In this document: positions 1 to 64,000 of the stretch, piece after piece
Layout: each line of letters begins with the position of its first letter
Position numbering within the stretch: position 1 is the stretch's first letter
NCBI GenBank assembly: GCA_016647705.1
Contig: CM028335.1
Location: forward strand, 4,087,501-4,151,500
Origin: Eucommia ulmoides
Taxonomy: Eukaryota > Streptophyta > Magnoliopsida > Garryales > Eucommiaceae
Direction of reading: 5' to 3'
Length of the DNA: 64,000 nucleotides
The notes under the pieces: model-generated
What the model was told of the DNA's origin: nothing
Seen by the model: only the letters and a program-made list of their open reading frames with translations
Database searches by the model: none
Translations under genes and position numbers: made by a program

Positions 1-3000
1 AACCATTTAGAAATGCACTATTTACATCCATTTGATATAACTTAAAATTATGTTGACATGCAAAAGCGAGTAGCATTCTAATTGCTTCTAGTCTAGAAAC
101 ATGAGCATAAGTTTCATTATAATCAATTCATTCATCTTAATTATAGCCTTGTGCTACTAATCTTGCTTTATTTCTAATTACCATAACAGATTCATCATTT
201 TTATTTCTAAAAACACATTTAGTACCAATAACTGGATGAAAATCCGGTCTCAGAATAAGACACCATACTTTGTTCTGCTCAAATTGAACTAACTCATCTT
301 GCATTGCGAAAATTCAAGATTCATCAGTTAATACCTCATCTATATTTTTAGGCTCAATTTGAGATAAGAAAGCAAGATTAATTATATCCTTAAGAGAAGA
401 ACGAGTACTTACATTTCTTTCGAAATTACCGATGATTTTTTTTACCGAATGTCCCGGTACTGTCTTTATAACTCTTGGAAAAATCGAATTTTTTTTCCTA
501 GGTTCCTCCTCTTGTTGGGACTCCTTAGGTACATTATCACCTTGGTTTTGATTATTTGAAATATCTGCATCATCATCATCCAAAACCTTTCTCAACAAGA
601 ATGGATCAGCTTCCTCAAAAATAACATGCATAGTTTTTTCTACTATTAACGTATGTTTATTATAAACTCTATAAGCCTTACTGTTAGTAGTATATCCAAG
701 GAAAATCCTATAATTTGATTTAGCATCAAATTTACCAAGATTATCCTTGTCATTCAAAATAAAACACTTACATCTAAATACTTTAAAATAGGAAATATTA
801 GGAGTCTTACCATTCCAGATTTCATATAGGATTTTATTAAACCCTCTACGAATCGATACCCAATGCACTACGTGGCAAGCTGTACTTAATGCTTCGGCGC
901 AGAAGTAGGTTGGTAAGTGATTTTCATTAAGCATCGTTCTGGCCATCTCTTAAAGCGTCCTATTCTTCCTTTCCACTACACCATTTTGCTGCGGTGATCT
1001 TGCTGCAGAAAAGTTATGAGCATAACCATGCTCATCCCAGTAACTTACCATATCATCATTCTTAAACTCTCTTCATCTGTCACTTCGAATGTTAATAATG
1101 GAACATTGCTTCTTATTTTGAACACGTTTACAAAATTTAGCAAGAACAGAAGCAACCTCACTTTTCTTAGCTAGAAAAATACCCAGGTAAGTCTGGAATA
1201 ATCATCAACAATAGAAAATGCATAAAACTTACTACCAAAACTAGGAACATAATTAGACCCAAACAAATCAAGATGCAATAATTCAAGACATCTAGACGTG
1301 GACGTGTGCATTTTTTTCTTAAATGGTGATCTAACCTATTTGCTTAATTGACATGTATCACATACTTTATCTTTCACAAATTTCAAATCAGGTAGGCCAC
1401 ATACGAGACTCTTCTTAGATAAATTAAAGATTAATTCCATACTAGCATACTCAAGTCTTCTATGCCATAACCAACTATTCTCAGATAAAACATTCAAACA
1501 AGATAAATTTTGAGAATTGAAATCATCAAATGAGCATAAATAAACATGTTCAAATCGTGATGCAACTAGCAAGATACTACTATCATGACTATTCTTAATA
1601 ATGCACATATCATGATCAAATATAACATTATAGCCCTTGTCACATAGTTGACTAATACTAAGCAAATTATGTTTAAATCCATCAATTAGTAACGCATCTT
1701 TAATAATAGTAGTACCATTACCAATGTTACCTATATCGATAATTTTACCCTTTGGGTTGTTTCCAAAAGTCACATGACCTCCATCTTTAGGTGTCAAATA
1801 TGTAAATTTTTCTTTGTCTCCCGTCATGTGTCAAGAATAACCATTATCTAGGAACCATTTGTCCTTACTTGTTGAACCTTTTAGAATAACCGGGAAGGAG
1901 TACCTCAAATAGTTCCTATGTGGTACCTAGCCTAAGTGGGTCTGATCATGTTAGTCGGGACAATTTTAGTTCCTTTTGGAACCCAAACTTATCTACAGTT
2001 AGATATTTTAGCAAAACATCTATGAATAGTATGCCTCACAATATTACATTTAAAATATCTAACAAAATCCTTGGTTTCAGAAAAGAATTTGTGAAAACAT
2101 TTTTGTTTAAGATTTTTCTAAGATTCAATACCGGCTTTATCAAAAACTCCACATGAACTTCCCAAAAGCATTTTCAAATTATTTTCACCGCCGGTGAATT
2201 TGAGAACAATTGATTGCAAATCCATCAACTTGGATTTCAATTCATTGTTTTCAGATACATAGTCCATTACTTGCTTGTTTAATATATTAATTGTACTTTG
2301 AAGGACATTTATTTTAGAATACTAGTTTTTATAATCATGAGAGAGTTCTTGATAAATATAAAATAATTCATCAAAATTTAAAGAACAAGAACTTAAATAT
2401 TTAGTTACCTCACCACCAGTAGCAATCAATGCAAACATGGACATATCTTCACTATCTGATTTTTTCAAGTTACTTGAATCAGTATCATCCCAAGTAATCT
2501 TCATGGATTTCTTCTTACTCTTCTTTGTTTTCTTATTTTCTTTCTTCTACTTTTCTTTTTCTTTATCTTTCTTAGGTTCGGGACAATCATTTTGAAAGTG
2601 ACCGATCTTGTGACAATTGTAACATTCCACATTAGTCATGTTGAGGTTTTAGCGCCAAGAATTTTATCTTGCTATTTTCGGTGTCATCCTCATATCCTTT
2701 AATTACCGCTTCATGAGTCATCAAGTTGCCTATGAGATCATCAATTTCGTATTTGCCAAGATCATTAACTTCCTCAATTGTCGTCACTTTTGACTCCCAT
2801 ATTATTGTTAAAGATCTTAGGACCTTTCGAACTCTATCCTCCATGGAGTATGGCTTTCCAAGTTGACTCAAGTTATTGCAAATGTTGTTGAAGCGAGTAT
2901 ACATCTCATGAATCGATTCAGTTTCTTCCATTCTGAACAACTCAAATTTTCACATAAGAGCATTGATTTTCGATTGCTTCACTTGACTTGTCCCTTCATG

Positions 3001-4470
3001 GGTAACTTATAGCTTATCTTACATCTCCTTTGCAGATTTACAACTTGAAACTCTAGAATATTCATTAGCATCTAAATAGCAAAATAGAATGTTAATAGCC
3101 TGAGAGTTTATAGAGAGTTTCTGCTTATCAAAAGCAGTTAGTTGTTCCTTCTTCTTCTCGACTCCGTTTTCCATTGGAATAAACGGACCATCCTCGATTG
3201 TTAGCCACACACCGTAATTTGTAGCCTGAAGGAAGGGTATCATTCTATTTTTCCAGAACGAATAATTTTCACCCGCAAACAAAAGTGGTTGGTGCATAGA
3301 CTGCCCCTCAACTAATGTGTCTATTATGTGCGTCATGTGATCTTTGTTAGCTAAAGCTAAGTGTGTCGAGCTAAACTAGTTCTGATACTAATTATTGGCC
3401 CAGTAAGCTACCCAAGAGGGGGATGAATTGGGTAAATAAAAAAAATATCAGAGAAAAAAATACTTTAATAACCCAAATAATTAATTTTAATTATAAATTA
3501 ATTATTATCTTTATATCACAACGGAAATATAAAATCAACTAGGTGCACACCAAATAACAAAAATAAATAATGTAAAGATAGCAGCACACCAGAAATTTAT
3601 ACTGGTTCACCAAGCTACTCTTGGCTAATCCAATCTTCCGAGCCTCACAGAGAGTCGCACCCACTAAACTCAAGTCCCTTTAAAGGTAGGAACCAAATCC
3701 TCATAAAGATTCTTTTACAGGCTTAGAATCAACCTTTACAAAATTTCATTTTCACAGGCTTAGGAATAACCTCTACTTTTGCAGGCTCAAGAATAACCTA
3801 ATTCTTTTTAAAACAAAAGTAAAAGAATCAAAACCTCACAAACACTCTAAATATTAAGAAGAATTATTACTTCAATCTCTTTACAGGAAGAAACTGAAAC
3901 CAGCTACCCTTGAATTAAATACTCTCATCAGTATTTAATCCGTCACTCAACTTACCAATTAAAAATTGCCAAGTAATTTTTTTCACTAGGAGCTTCTACC
4001 ACTCTAGATAAATTAAAACTCAATTAATATCACAAAACTAGTGATAAAAAAATGAGATATTCAAAATATGATTTTAAACAAAAATTGATAACACGTAATC
4101 AGATTAATTCTATAAATTGTTTAAAAAATATTTTTCAATAAAAATCAAAAAACAATTTCTAAAGATCAAATTCCAAAAAATAATCAAGCAATACTAAATA
4201 AAAAGTAATTTAGAAAGATCTCACCCGAAATCCACTGAAAGAATAATTATAGCGATGTTATTTCAGAATCAGTAGCAACAATGATTCACAGCAAATAATT
4301 CTCAGGAATGTCGTTTAGAAAAGCTCTCACAATTCTCAATATGATTTATCTTAGAAAAGCTCAGTATAATCTATTGATCTCTATTAATCTCACTTGTTGA
4401 AATAAAAACGCAGGTCTATATAAATGAGATTAAAATCAGCTCTCTAACGGTTAGTTCCCATTTGTTATGA
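1..4470 (-). mobile_element. Copia LTR retrotransposon, Sirevirus-like, broken, cut by window edge
   Basis: A fossil Ty1/copia element read on the minus strand. From high to low coordinates the parts are: one LTR (about 3,393-4,470), a primer-binding site resembling the initiator tRNA-Met type (about 3,381-3,392), gag (about 3,340-2,320, including a gag N-terminal domain and a basic, zinc-knuckle-like end), a pre-integrase/protease region (about 1,830-1,336), integrase (about 1,330-314) and the start of reverse transcriptase (about 300-1). The integrase C-terminal region has the plant Copia pattern with KVFRCKCFILN and FLGYTTNSKAYRVYN. The gag style and the LTR edge (CCCAAGAGGGGGATGAATTGG) suggest the Sirevirus/Maximus lineage. 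It is clearly broken, with several interruptions, and the other LTR is outside the window. It looks old. Confidence 0.85.
3393..4470 (-). repeat. 5' LTR of the Sirevirus-like Copia element
   Basis: The inner edge is placed next to the primer-binding-site-like TCTGATACTA (plus strand, 3,381-3,390), followed by TTATTGG and the CCCAAGAGGGGGATG stretch typical of this group. A TATA-like string read on the minus strand near 4,420 would be the element's promoter. The outer edge is not resolved: no second LTR is in the window to compare with, and no target duplication was found. The end given is therefore only approximate. Confidence 0.55.
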
Positions 4471-4494
4471 CACTTAATTACTCTTATTATATTT

Positions 4495-5234
4495 AGTAGA
4501 TATTCACTTACATTATTTTTCACTTGATTTAATTTCAATTTTAGTTTATTTTTTTAAATATTTTATGAACATTTTAAAATATAAAGAATTAGAGAAACCA
4601 AAAAATAAAAAATTTCACTGCATATTAATCTTCAGTTATATTCCATTAGAAAATTACATAAATTCACTTATCCCCAAGTGGAAATCCAAAAAAAATAAAA
4701 ATAAAGTGGAAATCTGCTGAAAATTAAGACGATTGATGTCCGTCGTCTTCGCCAATCATCACACCGTCGCACTTTTTCCATCTTCATCGATCTTCAATAA
4801 GTAGATAGGTGTATATCTATTAAAAATCAATAAGTAGATATCCACTAAAAATAATTAGTGGATATTCATTTAACTAAAAAATAACACGAACATTTAAACA
4901 ATCAATAAATATCCACTGAACTAAAAAAATAACACAAGCATTTGAACAATCAAATTAAACAATCAGTAGATATTCACTGAATTAAAAAATAACACAAACA
5001 TCTATACACAAAAGATAAAAATGACAAATAAATCAAGAAATCGTTAGAACTTAAGTTGAATCTAATTGGGCTATCCTAAATAATATTAAAATTCTAATTC
5101 AATTTCATTTATCATCCTTCACCTATTAAGCAATGGACATCCACTAAACAATAACACATTATTAATTTTCAGTGGATATCCATACAAAATCAGTCAGTAG
5201 ATATCCACATGAATCAATCAGTGGATATTCACTT
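4495..5234. repeat. Cluster of a 14-bp palindromic motif (AGTGGATATCCACT-like)
   Basis: At least nine near-copies of a self-complementary motif occur within about 740 bp: near 4,495, 4,833, 4,857, 4,904, 4,964, 5,131, 5,171, 5,196 and 5,219. The consensus AGTGGATATCCACT is a perfect palindrome; most copies differ at one to three bases. Between 4,857 and 5,005 the motif is embedded in a degenerate tandem unit of about 47-60 bp that also contains AAAAAATAACACAARCATTT. The copies at 5,131-5,234 are separated by unrelated AT-rich sequence. No gene is evident. It could be a decayed minisatellite, a subterminal repeat region of an unrecognised transposon, or a cluster of binding sites. Confidence 0.6.
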
Positions 5235-6562
5235 ACCTCTAGTTGTTGAATCAAAACACAAGTACCCAAACAACAACTATAGAGATGAAAAATACAACAA
5301 CACCCAAAGAGCAACAAAAAAAAATAAAATCAGAAACTGAAAAATACAACCACGGAGATGAAAAATATAATAGCACCCAAACAATAATCAACACATCTCA
5401 ATACAACAGCACCTCAAACAGCCGCAAAAAAAAAAAAAAAAAAAAAAACTAAAATTGGGCGGCGGCAGTGGTGAAAACTACCTAGATCTGGACGGATCTG
5501 AGTAGATTTAAGCGACGAACAATGACCATTGGCGAGCAATGACGGCAGGAACGACGAGCATCAGCAACGAGCACCGAACAATGAGCAGCAAACGGAGGCA
5601 ACAAATAAAGGCGACAACAAACCGTCGCCACCACCATCGTCGTCATCTCCTAGACGATCTTCCTCGATTTGGCCATATTTGGCCAAATCAGAGTTCTCTC
5701 TTTCTCCCTCTATCCCTCGATTCGGTGACGCCACCATCCAACCCATCGTTGCTCTCCGTCACACCTTCCCGTCCAAATGTCATCACGCCTTGCCGTCGGA
5801 TGAGAGAGGGCAAAGGTCAGCTGTGCCATTTTAGGGTTCCCGTCGGATAAAAGAGAGAGAGAGAGAAGGAAGGATGAGAGAGGGTAGGGGTCAAACTTTA
5901 TAGGTTTAAGGTTTAAAATGATGAAGAGTATTTTTGTCATACAATTTATGTTGTAGGAGTTGTGCCATTTTCTTTTTCATTGTCCTATTTTAAAATAAGA
6001 CATTTGGAGGAAAAACCCTAAAGAATATTGGGTAATGTAAAAAATTTAGTTAAAGAATTTAGTGAAAATAAATATAAGACGGGAAAATAATAAATGATTT
6101 CAATAAATATTTTTTTTATTCGGCCGCATCAAAGTTCTTATAAATAGTATTTTAATGATTTTAGGGACAATAGGTGGAAAATCCTCTACTTAAGCTCTAA
6201 TTGATCAAAAATCTTATATGAGGTAAAAGTTTTTGATTTAGTCTTATCTGTTGTAAAAATGCGAAAGTCTTACTCACGTGATAGACACGTACTAGTTACA
6301 TGTAACTACTTTCTGTGCAATATTACTGTATTAGTTACAGGTAACTAATTTTATTTTTATTTTTATTTTTTATTTTTTCAATTACATATTCCAATAATAT
6401 GTAACTTTTTAGTTATATCTTTTTAGTTACATATCTCTGTTATATAACTAAAAAGTTTGATATTTTTCAGTAACATGTTTCAATAATATGTTCTTTTTTA
6501 GTTATATGTTTATGATATGTAAGTAAAAAATTTGATAATTTTCAATAACGTCACAAAATATT

Positions 6563-6595
<33 letters not shown>

Positions 6596-7506
6596 TGTAA
6601 CATATAATTAATATTATATAAATATATGTAACTAAAAATGCTCAAATATGTGTGAAAAGTAATAATTATGAAATTATAACTAACATTAGTTATATGTAAC
6701 AAAATTCACTATAAAAATCGAATGTATGTACTAAAAAACTTCCTACAATCTCTGTAATATCCTTACAATTCCTGCAATGCGGGACTAAAACACAAGTGAA
6801 ATTTAACTTAAAGGATTAAATCAAAATCTAATAACACAAAATAATTTTTTACCAATTAAACTTAAAAAAATAATTTTTCATCGATTTTCCCATAATTTTA
6901 TTATTCAAATAACTAGAAAGATGCTCAATCGCTACTTATCTCGAAATCGCACATAATTATGTTAACAGATCGATCTATAATTTTTTTTTCACAAACCAAG
7001 AATTCCATTATCAAATACGAATTTGAATCTTTCAATTTTACTCTTTCGTTGAAACTAAACGAGAGTGCCCCTTCAACTTTTTTGCTTTCCTCTCCATCGC
7101 TAGAGAAGTGATGGAGTCATTATTTTTTTTTATTCTTCTTCTTTTTCTTCTCTCTCTCTTTAAACAATTTTTTCATGAATAATAAAAAATTAGATAGAAA
7201 ATTTTGATGAATATCCTATTTAAAGGAAAAAAATATATATCTCTATCATGTAACAACCATATTTTGTAGATATCTAATTTGAGTTTACAATCTTTGATGC
7301 GATAATAATTGTTTTTTAAAAATAAAAAATAAAAAAAATTAGCTCAACTCCATTTATTTTAAATGGTGAAATAAAAAAATATTTAAGAAATGAGATTTTA
7401 CTCCTTTGTTTTCTTCTCTATTTTAATTTTAATTTTAATTTCACCTTTTTTTAAGTTAAACAAAAAGGAATAATTTTTCAATTTATTACGAGTATAAGGG
7501 AATAAA
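5235..7506. other. Intergenic AT-rich sequence with simple repeats, no supported gene
   Basis: Holds a 20-plus poly(A) run near 5,425-5,448, a GC-richer patch at 5,455-5,900 with overlapping open frames on both strands but no recognisable domain, an (AT)n microsatellite at about 6,567-6,592, and a stretch at 6,290-6,720 rich in variants of TTAGTTACATGTAAC. I see no RNA gene and no recognisable transposase or reverse-transcriptase motif. The 5,455-5,900 patch has the look of a gene leader (pyrimidine-rich, CG-containing), but there is nothing to identify it. Confidence 0.5.
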
Positions 7507-8706
7507 ATATATGTAACGACCCGATTTCCCAAGACTGCCACTTGACTTCTCCTATGAAGAATTAATACTAATTTCGATTGACCGAATTTTCATTCTATAA
7601 AATCTGGTAAATTTTATAACAATGACAATAATTTTAGTTGTCGATTTTACAACGGTAACTAGTAAATATAATAATTATGATTAAAAAACAACCGAAAACC
7701 ATTAATTTATTTTGAATTAATCCGTGAATTTTACATACAATGGCGACAGTTATAATTATCGTGGACGATAATTTTACTAACTATATTAAATAATCAGTAA
7801 TCAGATCAGATAAATTTTACACACAATGACAATGATTAGAAGTATCGAATTTTCAAGTTGCCAATAGAAATCCAAATAACACTCTGGTCGTCGTTTCGTT
7901 CTCATCGGCCCTATCCCTTTAGAGAATTAACACTAGAATCGAACGACCAATATTTTATTTCATAAATATGAAACATTAATGATAACTATTAAGATTTTAA
8001 CCATCAATGATAACCATTAAATATATCATTAGAAAATCAATGATATGTGTATTAATTTTATCTCTACCAAGATAATATAACCTATGTGGTAATTAATTAA
8101 TCCAAATTTTACCTCTATCAGCATTCATTAAATTAAATGGTGGTATCATACCTAATACTCAACATGATATGTTGAGTTAGTAATTCATATAATAGTCAAT
8201 TTATTTCGCCACATTATCCTAGGCAAAATATACCCCAATTATTTCAGGTTAAATATTTTAACATTATACTTATCGATTCTGATAAATTTTACAACTACGG
8301 TGACAATAATTATACTCAATTTATCGATTCAAAATTTACAATGGTAAATTTTAACTACATTTATTATAAATAATTAATAAATACACTTATTTCAAGTTAA
8401 ATAGAATTCCAAATAAAATATCTAGCACCACACTATTCTCAAATAAATTCAGTTAAATTCCTCAAATAAATAAAATAATTCATGTTGATTTATCACAATA
8501 ATAAATTATTCCAAATTTTACAGTCGATTTTTACAACAGTAAGTAATAACTACAATTCATACAAATAGAAAGTATAATATAATTTCTCTTACAGCTTCGC
8601 ACTCACCGGCCCTGCAATCAAAACTATGGGATTGTGAGTTAATGTTCAGTAAAATTTCAACTCCATTAATATATGTATCTAACCAAATCACAAATAAACA
8701 CATAAA

Positions 8707-8945
8707 CACTACAACAAAAATGACTTATTAGGACATTTTTTTAGAGACAATTAATAAATAATGTCCTTATAAAATCTTATTGAGACACTTAACCCTAGTG
8801 TCCTTATAATTTTCTTCCCAAAAAATAATATCTTTATAATATTTATTTAATAAGACACATTTTAAAAAATATATAATAAAAATATTATAAACAAATTTAA
8901 TAGGACACATATAAAAGTGTCCTATTAAGGGCACAAATAAAATTT
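8707..8945. repeat. Left terminal and subterminal repeat region of the CACTA element
   Basis: Terminal CACTACAACAAAAA followed by repeated short motifs in both orientations: TTAGGACATT, ATGTCCTTATAA, GTGTCCTTATAA, AATAGGACACAT and GTGTCCTATTAAGG. Their spacing is irregular. The mirror region is at 12,760-13,020. In the En/Spm family such motifs are binding sites for the regulatory transposition protein; that role here is inferred from family knowledge. Confidence 0.85.
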
Positions 8946-9179
8946 TCATTTTTAATCTCTAATTAGAAAAGTATAATTATGAATCAAATTGAAAAAGAAG
9001 TATAAACTATTTGTATAATTATGAACTAAAGTGTTTTCAAACTTCTCTTCTATTTTATTTATTTTCACTTTGGTCCTTGGTAGTTTCAATTAAAAGAGTT
9101 TGACCTAAAATAAAAATATTAATTTTTAGATATACCTAGATGTAAATACCCACTTTTTCATTTGGTCTTATTTTCACCA

Positions 9180-9550
9180 AGTGTGTTCGGCAGAATCCCT
9201 TATTTCATCTTGAGCTAGGCAGTGGGAAAATCATTTGCGAAGAAGCTCGACCAGAAACTCAATCCATTCATCCATTCATCTTCGGAGCTTAATCCATTCA
9301 TCCATTCATCTCTCAATCCATTCATTTCCAGAATCTTCACCTCCCTTTCCAACTTCTCTTCTGACTTCTCAATCGATCGAAGAAAAGGAATGAAGAAATT
9401 TTGAGAATCGATCGGAGCTTAATAGCGGATAATCATTCCAATCGAGCCAATTTCTCAAGCAATCGATTCAATCTTAAGTTGTTCTTCTTCAAGCTCGGCT
9501 TCGGTTGCTGCTTTTTAGGTATGTTTATGTTTTAGGTTTAGGTTTAGGTT
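9180..9550 (+). other. Captured gene leader-like segment inside the CACTA element
   Basis: A segment that is less AT-rich than its surroundings. It contains a short repeated stretch (AATCCATTCATCCATTCATC, occurring about 9,261-9,320), is rich in TC and GAA, and ends at about 9,521 with TTTTTAG followed by GTATGTTTATG, a good splice donor. That structure resembles a plant 5' untranslated exon followed by an intron. A 60-codon open frame at 9,222-9,404 is dominated by the repeated NPFIHSS string and looks like non-coding sequence read by chance. It may be the leader exon of the SH3P-like gene whose coding exons follow at 10,264, but there is no direct evidence. Confidence 0.4.
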
Positions 9551-10263
9551 TTCAAGTATTTTCGCTTTTCAGCTCCGATTATTTCTGAAATTGCTTAGTA
9601 ATTTTCGCCGCCAGATCTGGAATTAGGTGATTGAATAGATCCATTTATTTTTTACTCTACTTTTGATACATAAATTCACTGACTAATATAATTTTCTGGT
9701 ATACCTTAATGATTATATTTAGATTTAGGATTCTAGTTAGCTTTTAATTAAGTTTTGTATGAGTGCATATGTGTGTGCGTACGGCAGTGCAAGTCTATAT
9801 CTGGTTTGATTAGGTTATATAAACTCATTAGAGGAGGTATTTGGAACTAGAGTTGAACAGCAAAACTTACATCTCTAAGCAATCGTTCGGTATGAGGTGG
9901 TCGTCGAGTTGATTTTTGTGATGGATTTTAGAGGAAGTTATCTTAGCTTCCGTGATTAAATTCCTACTAGGCTACCATTATGCTTGATGAATGAACCTAA
10001 CTCATAGCTGAAGAATCTTCTTTGCTATTACCGTGCTCTCTGCTCAGTTTTCGCAGACATTCTTATAATTCAATGCTATTGTTTTTATTATGCTAGCAAC
10101 GGGTGCTTGTCCCTATATTTCTTCAATTTCACAATCTAAAATGATAATCCATGTGTTTTGACTTGGTTTGCTTGTTGTAGAGCTATAACTTTGTAATTTA
10201 TGCGCCTGCATTGAATCCATCATCTGTCACGGAAATGCTTACCTCTGATTTTCAAATTTTTAG

Positions 10264-10798
10264 GTTGTCCTCAAACAGTTTGGAGTTGGTGGATATGGAG
10301 GTTCAGATGGTGTTATTTCTGACAAAGCAGTGGTCCTACAACATCAAAAACTCGAGAAGCTTTACATATCAACACGTGCTGCCAAGGTTTCTCTCTACCT
10401 CTCTTTGTAACCATAATTATTATCAAAAGAAAATTAATATATTCTCCCATCTACTTTCACAGCCTGTGAATGTTTACTTTTTAAATTTTAGCATTTCCAA
10501 GGGGATATTGTTCGAGGTGTGGAAGGTTATATAGTTACAGGGTCTAAAAAAGTTGAAATTGGTGAGTTTTTTAAAGCTACAAATCCATTTGATTTGCATC
10601 ACAGTTAAACAAAGTGTGTTTATACTCTTTATCTCTCTCCAAACAGGTACAAAGTTGTCAGAGGATAGCTGTAAATATGGTGGCGAGAACACATGCACAA
10701 GTGGTAGCACATTATCCAAAGTTGCTCTAAGTTTTGCAAGAGCTCGTGCTCAGATGGAGAAAGAGCATGGAAATATGTTGAAAGCGCTTGGCACCCAG
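10264..10798 (+). pseudogene. Captured fragment of an SH3P (BAR/SH3-domain) protein gene, three exons
   Basis: Three exon pieces with proper splice sites: 10,264-10,386 (after TTTTTAG, before GTTTCT), 10,492-10,561 (after TTTTAG, before GTGAGT) and 10,647-10,798 (after AAACAG, before GTTTTA). In frame they read VLKQFGVGGYGGSDGVISD, then HFQGDIVRGVEGYIVTGSKK, then GTKLSEDSCKYGGENTC and ARARAQMEKEHGNMLKALGT. This matches my memory of the N-terminal BAR domain of plant SH3 domain-containing proteins (the SH3P1/2/3 group), membrane-curving proteins acting in clathrin-coated vesicle traffic and autophagy. Phases join correctly across both introns. The start codon exon, the rest of the BAR domain and the SH3 domain are absent, so it cannot make the host protein. 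It lies within the CACTA element. Confidence 0.85.
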
Positions 10799-11269
10799 GT
10801 TTTAATCTTGACCTTTTCTTCGCTCCTTACATTTTATATGAATGCAAGGTTAAGTGGGGATGCTATATTGAGACGTATTTGCAAAGTGAAACATTCAACT
10901 ATCAATTTCTCATCGAAAATGAAAGATTTAGATAGGTTAGAACAGATTTGGAAGATTTTTAGAATACCATAGCAGTCGTGATATGGTCTTTTAGTATGTA
11001 ATGTATGATCACTTCGTGTTACCTTTTCTCATTATGGCTAAGTATTTTTTCCTCACATTTCCTTTCTCAACTTCCAAGATCTTTATCAAGTGCGCACAAT
11101 TCACAATTAATAAAAACTCCAGATTTTTTTTTTTCCAATAGGGTATTAATCTTTTCCAAGTTTGTTAGGAAGAAAAAACTAGATAATAAAACAGAAGCCC
11201 TAACCAAACTGCTCATAGTATTTGTTATCTTCTCATCATTAAGCCAATTTTTTTTCACTTGAAAAACAG

Positions 11270-11430
11270 GTTCCTGACTATGCAATGAGCTTTGGGTGGT
11301 AGGTGTGCTTGGATATATAAACTATGTATAATCTTGGTGTAATGAGTGAAATGAGTGACAGGGAGATGGTGATTATGAACTTGTGAAGGATGTACTCATT
11401 GATGACTTTCTTCGCAACCGAATCAAAAAG
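11270..11430 (+). pseudogene. Unidentified captured exon-like pieces inside the CACTA element
   Basis: The clearest piece is 11,362-11,430, bounded by GTGACAG and GTATGT. It is 69 bp, exactly 23 codons, reading GDGDYELVKDVLIDDFLRN then RIKK. A second short piece at about 11,270-11,298 (after AAAACAG, before GTAGGT) reads VPDYAMSFG. Both show the splice-site setting and codon structure of real plant exons, but I do not recognise the parent gene. They lie between the SH3P-like and the sugar-transporter fragments, in the same orientation. They may come from one or two further genes, or be later exons of a captured gene rearranged during capture. Confidence 0.5.
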
Positions 11431-11599
11431 GTATGTTGATTCACGTTCAAGGGATCTTCCATCTGTTTTAGTCAACTTTTACTAATGGCCATGCTTATGA
11501 TTTGGAAATCGTAGGTGACCTCCTTTTAGTGATTTTTTGCGTGTTAATGATCTAGAAGAAGAAGAAAAAAAAAATCTTGTCATGGGTTTGTTTGTTTGT

Positions 11600-12075
11600 A
11601 GGAAGCCCTGTTCTTGGAGATTACTGGACCACTCCTATTTCCCTTCACAATCACTAGAATTTCTCTTCCTTCCCGAAATAGAATCATTTCAATCGTTGAT
11701 GTGATTTAAGATCCCCCCGATTGATCTTAAGGTAAGGCTGAGTTTTCCTTTTAGGGTAATTGATTTTTACTTCTTGCCCTCATCGCAACCTCTATGCACA
11801 TACATAAATGCTCTAATTATGAGGTGCTTTGTTTGCCTGCATTCTATAATCTGTCTGTCTGCATGTGAATTTCTTCCTATTGGGCAACCGTCCTTTTGAA
11901 TCAAGTTTCGATCTTTGTATAATTTATTTCTTCCCAAAACACACTAAAAGAAAAGAAGTGATCATTTTTCCTTGTGTTGTTCCAATTTGAAGGAAGATGA
12001 GTGGAGCTGTGCTTGTGGCTGTTGTTGCTACCGTTGGCAACTTGTTGCAAGGATGGGATAACGCTACAATTGCCG
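11600..12075 (+). pseudogene. Captured 5' end of a tonoplast sugar transporter (TST/TMT) gene
   Basis: The coding part is 11,997-12,075, starting with ATG and reading MSGAVLVAVVATVGNLLQGW then DNATIA, ending at the splice donor GGTAAATC. This is the highly conserved N-terminal start of plant tonoplast monosaccharide/sugar transporters, which are proton-coupled carriers in the vacuole membrane; the stretch would be the first transmembrane segment. Upstream, a leader-like exon (about 11,600-11,731) ends at AAG before GTAAGGCTGAG, and an intron of about 260 bp runs to TTTGAAG at about 11,990. The captured block therefore includes leader, leader intron, first coding exon and the start of the next intron. 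The remaining roughly 700 residues are absent. Confidence 0.85.
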
Positions 12076-12339
12076 GTAAATCTTGTATTCTTCTTTCAGA
12101 TTTAAGTTTATTTACATCCTTAATTCATATGACTTTTTCTTCCTAATGTTTTTTTCTTAATTTATGAATTATGTCAACCAAAGCAATTTGAATTTGACTC
12201 CTGAGATACATGACTTTTTTCTCCAAGTATAGAAACAGAAATCTCCAAGTTTTACTTTAAATATAAAGGATGTACTCAAGAATTTTTGGGAATGGAAATC
12301 TGTTTTTGTTCTCTTCTCCATTTTTCAAAACAAAACTTA

Positions 12340-12760
12340 CGGGAAACAACTGAAATAGTTTTTTTTTTTTTTTTTTTTTGTGATGTAGCTGTAGCAGTGC
12401 AGTGCATGTAGCTGAAAAAAGGGGTACGAGGACCAACGTTTAAGCGCAGTATTTGGGGTCAAAGTGATGCGCAATTTTTTGTTCTTGTTCTCAGACAACA
12501 GAAAACAAAAATTTTGTTTGAAAAAAGATTTTGTTTCTGTTTCTGTTTTCAAACAAAAATATGGACTACATAGTAAACATATTTCTATTCCCAGATTTTG
12601 TTTCACAATTTTTAGTAATATTTGATTTTCAATTGGATAAATTTGGATTATTGGTTTTAGCCAAATTAAATATATTTATTAATTTTTTTAAAATTTTTAC
12701 TTTTTGGGACATAAAATTGTTGTATAAATTATTTATTAGTGATTTAAGGGATGCATTGTT
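12340..12760. other. Low-complexity filler between captured fragments and right CACTA end
   Basis: Contains a run of about 20 T at 12,358-12,379, a GC-richer patch at 12,380-12,475, then AT-rich sequence. The T run next to a non-AT-rich patch could be the reversed tail of a small retroposed sequence, but I found no flanking duplication. No gene seen. Confidence 0.35.
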
Positions 12761-13296
12761 TTGTCCTATCAAAGATTTATTGTGACACTTATGTAGGTCT
12801 CGAAAGCTTTTCTAATACAAATGCCCAAAAGATTTATTAGGACACATAATAGTGTTCTAATAAATATAAACTAATGCGACAAAAAATAAGTGTCTTTATA
12901 AGTTATTGGGACAATAGTTTATAGGGCACATTTTTTAATTGTCTCAATACATAATGTGTCCCAAAAGAATATATATTAGGACACATTTAGGTGTCCTCAA
13001 AAGTATTTTTTGTTGTAGTGAAACGTGTGTATCATATAAATTTCATATAACACGTAGTCGCAAATATTTCATAAAAATAACAATTATAACAATAATAATA
13101 TAAACCACATAACATGGATTAAATACATATATAAGAGAGGAATAAATTTTTTACCTGAGATGAGATCCAACCAAAATTTGTGATAATCGGTAAAAGAGAA
13201 CTATTTTTTTTTTTTTATTCTCTTCTTATTTTTTTTTTCCCTCTTCTTCCGTCCCCACCTCCCTGCATTATTTCAATTGTTCTTTTCTCCACCTTC

Positions 13297-13299
<3 letters not shown>

Positions 13300-13333
<34 letters not shown>

Positions 13334-13392
13334 TGTTGACAATTGGAGCCAATTTGCCGACTTCCTTCTCCTTTTTTTTTTTTTTTTTTTTT
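13300..13392. repeat. (AT)n microsatellite and poly(T) run in the solo LTR
   Basis: About 16 AT units at 13,300-13,332 and a run of more than 20 T at about 13,371-13,392. Both lie inside the right half of the solo LTR. The related LTRs at 49.3-49.5 kb and 53.7-54.0 kb also carry simple repeats at the equivalent place, with different motifs and lengths. Confidence 0.85.
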
Positions 13393-13872
13393 CTTTTTCT
13401 TTAATTTTTGAGCACATGTTGGATCATGGATGGCTGCCCAAGCTTCCGAATATTACACTTAGGACCCCACATTTATTTAATAATTCTTGTTTAACCCAAT
13501 AATTATACTTATCTCCTCCAAAATTATTAAATATATATATTTATACCATACTTTTTTTGTAATATACAAAATAACCCAAAAATATTACAATAATATTTTC
13601 AAAAATATAAATTTAACATTTAACTCCAAAGATTATTAAAAATATAAATTAACAATTAATATCCAAAAATTATATAGTATCTATTTATAACACGAATTTA
13701 CAAAACCGTCTCCAAAAATATTAAACTTATATAAAGTCATATTCTTTCAAAAATATTAATTTTCGAGATATTACAATATAAGTTTTTAAAGTAGAGGGGA
13801 CAAAATGAAATAAGATCAAATTAGAAGGGAATAAGCGATAACCCTTTCTTATATAATCCCTACCAAATACAA

Positions 13873-15134
<1,262 letters not shown>

Positions 15135-15249
15135 AAGCTTTATTTGGGAGTGATTTTTTTGCTTGTGTTTTTGTGCATGAAATTCTTAGAAAATTGTTAG
15201 GCTTTCTGTTCTATGTATTAAAAGGTTTAATGATGTCTTCTTGTGTGAT

Positions 15250-16695
15250 GTAATAATGTATAATAATGTGTTCGTTTATTTAGTCGTAGGTCTTATTTGT
15301 TTGTTGAGTGTTTTCTAGTGTTTTCTCTCTCTCTCTCTCTCTTTTTTTTTTTTTTTTTTATTTCTTTTTTTTTAAGATGATGTTCAAGAAAATATTATAC
15401 TTTTTTATGGCTCGAATCATCATCCTTTGTCCACATGGAATAAAATTCAAAAGGGGTGTAAAATTTAGTTGAAATTTTTTGTGAATAAACTGTTCCCTAT
15501 ATGCATCTCGAGAGTTACAGTTGAAATATTTATTCTCGTTTAATTGGTAATGTTTTTCAGGTCATGTTGACCATTTTTGTTTTTTTTTTTTTTTCTTATT
15601 AATTAGGACAATATTATTCCATATTTAGTTTACTAGCGATACCCCGTGCTTAAAATTACGAATATAACTATTGATGTCTAATTTTAAATTTAACAAACAC
15701 ATAATATCATGTACATATTGTTTTACTTAAATTAATTTTCTTCTCTTTAACTAGAGTTAAACCAAATTATCCTTATGTTAAAATTAATACTCTAAAATTA
15801 AAAATGAGAAAACGTTAAGGGTATAATTGCAATCAGTGTTTTTATTTTCTCATCTTTAGTTAGAGCTCAAATCAAATTATTATTAAATTAAAATTAGAGG
15901 GCTAAAATATAATGAGTTAGAAAACTTTATGGGTATAATTGTAATTGGCAATTGTACCTCTCATATTATTTTTTAATTTTTCTGTTTTTTTATGTTAGGG
16001 TTAATAAGGGAAAAATAGGCAATTTACTAAAAAAAAACTCAGGCAGTAGGTTGCCGTGGTAATTTCGAAAATTAAGGGGGTGCATGTGGAATATCACTAT
16101 AATTGAAGTGGTATAAATGAAATTATCCCAACCTATAACCATCTCACATATTTCTACATATTTCTAAGCAAGTAGTTATTCTTAAATAGTAGGATAAATT
16201 TAAGTCATTCATTCCTTCAAGATTCATTCCGGATCGTCGAGATGTCCCAATCAGCAAAAACCTTCCTGATTTATTAATAAATTGTTGTGCCTATATAATT
16301 GAGAGTGTAGAGTTCAATTATAATATAGAAAAATTATTCTCTTTCTCAACTGTATCTTTTTTGGTATCTAGAACCTACAACAAAATAAATCCCCAAAAAA
16401 ATAAATCTAGCTTCTACCCATGCCCTACTCATACAGCCAGTTGACTACCCCTGCATAGTGCCCTAGCCCAGCCACAATCACTGGCGACTCCTTGATTCAC
16501 CAGTACCACCACCTGCATGCATCCATCAACCACCATGAAGATCCACCAACACCAGAGACTTGCGCGCATCCACCGACATTGTTAAACCCTAGTTTTTGCC
16601 CCTAGCTCATCCACCAGCACCACAAAAGCCTAGTCGTGGCCCCTAAGCATATCCTCCTACACCAAGAAACCCTAGTCGCCGCCCCTACGTGCATC
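15250..16695. repeat. GSTU downstream flank with Copia-like LTR remnant, copy 1
   Basis: Sequence from about 15,250 is repeated at about 56,850, and parts also near 39,005 and 43,655; the common core reads CGAATCATCATCCTTTGTCC (15,414-15,433). From 15,563 (TGTTGACCATTTTTG) to 16,361 it resembles a short LTR, followed by TGGTATCTAGAACC (16,362-16,375), a tRNA-Met-type primer-binding site. The second copy (39,313-39,470) lacks about 650 bp found here (roughly 15,632-16,290, beginning CTAGCGATACCCCGTGC), which looks like a later insertion. Past 16,375 the two copies share a GC-richer leader-like stretch rich in CCACCA and AACCCTAG. No coding region seen. A TC-rich and T-rich tract lies at 15,325-15,372. 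Confidence 0.7.
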
Positions 16696-17110
16696 TACCA
16701 ACGTCATCCCAGAGACTAAACCATGGTATCTTTATATTACCTCTTATTGAAATGGGGTTGGTGTCTATGTAGACCTTGAGGTTTTTACCAAATTGCACAA
16801 TTGATCCCTCAAGTTTCACATCCGTTTCAATTCCACAAAATTAAAAATGTTGTTATTGATTTTGGACGGAAATAAATTGTGTTCAGCATGTAGCCTCTAG
16901 TGATTTTTTTTTTTATTAACGTCGTCTCAGAGGCTAAATAATGGTCTCGTTATATTACCTATTGTTGAGATGGGGTAAGTGTCTATATGGATCCTGAGAT
17001 TTTTACCAAATTGCATATTTGATCCCTCAAGTTCCACATCTGTTTTAATTCCACTAAATTTAAAACGTTATTGATTTTGGACGGAAATAAATTGTGTTCA
17101 GCATGTAATG
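16696..17110. repeat. Two-unit tandem duplication of about 210 bp
   Basis: Unit 1 (about 16,696-16,906) and unit 2 (about 16,920-17,110) share AACGTCRTCYCAGAGRCTAA at the start, ACCAAATTGCA and GATCCCTCAAGTT in the middle, and GGACGGAAATAAATTGTGTT near the end. Unit 1 alone has a counterpart near 39,840-39,990. The difference between units is moderate by eye, so this is not a recent event. No coding potential seen. Confidence 0.75.
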
Positions 17111-17439
17111 AAAATATTTTTATTATTTCATTACTCCATTAAATTTTAGAGTTTTTTTTTCCTAACTTTCTCATAACAATGATCTCATTCTTCAAATGAG
17201 TTATTGATAGAGCATTTTAAAAGAAAACATTTTAAGTTTAGTGGATTGATGAAATGATAAAATATCTCAATTAGAAAGTCACATGCTAAACACAACTCAT
17301 TTTTTGTTAAAAATCATTAACAACGTTTTAAATTTTTGGGGATTGAAATGAAAATGTAACTTGAAGGACCAAATATGTAATTTGGTAAACCTCAAGGTTC
17401 CCATACTTCACGGACAAAAATGAAATTTTCCATTAAAAA

Positions 17440-17567
17440 TATTATTTTTATAACTTTAAAAAAAATAGTCAATTACAGTCAAATAATATTTTATAATTTT
17501 TCAAATAACTAGAAATATAATTATTTACATACGAATAATATTTCTATAACTTTTCAAATATTGTGCT
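17440..17567. repeat. AT-rich tandem array (period about 52 bp), left part
   Basis: Two to three degenerate units with the consensus pattern AGTCAATTAC, AAATAATATTTNTATAA and TTTTTCAAATAACTAGAAA. The array resumes at 23,491, immediately after the hAT transposon, which inserted into it. See the right part for spacing. Confidence 0.65.
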
Positions 17568-17773
17568 TAGGGGTGTTCAAAAAACCCGACGAATCGAAAA
17601 ACCAAACCAAATCGACGAAAAAAAAACCGAAAAAAAAAAAAAACCAATCCCAAAAAAACCCACCCGGCTCGGTTTTTTTGGTGCCAAAAACTGCAACCCC
17701 GGTTCGGCCTGTGATTTTGGATTTCAGAAACCGCGAAAAAACCGCACCGAACTGAGGCATATAAAATGACATC

Positions 17774-17821
<48 letters not shown>

Positions 17822-19190
17822 TTAGCAAACCCTAGGCCTTCATTCCTCATTTTTCGCCGCCTCCAAATTTGCAACTCTTCAGTCTCCAGGTATTTGTTCT
17901 CTCTCCATTCCTTTCGGATCTCAATCGATCTTATTTTTCTAGTTTTATTTCATCTCTAGCTCTCCTTTCTCATTCCAACCGCAAGCACAAAGCTTCGCCT
18001 CCAGTGAAGAGAATCGCGTGTTCGCATAAAAATGGCGAACACAGAGCTTCGTCGTCGCTACTGTTACAGATCCTGAGATCCAAACGATCGCAATCGAAGT
18101 TGAGATCTCCCTCAATCGAACACAGGCCTTCATTCCTCAAATTTCTTTTTGGGTAAGTATCACTCTCCAATTTCTTCTTTTTATGTGTGCCTATTTGATA
18201 GTTGTCATCATATTTGATCGAAACCCTAGTGCTCTCATCATATTAGTACCACTCTATTTTGTTGATGTTGGATTGGGATGTATACATTAATAGGATACGC
18301 CTATATCTTTGTTTTAGTTTCTGTTTTTGTTTTCTTAATTATTAGATATTTGATGGCTGAAAATGTTGACAACACTTCTGCGGTTGTTACCAATGATGAA
18401 CGCTCACCACAATGTAAAGGAAAAAAAGTCCTTTGTTTGGAAACATTTCACATAATTGAAATCTAAGGATGGTGAGGGTCCTAGGGCAGCTTGTAATTAC
18501 TGTTCTAAAGATTTTGCATGTGATTAAAAAAAAAATGGAACTAAGACAATGGCAGTTCACCTAGAGCAAAGATGTGATAAATACCCGTTTAGAGTCCCAG
18601 ATCCCAATTAAACAAAGATTGTCTCTAAAGCGAAATCGGATTGTAGTGGTAGTGGTCAATATTACCATGGTCTTTTAGTGCAAAGGATTGTAGAAAATCA
18701 CTTGCTAGAATGGTAATAATTGATGAATTACCATTTAGGTTTGTTGAAAATAAAGGATTTAGGGACCTTTTGCGTGTTGCTCAACCTATATGGGTGAATA
18801 TTCCTTCTCGCACTACGATTGCTAGAGATTTTTTGGGACTTTATAATGAGTCAAATGAGAAGTTGAAATCTTTTATGAAGGGTAAAAGAGTTTGCCTAAC
18901 AACCGACACATGGACGTCTTTGCAAAATTTGAATTACATGTGTCTTACCGCGCACTTCATTGATAATGATTGAAAATTACACAAAAAAATCCTCAAAGTT
19001 TAGTTCCAAATCATAAAGGTGAAACTCTTGGTAACGCAATTGAAAATTGTTTACTTGACTGGGGAATTGAAAAATTTCTTACTATAACAGTAGATAATGC
19101 AAGTTCAAAAAATGGTGCAATTAATTTCTTGAAGAGAAAGACCAAAAATCGGAAGTTTATTGTATTGGAACATGAGTTTCTACATGTTGA

Positions 19191-21787
19191 TGTAAGACCC
19201 CGATTTTTGTATACGAACAATTTACTCGCATTTTAAGATATCTCAAAAATATCGGGGTGGATTGCGATATTAATTGTGTGATTTAAAATTTTAAGTGTCG
19301 AATTGCAATTTTCAAATGCATTGAAAGTAGAATATGAGTTTAATTAATATCCTAACTAAAAAGAAGGGGGGTTAGTGTAATTAAAAAAAGAGAGATATTT
19401 TATATATGTGTGTGTGTGTGTGTGATCGTGCGTGTGTTGAGAGAGGAGCCGAAGGATCGAGAAGAATGGAGAGGGAGTCGAGTCTATACAGTTATACATA
19501 TATACAGATGGAGAGGGAGAGGAAGAATCGAGAAACAAATCAAAAGAGAAAAAGAAAGAGAGAGATAAAGAAGGAAGTGGCCGGCGATGTCGCCGTTCGG
19601 CTGTAAGGAAACCGGAGAGGGAGAGAGGTTCAAGCGATTTTTTGGCAGTGTTCAGTCGGCCGTTCCGCATGTGTGTGAGCGTGGGAGTACTCACTGTTGA
19701 TCGTCGAAGTCGTCGCCTGCAGTGGGTTAGAGAGAGAGGATGGTTCGTCGACGATTTCAGGTGGGCGGTGTGTGGGTGCCGCTATGTAAGTGTGAGTGTT
19801 CCGTTCAGCAGCAAGTGGGTGTGTGTTGCTGCTCGTCGTCCGGTGTTGGTGTGTGGGGGGGGGGGGGGGTTGGTCCGACAGTAGTTCGGACGTGGTGTGT
19901 GGGGGTGTCGCTCTGCCGTCGTCGTTGGACCGCCGTGAATGTTTAGTTGTGGGTATGGGTGGAGGTTGTTCATATGTTGTGTGTATATGGTGGTGTGGGT
20001 TATCGCCGAAGTGGAGTGTATAGAGAGAGAGAGAAGTGGGTGTGTGTGAAACTGTCGAGGTGTGTGTGTGCTCCTCTGCTTGGTCTGCGTTTGTATTTGT
20101 GTGTGTGCAGTTGTAAATGGTTGTGGTTGGTTGTGGATGGCCGGTAGGCGGTGGCATAATCAGAGGGTGGTTGGCCGGGGCTGTAATAGGAACCGAAACA
20201 GCAAATAAAATAGGAAGAAGAGGAAACGTGGGAAAATGAGGGAGAAAAAGAAAAGAAAAAGGGAAAAAAAAGGGGGGGGGGGGGGGAATTCGCACAAACC
20301 ATTCCACTAAAATTAATGATCCAATCTCGCGGCCCTCGAAAATTTTTGGAAAAGGTAGAATTTCGAACTTCTTTAATATACGTATTTAAGTGTCTAAATT
20401 GAAAAATGGCGATAGGAAATAGATCGATATAGTAAATTTTATATTAAAGCATGGGGAATAGAAAATTACGAAATTTGGAGTCTACAATTTCTGATTTAGT
20501 TATGTTTACATAAAATATTAATTTAAGCCTGTCCCTATTAGGTTCGCAGGCATAGGAGTACCGATAAAGAATGGTGGGTAAGAGTTTACGGAAATGGACA
20601 TCCAGGTAAGTGTACTGTCTTCTTGCCAAACTATTTTTATATATGTAAATGTGTGTGTAAAATGGTTTTATTTGGACTATATGATTTTATAAATGATATG
20701 GATCAAGCAGGTTTTGGGTGAGTGGAGGAAATGGATTTTCATTAAATTATGGTGGTTTTAAAAGGAAGTTGAAAAATGAGTTTTGTTGGATTTGGTGATT
20801 TTAAAAAAGAGTGAAAAAATGGTTTTATTGAAATTAGACGGTTTTCAAACAAAAGAAAAAAAATGATTTTTGGATATAAAATCAGTTTTGTGGAAAAAGA
20901 GGTGGACGTTGGTGATTTGACGATATTGATTAGATGATATTATTGAGTTGAGATTTGATGATGATGTTATTGATTTGATAATGCCATAGTATTTATCCGC
21001 TTCGGTGGAGTGGTGTTATCCGATTCGGCGGAGTGATATTATCCGCTTCGGCAGAGTGGTGTTTATCTGCTTTGGCAGAGTGATGTTAGATGATTATACT
21101 GCGCAGTGATTATCCGCTTCGGCGGAGTGATGGGTATTCGTAGGAAGGCATATCCTACGGATGGTACGGTACCTTTACAATTCCCGATTGTGAGGTTAAA
21201 ATGATCACTATGACTAGTCAGTGTGTGTTGTGGTGGAGTGGTGTTTGGAGATATGGTGTTTTACTTATATTAGGTGATTTATTATTTATTATGGTGATTG
21301 GTATGATTTTTATACTAGATGGTTTTGAAATGGAACTTATATATATTGCTTTATTTTCACTGCATATATTATGAAGATTTTTACAAGTTATGTCATCTTT
21401 ATATACTTACGCTTGATCCATTTAGATGTTGTAGAATGGATTATTATTTTAAAAATATTTTTTCTAAGAAGACAGTACACTCGCAGGTGGAGCGGATAGG
21501 AGTCGGTTGGTGCACTAGATAGAGTTATCTGGGTCATGCGTTGGAATCGTAAGAGTGAAATTTGAGATGAGCTGTCAGAAGTGAATTTAAGGGAGGTTCA
21601 TGAGTTATAGTTTATTGTTCCTATTGTTGAAGCGAAAATATCCTTATAGTTGAAAAATTATGTATATGTTGTATAGATGACAATTTGGTATATCTGATGT
21701 ATTTTTGGTTGATATAGTTGGATAGGTGATGTCGTGTCAACGTCACGCCGGCTCAGGGGTGACGGGTGTCCGAGGTGGGGTGTGACA
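19191..21787 (+). mobile_element. Solo LTR (TGTAAGACCCCG...GGTGTGACA) inside the hAT transposase gene
   Basis: It begins TGTAAGACCCCGATTTTTG and ends GGTGGGGTGTGACA, termini typical of plant Gypsy-type LTRs of 2-3 kb; the length is 2,597 bp. The 5-bp duplication is TTAGA on the right (21,788-21,792) and an imperfect version on the left. The transposase reading frame resumes directly after it, which fixes both edges. It contains a GT-rich run (about 19,406-19,424), G runs at 19,855-19,870 and 20,272-20,286, a purine-rich stretch and a short tandem repeat at about 20,990-21,140. The overlapping open frames on both strands at 19,350-20,310 are low-complexity and not genes. No retrotransposon proteins are attached. 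Confidence 0.85.
20990..21140. repeat. Five-unit short tandem repeat in the solo LTR
   Basis: Units of roughly 27-35 bp share TTATCCGCTTCGGCGGAGTG with small variations (TGGAG, CAGAG, GATTCGG). Similar motifs are common in long plant Gypsy LTRs. Each unit can form a small stem from CCGCTTCGGCGG. No coding meaning. Confidence 0.75.
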
Positions 21788-22073
21788 TTAGATGTTGTGC
21801 ACACATTTTAAATCTTATTGTGTGCGAGGGGTTAAAAGAAATGGATGAGTCCATCCTCAAAATAAGAAATGTAGTAAGGCATTTGAGGTCATCCCCATCT
21901 AGATTGACAAGTTTCAAGATTTGTGCAAAAAAAAAAAGTATTGATTGCAAGAGTCAAGTCTATCTTGATGTGTCAACTAGATGAAATGCTACTTATTTCA
22001 TGTTGGAGAGGGCAATTAAATTTGAAGTAGCGTTTGACCGATTGGTAGAAGAGTGTACACAAATTAATAGAGT

Positions 22074-22104
<31 letters not shown>

Positions 22105-22759
22105 AAAGAAGATGATGTAGATGATGCTGAGAATGTGAGAGGAAAAAAGGCTAGAAAGGTTTTAGGTCTACCAACTAGTGGGGATTGGGAAAAAACTAAG
22201 TTGTTTGTAAAATTTCTTAAATTATTTTACAAATCGGAAATGAATAAGTTTTTGCTTGATTCTTATGAGAAGGAAAATAATAATTTTGATATATTGGGGT
22301 GGTGGAAGATAAACTCGTCGAATTATCCGATTCTCTCTCAAGTAGTGAGGGATGTGTTAGCCATTCCGGTATCTACCGTCGCTTTAGAATCTGCTTTAAG
22401 CACCGGTGGACGCATTCTTGATCTATTCCGAAGCTCATTGTCAACGAAAATGGTGGAAGCCTTAATTTGCTCTCAAAATTGATTGTGACGGTCAACTCCT
22501 ATCAATCTTCAAGAAACAATGGAACAAGTTAAACAACTTGATCTTATTGACGTAGAGGAAGGTAATAAAAAATAGAAAATGTTTGTTTACAATTCATAGT
22601 TTTTTATCCTTGTTAATGCATTAATTTCTCTCCTTTTTTAGTTGTAGATCTTGATCATCCTTTTTTTTCCAGAATCAAAGATTATTAACAAGTGACAGAT
22701 TATCCGGAATTAGAGATTATTTTTTGGGATTGTTGTTATTTTTTTGGAACTGTCATGTA

Positions 22760-23000
22760 GTGACAGATCATCCAACCAGAGATTATTAACTAGTGAGTAG
22801 TGACTGTTAATTTTTTGGTACTATTGTTAATTTTTTGGGACAGGGACTGCTGTTAATTTTTTGGGACAACAAGTTTGAGTCTTTGGGAGACTATTGTTAA
22901 TTTTTTGGGAGGCTGCTGTTAATTTTTTGGGACAGCAGTGACTATTAATTTCTTGGGAAAGTAGGGACTGCTGTTATTATTTTTGGGACTGTCATGTTAA
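22760..23000. repeat. Tandem repeat in the 3' subterminal part of the hAT element
   Basis: Six to seven units of variable length (about 20-45 bp) share TGTTAATTTTTTGGGAC, often preceded by GGGACTGC or ACTAT. It lies between the end of the transposase gene and the right terminus. In hAT elements, subterminal repeats are transposase-binding sites; whether this array has that role is inference. Confidence 0.7.
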
Positions 23001-23490
23001 TGGTTTGGGATTGTAATTTTTTTAAATTTTTGTGTTGTATTGTATTGATGAAATATGTTGTGTTGGTGAATTTTGTTATGTGCTAAAGTTATTGATGAAT
23101 TGTAGTTTTTGGACTATTAATTACTGAATTGTATTTTATGGATTATTAATTAGTGAATTATATTGTGTCATAAAACAATATTTCAAAATATAATTTCTAT
23201 GTATTATAAAACAATCATTTTGGGCCATTAAGAATTGTGTTGGTTAATGGGCTAAAATTGAATTTGGATTAATTCACTAAGGAAATGGGTTGTGCAAAAA
23301 AACTCACGAAAATAATTTCAGACCCAAAACCGAAAATTGCACCGAACCGAAAGAAACTGCTGTGACGATTTTTTTCACCTATTGAAACCGAACCGTTAGG
23401 GAGTAGTTTTCAGATTGTGAAAACCGATAATTTCGGTTTAGGGACAAAAGGATGGCAAAATCGTACCGAACTGAACTGTGAACACCCCTA

Positions 23491-24075
23491 ACTGTGCTAG
23501 TCAATTACATTTAAATAACATTCTATAATTTTTTAAGTAAGTGAAAATATAATCAACTACCTATCAATAATATATCTACAACTTTTTAAATACTAGAAAT
23601 GAAATTAATTTTTTAAAAATGTTTTTTATAATTTTTTAAATAATAATAAAGATAGTCAATTATTTATAAATAATATTTCTTGAACTTTTTAAAATAATAA
23701 TATTTGTATAACTTTTTAAATAACTAAAAAAAGTAGTAAATTAAATTCAAATAACATTATATAATTTTTCAAATAACTAGAAAGGTAACAAATACTTACA
23801 AGTAATATTTATTCAACTTTTAAAAAGATAAAATATAATTAATTAATGAATAATATTTTTACAACTATTCAAATAACTAGAAGATAATCAATTACTGGCA
23901 AATAGTCTTTAAAATTTTCAAATGACTAAAATGATAAGTAATTGCTTAACATAATATTTCTATTAACTTTTTAAATACTAGACAGATGAAAGATCGCTAA
24001 TATAATTTTTTCATAATTTTTAAATAACTGAAAAGGTTGCAAATTTTTTATAAATAATATTTTTATAAATATGAA
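23491..24075. repeat. AT-rich tandem array (period about 52 bp), right part
   Basis: Around eleven degenerate units; the AATAATATTT-like block recurs near 23,512, 23,566, 23,614, 23,668, 23,750, 23,803, 23,848, 23,900, 23,950, 24,000 and 24,052, mostly 45-54 bp apart. Each unit also carries CTTTTTAAATAACTAGAAA and AGTCAATTAC variants. Together with 17,440-17,567 it forms one array broken by the hAT insertion. The units are far from identical, so the array is old. No gene seen. Confidence 0.7.
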
Positions 24076-24089
24076 TAATTTCAAGTAAT

Positions 24090-24166
24090 AGCATGTTGGT
24101 TTGATTAATTGAGATCGCGTAAGCTGGTCCGGACACACCTTACCATTAAAAAAAAAAAAAAAAAAA
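24090..24166 (+). mobile_element. Possible 3' end of a poly(A)-tailed retroposed element
   Basis: The stretch GTAAGCTGGTCCGGACACAC is less AT-rich than its surroundings and is followed after a few bases by a run of about 19 A (24,148-24,166). That arrangement is what a short or 5'-truncated LINE or SINE insertion leaves. I could not find a clear flanking duplication or a promoter box, so the family stays open. Confidence 0.35.
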
Positions 24167-24301
24167 TCACTACAAAAATTCCAAAAAAAGACCCATTGTA
24201 GTACTATTTCTCGTACTTTTATGTTATTTTGTCTTCTCCATTTTAAAAATATATATTTAATTTCCTTTAACTTATAATAAATTACGAAACTAACTTTTTC
24301 T

Positions 24302-24752
24302 TGTTGGAATATTTTTTATACGCTAATATTAATTGAATTAATTATTTTACAAACACGGATTAATGGACAATTTATTATTTAAGCAGTCCAAATAATCAGT
24401 GATCTTATTTTGATTTAGACTGTGACATATTTTATGTAGAAGTCTAGTTAAGTGACAAGTATAGTTTTAGGGTTTCGTTGAAACCCATTATGAGAGGGCC
24501 CAACGAGAAACCCTAATATATATAACTAAGTCCCCTCCTTAGTCTAGATTAAGGGTTTCTTCTCATTAAAAGCCGTCATCACAAAATCTAAATCATAAGG
24601 AAGAAGACCTAGTTAGTAATCTGCTACGACAGATTCAATCTCATGCGATGACCGAGACAGGTACGCTTTCGATTATCGTTTTTCATTGTTGTGTCATGAT
24701 AATCATGTATGCTTTAAATTATTATTTAATTTCGTTTTATTGTGATTATGAG
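24302..24752 (+). repeat. Left (5') LTR of the non-coding LTR element
   Basis: Starts TGTTGGAATATTTT and pairs with 31,404-31,854. The shared core includes CAACGAGAAACCCTAATATA, a TATATATAA stretch that could be the LTR promoter, and CCCCTCC followed by TAGTCTAGATTAAG. The 3' edge is placed before the primer-binding-site-like GTATCGGAGCC and could be off by a few bases. Confidence 0.85.
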
Positions 24753-27416
24753 AAGTATCGGAGCCTACATACATGATTTAAGATCTACAATTAATTTTTG
24801 AAATTTTCTTTAACTTCTGCTCATTTGCGAAACCGAAACTTGTAGTCACGATTTCATGAGATTTTTTGTTTAATTAACTGTAAAACATTAGGGTTTTTAT
24901 TTTCATAGATTCAAGCTTTAAATTGATATATTATACGTGCAATTTGGTTGTGTAATCAGAGAGAATTTCGACATTGAAGTTTCGTCTACAAACCTTAGAA
25001 AACTCCCGAAACCGAAACTTGGGGCCGTGATTTCATGTATTGTTTTGCTTCTATTGAATGTAAAAAACTTAGAACTTTTTTTACTCTTGATTTAAGATTT
25101 AATTTGATATATTACACATGCTATTTGGTTGTGTAATTAGGAAGTATTTTGTGGTTTAATTTTCAACTTCGAAACCCTAGTGAAATCGAGATTCGTTTTA
25201 AAATCGACGAATATAGACGCGGTTTTGATACAATTAAACATCATATAAATGTTTTAAATTAATAAGGGTTAAAATTGAGTTTTAGATTTTTGACCATGGA
25301 GGAGTGAGAAAATCTCAAATTGCGACTTATTCTTAATTTTTGGTGATATTTCTATTAATTTTTCTTTAATTAATTGTTGTAGTCATATTAGAAAAATATA
25401 AATCTACATAAACCCATAAAAGAATTGAAGAAACTGGCGCGATTTTAGGGCTTTATAAAAGCGGGTCGAAACGACCAAGTTTAGACCCAGTTGGAGGTTA
25501 AAAACAACCTCCAACTGGTCCGGCCTTCCCCCACTCGCACAACATGCGCGTGGGGGCGTGTGAGGCATTGTCCGGGACCCGTTTTGGGTCCCTTTTTATT
25601 TTTTTATTTTTTTATTTTTTTCCTGTGCACTTATTTTCATTCCCTCTAATTTTCTGTAAAATTTATTTTATTTTTGGAGGATTAAAAATAATTTTTAGTT
25701 AATTATTACTTATTATGTAATTTAATTAGCTTAAAATTATTTTTAGGCATAATTTTTTATTAAAATTTTTACAGAAATTATATTAGATGATTTGGAATAG
25801 GATTGCAGTACTCACTCTCTCTAGATTAAGATTTATTGATGTGTACTCTCCTAATTAGTTTTAATTCACGAAAAACTACCTTAATAGTTTCAGTTGTTCT
25901 AATTTCTTAGATTTTGGGTTGAATGAAATATGATATGAGAATTTCCAATAATCTGGGATGAGATGGGATATGAATTATGTTTCCGTTCTGGAGTATTCCA
26001 AAAATAAAAATATGTTTGACAAATTATTTTGTGCAGATCTATTGCAACCGATTTGGATTTTGATATCATCCTTGTAATTTTAGCTTATCTATAGTGGTTT
26101 AATTCATCACTGAACTTTTCTTGGAATATCTTATTATTTTTCAACTGTCCAGATCTGTTGTTCTTAACTTTTCTATATATCATTTAGCGTTTTCCGTTTT
26201 GGTTAATATGAAATAGAAGTGAGATAGTAAACAATCCTGCTATTAAATTGGAATTCTATTTTGCGATTGATCGTGAATTGCCTAATTTTTCTAATCATGA
26301 TTTCTTGATATCACTTGGAGCATATCAATTTTTTTTTTGTGGATTATTTTAGCAGTTATGATTAAATTATTTTTAATAATCAGTTATAATTTCTGATTGT
26401 CGCATTTAATTTTCAGATTTATATTAAGGAAAATTATGATATCATAATTAAAGTACATTCTAACATTGCGATTCTTTTGACTTACTCTCTAATTTCATTT
26501 AGTTACATTTCGAGTTGTTCCATTTAATACTCATTACATTTAGAGATTTTGATAGTGGAATATATGATGCAGTTGCATTCTACTACCATAATCTCTTACT
26601 ATAAATTTGAAAGTTAAATGGATGAATATGAAATGTACAAATCTGAAAGTTAAATGGAGGAATATGAAATGCGACCGATTACTAAAAATTAGGCATTAAT
26701 AAGTCAACATATTAATATATTTGAGGAAATTGTTTTGTTACTGTAAATTTTGAGTATATACCTATTAACTATTGATTAGTGCTGATCCTCTAATAGAAGG
26801 TGGATAAATTTCACTTTATTTTAATTACTGCCTCATTTTAGATAATTGAATCGATCTATGATAATGGAACGTATAAAGAAAATTGGACATTGTTTTTTTT
26901 TTTTTCATACACCTTTTTGCTTCATTGCTATTTATATACAATAAACTCCATACTACCTGAGTAGTTTTTATTAATTGTAAATGGATAGAGTAAGTATTAT
27001 AGGGATAATGCATATATCTCTTTCTTGGATTTGTTATATGATTAATAGATAATGATAAGTTATTATTCATATAAAAATGGGATTCATCTCTATTATTTTA
27101 AAGAGCAAACATGAAAGCTTAAAGAAGTCAAGTCATGCTTTGAGTTTTATTATCTTGGCTCGTGAAGAAGCATCCCAAAGTCTTCTTCATATTCTATGTA
27201 ATTTTCAATTGATCAAGAAGATGTGGCCCTAGTTCAAATTAGATGATTGGATAGTTGCATATTACTCATAGAATGAGCTATAAAGGGTATGTTTATTTTA
27301 TTTTAGGGATATTATTTTTTGTTGAATCTTACACTACTTGTGTTACTTAATCCCGAGTTAAGGTTTTCTTTGAGACTAAGTTAGACCCATTGGGTTTTCT
27401 ACTTTAAGACTCTTGT

Positions 27417-27680
27417 TTGATGTTGGACGTGTTGAATTCCATGTCGATGTTAGGGTTTCACCCGATATCCATTCATAGTAGTTTGTCAAAATTCCACCTT
27501 GCCCCTGATAAGAACATCAATGTTCATTTGATAGAGTCGAAGGGCGGCAACGAGGTGGTGGCAACGTTCACTGGTAAGGTAGAGGGGATTGAAATTAGGA
27601 ATAGGGGTTTTGACACTAAGTACTCTGGAAATTTAACTAGAATCTCACTTGTTCCAAATAATTTCAATTTAAACATATAA
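27417..27680 (+). other. Unrecognised 88-codon open frame inside the non-coding LTR element
   Basis: The only open frame of note in the element's interior; it lies in a patch that is noticeably less AT-rich than its neighbours (about 27,400-27,640). The predicted peptide has short alternating polar and hydrophobic stretches such as NINVHLIESKGGNEVVATFT and ends in a plausible stop. I recognise no domain, and it does not look like gag, protease, integrase or reverse transcriptase. It could be a captured host fragment, a remnant of an element-specific gene, or chance. Not counted as a gene. Confidence 0.3.
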
Positions 27681-28689
27681 GATGTCTTATTAACTTTATA
27701 TGTTCTTTTCTAAAATGCAATGAACTGAAACTAGGAAGAATGATTAATTACACAATTAACCCCTAAAGTTTAGAGATTGTGTAAATTTGGTTGTTTTGAT
27801 TATTGTCCAAATGATTATTTTATTCATGTAATTGATGGTTATGAATCCTAAAGTGGATTGACTCCTTATCTTTCTATTTGTAATCTTTGTGAAATACTTA
27901 TATGATGAGTGACATGATTGAGATAATTATATCCTTATTTTATTTTGATAACCTGATGGAAGCTAAATTGAATACAGCACTATCGAGAAGTAGTCATATA
28001 TAATCAGATGTATGACATGTATTAAGAAATTTTAATGGTTTAAATATGATGTTAATAACTAATTTAGTTATTACGAAAATGAGATATTTCATTTTCCAAA
28101 TTTGGGCGATGTTTGGGGCAATTTATTTGCGTTTTGGAATAGAAGAAAAATATTGAGTTATTTTTGTACAATTTCGCATAGATTTCTTCTTGTATTGCCT
28201 AGGCCTTAAAGTGTTTAATGGGTTATACGTATATTCTGATAGACTTGTTGGGCCATTAATTATTTATTAATTAACGAGCCTCATGAAATTAATAATATGG
28301 ATAAATTATTCATGAACATATGAGAAGACCTTGAATCGGAAATATTATCATTGTGACTAAAATATCTTGGTAGGGATCTAGGTTTGGGCTCATTATATAG
28401 ATATTGATTTTGTGTTTGGGCCTATGTAATATCTCAGTCAACTGGACTTTCTTAGTTATATCTTTCGGCCTTTGAGGTTCATATTAAGGAGTCCATAAAA
28501 ATACTAATTATGATTAATTATAATTTTTCAATTTTCAAACTCTTAATTTTTTATTTTATATAAAGACTAATTTGATAATTAGTTTACGAGTGCAGTAAAA
28601 TTATTGCTCAAATGTTTTCAACTATAATTGATCATTGATCACTGAAAGTACATTTTATAACGTACACCATCTTGTTTTGATCATATGCA

Positions 28690-30035
28690 TATATGTCGTT
28701 AATATGCATTGTTGTGGTTGGACAATATTATTTAATTTTTTCAATTTGAAATGGTTGTTTGTGAAATATTGATATTATTTTATCAAAGTGATTTAACCAA
28801 TATAATTTGTAAGTTTTCGAGTTCCTATTTGTTGATAAAAAAAATTTAGATTAATTTGTACATTCACCTACCAAAACGGGATTATTGTGCAGAATAATTT
28901 AATTATTGGATAATATAGTTTAATTTTCTCAATTTCGATTGGTTACTTGTGAATTATTGATGTTATTTTACCAAAATGATTTAACAAATATAGTTTGCAA
29001 GTTTTCGAGTTCTTATTTTGTAGATGAATTTTTTTTAGATTAATTTGTATATTCACCTACCCAAATGGGGTTATTGTGCATATTAATTTAATTGTTGGGT
29101 AATATACCTAAAATTTCTCAATTTGAAATGTTTACTTATGAATTGTTGAAGTTATTTTACCAAAGTGATTTAACCAACATAATTTACAAATTTTCGAGTT
29201 CCTATTTTGTTGATGGAAAAAATTTAGATTAATTTATACATTCACCTGCCCAAAGGAGGTTAGTGTGCAGATTAATTTAATTGTTAAATAATATAGTTTA
29301 ATTTTCTCAATTTGGAATGGTTGCTTGTGAATTGTTGAGATTATTTTACCAAAGTGATTTAACCAATATAATTTGCAAGTTTTCGAGTTCTTATTTTGTT
29401 GATAGAAAAATTTTAGATTAATTTGTACATTCACCTGCCCAAAGAGTGTTATTGTGAAAATTAATTAAATTGTTAGATAATATAGCTTAATTTTTCTATT
29501 TTAGAACGTTTACTTGTGAATTATTGAGATTATTTTACCAAAATAATTTAACCAATATAGTTTGCAAGTTTTCAAGTTATTACTTTATTGATAGAAAATT
29601 TTGAGATTAATTTGTGCATTCACTTACCCAAAGGGGGTTATTGTACAGAGTAATCTAATTGTTAGGTAATATAACTTAATTTTTCCAATTTGAAACGTTT
29701 GCTTGTGAATTGTTGAGGTTATTTTACCAAAATGATTTAACCAACATAATTTGCAAGTTTTCGAGTTCCTATTTTGTTGATGATTTTTTTTAGATTAATT
29801 TGTGTATTCACCTGCCCAAACGGAGTTATTGTACAAATTAATTTAATTATTGGGTAATATAGTTTAATTTTTTCAATTTGAAACGTTTGTTTGTGAATTG
29901 TTGAGGTTATTTTACCAAAATGATTTAACCAACATAGTTTGTAAATTTTCGAGTTCCTATTTTGTTGATGAAATTTTTTTAGATTATTCTGTATATTTAC
30001 CTACTCAAAGGGGGTTATTGTGCAAACTAATTTAA
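28690..30035 (+). repeat. Seven-unit tandem array, period about 187 bp
   Basis: The block GATTTAACCAAYATARTTTG recurs near 28,793, 28,980, 29,167, 29,352, 29,546, 29,731 and 29,920, i.e. every 185-194 bp. Each unit also has TCGAGTTCCTATTTTGTTGA, TTAGATTAATTTG, CATTCACCTGCCCAAA with GGGGTTATTGTGCA, and a TTAATTTAATTGTT block. Units differ by scattered bases and small length changes. A looser extension (TACCCAAAGGG-like blocks) continues to about 30,250 and again near 30,540. The array has satellite-like unit length but lies inside an LTR element. Confidence 0.9.
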
Positions 30036-30889
30036 TTGCATAAGGATATTATGTTAGATAAATAATTTGATAAATTTGTTTACCTAAAGGGAATGAATTT
30101 TGAAAGATTATTTATTTCATTATATTTTGAAAGAAATATATGAATTTGAAGGTCAATCTACCCGAAAGGGATAAAATTTTGAATCCGTAAATTTTTCTTA
30201 TTTTATTGATCCTCAATTAAAGAATAATTGTTTATTATAGACTCTACCCAAAGGAAAGTTTATGATAACACAATTGATTCTTATATTTTATTACCTATGC
30301 TTAATTAATTATTTTGTCTATTACCCATAATTGATTTATTTATAATTTTTTTGTGAAAACAATTTTTTTTTTTGAACAACAATAACACCATAATAAAATT
30401 CTAAATTGATCATTTGATTTCATGGGAGTCTTTGTAATTTTCTTTATTTTGATGATTGTGTCGTGTAAGCATTGATCACTATTATTATAAAATATTCTTT
30501 ATTTTGTTGATTTTCATACTTAGAGAATAATTATTTATTATAAACTCTGCTCAAAGGGAAGTTTATGATAACGCAATTGAATCTTATATTGTGTCGCTTA
30601 TACTTATTTAGCATTTTGATTCTTTGGTTTAGTGGGAGCTTTTGTATTTTTATTTATTTTGATGATTACGTTGTAACCACTATTGTTATGCATTTTGAAA
30701 AAATAAAATCTATTTGATTATCATCATTATTGTACATTATATTGTTATATATCATATTATTTAAATTGATTATATAATATGGTATCTTAAGATATTGTGC
30801 CTTAAGAATTACAGTTGTATACTTTTGCCTATCACAAATTACTATTTTGAGATCTCGTGATGTATTATCAGTAACGGATGACTTGTTAA

Positions 30890-31075
30890 AGTCATGAAAT
30901 TTCATATTTTGAGAAAGTGCAACAGTTTCATTTTGTTGAGAAACTGCAATTAGCAATTTCATTTTGTTGAGAAATTGAAACAGTTTCATTTTGTTGAGAA
31001 ACTATAATTAGCAATTTCATTTTATTGAGAAATTGCAAGTACAATTTCATATTGTTGAGAAATTATAATGAGGAC
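30890..31075. repeat. Short tandem array, TTTCATTTTGTTGAGAAA units
   Basis: About six units of 24-35 bp share CAATTTCATTTTGTTGAGAA, alternating AACTGCAATTAG and ATTGAAACAG style spacers. It lies inside the non-coding LTR element, about 330 bp before its right LTR. No coding potential. Confidence 0.8.
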
Positions 31076-31403
31076 CGATAAGAACAGTGCATATTGATAA
31101 TGATCACATATTTGCATTGATTTCTTATTACACTACTAGGCTTACGATCCATGTTAATATGATTATAAGTATTTGTGAGTATAAAAATCTTATATTTGCT
31201 GAGATTAACATATAGACTATCATAATCCAATATTAAGATCATGTTGAACCGGATAAGTTTATCAAGATGTTATTTAAAGATTATCATTTCTTTAAATAAA
31301 AGGTGTGGCCACACCAAAAATATTTTATTTTTTTTTGTTATTAACCCAAGAGTCTTATGTTCAAAATTAAATTTATTCAATTAATGTAGCTCAAGTGGGA
31401 GAA

Positions 31404-31854
31404 TGTTGGAATATTTTTTATAGGTTAACATTAATAGAATTAATTATTTTACAAACACGGGTTAATGAATAGTCTATTATTTAAGTAGCCCAAATAATCA
31501 GTGATCATATTTTGATTTGAGCTGTGACATCTTTTATGTAGAAGTCCAGTTAAGTGGCAAGTGTAGGTTTAAGATTTCGTTGAAGCCCGTTATGGGAAGA
31601 CTCAACGAGAAACCCTAATATATATAACTAGGTCCCCTCCCTAGTCTAGATTAAGAGTTTCTTCCCATTGAACGCCGCCACCACAAAATCTAAATCATAA
31701 GGAGGAAGACCTAATTAATAATCCACTGCGACAGATTCAATCTCCTACGATGGCCGAGACAAGTACACTTTTGATTACTGTTTTTCATTGTTATATCTTA
31801 ATAATCATGTATGCTTTAAATTATTATTTAATTTCATTTTATTGTGATTATGAG
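31404..31854 (+). repeat. Right (3') LTR of the non-coding LTR element
   Basis: Starts TGTTGGAATATTTTTTATAG directly after the purine-rich tract CAAGTGGGAGAA. It matches the left LTR along its full length. A TTTTCT string lies near the outer edges of both LTRs and might be the target duplication, but the edge is not sharp enough to be sure. Confidence 0.85.
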
Positions 31855-32600
31855 TAATAATCAACTTTTCTAACTTAACAAAATATATAAAAATAAATAT
31901 CCTATCTCAGTTTTAGACAAAATTATTCTTTATCTTAATTTTAATTTTTTTAATAAAAGAAGAACTAGAGAGAGAAATATCACCTTTTTCTATTTATTAT
32001 TAAATATCAAACTAAATTTTTAAAACAATAAATAACAATTAAATCATTTTATTTTATTTAAATAAAATATGAGTTTCTTTAGGGCGGTGTAGGTTTTAAA
32101 ATATAGGGACTAAAATGAAATAAGAACAAACTACAAAGGGGATGAAAGTTAATTAACCCTTATTACTTTATTGTTTCATAATCTTGGAGAATTAGGGCGC
32201 TTTGGTTTGGGTAGTAAGAGAAAATATAACAATTATTCCAAGTAATGGGGATGGGGCCCTTGGGTTTAGACAGAGGTTGTTCTAAAAAGTAGTCTTTGAT
32301 GGGATGGGGGCTGCCACAGTGGCAGCCCCCTTGCAATCACAAAGTTTAGGGCCATTTGATCGTTCTCATCCCATCACATTCCATTTTTAGATTTTCGAGA
32401 TTTTTGTTTGAGTATAGCATTTGGTAAAACTATTTCTCATCTCATCCCATCCCAAAAACTAGAATTGATTCCCAAAATTATGAAGGTCATGAGAAACAAA
32501 AACTTTTTTATCACATTTGGTAACCATTTCGTGTCCATCCCATGTAGTGGGATGAGAATTATGTTTTCTTATTGAGAGCAAAATCGTGTTTGGTAACGAC
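31855..32600. other. Intergenic sequence with a perfect 25-nt hairpin
   Basis: AT-rich to about 32,160. A stretch around 32,090-32,160 (GGGACTAAAATGAAATAAGA) resembles the sequence just upstream of the GSTU pseudogene at 13,796-13,840. A perfect inverted repeat with 12-bp arms and a 1-nt centre lies at 32,306-32,330 (GGGGGCTGCCAC and its complement). Then come several ATCCCATC/GGGATG motifs in both orientations between 32,360 and 32,560, probably the outer part of the fold-back element that follows. No gene seen. Confidence 0.55.
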
Positions 32601-33324
32601 ATAATTCGATTTTGATTTGGAAACAAAATCGCGTTTGGTAATGATAGTATATATTTTATTCTGAGAACAAAATAGCGTTTGGTGAAAAAACATAATTATG
32701 TTTTCTTTTAGGAATATAATTGCGTTTTGGTAACGAATTATTTAGGAATTGTTTCCAATTTATAAAAACAGAAACAAATAATGATGTTTGGTTGCAATTA
32801 TGGTTGATAATAATGTACACATTTTTTTACCCAACATTTTCCTCCTAAATTTGCATGCCTTTGGACATGGTCATCCTAAAGACGGATACAATGAGCAATT
32901 TGAGAACTTTGAACCAAACAAAAAGGCAAAAGAATAACAATAATCTCGAATCTCACAAACATATCAACAAAATTCATTTATTTTACACCAACTGCTTCAA
33001 GACATGGGAAGAGAAATCATTTTATATTTTTTTTGTGTAGAATTTTTTATTTTTTTTTTATTTTTTTTTATGTTTGATAATAAATATGAAATTACACCCA
33101 ATTCAAAAAACAAACGCGACCTAACTAAAAATAGATGTTAAAATTACTTACATATTCAATATACAGATCGTACATATTTTACGATAGATGTCCATTTTAT
33201 AATAGATGTCCATTTAAAGGTGAAAAATATGTACGGTCTATATGTTTAATATGTAAATACTTTTAATATCTATTTTTAATTAGGTCGCACTTGTTTTTTG
33301 AATTGAGTGTAATTTCATATTTAT

Positions 33325-33481
33325 TGTTAAGATGATTGAAAAGTGGAAGAATGAATTATCTGTTGATATTATGAGAAAAATATACAAAGACTACAATGTT
33401 ATACACATATTTATAGAGGAAGTAGGGGTTAGGATTTTGCCCTAATGGGCCATGTGGGTAAAGCCCATTATTACATTAATA
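33325..33481 (-). repeat. 3' LTR of the Ale-like Copia element
   Basis: 157 bp, starting TGTTAAGATGATTGAAAAGT and adjoining the purine tract at 33,482-33,492 (plus-strand CCCCCCTCA). Matches the 5' LTR along its length with scattered differences. No clean 5-bp target duplication is visible at the outer edges. Confidence 0.9.
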
Positions 33482-36400
33482 TCCCCCCTCAAACTCAAGG
33501 AGGTAAGTGGAAGGTGAACTTGAGTTTGAAAACCAAAGAGTGAAAACGTCCAAGTGGATGAGCCTTAGTGAAAATGTCTGCAGTTTGATTGGTTGAACTG
33601 ACAGATTGAAGGCAAACTATATTCTGGTAAATATGATGGCGGATGAAATAACAATCAATCTCAATGTGTTTTGTATGCTCGTGGAAGACGTTATTGTGGG
33701 CAATTTGAATAGTACTTCTATTGTTATAGTGTAGTATAGTGGCAGTAGGAGATGAGATATCAGCTAGTAACCATCGAAACCAGAGAAGTTCTTGAGTTGC
33801 ATCAGCTATGGCACGAAATTCAGCTTCAGTGCTGAAGCAAGCAACTACAATTTATTTCTTACTACGCCAGGAAATGAGAGAGTTACTTAAGAAGAAACAG
33901 TAACCAATGGTTGAACGTCTGTCGGTGGGGTCACCAACCCAATTGGCATCAGAATAAGCTTCTAAGATGGGAGCAGACTAAGTTGAGAAATGAAGCCCAT
34001 GAAACATAGTACCCTTGACATATCGAAGGATGCAAAGAACAACTGAGTAACGAGTGATCTAAGGAGCGGACAAAAACTGGTTGACCTGGTAAACAACATA
34101 GATAATGTTAGGGCGAGTGACAGTGAAGTATACAAGACTTCCAACCAATTGGCGATATAGAGTGATCTCTTGAAGAGGTGAACCATCGAGTGGAGTAAGT
34201 CTAATGTTTGGCTCGAGAGGAGTAGTCGTAGTGGTAGAGTCAGTGATCCCAGCCTTCGAAAGAAGATCAGAAGCATATTTAGTCTGAGGGAGAAAATATT
34301 CATCTGAACTGGATGAGACTTCGAGGCCAAGAAAATAATTGAGTACACCAAGATCTTTCATCTCAAATTGGCCACTAAGAAACTGTTTGAGTTCAGAAAT
34401 ACCACGTAGATCATCTTCAGTAATAACCATATCGTCCATGCACAGTAAAAGAAGTATAATACTGTTGGCAGTATGGCGAATAAACAGAGCCAAATCATGA
34501 TCACTAGATATGAACCCAAACTGATGAATAATAGTGCTAAATTTGGTTAACCAAGCACATGGAGCTTGTTTCAATCCATACAGAGCATAACGAAGACGAC
34601 AAACTTTATTTCGAAGGGTAGCTTGGCCAGGAGGTGGATGCATATAGACTTCCTCAAGTGGATCGCCATTGAGAAATGCATTTTTGACATCCATTTGAAA
34701 AAGAGTCCACTTTTGAATGGCGACAACGGCAATAAGTGTATGAACAGATGTAAGTCTTGCCACTGGAGCAAAGGTCTCTTCAATAGAGACATCAGAAAAT
34801 ATCTTGATCTTAAACACCCATTTGCACCCAATAGGCGTTTTCCCAAGAGGCAGATCCACGATATCCCAAGTATGAGTTTTGGCTAGGGCTTGAAGTTTTT
34901 CGTCCATTGTTTTCTACCAAAGAGGATTAGTACTAGCCTTTTTATAGGATTGAGGCTCATGCAGATGACGTAAAGTAGAAAAACAATGGTATCATGGAGA
35001 TGAGAGGGGCGATGAGTTACCCTGGTAGATCTGCGGGGGTGATCTGGAAGATGGGCCTTAGAGGAAGTCGGTGTAGACTCATCAGACATAGGAATATCCT
35101 CAAGGACGACCGATTATGTCAGAAGGGTGAGGTCAGCTGGCGGTTCTGGAGCTAGAGCTAGATTTGGAAGGGTGAAGTCAGTGAGTGGATCAAAGGTGGA
35201 CTCGACAGTACCTAAGACTGGGTTCTTAGGAAATAACTCAATAGATGGATCAGTGAAAAATCTAGAGTTAGGAATGGTAGACATGTCAAATGACCGTAAG
35301 GAAAAGAACATTTGTTGTTCCCAAAAAACGACATGACGAGAGATACAAAGAGTTTTACAAATGGGACCCCAATACCGATACCCCTTATGTTCAACACCAT
35401 ATCCAATGAAACAACATAGGTGAGCCCTTGGTTCCAATTTATTATGTTAATGTGGTTTAAGAAGAACGAAACAAACGCAACCAAAGACTTTGAGTTCAGA
35501 GTAATCAGGAGGCTTACCGAAAAGACGCTCATGGGGACTGATTTTATATTGTGGCGGAAGGAACACGGTTAATTATGTATACTGTGGTTAAGGCAGCCTC
35601 ACCCTAGAAGCGCTCAGGACATGAATAATAAATTAGTAGACCACGAACGGTATCAAGAATGTGTCTATGTTTGCGTTCAGCTCGTCCATTTTGTTGGGAG
35701 GTTCTAGGACATAAGCGGTAGGGAAGAGTGCCATTTTTGTGAAGTAAGTTTAGAAAAACACAATCTTTGTATTTCATTCCATTGTCTGAGCGAAAAATTT
35801 TGATATTCCGAGATAATTGAGTTTGAACTATAGAAGAAAAATCAGAATATATTTGAAATAATTTAGATCTGTTTTTCATAAGAAACAACCATGTATATCG
35901 AGAATAGTCATCCACAAATATAACAAAATAGCGAGCACCACCCATTGTTGTATGATGAGAAGGCTCCCAAACATCAGAATGTACTAAATTAAAATGTGCA
36001 AGGAAAACAGACTGACTCTCATTAAAAGGTAAAGCTAATTGTTTTGCAAGTTGATGATGAATACAATGAAAAGACTCATGCTGAAATGAACCTAACTGAC
36101 CGCTAAAAATAAGAGAACGAAGGCGACTGGATGAAGTGTGACCTAACCGAGAGTGCCACAATTCTACGGGTGAGAGTCTTGGGATGGATACAGCTGATTG
36201 ATTTGGTGATAATAAGGATGGGACTTGGAGGTGAGTGAGCTCAAAGAGGCGTCCAACTTTACTGCCAGTCCTAAGGAGTTTTCCTGTCTGAGGGTCCTAC
36301 ACAGGACAACCAGTAGAAGAAAAATACAAATCAAGTCTAAGATCACATAATTGTCCAAATATATATCAGGAAGAGATAAATGAGAAATGTCAACATGTCC

Positions 36401-38431
36401 AGTATGGCTGACCAACATATTTGATCCATTAGCAGTGTAAATAGTAGGTGCATGCTCATCACGGGTTTTAAAAAAAAAAGATAGCGGAATCAGATGTTAT
36501 GTGATTGCAACAGGCAGAATTAAAATACCATCGAGATGTACCTGGTGTAACTAACATGGCTATATTTTTACCAGTTTTATTTAGAGCCTCGATAAGCGCA
36601 GTGCAGAAACCACTCCAATCAGGTGGATAGTTGGATGAAGTTGGTGTAATATCAGTGGCTACAGCAGCAGCATTCTTTCGCTTGAAATAAGACTGATTGC
36701 GAGAGCCTCGAGAGCGATATTAGTTCCTATTTGGTTGATTTCCATATGGAAGTTTAGGGCAGTCTGCACCATAGTTGTCCGGTTCTCTGCAGACCTTACA
36801 CAGGTGAGAAGGACATTTGAGCAATTCATGCCCTTGTGAATAACAATACCTGTAGTATAAGGGCTTCAGGGATGGGTTTGGCTTCCCTCTTGGTGTTGCA
36901 AGAGTAATTGATGTTGCAGAAGCAACTGGCGCTACTAGGACAACATCTGTATGTGAACTTTGTTGTGTCTCTAGACGTGTTTTCTCATGGAGTAGATCAG
37001 AAAGGACATTATTTAGAGAAGCTAGTGTGCCCCGGTGGAGGATTGAAGCTCGTACAGGCTCAAATTCTTCCCTCAAGCCCATCAGGAATTGCATAATGCA
37101 TGTCTCTATTCGGTATTTGGCATGAATGGTGACGTCTTTTGTGCATTCCCAGGTTGGCTCAGTGATAGCCAACTGATCCCACACAGTAGTCATCTGGCAT
37201 AGGAAACTATTAACGGTTTGCCCAGGTTCCTGGCGCATACTATGGAGGGTGGAGAGAAGGCGATACCGATTCGAGATGTCTGCCTTGGTGTAGCAGTCCT
37301 AGAGAAAATCCCAAGCTTCTTTAGTTGTATGGATTGTACTAAATTGAAATTTGATCTCTGGAATGATAGTAACATGGAGCCATGTGAGAATCTGGTGATT
37401 TTTGTTATCCCATTCCTTTAGACGGTCAGTGTATTTGGCCTTATCCTCGTTATCCATCTACTTGGGTTCAGTGATATCTCCAGTCACGAGATGCCACAAT
37501 CATCATCTACAGAGAAAACTAAACATCTCTTGAGCCCATACGACATAATTAGTTTCATTCAGAACAGTAGTGATAACCGGATGTGCATCAGATTCAACCA
37601 TAGGAGCAAAAGAGGAGGTGAACCGGTGTAGAAAATACTTAAATAAAGAATGAAGTGTATTATGTGATTACCAAATTAGAAAATAGAGGCCGGCAATAGA
37701 TTCAAAACACCAAAAAACCCCAAGAACCGGTCTAAGTTTGCAAAACACTAGTAAAAAAAAGCCAGAACTGGGACAAAGAACGTATTGATGACGTGGCAGG
37801 AGGTCAAAGCTGATGTGGTGCGGTCTACGCTGATGTGGCATCGGTTAACACTGACGTGGCACTAATCAACGATGATATGGTACTGGTTAATGATGATGTG
37901 GCACTGGTCAACGATGACGTGGCCCTGACTAGGTGTTGAGTTGGCGCTAACGTGGATTGTTAACTGTGCTTTTAGGGCTGACGGGGCAATTGGTGTGCAG
38001 AAGGCAAGTGAAGGCTGCGCATAGATTTGACACGCCACCTGTTTGCCGCGTGTGAATAGTAATGTTATAATTAGACTTATGTTTTTGGAATTGTCTCATC
38101 AAGACGATTTTGATGGTATATTATGAGATGAAACTGGAGCCCTAGTTAAGGCGGTAGAGCCCAAAATCTGAAACGGCGAAGAGCGATAGTACTGCTGGCT
38201 GTTGGAGGTGCGTGAGAGCGCGTTAGAACTCTGTTTGCGGTGATTTTGGTGGCATTATGTTCATCTATACAAGACGAAGTCGATGGTATGATGTTCGTTG
38301 ATACCAGAGAAGGGATGAAGTCTACAGTAGCGATGGAACTCTCCGGAGAATATGGGCAGCAACGACTGAAGCGTTAAGGCTGGGAAAATTTTATTGAGAA
38401 CAGGTCCAGAAAATACTTGTTCTTGATACCA

Positions 38432-38590
38432 TGTTAAGATGATTGAAAAGTGGGAGAATGAATCATCTATTGATATTATGAGAAAAATATACAAAGATTA
38501 CAATACTATACACATATATTTATAGGGGAAGTATGGGTTAGGATTTTACCCTAATGGGCCACGTGAGCTAAGCCCATTATTATATTAACA
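38432..38590 (-). repeat. 5' LTR of the Ale-like Copia element
   Basis: 159 bp, reading TGTTAAGATGATTGAAAAGT at its plus-strand left edge and TATTAACA at its right. Partner of 33,325-33,481. A TATA-like string is present near the middle. Short LTRs of this size are usual in the Ale lineage. Confidence 0.92.
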
Positions 38591-39004
38591 AATATTATCA
38601 TAAGAAAAAAAAATAAAACGATAAAAACGATTTCTCTTCCCATGTCAGTAGTTGGTGTAAAAGAAATGAATTTTGTTGACATGTTTGTGAGATTTGAAAT
38701 TATTGTTATTCTTTTGCCTTTTTGTTTGGTTTAAATCAAGTTCTTAAATTGCTCCTTGTATCTTTCTTTAGGATGATCATGTCTAAAGGCATGCAAACTT
38801 AAGAGAAAAATGTTGGATAAGAAAAATATGTACATTATTGTCAATCATAATTGCAACCAAACATCATTATTTGTTTCTGTTTTTATAAATTGAAAACAAT
38901 TCTTAAATAATTTATTATCAAACGCAAATTTATTCTCAGAAGAAAACATAATTATGTTTTTACCAGAAGCTATTATGTTCCCAAAACAATATATATTTTG
39001 TTCA

Positions 39005-39500
39005 AGATGATGCCTCGAATCACCATCTTTTGTCCACATCGAATAAAATTCAAAAGGGGTGTAAATTTAGACATTTCACCAATCACTCCACAATCCACCA
39101 TGCTCAATTTTCCACAATGACTCTCTCAATCTCTTTGGCACTCTTAAAAATAATTTGTACATGATCGATGGTTAAAAAAGATTGGGTGATGTCGAAAATT
39201 TAGTTGAAGAATTCTGTGGATAAATTGTTTCCTATATGATTCTAGAGAGCTATATAACAACGGTTGAAATATTTTTTCTCTAGTTTAATTAGTATTTAAT
39301 ATTTCACAGGTCATGTTGACCATTTTTTGTAGTTTTTTTATTGGCTTATTAATTAGGACAGTATTATTCCATGTTTAGTCTATTGTTTTGGTTAGATAAT
39401 TGAGTGTAAGGCTCTCTTGTAATACAACAATACAATAAAAATTATTCTCTTTCTCTTCTATATCTTGTTTTGGTATCTAGAGCCTAAAAAGAACAAATTA

Positions 39501-39550
<50 letters not shown>

Positions 39551-40015
39551 AAAAACTAGCCTCTGCCCATGCCCTGCCGATACAACCGGCATACCTACCC
39601 CCTACACAATGCCCTAGCCCAGCCACAATCACCGTTAACTCCTTGCTCCACTAGCACCGTTGCTTGCTAGCATCTGGGAAGATCCACTAGCGCTGGAGAG
39701 ACTTGTGTGCATCCACTAGCACCACAAAACCCTAATTGTTACCCCTAGATGCATTCACCAGGGCCACAAAACCCTATCGCCAGCCCTAAGCTTATCCACC
39801 TACGCCACAAAACCCTAGTTGCTGCCCCTACGCGCATCTATCAGCGTCGTTCTAGATTTACTGAACAACGATACCTTTATCTTACCTCTTATTAAGATGG
39901 GGTAGGTGTCTATGTGAACCATGAGGTTTATTAAATTGCACATTTGATCCTCTAAGTTCCATATTTGTTTCAATCCTACAAAATTGAAAACGTAGTTAAT
40001 GAATTTGGACAAAAA
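39005..40015. repeat. GSTU downstream flank with Copia-like LTR remnant, copy 2
   Basis: Corresponds to 15,410-16,890. It shares the CGAATCA..ATCCTTTGTCC core, GTCATGTTGACCATTTTT (about 39,309), the primer-binding-site-like TGGTATCTAGAGCC (39,471) and the GC-richer leader with GCCCTAGCCCAGCCACAATC. An (AT)n microsatellite of about 20 units at 39,508-39,547 is not in copy 1, and the roughly 650-bp insertion of copy 1 is absent here. No GST coding sequence lies immediately upstream; the fold-back and Copia elements are there instead. Either the locus was duplicated with its GST, which was later lost, or part of the match reflects two insertions of one LTR family. Confidence 0.72.
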
Positions 40016-40019
40016 CGTC

Positions 40020-40790
40020 ATTCTTAATGGTACTATTTGTCCAAACAAGAGGAAGACGGGTGTTATCTCGAAGATGTGTTACCATCAAATGTTGTGGAGG
40101 AACTGGAGAAGGAGGAGCCCTAAAGGTCGTAGTGGCAGAAGGATTAGTCTGTGATACAAGAAAGACAGAAGGCAAAAGAGAGGAAGCGATTTTGTGTTGG
40201 ACCTAATAGTTAAGTAGTCGAGCACGCAAATCAGAGAATAATGGGAGAGAGTCAAAACTCTCAATAGTAACAACTAACATATCGAACTCAAAACCAAGGC
40301 CCTCGAGAATGACATTAACTAGATCTTCGTTGGAGACAGGCTCTCTTATAGCGGCGAAGGTATCAAAAATAGATTTGGCGTCTTGTAGATGTTTAGATAT
40401 ATATCAGGTACCATGCTTAAGGGTGGTGAATCGTTTCCTGTAAATAGAGGAGTTGGCAATGGATTTCTGAGAAAAATTATCTTGAATCAGCGTCCAAATG
40501 GTAGTGGAGGACTTGCACCCAACTACGGAAGCTCATATGGGTTCAAATAGTGTGGTAAAGATGACATTAATGAGGATTTTGTCGACTTTGAGCTAAATAT
40601 AGCGGTGAGGTTCATCACAAGGATAAGTATAGGAGCCATCAACAAACCAGAAGGTTTTGGCCATAGAGAAAAGCTTCTATTTGGTGAGACCGGAGAAAAA
40701 AAGTTGCAATCTATGAGTTTGACAGTGATAAGGTTGATGAAAAGGTTTGGGGTTCAGTAGAGATAGTGGAGCTATTGAAATTCGTAGACA
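40020..40790 (-). mobile_element. Copia gag fragment, broken
   Basis: A fossil gag piece on the minus strand, recognisable from stretches such as FWFVDGSYTYPCDEP, VVGCKSSTTIWTLIQDNFSQ and NEDLVNVILEGLGFEFDMLV, the retrotransposon gag (UBN2) pattern of Copia elements. It has more than one interruption, and no pol, LTR pair or target duplication can be assigned to it. It differs in orientation from the LTR-like remnant just before it (39.3-39.5 kb), so the two need not belong together. Confidence 0.7.
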
Positions 40791-40794
40791 TGAT

Positions 40795-41995
40795 TGAAAT
40801 GGGGAAGCAAGTGAAATGGTAATTTGTGGAAAGTTTAGGGTGCAAATAGGAACTTGTAGAAAGTTAGAGGGAAGAGATCGGAAATTTCTGAAAAATGTAA
40901 GGTTGTTTTGGTAAATTTTGGGAGACCCAGTGAGTTTTAGAAACTACTAAGATAGTTTATGTGATTTAGAGGATCGAAAAAAAAAAACAGTGGGATTTAA
41001 AGGATGAGAACACAGTGATGAAATTGATTGACGAGGGCAAAAAGCGTATGGCGATGGCTTAAGAAGAAAGGGAAGAAAGTACTTAATCGTGGCAACACAC
41101 AGTGGAATGTAAGAGAAGGCGACCGAGCAAGGGAGACAGTGGCATTGGAGCAACAAGAGAGAGTAGCAGCTTCGTTACCCACCATACCAAAAGTGAAGCA
41201 CGGAATCAAGAAGATGTTGTGAACTTTGCAATTTGTACCTACAAAGAAGATCAACAAACAATCTGAAATCAGGAAGAGAATTAGAGTTTTCTGAGAAGAT
41301 GGGAACGTTATTAGGCTTCAATTTATACAATAATTACTTGTAATTGCTCCTAGATTATAGCTTGTAACTACTCCTAAATTATTGGCTAAATAATTTGAAT
41401 TAATTACTAAATGGATTACACTAAAGAGAGGTTTGATATTTGCAACTATTTTTCTCCCAAAAAAAATTATGTTCTTTAAACATAGAATAGTGTTGGAGAA
41501 ATTACAAATTTGATTGAGAATTATACGAACTAATATCGAACTGAAACAAAAAAAAAAAAAAATCGGTACAACATATCTTATCTTTAACTTGTCCCCTTCA
41601 GCATAGAATAACTCACATTTATCGTCAGATAACAGTAATTTTGCACAAATTGTGAAATCCGACATTTCACCAAAAGAATACAGTATATTCCTAATATTTA
41701 ATATATGAAAAATCATGAATGATACATTATTCTTGTGGGATGACCTATTTATAAGCATCCAAAATATACAAAATTAAAAACAAAATAAATAAGAAGATGT
41801 TACAATATTAAAATGGACCTACAAATAGAATAGAAAATATAAGAACACATATTTTTGTTTCGGTTATGTTCCCAAATTTTTAGAAACAAATTTATAAAAC
41901 AGAACATAAATAGATTTCATTAATGAAAATTTCTAAGATATCTACTGGTTATTATTTCTCTCATTAACGTTTTGATATTACAAACAAAAACAACA
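40795..41995. other. Intergenic sequence, no supported feature
   Basis: A purine-rich patch at 40,960-41,240 has short overlapping frames on both strands with no recognisable domain; the rest is AT-rich. TAATTACTTGTAATTGCTCC and TAGCTTGTAACTACTCC near 41,330-41,370 form a small local repeat. I see no promoter, RNA gene or transposon ends that can be supported. Confidence 0.4.
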
Positions 41996-42019
41996 TTAAT
42001 TTCTACGAAGGTGCATGGA

Positions 42020-43513
<1,494 letters not shown>

Positions 43514-43654
43514 AAGCAAATTTCAGTTTTTGCCTATCAATTTAAAAAAAAAAAATAGTATGAAATCCTTGACTAATAAGACTTCTATGTATTGGAATAA
43601 TGTTTAGTTTTTGTGATGTAATAATCCGAAATAATAATGTCTTTTTGGTTTCTG

Positions 43655-43875
43655 AAGTCATCATCTTTTATGCACATAGAATTCATAACAAAGGGGGTGA
43701 AATTTTTAGACATTTCATTAACTCCAAAGTCTACTTTGCTTCATTTTCTACATTGGACCCGTTCAAATTCTATTAACTCTCTCCCACCTACCCACCCGCC
43801 ACCCAGTCTCTTCATGGAAAATAGAAAAATTGTTGATTGGACCCAAATTAAATGTCTTATTACCAATTGATTCCT
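43655..43875. repeat. GSTU downstream flank, copy 3 (shortened)
   Basis: About 140 bp after the GSTU stop, CATCATCTTTTATGCACATA, CAAAGGGGGTGAAATTT and TTAGACATTTCA match the flank core found at 15,414, 39,010 and 56,970. The similarity fades by about 43,760. This is the copy attached to the intact gene, so it is the reference for the GSTU 3' flank. Confidence 0.65.
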
Positions 43876-44066
43876 AGAGTTTAAAATTGAGCTAAGTTAT
43901 CCCGCTGTGCGGATTTTTCAAACCATCTAATCTCAAATTCAAATAACGTTAAAATTCGCATGACTAATTTGTAAGATTCGCGGGATTGGAAATTGCCTTT
44001 TTTAAATTGTTCTTCCCTTATGAAACGGTTTCATTTTATTAAAATCAAGAAAGCTATACTTTTAAA

Positions 44067-44490
44067 TATTTTTTTTACAATCTAATTATATATTGAGATT
44101 TGATTAAATAAGATTTTCAAAATTATATTACATTCACTATTTTCTTTCATTAGTTTTCAGATTCGTAATACATTCAATATGAAACTTCTAGAATTTTTAA
44201 TTTTCACATTCGTCTTATATTCAACATGTTACTTTGAAATATTGTTAGTTTTTCACATCACGTTGAATTCAACATTGTATTTTTTTTTTCATAATTTAAT
44301 TATATATTCAGATTCGTCTGAATAATATCTTTAAGACGATATCACGTTCATCATTTTTTAATCAAAATTTTCGATTCGTATTACATTCAAAATGCTACTT
44401 CTGGAATTTTCACATTCGTGTTATATTTAACACGGTCCTATGCATTATTAAACATTGTTGAGTGTCACATTCAATATCAGTAAGTCATGT
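44067..44490. repeat. Two-unit degenerate duplication of about 210 bp
   Basis: Units begin at about 44,067 and 44,280 with a T run followed by AATTATATATTSAGATT, then share ATTCGTATTACATTCAAAAT-like text, CTTCTRGAATTTT and TTCACATTCGTSTTATATT. Many variants of TTACATTCAA continue to about 44,520. AT-rich, no coding potential. Confidence 0.6.
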
Positions 44491-45471
44491 TACATTCAAA
44501 ACATTCATATAATTTGTGTTATTATTAATATTAATTGATGTTAAACATAATAAATTGATATATGTTTGTTGTTTAATATATATACATCTTGGTATAAGTT
44601 TCTATTGCATTGGATGTTATATTGAATAATCATGTGGTACACAGATTATATATAACATTCAAATGCATTCATATTTAGAATTCTAAAAACAAATATTAAT
44701 ATCTCATTTTGAAGATCATAATTTATAGATTATTGTAGTGTAAAAAAATCATCAAACAACAATTGCAATTGAGAGAAATTAGTAAGTTTCGTTTTCAGTT
44801 TTATTCATCGTATATTACTATATTTGTTCAATGTTTTTAGGGAAACAAGTCTTATAGAAGGCAACGATTCATTTAATAGAGGTAAATTAGTCTTGAATTG
44901 ACAGTAGAACTGATCGATAAAAAAAAAAAAAACAATTGGGTTCATTTGATAGTTTCTGCATCCATTTAGAATTTGGTGATAACTGCCCCATGAAAAATTC
45001 CCCATTAATGTTTTGAATAGTTCCAACATCAAGATTCCCCCAAAATATTAAGCATTTCGTATGATTGATTTGGCATAAAAACTAATTATCACTAATGAGG
45101 TTGTGGCAAAATGATCCAATGATGTTACTAATGTTTATCAAAGATGTAAAGAAGCTAGTGAGTTAGTGGATTATATACCGAGGACTTAAGGCTAAAAGAG
45201 TTTGGAGAATCTTTTTCAGTCCCAACCAAGTTTAGCAGTTTGACAGAAGGAACTTACAGGATTAGATCAAAGACAATATGAAAGGGAAGTTTTCTTTTGA
45301 CACCTTCTTCTTATTTATTTTTGGCGATCTTTCGGAAAATCTGGAATAACAAAAAATATTAAAGTTATCGAAGAGATTTCCCGAGATAACTTCAATGTTA
45401 TTCAAAAAAATTCTAAGATTGAGAGAGGATCTATTGAAATACTACTATCCTATGGTGATTGCATTTCTAAT

Positions 45472-45935
45472 TTGATTCTTCCTCATACAGACTTCTTCAA
45501 ATTAAATATGGATGGTTGTGCTAACGGAAATCCTGGTCAAGGGGGATTGGGAGACTTGCTCATAGACAAACATAGAATTTGGCAATTTGGATTCTACGGC
45601 CACCTTCAGAATTGCAATAGCCTTGAGGCGGAAATTAGAGGAGTGCACAAAGGGATTTCGACTTTTGCTTACAGAGGTTACCCTAGGGAGATCATAGAGA
45701 TTGATGTGGAAGAAGTGGCCAAACTTCTTCTAGAAGACAACCCGAGGAACCACAAATTTAAACCTTGGATCGATGATGCAAACGTCTGATCAAGGAAAAG
45801 AACTACGTTATCCAAGTTACATCGAGGGTGAACAACCAACGCACTGATTATATGGAAAATATAAGAGCAGGATTAGAAGAAAAATTCAAGACTGTGTTTA
45901 ATCCTATGTGCCCTTGGTTTCTGTCTTGTTTGTTT
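45472..45935 (+). pseudogene. RNase H-like domain relic (RVT_3 type)
   Basis: An open frame at 45,472-45,789 reads FKLNMDGCANGNPGQGGLGD, then NSLEAEIRGVHKGISTFAYR and EIIEIDVEEVAKLL. This is the plant RNase H-like domain found at the ends of L1-type LINEs and in stand-alone reverse-transcriptase-like genes, with the first aspartate (MDG), the glutamate (EAE) and the second aspartate (IDV) visible. After a stop near 45,787 a second frame continues with VIQVTSRVNNQRTDYM, which holds the last acidic residue. No reverse transcriptase precedes it and no poly(A) tail with duplication was found, so it is either a LINE 3' remnant or a decayed host copy. It is broken. Confidence 0.7.
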
Positions 45936-45939
45936 GTTG

Positions 45940-46656
45940 TTTTCTTATGTATAAAAAAAAACTGTGTATCTGTTGGGAAAATTTTCACAAAAATTATATA
46001 AATTCAAAATAAATAAATAAATATCATATGTAATTTCAATCTTTTTAAATAACAAAGAACATCAAGAATTAAATAAATAATAGAATAGAGAAAAAATACA
46101 TATCTGGTGGATCGAAGCGTGTAAACACTGTTATAAGAAAATATGCTTCCCATTTATGCACAGGTTTGAATGACGAGTCCTTCTCAAGATGCAACGATCT
46201 AGGGATTGAAGGTGCAAGCGGGATATCCCTATATTGAACCGGTCGCGAATCCTATTTGCCCGTAAATCATCAAGTATATAATATACGTGAAATATCACAA
46301 AAAATATAATTTTTCTCTCTTTTTATGTCTCAGTAAAAACATATTATTTCATATCCTATCATCATATAGTATCACACTATTTTCTCGAAATTTCTGTACA
46401 TCGTTTTTTTTTTCATCCTTAGACATACACACACACACACTTATGTACATATATAGTGTATAGATTATGTAACTCTTATTATAATATTAAGTACCCATTC
46501 TATTACAACTAATAAAATCACTAATTATACACATAAATATCATTGTAACATCTAATAAAAAAAACTAAAAGTGAAAGCATTGGCCTTTGAATGAAAGAGA
46601 GCTCACAATTGCTTCATCCTCTCATCATTTTGCTCTATCCATCAATCATCATATCT
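45940..46656. other. Intergenic sequence, no supported feature
   Basis: AT-rich, with a short (AC)n run at about 46,429-46,441. A GC-richer patch at 46,100-46,260 has no recognisable coding motif. I see no gene or transposon ends. Confidence 0.4.
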
Positions 46657-46818
46657 ACCATTCATTCTCTCTTGCATTCATGCAACTATCCTCATTTAAT
46701 GAAATTGAAGATAATGCAAATCAAATCCCCAAGGTAACCATTCATTCTCTACTTTTCATTCATGCAATAATCGTTATTTAATGTCATTGAAGAACAAGGT
46801 CATTCAAACCCCCAATGT
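46657..46818. repeat. Two-unit tandem duplication of about 80 bp
   Basis: Unit 1 starts at 46,657 and unit 2 at 46,737, both with ACCATTCATTCTCT followed by CATTCATGCAA, TATTTAATG-like text, ATTGAAGA and CAAA-CCCC. A third partial match (TCTTTCATTCATGCAAT) is at about 46,847. An open frame across it (46,587-46,781) is a by-product of the repeat. Confidence 0.65.
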
Positions 46819-48199
46819 AATACCTACCTTCCCATGGCTCAAAATGTCTTTCATTCATGCAATTATAATAGTAAGTACCTTTTGGTGTAATGAATGATGT
46901 CCCTTCCTCATCCTACTGATCCATATAAATTTGATTGTAGCCTGCGTAAGTATCCAGCATCGTCAAACGTTGGTGCCCAGCTGCAGCATCAACCATATGA
47001 TCTATCCTTGACATTGGATAACAATCTTTCGGGCATGCTTGATTAAGATCAATGAAGTCCACATATATCCTCTACTTTTCATTTTTCTTTTTTAACAAGA
47101 ACTGGATTGGCCAACCATCTTGGATACATTACCTCCTTTATGTGGCCAATGGAAAGCAGTCTTCACTTCGGCGTCAATCACTTGTTCTTTCTTAAGATTG
47201 AAGGTCCTCCTTTTCTGTCGGACTGGAGGGTATGACCTAGAAATATCCAGGTGATGAATGGCTACATCTGGACTTGTTCCTTTCATATCTTCAGGAGCCC
47301 ATACAAAGATGTCCAGGTTCTTTTGGAGCAGCTCACTGATCTCTCTGGCCTCAATCTAGATTAATGATCCTCCAATCATAAGCTTTTGAATCCATTCATT
47401 AAAGGCAGTCTGTTTTACTTTCTTGGCGGGCTAGATTACACTTGCGTGTTCCTTGAAATCGTCAATTACTCCCGCTGAACTTGTTGGTGTAACTACTCCC
47501 TAGGCCTTCTTTGATTACTATAAGGGCGTACCCTTACCCTTCATTGCTATGGAAAAATATTCCCTCGACGCTACATGGTCACCTCTTATCACTGCCACAG
47601 AACCATTCCTTGTATACTTGACACATTGGTGGTATGTTGATGCAACTGCCCTTATTGCATGCAACCAAAGATGCCCAAGGATTGCATTGTAGGGTGACAC
47701 CGAGTCTACTACCATGAATTCCGTGGCTTTCGTGTATCTCCATTCGTCTTTGTTAGAGGCAACATACAAAGTTATCTTTCCACATGGCGTTGTAAGGTCA
47801 CCATTGAATCCTACCATGATGGTTTGCGTGGAACTCATATACAAGCTTGGTATTCCCATCTGCTTTAGAGTACTAACAAAGACAATATTAGCAGAACTAC
47901 CATTATCAATCAGGATCCGTCGTACCTGAAATCTAGAAATCCACAAAGTAATAATTAGGGCATCTTCATGTGGGTGAACAATCCTTTTGCAGTCCTCCTT
48001 CGAAAAATTAATAATTGGTCCTAGATTCGTTGTGATTACCATTGTCTCCCCGAAACATCGCTCCAAAGTTGCTTCTCAGACCTTCATTTTTCGTTCTCGA
48101 TTAGACGTTGCAATACTTGGCCTGGCAGAATTTATCATGAAAATTACTTCACGATTCTCTTTGGGATGCTATTCTTTCTCGTGATGTTCCTCACGCTGG

Positions 48200-49755
48200 C
48201 TTTTCCTCTTAGAGAATTATCACCAAAACCGATCGACCAAAATTTAATTCTATTAAATCTGGAAAATTTATAATGCGATGGTGTCCAGTAATTAATAATG
48301 CGTCTTATGAAAATAGTTTAATTTACAATGTGACGACGAAACTTATAATTATTGAATTCACCGATTTTACAAACAGTGACAATAATTTTAGTTGTCAATT
48401 TTACAATGGTAACTAATGAATATAATAATTACAATTTAAATCCAACTGAATAACCAATAATTTATTTCAAATTAATTCGATAATTTTTACGATACTACGA
48501 CAATATTTATAACTATCGAATTCACCGATTACACCGATAAATAATAAATATAATTATTATTTATATTCAATATAAATTCCAGATATTCCAGATATTCCAA
48601 TTATATATATATATTCAGAATACACAATATTCTCATATATTAATGGTAGTCTCAAATTTACAAATATAATTCTGACGATATATAATCTACTATTAGTAAT
48701 AACCATTAGTTTAGATTATATATGTATACTAATATGTATATTTGATGGTGATATACTTTTAAAGATCAAAATATAATCTAAGTATAATATCTTTAATATC
48801 TATAAAATTTTCTGATTTTCAAATATTAGAGATTCAAATATGATTTTTATTATCAAATTCATCGATTCAGTTTTACAACACTAAATAGTAAATACAATTT
48901 TTTTTATAAATAGAAATTCAACTAAAATTTGTATCGTCATTTCACTCCCACCGGGTCTGCAATCAAAATTGTGGGGGTTGTATGCCAACGCTCAGTAGAA
49001 CTTCAACCCCTCTAATACGTGCATTTCATTATCACGACAAATAAAACACCTTGACATGATTTTCACATAATTTTCACATAATTATAATTATTTCATATAA
49101 ACTAACAAGGATAAAATCACCAACAATAATAACATAAATCACTCAATAGACAGATTAAATACAAATATTAGAAGATTTAGAAATTCTATCTGAAATCCAA
49201 AGCTAAAATCCAAAACAAACTACTCAAAATCTTCTAATATATATGTGTGTGTATGTGTTCAAAATCCGTAGCTCCAGTTTTTCTCTTCTTTTTTTTCTTT
49301 TTTTCTTTTTTCCTTCTGTTCTCTCGACTAAAACCATGTGTCTAAACAAAACATAACATATATCTTATATATATAGAAAAGTTATCACCTTATGCTCCTT
49401 CTGATTATTATTATTATTACACGTGTACATGTCCTTAACATTCAAGGATTATGATTTTTTTTTTTTTTTTATAATCATTATTCGCGGCCACAATTCCTTT
49501 CTTAGTAATTAAGGATTAAAAATTACATTTAATCCCTATAAAATAAAATAAAATATTAATTATACCCCGAAACTCTTGAAAGTATATTTTAAATAACACA
49601 TTAATCCCAAAACTTCTAAAATCAATTTAAAATAAACATTAACTTAAAAAAATCATCACATATTATTTATACCATAAATTCGCAAAACAATCCTAAAAAT
49701 ATTAAACTTTTATATAAAGTAATGTTTTTAAAAATATAAATTTCTGGGTATTACA
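48200..49755 (-). repeat. 3' LTR of the non-autonomous element
   Basis: Ends at plus-strand GGGTATTACA (49,746-49,755), directly followed by the complement of the purine tract. It shares with the other LTR long blocks such as TTTACAATGTGACGACGAAA and AATAATAAATATAATTATTA. A (TTA)n run of five to six units near 49,407 corresponds to a much longer one at 53.95 kb in the other LTR. Confidence 0.85.
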
Positions 49756-50374
49756 ATCTATCTCCCTTAAATAAATTTAGTTCTCGAAATTTTGTTCAAA
49801 ACATTAATAATTACGAATCGCATCATACGGTCATGTTAGTCACACTCGATTATAAAACAATGGTTCTCTATGTAGTGCCCCATAACCAAAAGTTACCCAT
49901 AATTCACAACCGTCAAAATTTATTTCACTCATCGCTACATCCGCATTTACAGTGGCCCATATCATATCCAACAACCTACGGCTAAGATGCACTTTAGTCG
50001 GTAACAACTAACATAGGTAACCAATTGCCAAGAATTTTATGTTCCTAACTGCTTCCGCTGCACACTCTGATAAAAATAATAATAAATATGTATGCCCAAT
50101 AAATAAATTTTAAATATCGCGATAGTCTCACTTGGATTGGATCTATCTCAATTTCAATAGGTCTACGACCTCGATAATTTTCTCACTTGGCATGACTTTT
50201 CAAGTCCACTACCATATCCCATAACCAAAATTTACCAATTTCATTCGATATTTCAAGCCAAACTGTCTTGTGAGTTTAAAAATGATTACCTCCAATATTC
50301 ACATTAAACTTCCAATAATCCCGTAAACTTTTTTATAAAATCAAATAATTCAAATTTCAAGTAATAAGTTTTTT

Positions 50375-50600
50375 CGTAATACGTAAAAAACACATAAATA
50401 TTTCTCAAACACATAAATACGTCTCAAAACACCTAAATACGTCAAAATCACATAAATACTCCTCAAAATACATAAATATCCCTGAATCACGTAAATACGT
50501 ATCAAATTATACAGACACGTCTCCACCATACAAATATATATTGAAACACATGAATACATATGAATCACATAAATATATGTCAAACTATGAAAACCAAATA
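50375..50600. repeat. Short tandem array, CACATAAATACGTCTCAAAA-like units
   Basis: About ten units of roughly 19-24 bp share CACATAAATAC followed by RTCTCAAA or RTCAAA. It lies within the interior of the non-autonomous LTR element. An open frame on the minus strand across it is a by-product of the repeat. Confidence 0.75.
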
Positions 50601-51102
50601 CATCTGAAATCACATGATTACGTTTTCAAAGTCACGTAACATAACGAATTCAATACTGAATTCAATACTCATGTGAGATGTATATAAAAAATATTACATA
50701 AAGTCCCAACTCGCATTTCTAATACCAATAAAGCTCAAAAATTCAAATTAACATTTCAAAATAATAATTGACTTCCAATAATTTCACAATGACCCCACGC
50801 TCTGCCTCTACCAATCATTAGTAATGGGCCAATATCTATCCGAATTATTTTTATCAGTGTATTGTCTTCGTAATATAGAAACATTTTATAGATTAAGTAT
50901 TTTTTTTTTTTTTTTTTTTTATCAATATCCACTTTCCAATAAATATAGCCACACTGGGCAGTATCCAAATCTCAACAAAAATATCACCGTAACAGAATAA
51001 CCAAATTTAAATCGACTGATCAACTCGTTTGTATATAATAAAATAACATACTTCATTATCAGTCATAAGATAGTTTACCTCACGATCAGGAGTTGTCATA
51101 TT

Positions 51103-51445
51103 CACCCTGTAGGACTTGCATGATAGGTAACAACATATATAATATATTCACACTGTAGGACTTACCTGACATGTAACAACATATATAATATATCCACCAT
51201 GTAGAACTTGTCTGACAGGTAACAACATATATAATATATATATAATATATTCACCATGCAAGACTTACCTGACAGGTAATAATATATATAATATATCCAC
51301 CATGTAGAACTTGTCTGACATGTAATAACATATATAATATATATAATATATCCACCATGCAGAAGTTGCTTGACAGATAATAATATATATAATATATCCA
51401 CCCTATAGGACTTGTCTGACAGGTAACAACATATATCCACATCAT
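51103..51445. repeat. Seven-unit tandem array, period about 46-55 bp
   Basis: Units start near 51,103, 51,149, 51,195, 51,251, 51,297, 51,351 and 51,397 with CACCATGTAGAACTTGTCTG, then ACAGGTAACAACATATATAA and TATATC. Some units have an extra ATATATAATAT. It is internal to the non-autonomous LTR element. Overlapping minus-strand open frames rich in YYLS and GGYIIYI come from the repeat and are not genes. Confidence 0.9.
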
Positions 51446-52655
51446 GTAGGATTGGCCCTCCTGACGAGAAGACAATTATGGCATAGTAGGATAATAAAAA
51501 TAATTTTTTAACTTGTCAAATTTTACTTGATCCATTAATCATCATAAAACTGTCCATTTTCAACAACCTCTTTTTTTTTTCAATTAATTACAAAAATATA
51601 ATTTCATAATTTATACAGAAGACAACAAACACCTTTAAATTTATATTTTTAATTCAACGACAATCCCTGTGATCCACGGCTAACACAGTACTCACCCAGA
51701 CTTATTTAATTTACTATTGACAAATTACACTTATAAAATGTCACCTAAGATGTTAATATGTTCAAATTGAAACTATAGAGACCAAAGTGAAATAATGATA
51801 ACAACACATGGGTGCAAAGTGTCAACCCACCGAAACATCTCTTTTTTTTCCAATCAAAATGAAACCACAACCTGAATAATAACAACTAAATATGCTGCAA
51901 CAACATGAAAACCAAAAATCATCATAGCCCCAATTAATTTCGCAGAATTGAAATAATTGTAAAACGTGAGGAGCCAAATGTGCAATTTGACAAACATCAC
52001 AATTACATAGACGCCCACCACAGACTTAAGGGACCAAAAATACAATTTCCCTAAACATTTTTTTCCATATTTGTGATAAGGTTGAAAAGAAAACTCTAAA
52101 GCTAATTATATTTGTGACAATGTAGAATGGATGTAGATATTTTTATTTTTATTTTTCAAATTCTTCTTTTTTCTGAATAGAATATATCCACCACCACCTT
52201 CTAATGCCAACTATCACCAACACCTTCTCAATTGAATACCCACCAACAACAGTTTAAGCATAATCAATAATCACTATACTTTGCCTAAAGATGCATAAGC
52301 TAAACATAAAACTGATTCTTTACTCAATTAACAAATAGCTTATTTCTGCATTTAAATAATATATATGGAAATGGGCATAATCTTACCACTATACCTAAAA
52401 TAATACTATGCAATTTAATCTATATCTAAATTCAACATGTCAACACATGAAACATGAATTTTTTAGAAGAAAAGTAAAGCGGCCTTGCAGTGCTTTGTAA
52501 AATTAATTATCCGATACCACTTTTCATATCGATATTTTTTTTGAATTAGTGAATTATACGAAAATTATTATATTTAAATATTACTTCACTTATTATGAGT
52601 AATGGGTATCATAATCCAAACCTAGGGCGGTCACAAACCTCACTCTGAAACCACC

Positions 52656-53943
52656 TGTAATGACTCAATTTCCTAGGGCCGTCACATAGTTTCTCCTCTT
52701 GGAGAATTATCACCAAAACCGTCTGACCAAAATTTCATTCTGTAAAATATGGTAAATTTATAATGTGATGGTGTCCAGTAATTAATAATTCGTCTTATGA
52801 AAATATTTTAATTTACAATGTGACGACGAAACTTATATTTGTTGAATTCACCAATTTTACAAACAGCGGCAATAATTTTAGTTGTCGATTTTACAACGGT
52901 AATTAATAAATATAATAATTACAATTTAAATCTAACCGAGTAACCAATAATTTATTCTAAATTAATCCATTAAATTTAAGATGTTACGACGATAGTTATA
53001 ACTAGCGAATTCACCGATTATACCGATAAATAATAAATATAATTATTATTTATATTTAGTATAAATTCTGGATATTCTAATTATATATATATATATTCAG
53101 AATACATAGTAGTCTCAGACATTAATAGTAGTGTCAAATTTACAAATATAATGTTGACGATATATAATCTACTATTATTAATAACCATTAGTTCATATTA
53201 TATATATGTATACTAAAATGTATATTTAATGGTGATATACTATTAAAGATCAAAATATAATCTGAGTACAATATCTATAAAATTTTCTGATATTCAAATA
53301 TTAGAAATTCAAATATGATTTTTATTATCGAATTCATCGATTCAGTTTTACAACACTAAATAGTAAATATAATTTTTTTACAAATAGAAATTCAACTAAA
53401 ATTTGTATCGCCGTTTCGCTCCCACCAGGCTTGCAATCAAAACTATGGGGTTATGAGTCAATGCTCAGTAGAACTTCAACCCCTCTAATACGTGCATTTC
53501 ATTATCATGACAAATAAACACCTTGACATGATTTTTACATAATTTTTATATAATCATAATTATTTCATGCAAACTAACAACGATAAATTCACCAACAATA
53601 ATAACGTAAATCACTCAATAGACATATTAAATACAAATATTATAGGAGTTAAAAATTCTACCTAAAATCCAAAGTCGAAATCCAAAACAAACTGCTCAAA
53701 ATCTTCTAATATGTGTGTGTGTGTGTGTGTGTGCTCGCGCGTGTGTGTTCAAAATCCGCAGCTCCAGTTTTTCCCTTTTTTTTTTTTTTCACTTTCTTCT
53801 TCTTCTTCTTCTTCTTCTTCTTTTACTTTTTTTTTTCCTTTTTTTTTTCTTGCCTAAAATCATGTGTCGGAACATAACTTAACATATATCTTATATATAT
53901 ATATATATAAGTGATCACCTTCTTCTTCTTCTTCTTCTTCTTC

Positions 53944-53986
<43 letters not shown>

Positions 53987-54320
53987 ACGTGTACATGTCC
54001 TTAACATCCAAGGATTATGTTTTTTTTTTTTTTTTTTTATCATCATTATTCACGACCACAATTCCTTGCTTAGTAATTAAGGATTAAAAATTACATTTAA
54101 TCCCCCATAAAATAAAATATAAATTATACTCCAAAATTCTTTAAAATATATTTTAAATAACACATTAGTCCCAAAACTTCTAAAATCTATTTAAAATAAA
54201 TATTTAACTCAAAAAAATCATCAAATATTATTTGTACCACAAATTCGCAAAACAATCCAAAAAATATTAAACTTTTATATAAAGTAATGTTTTCAAAAAT
54301 ATAAATTTTCGGGTATTACA
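52656..54320 (-). repeat. 5' LTR of the non-autonomous element
   Basis: 1,665 bp, bounded by TGTAATGACTC and GGGTATTACA. The primer-binding-site-like string is immediately to its left. It contains simple repeats that the partner LTR has only in short form: (TG)n at about 53,712-53,732, (TTC)n near 53,803-53,821 and a compound (TTC)n(TTA)n at about 53,922-53,986. Confidence 0.9.
53922..53986. repeat. Compound (TTC)n(TTA)n microsatellite
   Basis: About eight TTC units followed by thirteen or more TTA units inside the right LTR. The same position in the partner LTR (about 49,400) has no TTC run and only five to six TTA units, so the expansion happened after the element inserted or the short form is a contraction. 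Confidence 0.92.
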
Positions 54321-56395
54321 CCTTGGGCATTCTTGTAGATAATCATGTAGTTGACCCATGTCAGCTAAACGCTTAATCTCCTTTTTGAGCTCCTAGTAAC
54401 AGTCATCCGTGTTGTAACCATGATCCTTCTAGAAATCACAGTATTTAAATATGTTCTTCCTGTTGGATTTAGTAGTCTACTTGGGTGGCCACTGAATTAC
54501 TTCCAAAGCACGTATCTCATGTAGAATTCTTGAAATCGGCATTTGCAGACCAAGAAGATTTGGCTCTTAATGAGCTTTTGATCTGAGATTCGAACTCTTT
54601 GCTTGATCTTTACGCCTATATGTTGTACTGACTTTCGCCTTGCCGCCATCCTTTTCATTCTTCCTGGGATTGATCTTTGAAAGATCATCTACCTTCTCTG
54701 GCGAGCTTAACGTCCTCCAATTTCATGTAGGGTTTGGCTTTTTCTATCAACTCCGACATGCTCTTGGGACTCTTCTTGGTTAAGGAGTCTTAAAAACGAC
54801 TAGGACGTAACCCTGAGGTGAACGCATTAATGATGAAATTGGTGTCACAACCCACAATGCACGTTAACTCCTCATTAAATCAGCTCATATATTGGCTCAG
54901 AGTTTATCCCTTTGCTTAACATAAGGCAAGCAAAAAATTAGGACCCTTCATTAGTTTTTGACAGGTTATGAAACGGTTGATAAACATTTTTCCAAACTCC
55001 TGGAACGACGTGATAGAGTTTGGAGGAAGCGTATTCAACCATTCGAGGGCTAAGCCCTTCAAAGTGGTAGCAAAAGCTCTATAGAGTGTGGAGTCACTTG
55101 AACCATAAAGATTCATTGCATACTTGAATTGGCGGATATAATCCACTGGATCTGCTCTCCCATCATACTTCTCGAACTTTGTGGGATCAAATTTTTCAGA
55201 GAGCAGGACAAAAAGGATATGTGGAGAAAAAGGCATCTCAGTGCCTTTCAACAGTGTGTCCAGTTCATCCAACGGTTGACATTTTTCCACTTTACTTTTG
55301 ATCTGCCGATGTGAGACAATAGTCTCAATTCAGCTGTAACCTCTTCTCTCTGGCTTATGACATCTATCTTCTTGAGTAGGTCTCTTCTCATGAGACTGAG
55401 GATTAGCAAAACCAGGAGACCCTACTTCTTCTCGAATTTCACAATTAGTTGCTGGGGATTGCAACTTGCTCTCAGCAATTATCCTTGCCATGCACTTGAT
55501 CATTTCAACTATCTCAGCCATTTTTGCAATAAGAGCATCAATTTTGGCGTCATTGTTTAGCATGGTTGGTGGAAGATCAGTCTGAACCTCCTCATGCTGC
55601 TCCATTAGAATTTATGCACCAGATAGCGGTGGTAAGTCGTTGCCTCGACTCGTTCCTGCCGCTCTTATTCGTAACTGCCTCATAGTCATGATGGAAAGCT
55701 TCTATGTTAGCGTTTCCCACAGAGGCATCAAATAATGTTGCCAAAAAATTTCCAACATGTGTAATAGCTCTGTATGTGCTAGAAATCTCTTCACCTTCCA
55801 ATTGCTACCTGCAAAACCGTGGGTTCTAATGAGGGACACCGGTGTGGTGTCGGCCAAAGACCCTTCAACGTGAAAATAAGTTGATCTGGTATATAGAGAA
55901 AATTGTACACAGATTGAATCGTAAGAATTACCAATCCTCTCTACCCTTTTTATAGGTTCAATTATATGTAACCATAACCTTGGAGAAGTCGACAGCTCTC
56001 TGATACGCTCCTAACGGCTTGGGAGATCACCAGTATCCCCATGATCTTAGGAGATATATTTGTAACGGTCTCCATTAATCATGGGCCGTTATAGTCTATC
56101 TGATTTGTCTTCTCAAGTGTAGGGGAGTCGTTTAGGTTGGGCTGATTTGTTAGCTCTTAGGCCTTTGACACCATAGGCTTAAATATACCCAGATACAGGC
56201 CTCCTTATAAGGCCATTGATCTTGCTCAAAAGATCGCTGAGGTGACCACCCAAATAGGTATGTCATGCTTTGGTCCAGATAATCCATTAAGTCTGTCTAT
56301 TACGGATCAGAATTCATACCCAGTCTGACCCATTTAAAGTTAAATGCCTATGTCAGTTATGAGCGGGAGTTTTTCCATATCAATGTCCATTATGT

Positions 56396-56745
56396 CTAAG
56401 GTTGTATGTTCTGGTGATGGATGCATGTTAGGGAAAAGATGGCATTTTGAACCCATGACTTGGGAGATTCCGGTGCGAAATAGGTGTGGTCATGGCCTAT
56501 GGAGTCACCGCCTAGACTGACGGCGACCTTGACTTTCAGGTGGTTATTTTTTATGGAGGCAATAAAGGAATCAGATGGGTGGATGGTTTCCCAAAAGACA
56601 TTGAACTTGTCGGCAGTGGGGGGATGGGCAGTGGTTGTCAGTGGTGTAGTCGACCGCGAAGGCAAGGAAGAATTCGATTTTTGGGTTAATCAAAATGTCA
56701 GTGAGCTTGATTGAAACCGACTCGGCGTCGATGTATTTCCGGCAT
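56396..56745 (-). pseudogene. Fragment of a GH18 chitinase-2-like gene
   Basis: Minus-strand reading from about 56,745: YIDAESVSIKLTDILINPKI and EFFLAFAVDYTT, then after a one-base frame change in a run of G/C at about 56,617-56,623, KFNVFWETIHPSDSFIASIK and HLKVKVAVSLGGDSIGHDHT, to SPKSWVQNAIFSLT. This matches my memory of plant class III-type GH18 chitinase-2-like and narbonin-related proteins, in which the SLGG motif lies on a core beta strand ahead of the catalytic DGIDIDYE motif. The catalytic motif is not present: similarity stops at about 56,415. Both ends of the gene are missing and only about 110 of some 300 residues remain. No promoter or introns are seen. Confidence 0.75.
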
Positions 56746-56849
56746 TAATATTTAGAGGTTTTAAATCGAACCATAACAAAGTTATTGAACTACGTAAAGA
56801 TGTATCAATTTTAAAATAAATGGTTTAAAATAGAATTTGCTTAAATAAT

Positions 56850-57235
56850 AATGTGTTTGCTTATTTAGTGGTGGGTCTTATTTTTTTGTTGATTTTTTAA
56901 ATTTATTTTTTAATATTATTTTTTTTTTAAAAGATAATGTTCAAGAAAATGTTATATTTTTTATTCCTCGAATCATCATCCTTTGTCCACATAGAATACA
57001 ATTCAAAAGGAGTATAAATTTAGACATCTCACCGACTCAACAATCCGCAATGACTCTTTCAACCTCTTTGACTCTCTTAAAAAACGAGAAAAGAAAAATA
57101 ATGTGTGATATTTTGAATTCACTATACAATCGATGGTTAAAAAAGATTGAGTAATGTCGAAAATTTTGTAGAAGAATTTTGTGACTAAATAATTTTTGAG
57201 AGCATTATAATAACAGTATTTATTCTCTATTTAAT
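56850..57235. repeat. GSTU downstream flank, copy 4 (no GST attached)
   Basis: Runs in parallel with 15,255-15,540: TGTGTTTGCTTATTTAGTNGT, GATAATGTTCAAGAAAATGT, CTCGAATCATCATCCTTTGT and AATACAATTCAAAAGGAGT. It also shares with 39,060-39,290 the blocks CAATGACTCTTTCAA and GGTTAAAAAAGATTGAGT. The sequence before it is unrelated to GST coding exons. It is best explained as the trace of a further GSTU copy whose coding part is gone. Confidence 0.72.
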
Positions 57236-57239
57236 ATTT

Positions 57240-58070
57240 TACCACTGGTAGTTTTTCTATGAGAAAATAATTTTTTTGGTTCCTGACAAATAACTGAGAT
57301 ACTCAATTGGCTTTCGGTATTTGCAACTCTACACATTGGGTCTTTGATATTTTAAAATTGTTTGAAATTGACTCATGAGGCGGATTCTATTAAGTCAAAA
57401 TAATAGTTAATGTCTTATTAAAGGCATTTTAGCCATTTAATTCTTCTTTAATTATTAACACTTATTTAAAAAAGAAATTGAAAAGGTCTAAAGTCTCTAA
57501 ACCACACGGGAGGTAAAGTGCAATTAAAACTCTCTCCCCCTCAGCCTCTTGTCTCTCTCACACTCCCACTCTGCAAAGTGTTGCACTATGTGTGTGTGTT
57601 TCTGTGTGTGAATCGATCGATCGCGTTCGTCGCCATTTTGATATCCAAGTTCGCCGACTCCATTTCACGAACCATCTGCATCACAAAGTTTCTCACTGAT
57701 CTCGCCGCATTCTCACGAAGTTTCTCGCGATCCAAGCTCGCCGAATTCACGCCATCGAGAAGCAAGAAAGACCCACTTGCGTTGAGCTCCTCCCAAAATT
57801 GATAAATCCCACCGTCCAACCCCTCTCTCTTATCTCATCTCTACTCTCTCTCTAAATATACATACATACGCGCGCACATATATATATATATTAAAAAAAA
57901 AAAACCAAAACAAAGCACGAATCTAGAGATCAGAAGCTTGGATATATAGATCTAACCACGGATCTATAGATCCATGCTTGAATTTGACACACACATACAT
58001 ATACATGAAGACGGGGAACAGGGGAACGGGATTAGAGTGGGGATGGAATATGGGACTGTTGGATGGCTGA
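57240..58070. other. Intergenic sequence with TC-rich, leader-like patch
   Basis: The patch at 57,510-57,850 is less AT-rich and has overlapping open frames on both strands (plus 57,518-57,802; minus 57,819-57,586). Neither shows a domain I recognise, and codon-level evidence is lacking. The CTCTCTCTC tracts, the TATATATATA run (about 57,881-57,891) and GATCTATAGATC near 57,960 are simple-sequence or palindromic features. It could be an old gene leader, but that is unproven. Confidence 0.4.
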
Positions 58071-58074
58071 AGCA

Positions 58075-58638
58075 GGGGTGGGGTGAGGATGGGTTTGCCA
58101 TCACCGGAGTAAGGATGGGGGTGAGGAGACGAACAGGTTACGCTCAGGGGGTTCGCCGTTTCGTCGTCCCCATTGCCGAAAAGTGATGGCCTTGGTCCGT
58201 TGATGGTTGCAGGAGCAGAAGAGGGAATGGTGAAATGAAAACAAAAAATACACTTTTTACCCTTACAGTTTGGATAATTTCTTAAATTCATCCATAGAAT
58301 TAGGTTTAATAAAATGACAGATTTACCCTTAATTGCAAAGTGTAATGATACAATTACCCTTAACCTCTGCTTAAAAGTTTGACAAAGTTAAGGGTAATTT
58401 TGTCATGTTATTAAACCTAATTCAATGGGTCAATTTAAGAAATTATCCAAACTTTAAGGGTAAAAAGGTATTTTTTGTTTTCATTTCACCATCTCCTCTT
58501 CTCCTCCTGCAACCATCAACGGATCAAGGCCATCACTTTTTGGCAATGGCGACGACGAAATGGCAAACCCCCCTAGCGTGACCTGTTCATCTCCTCACCC
58601 CCATCCCTGCTCCTGTGGATGGCAAACGTATCCCCACA
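58075..58638. repeat. Fold-back (inverted repeat) element of about 560 bp
   Basis: The left arm (about 58,075-58,340) and right arm (about 58,375-58,638) are inverted copies with roughly 85-90 percent identity by eye. Matched blocks include GATGGGGGTGAGGAGACGAA with TTCATCTCCTCACCCCCATC, and GTTGATGGTTGCAGGAG with CTCCTGCAACCATCAAC. The centre, near 58,358, is a short AT-rich spacer. The outer thirds are GC-rich and the inner parts AT-rich. No transposase. It could be a MITE-like or FB-type element; a transcript would form a long hairpin. Confidence 0.82.
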
Positions 58639-58639
58639 G

Positions 58640-59715
58640 CTTACATCAAATCAATTTTTAAGCATTTTTTTGTTGCATATAGTTAGCTTTATGCCTGAAA
58701 ATGCAGTCTCAAAAAAGGATCTTGAAGAACCTATTTCAATTATACATACCCAAATATTTCATATATCTGCCAATAAGCCATTGGATTGTGTCAAAGTGAA
58801 ACTCTCTCTCTCCTCTTTTTTTTTTTTTTTTTTGTTAAAGTTAAAGGATAATTAATAAAAAAAAAAAAAAATCTTCTATGATGATGGAAGATTAATATTA
58901 TAATGCTACTAGATATTTCAGTTATAGATTTTTTTCTTCTATAGATTTTTCGAATTTCAGCATATGCTACTAGATCAATGAACAATTTCAACTATAAATT
59001 GACTCAAATTAGTGCATAATATTGTTCCAGTTTGTAACGGAAATTCATATTTATATTGTTTGATTTTCAATTTCTTTTTTGTTTGAATGTTTGTCTTTTC
59101 TTTTCTCTACTGTTTGTTTGATTGCATCACGTGCAAGGTGTGGTTGCACATGCCCATCTTGCACGTGAGAGCGGGTGTTCAAATTTGTGAAATTTCTCAA
59201 AGTAGTATACATGAAAGGAATTACTCCGCTTGACACTATATAATTTTAAATTAGAATCTCCTAACAGGGATAATATCTTAGTGTTTATGTATATGGATTG
59301 AGAAAAACCGGGTGAAGTCATACTCTTCGATCTCTTAAAATATAAATCTTAATAAATCTCTTAATAGGGTGATTATTATGAGATCATGTTGATTATTATG
59401 AGATAGCCTGTATCGTAGGTAAATGGAGATTTGGAAAAAACGGTAAGACATACAATTTTTTCTTTTTACTGTGTTTAGATTAACCCAATATAATATAGAT
59501 TTTTTATATTTTCATAACTCATTGAAATTAGATACGATTTCTTCGAGAAAGAAACGTGGAGATTGTTATTCGTGATGAGGTGGATTACAATGCAATACAA
59601 GTTTCAAAGATAATTTCTATGTGAATATCATGCACTAAGTAACAATGGATATACAATGTTCATTAATGCATTTTATTATTATTATATTAATTACAATTGA
59701 CATATCTATTATAAA
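58640..59715. other. Intergenic sequence, no supported feature
   Basis: AT-rich with T and A runs at 58,816-58,833 and 58,857-58,871. A CACGTG-containing inverted pair (GTGCAAGGTGTGGTTGCACA and TCTTGCACGTGAG, about 59,130-59,168) forms a possible stem. No gene or transposon ends recognised; the left end of the Helitron that follows must lie in or before this stretch, but I could not place it. Confidence 0.4.
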
Positions 59716-59728
59716 CCAGCGAAAGCAA

Positions 59729-62700
59729 ATGGAAAAAGAGAATCAAAATGCAAGTGCAAAGGGAAAAGAAAAGGTGAATGAAACTTCTAATGTGGTATGT
59801 CGTTTGTAACAATTTTTTTATTTTTTTTTGTGCCAACATGGAATTGTATATTTTGTTTTAATAAAAAATAAATTCTTATAAATTTGTGAGATATGAATTA
59901 AAGATCAATGACAATAAGAAATAATTATTTGCTTTATTATTTTACGTATGTGCATGTCCTTCAAAGTTTAGTCTGTGATATATTGAAATGATTAAATTTA
60001 ATTTCTTTAGCCATTCTATTCGTTATGAAAGTGTAACTTATTACGTCACGATATCTATTGATTTTTTTGAATTAAATTTTTAAAAAATGAATATCAAATA
60101 TTTTTTGGTTGATGTTAAAAGATATCTGAATTTTTAAAAATCAAGTCAATAACTTTTTAAAAGTTTTGTGACAATCTTTTAATTCAATATTAAATCTTTT
60201 TTAATTCATAAATTTAAATTAATATCGTCAAATATCATATGAGAGTTTTCCTTTTTTATTTTAATTAAAATAGGTAACCATTGAAAACAACTTTTCCAAA
60301 GCCGCAAAAGCCCAACGAGCATGTAAGGAAAAAGAAAAATATAATCGACAATTTATTGGAGAGTCATCTACGCCTGCATCAAAACGTAGAATTATTGAAC
60401 ATTCCGATGTTAGTGCAATGACTTCTTTATGTTCACATACACGAGTACATGTGGATATAAGTATTAAACAAAATACTACGTCTGGAATGAATAGTAGAAT
60501 TACCACCACCATTAATGATTTGTCTCAATCTTAGAAAACAAATTTTGTCAGCAATAAGCGTTGATGACGTTACAGCAACCGAAGAGATAGATTTACCACA
60601 AGAGAATTTCCGGTAATAGATTTAAAGTCATATTATCTAAAAATCTAAAAATGTGTAATTCACATGCATTATTTTAAAAAAATAAAAATAAATTAATTTT
60701 AGTTCCTTTATATATGTAGGTCAACTACTACAGAAGAATATTTGCATGATGAACAAGATACTGTTGCGTTCGAAAATTCTTCTCTAATTAACCCTTCTGT
60801 TCATATAAATTCAAGTCGCCGTTATCTCTGACTAATGGATGTTATTTGTTCATATTGTTCTGCGTTACAATGGATGGATGAAATATTGACAAAGTCATTG
60901 CTTAGGAGTCCTTTGTTTGGTACATGTTGTTTGCAAGGAAAAGTTAAATTACCTTTACTTTTTATGCCCTTTCCGACGCGTAAATCACTATATGATGGTA
61001 ATGATGAAAAGTCTAAATCTTTACGCCGCCACACTCGGGAATATAATGCAACAAATGTTTTAACGAGTGTTGGTGCTAAGTTGGATGAGGGGGTTCTCAA
61101 TGGTAGAGGTCCGAACACGTTTGTAATACATGGACAATTGCAGCATAGGATTAGAGCACTAATTCCAGACACAGGAAGAGATGCAGTTTACTCTCAGTTG
61201 TACATTAATGTTGAAGTTTGTTCTGGAATAATATGCGTGAAATATGTTCACAAGTACATTTATAAAGGAGATGATCAGATAACAATAATGGTGGGAGAAG
61301 CGGACAAAATCAAGCAATATCTCGATGCAAGATATATTGGACCAATTGAAGCAGCATGGAGATTATTAGGTTTCATTTTACATGAAAAACTTCCAAATAT
61401 TGTTTGATTGACACTTCATTTACCTGGAATGCACCATGTGGTATTTGATCCTGATGAAGAAATTGATTCGATTATTTCATGAGCTCAAAGGCAAGTAACA
61501 ACACTTACTGCTTTTTTCAAATATTATGGATCACATGAAGATGCGCATGCTTATACATATGAAGAATTTCCTTAGTATTTTGTTTGGGATAAATCTCATA
61601 CGATATTGAAAGTAAGACAACGTGGGTTTGCAATTGAAAGAATGTACTTTGCATATCTAAATTCTGGAGAATTGTTTTATTTGCAATTACTATTGACTGT
61701 TGTTAAAGGACTACAATCATTTGAGTGCTTACGTACATTTAATAATGTTCAACATCTGACATTCAAAGCTGCATGTGTTATAAGTGGCACTTCATTTATC
61801 TGGAATGCACCATGTGGTGTTGGATTCATGTAAACTGTAGGATCAATTTTCACCATATGTCTGTGATAACCTATCTCACAAAATTCGCACAAAATTTAGA
61901 TTCTCTAATCGGACCGCAATTCAAATTAAAGATTATGGTTTGTATCTTCTAAATAAACTTTTACAAGAATTAGGAAAGAGTTTAGTTGATTTCCTATCCA
62001 TGCCCAAACCTGTTCATAATTGGAGAATGATTGTTGGTAACAGACTAATATGGAAACATCGACAATTAGAAAGCATAGCACAGGATTTGAATGTCCAAGT
62101 TAATATTGATCACCTAAATAATTGTCAACGATCTGCTTGTGATTCAATTATGTCTTCATTACTTGGTAATAAGGGAGAGACATTCTTTTTAAATGGTGGC
62201 GCTGGTACTGGAAAGACTTTTTTGTACAACATGATTGCAACAAAATGTCGTAACCTTGGTTATGTTGTCATTACTGTTGTTTTGTTCGGTATTGCATCGC
62301 TACTTCTGCAAGGAGGCAGAACTGTACATTCTACGTTTCGCACCCCTTTAAATATCCTTGAAAACTAGATTTGCGGATTTAGTAAGCAATAATTGCAGGT
62401 GGAATTGTTTAGAGAAACTAAATTAATAATTTGGAATGAGGTCTTAATGTAGCATAGGTATTGCATTGAATCGGTAGATCGCACACTTCAAGATATAAGA
62501 GATAACACAAATCCATTTGGGGGTATCACTGTTGTACTTGGTGGAGATTTCAAACAAATATTACCCATTATACCCAAAGGCGTTCGTAAACAAATTGTGG
62601 GTGTTTCGCTTAATCGGTCTAACCTTTAGAACTTCATTAAGGTGTTAACTCTATATCTCAACATGCGCTTGAGTAGCACAAATACTGAAAATGATGAGTT

Positions 62701-63559
62701 TACCAAGTTTTTATGAGAGATACTGCTTATTTATTATATGTAGATAAGATTTTAACAAGCTTGAACAGTTTTTTTTTTTTTTTGGTTAAAGATTGGAAGC
62801 AATCCACGTGAGATAATAAAATTCTCATCAAACATCCACAAGTGTTAAACATCGTCTGAACTCATCTCAACAGTTTACCCACAATTGAATGTTGTTGAAA
62901 CTGTTACCCCGATATATTTGACTGAGCAATTTATACTTTCGGCCCGAAATGACGATGTTAGTGAGATTAATTCAACAACATTGGATAGTTTTCCTAGAGA
63001 AATTATCAAATACTTGGTTGCAGAGAAAATATCAGAAGATGATGAGGTTGATCTTCGAATCACTAATCGTTATCCTAATGAATATCTAAATTCGTTAGAT
63101 CCTCCAGGACTTTCCCCGTTCAAATTAAATTTGAAAATAGGTTGTTCAATAATGTTACTGAGAAATATTGAACCTAACGATGGACTATGTAATGGGACTC
63201 AATTGATGGTTGTTAGATGTGCTTCCCGAATAATTGAGGTTAGGATTTTAACAGAGGATAAATTCTAAAATTTGGTATTTATTCCGAGAATATCTTTAAC
63301 TCATTTGTCTTCGGATTTTCCTTTTCAAATGACAAGATGACAGTTTCATGTTCGTTTGGATTATGCAATGACAATAAACAAATCACGAGGTCAATCAGTA
63401 AAATTTGTTGGGATAGATTTGACTACACCAGTTTTTAGTCACGGACAACTTTATGTAGCCTTATATAGATGTACATCTTTCAACCGATTAAGCATACTTC
63501 TACCTAAAGATGGGCCTCAATCCATAATAAATATTGTTTATCGAGAAGTTCTAATATAA
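59729..63559 (+). pseudogene. Helitron Rep/helicase pseudogene lacking the HUH nuclease region
   Basis: An N-terminal exon at 59,729-59,794 (MEKENQNASAKGKEKVNE) ends at GTATGT; the next begins at 60,274 after AAAATAG (VTIENNFSKAAKAQRACKEK). Then come CSYCSALQWMDE and FGTCCLQGKVKLPLL (60,835-60,960), the usual Helitron N-terminal signature. At about 61,200 the frame passes from GRDAVYSQLY straight to INVEVCSGIICVKYVHKYIY. In intact plant Helitron proteins several hundred residues, including the HUH Rep motifs, lie between these blocks. The PIF1-like helicase follows: Walker [10 protein letters not shown] (62,200), a Walker B region reading IIWNEV where IIWDEA is usual, [13 protein letters not shown], and the C-terminal [17 protein letters not shown]. 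Stops interrupt it near 60,534, 60,830, 61,405, 61,480, 61,574, 62,366, 62,451, 62,628 and 63,266. It cannot be functional. Confidence 0.88.
62764..62876 (-). mobile_element. Small poly(A)-type insertion (SINE-like) in the Helitron gene
   Basis: AACAGTTT occurs at 62,764-62,771 and again at 62,869-62,876. Removing the sequence between restores the helicase frame from SLNS into LPTIE. The insert is about 105 bp and starts with a run of about 14 T after the left duplication, so on the minus strand it ends in a poly(A) tail. The body (about 62,785-62,868) shows no clear tRNA-type promoter boxes. It is a short SINE or a heavily 5'-truncated LINE placed by target-primed reverse transcription. Confidence 0.75.
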
Positions 63560-64000
63560 TTAGCTCAAGCATTGCATCAGTATATTACAATTCCATATTA
63601 AGACTATTGGGGAACAATCTAGGCGAATGTGGAGTAGTACTAACCTTTCTGAGCTCTATTGTTTAATTTTTGTCCCATATTTTTAACTTATTTTGTAACT
63701 TTACTTTTTTTATTCTCATCTAATTCAAATACCCTTTGAGTGTTTACTCAAAACTTTTGCTATTAATATCTCAACTGATTTATAGTGAGGTGAATTCAAC
63801 TAGTAATATTTTTTTTGTTGTTTGATTATAAAAAAAAAAATTATCATTACTATTTGATTATCTTCATTAGTTGTTGTTGTGATTGGGTGAAAAAGTTCAA
63901 CATTGATGAGGAATTGAATAATTGATATTGTTTCATTATCTTTGTTCCTCATTTTATACTAAAAATAAATATCATTGTATTTGTTTCTCAGATATCTTTG

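Follow-up and report, generated by a model that had tools for sequence, protein, structure and literature searches.

A non-autonomous CACTA element of Eucommia ulmoides with pieces of three host genes between its ends

Do the gene pieces at positions 8707-13020 of a 64,000-nucleotide stretch of Eucommia ulmoides DNA (the window) belong to a single transposon, and if so, might that transposon make anything from them? We found that these positions span a single CACTA element (4314 bp), complete and non-autonomous. We are highly confident that it is of the Pack-CACTA kind (En/Spm-type), with a genomic cargo from three genes, and that it is drifting in a probable solo LTR.

The ends of the element are formed by a terminal inverted repeat, CACTACAACAAAAA, at 8707-8720 (forward strand) and 13007-13020 (reverse strand). 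The match is exact (14/14) at either end, and the repeats begin with CACTA, like those of the superfamily. These two are the only exact copies of CACTACAACAAAAA in the 64 kb, and they have opposite orientations; the outermost 29 bp of the element are 86% complementary. AAA is present on both sides (8704-8706 and 13021-13023), so the initial annotation was right about both the CACTA ends and the 3-bp AAA duplication. If up to two mismatches are allowed, then CACTACAACAAAAA has 4 sites in the window, which is not significant because 11 of 100 shuffles reach 4 (the mean is 1.81). The weight of the evidence for CACTA ends is on the exact, oppositely oriented pair flanked by AAA and not on the loose count. 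As a point against our reading, flanking AAA in A+T-rich DNA is weak evidence by itself.

Just inside the ends lie subterminal regions with AGGACAC/GTGTCC-type repeats, at 8721-8957 (which is A+T-rich, with 20-23% G+C) and at 12707-13006. With up to one mismatch, AGGACAC has 19 sites in the element (counted without a shuffle control): 7 lie within ~230 bp of the left end, 8 within 260 bp of the right end, and 4 in the ~3.8 kb between. Thus 15 of the 19 sites are terminal, and they occur in both orientations, as expected for the subterminal direct and inverted repeats of CACTA elements. Exact TAGGACAC has 4 copies in the window, all near the ends of the element; 1.05 are expected (mean), and 2 of 100 shuffles reach 4. 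Subterminal arrays of TAGGACAC had been proposed: the repeats are gathered at the ends, but most copies are variants of that motif.

Between the ends, we found three gene matches and no match to a transposase (0 of the 3 open reading frames of at least 100 amino acids, using Pfam), which is how Pack-CACTA or Pack-TYPE elements are recognized. No further copies of pieces of the element were found elsewhere in the window (E ≤ 0.01), and scans of the window for tRNAs and against Rfam (gathering threshold) gave no hits.

With two related empty sites in the same 64 kb, the insertion can be interpreted from the window by itself, with no recourse to the host genome. The element is probably nested inside a solo LTR at 7512-13775, which would be ~1947 bp long without the insert. 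This putative LTR has TGTAACGACC...ATATTACA ends, ATATA on both sides, and similarity to two repeats in the window, at 48201-49755 and 52691-54320. Its right end matches the ends of both repeats, while the support for its left end is the motif and the ATATA duplication. Neither repeat contains the 4.3-kb element. When we joined the element's flanks, with one copy of AAA omitted, the insertion point was at position 407 of the query. Positions 230-516 of the query align to 53346-53640 (71% identity), and positions 230-520 align to 48871-49172 (68% identity), spanning the junction. Since both related repeats can be aligned with the joined flanks across the insertion point, a single insertion accounts for both ends of the element. 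At the 53.3-kb site, the alignment is gap-free beside the junction, and the bases there are TGA instead of AAA. We count AAA as the 3-bp target site duplication of a CACTA element; the join at the 53.3-kb site fits this and is no proof of it.

The cargo consists of pieces of SH3P2, NADP-malate dehydrogenase (MDH), and a TMT2/MSSP2-type transporter, all on the forward strand and within 1.9 kb. "At least two, probably three or more" donor genes had been suggested, and protein comparison matched three. A piece of an SH3P gene was expected at 10,264-10,798, and it is indeed there, as three exons of SH3P2 (10264-10386, 10492-10561, and 10647-10798) that are separated by GT-AG introns. Since these introns were kept, the capture was at the DNA level, as had been thought, with all three donor pieces on one strand. 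The parent's N-terminal residues and start are missing from the first exon, and the residues that come next in three homologues (VAEPLRAM...) are absent downstream of the third. Joined, the SH3P2 exons give 345 nt, or 115 codons, without a stop.

The SH3P2 piece has 537 protein matches at E ≤ 0.001. Among the 120 that were listed, the named ones are from plants and are mostly labelled SH3 domain-containing protein 2; the best-scoring are 85-86% identical. Pfam gave just a sub-threshold FCH match, with no match for a BAR domain, and the PDB search gave just one weak and unrelated match. At 20 of the 115 residues, the piece differs from the consensus of these 120 homologues (the best 120 of the 537, picked for likeness to the query). 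There are 70 columns that are conserved in at least 95% of this set, and the piece has 5 differences at those columns, while homologues average 0.8 and have 4 at most. The stop-free frame is not a sign of selection, because in simulations with ~15 random changes, the frame was still open in 58% of trials.

The second gene had been left unidentified, at 11,270-11,430. There is a gene piece there, and the part that matches, at 11362-11430, is similar to PDB entries 1civ_A (E = 3.6e-5) and 7mdh_A (E = 6.5e-4). From these 23 residues, we identify it as a putative exon piece of NADP-malate dehydrogenase that spans 23 codons, has phase 0 on both sides, and is bordered by AG upstream and GT downstream. 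(Pfam had no match for this piece.) The exon start at 11270 encodes VPD, which we take to resemble NADP-malate dehydrogenase, so this could be another MDH exon that was rearranged.

At 11997-12075, the sequence matches the first coding exon of a gene for tonoplast monosaccharide transporter 2 or monosaccharide-sensing protein 2 (ATG to GCC G, then GT), which bears out the proposal of a tonoplast sugar transporter at that location. The protein matches point to this family, while the Pfam search of the piece was empty and the PDB search gave just weak matches to xylose symporters (E of about 1). Two real AG acceptors precede this exon, so it could begin at 11993 or at 11997 (with the AG at 11995-11996). 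Upstream, on the same strand, 11602-11731 may be a 5' untranslated exon of the transporter gene, going by the AG before it and the GT after it.

How might the element have formed? Its ends would be bound by a CACTA transposase encoded at another genomic locus, which would mobilize it in trans. The ends, the duplication, and the related empty sites indicate cut-and-paste transposition, in which 3 bp of the target were duplicated. The cargo, genomic in origin and drawn in a single orientation from three unrelated genes, was likely captured when neighboring elements were mobilized as one and took the DNA between them, or else as filler during repair. Joint mobilization of adjacent elements with intervening DNA is a published route, according to parts of two papers (PMC8903248, PMC13317346). 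We looked within 8900-12900 for internal ends that a fusion of neighboring elements might have left and found 17 end-like sites (up to 4 mismatches); 200 mononucleotide shuffles had a mean of 8.7 and a maximum of 17. Neither CACTACAA nor TTGTAGTG occurs in this interval. The element would then have landed in the probable solo LTR, where it now seems to be drifting.

Another explanation for the locus is that these are remnants of genuine host genes, flanked by CACTA ends from different elements. The open SH3P2 frame and the clean splice sites would fit this. On the other hand, pieces of three unrelated genes lie within 1.9 kb, and the SH3P2 piece is truncated on either side, so these are not continuous host genes with full 3' exons. 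Also, two related copies of the repeat around the element lack the entire 4.3 kb, and the alignments across the insertion point there show that the ends are not from two unrelated elements. Because of the related empty sites, this explanation is refuted in the main, and we consider it very improbable. A variation on gene capture is that a fourth donor supplied 9181-9518 as a leader exon plus intron. The first 400 bp have a G+C content of 0.20-0.23, which increases to 0.35-0.40 over 9107-9506. By its sequence, the stretch at 9181-9518 may be a 5' leader or a non-coding first exon on the forward strand, and it closes on a donor-like AG|GTATGT. However, the untranslated leader of the SH3P2 parent would explain it just as well, and so would unrelated filler; no other copy of it occurs in the window. 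A fourth donor is possible, but we would bet slightly against it.

The remaining question is whether the element is expressed as a functional spliced chimera, giving either a short fusion peptide or small RNAs that act in trans to dampen the parents. If the element is transcribed, then a spliced chimeric RNA is possible because the splice sites are intact, and it would encode a short fusion peptide at most. We considered ten transcript models. With the transporter exon starting at 11993, the longest frames from an ATG are 60, 64, 73, and 52 amino acids; with the exon starting at 11997, they are 64, 87, 73, and 64 amino acids; and in the remaining two models, they are 44 and, unspliced, 99 amino acids. 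No ATG frame leads from 9181-9518 into the SH3P2 frame. The acceptor at 11997 would join SH3P2, MDH, and the transporter in their own frames, starting from an ATG inside SH3P2, for a peptide of 64 amino acids, or 87 when read into the next intron. This one exon order is a point against our preferred reading, as random junctions would join all three frames less often than not. The other acceptor (exon from 11993) would break the transporter frame after SH3P2-MDH. In favor of the idea of a chimera, one model fuses the three pieces in frame; against it, the SH3P2 start is absent, and the internal ATG that would be needed is preceded by out-of-frame ATGs. As the ten models have no ATG frame above 99 amino acids and lack the SH3P2 start codon, a working chimeric protein is unlikely.

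Other evidence also divides. For expression, all pieces are on the same strand with intact splice borders; the pieces in soybean's Tgm-Express1 are described as spliced into 12 chimeric RNAs (PMC1947982); and maize elements with captured sequences (Helitrons, Pack-MULEs, and Sireviruses) are described as reservoirs of siRNAs (PMC13317346). Against it, the SH3P2 piece has an excess of unusual replacements relative to its relatives, and among 110 short proteins that match the joined pieces, 7 align from SH3P2 beyond residue 121, with no MDH-like sequence there in any of them. (Alignments for 8 of the 110 end at residue 122 or later; the eighth covers just the final MDH residues plus the transporter portion.) We think that a functional chimera is improbable. 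The narrower scenario, in which the pieces of a membrane-shaping gene (SH3P2), of MDH, and of the vacuolar sugar transporter are co-transcribed and spliced in frame to a fusion peptide of 64-87 amino acids, or yield small RNAs against all of the parents, is more doubtful still. From what remains of the genes, none of the three parent proteins seems likely to be made in working form, and a function for the element is weakly supported. The suggested theme of endomembrane traffic and vacuolar sugar storage does not extend to malate dehydrogenase.

Overall, our preferred reading of a drifting Pack-CACTA element gives a fully bounded case of multi-gene capture, and it leaves the known workings of such elements unchanged. 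The captured pieces are at risk of being mis-annotated as genes by automatic pipelines. The element also adds one case to the record of captured genes, malate dehydrogenase having been taken up in Tgm-Express1 too. If the fusion or small-RNA scenario were true, then this further capture of malate dehydrogenase by a CACTA element would hint at a donor bias.

This kind of element was known before in soybean, Arabidopsis, and maize, and the E. ulmoides copy is a clear new example. Among the matches listed from literature searches for CACTA with its cargo genes, we found no account of it. NADP-malate dehydrogenase was not named in any of the matches listed, those for SH3 domain-containing protein were unrelated by title and abstract, and CACTA gene capture with tonoplast had no match. 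For Arabidopsis and maize, we compared it to a study of Pack-CACTA elements by Gisby and Catoni (2022). In the passages compared (PMC8903248), the elements have target duplications and are classified by gene matches without transposase, as here, and the CACTACAA ends given for Arabidopsis are the same as in the E. ulmoides element. The cargo genes described there are different, and we found one copy in our 64-kb window. CACTA elements with captured pieces in Chenopodium share the terminal inverted repeats, subterminal repeats, and 3-bp duplication, but the captured pieces described there adjoin the element's transposase coding sequence, unlike here (PMC8978399). The nearest precedent is the soybean element Tgm-Express1 (Zabala and Vodkin 2007, PMC1947982), which is also of the CACTA type, is comparable in size (5.7 kb), and carries exon and intron fragments from several unrelated genes. 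Tgm-Express1 has five donors (an unknown protein, CDC2, FPK, MDH, and cysteine synthase) instead of three, and it undergoes splicing within the intron of a transcribed gene where it resides, while the E. ulmoides element lies in a probable solo LTR; a piece of malate dehydrogenase is common to both.

The two ends of the Pack-CACTA element (8707-13020, 4314 bp) are one insertion, not a chance pairing, because the joined flanks align across the junction to two related repeats. We joined the flanks by script, omitting one AAA, and compared the result with the window. The joined sequence aligns to 53346-53640 (71% identity) and to 48871-49172 (68% identity), which are portions of longer repeats (52691-54320 and 48201-49755) that are 84% alike in the self-comparison of the window. 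This continuity favors the single CACTA element of the initial annotation over two unrelated ends. The left end of the element is CACTACAACAAAAA, the right end is its exact reverse complement, and AAA borders the element on both sides. Variants of AGGACAC are concentrated at both ends, in both orientations: allowing up to one mismatch, the raw count is 19 sites in the element, with 7 in ~230 bp at the start, 8 in the final 260 bp, and 4 in the intervening ~3.8 kb. The initial annotation had also described TAGGACAC at the ends, and all 4 exact copies of this octamer in the window do lie there (2 of 100 shuffles matched this count), while the rest are AGGACAC variants.

The element lies in a repeat that runs from 7512 (TGTAACGACC) to 13775 (the end of ATATTACA), has ATATA on both sides, and is ~1947 bp without the element. 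Plant LTRs start with TG, end with CA, and are bordered by a 5-bp duplication; judging from its sequence, this repeat is probably a solo LTR. On the right, the repeat stops where the match to 54320 stops; on the left, its limit was placed by the motif TGTAACGACC and ATATA only. We did not find TGTAACGACC at the other two repeats (48201-49755 and 52691-54320).

Those two repeats end in GGGTATTACA and are related to the solo LTR. Near them are two minus-strand ORFs, one resembling a retrotransposon gag (54916-55329, with a Pfam match slightly below the cut-off) and one without a Pfam match (47518-48075). Directly right of the solo LTR is a glutathione S-transferase gene copy (13870-15138) whose first exon is disrupted, with a stop codon in frame and a shift of the reading frame. 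The exons of a second copy (42232-43517) are open; the two exons are 84% and 90% alike between the copies, both of which we take to be tau-like. The window also contains a tandem array (28717-30038; unit of ~188-189 bp, self-matches of 83-85%), a C-terminal dimerisation piece of a hAT transposase (21985-22482), a palindromic repeat of ~555 bp (58083-58637; 85% match to its own reverse complement), and pieces of a PIF1-like helicase and a Pif1 2B domain in separate ORFs (61841-63268), perhaps a Helitron remnant.

Inside the element are pieces of three genes. The SH3P2 exons (10264-10386, 10492-10561, and 10647-10798) have GT-AG borders throughout and, when spliced, encode 115 residues without a stop. 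This piece has 537 protein matches (E ≤ 0.001); among the best 120, the named ones are from plants and are mostly labelled SH3 domain-containing protein 2. The best-scoring of the matches listed are from Diospyros (85% identity) and Davidia (86%), followed by Actinidia (83%) and Bertholletia (84%). In three homologues that we inspected, the matched part has a MDAIRKQATKLREQVARQQQ-like stretch upstream and VAEPLRAM downstream, neither of which is present in the element's spliced piece. The piece at 11362-11430 encodes GDGDYELVKDVLIDDFLRNRIKK, which aligns over its full length with NADP-malate dehydrogenase 1civ_A (E = 3.6e-5) and also matches malate dehydrogenase 7mdh_A (E = 6.5e-4); three more matches, with E of ~1 or above, are to other proteins. 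The transporter exon (11997-12075) encodes MSGAVLVAVVATVGNLLQGWDNATIA. The transporter query had 280 matches (E ≤ 10). In 119 of the best 120, the alignment takes in 51% of the query, namely its transporter half, with identities of 85-96%; the other is a 258-aa protein with 94% of the query aligned at 58% identity. Those with names are called monosaccharide-sensing protein 2 or tonoplast monosaccharide transporter 2, or have general transporter or hypothetical names. So the SH3P and tonoplast sugar transporter pieces of the initial annotation are borne out, and the gene it could not name is NADP-malate dehydrogenase at 11362-11430. The leader (9181-9518), a possible non-coding first exon upstream of the SH3P2 exons, may be an exon of a fourth gene.

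Compared with a consensus built from the 120 listed homologues, the SH3P2 piece has 20 differing sites among its 115 (homologues average 9.1), and 5 of these fall in the 70 columns that are at least 95% conserved (homologues average 0.8, maximum 4), but this is a rough test because the homologues were picked for similarity to the query. Its open frame is no argument for selection, since with 12-20 simulated random changes in 345 nt, the frame stays open in 66-49% of trials. Alternatively, though with low probability, the captured pieces might encode a working in-frame fusion. We modelled ten transcripts, using real AG acceptors; in the spliced models that include the transporter exon, it starts at 11993 or 11997. 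With this exon from 11993, the longest ATG frames are 60, 64, 73, and 52 aa; with it from 11997, they are 64, 87, 73, and 64 aa. Leaving the exon out gives 44 aa, and the unspliced model gives 99 aa (partly intron). In the models, an exon start at 11997 links SH3P2, malate dehydrogenase, and the transporter, each in its own frame, for 64 aa up to the next donor or 87 aa with read-through into the intron behind it. However, this fusion would start at an ATG within SH3P2 that is preceded by out-of-frame ATGs, and none of the ATG frames in the leader continues into that of SH3P2.

The element has no ORFs above 145 aa, its three ORFs of at least 100 aa have no transposase match in Pfam, and its parts have no match in the rest of the window (E ≤ 0.01).

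The element is a Pack-CACTA, a type already published. Passages of PMC8903248 describe such elements as having CACTACAA at their ends and duplications of the target site, and as carrying coding DNA that they captured, which in maize is often multi-locus. As described in part of PMC1947982, Tgm-Express1 of soybean carries five gene pieces, including malate dehydrogenase, and a host promoter gives 12 distinct chimeric transcripts. In the capture model outlined in portions of PMC8903248 and PMC13317346, adjacent elements are mobilised together as one. A scan of 8900-12900 for remnant internal ends gave 17 sites within 4 mismatches of the terminal sequence, against a mean of 8.7 and a maximum of 17 in 200 mononucleotide shuffles. 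The element differs from those described in these passages in its cargo and in its location, a probable solo LTR.
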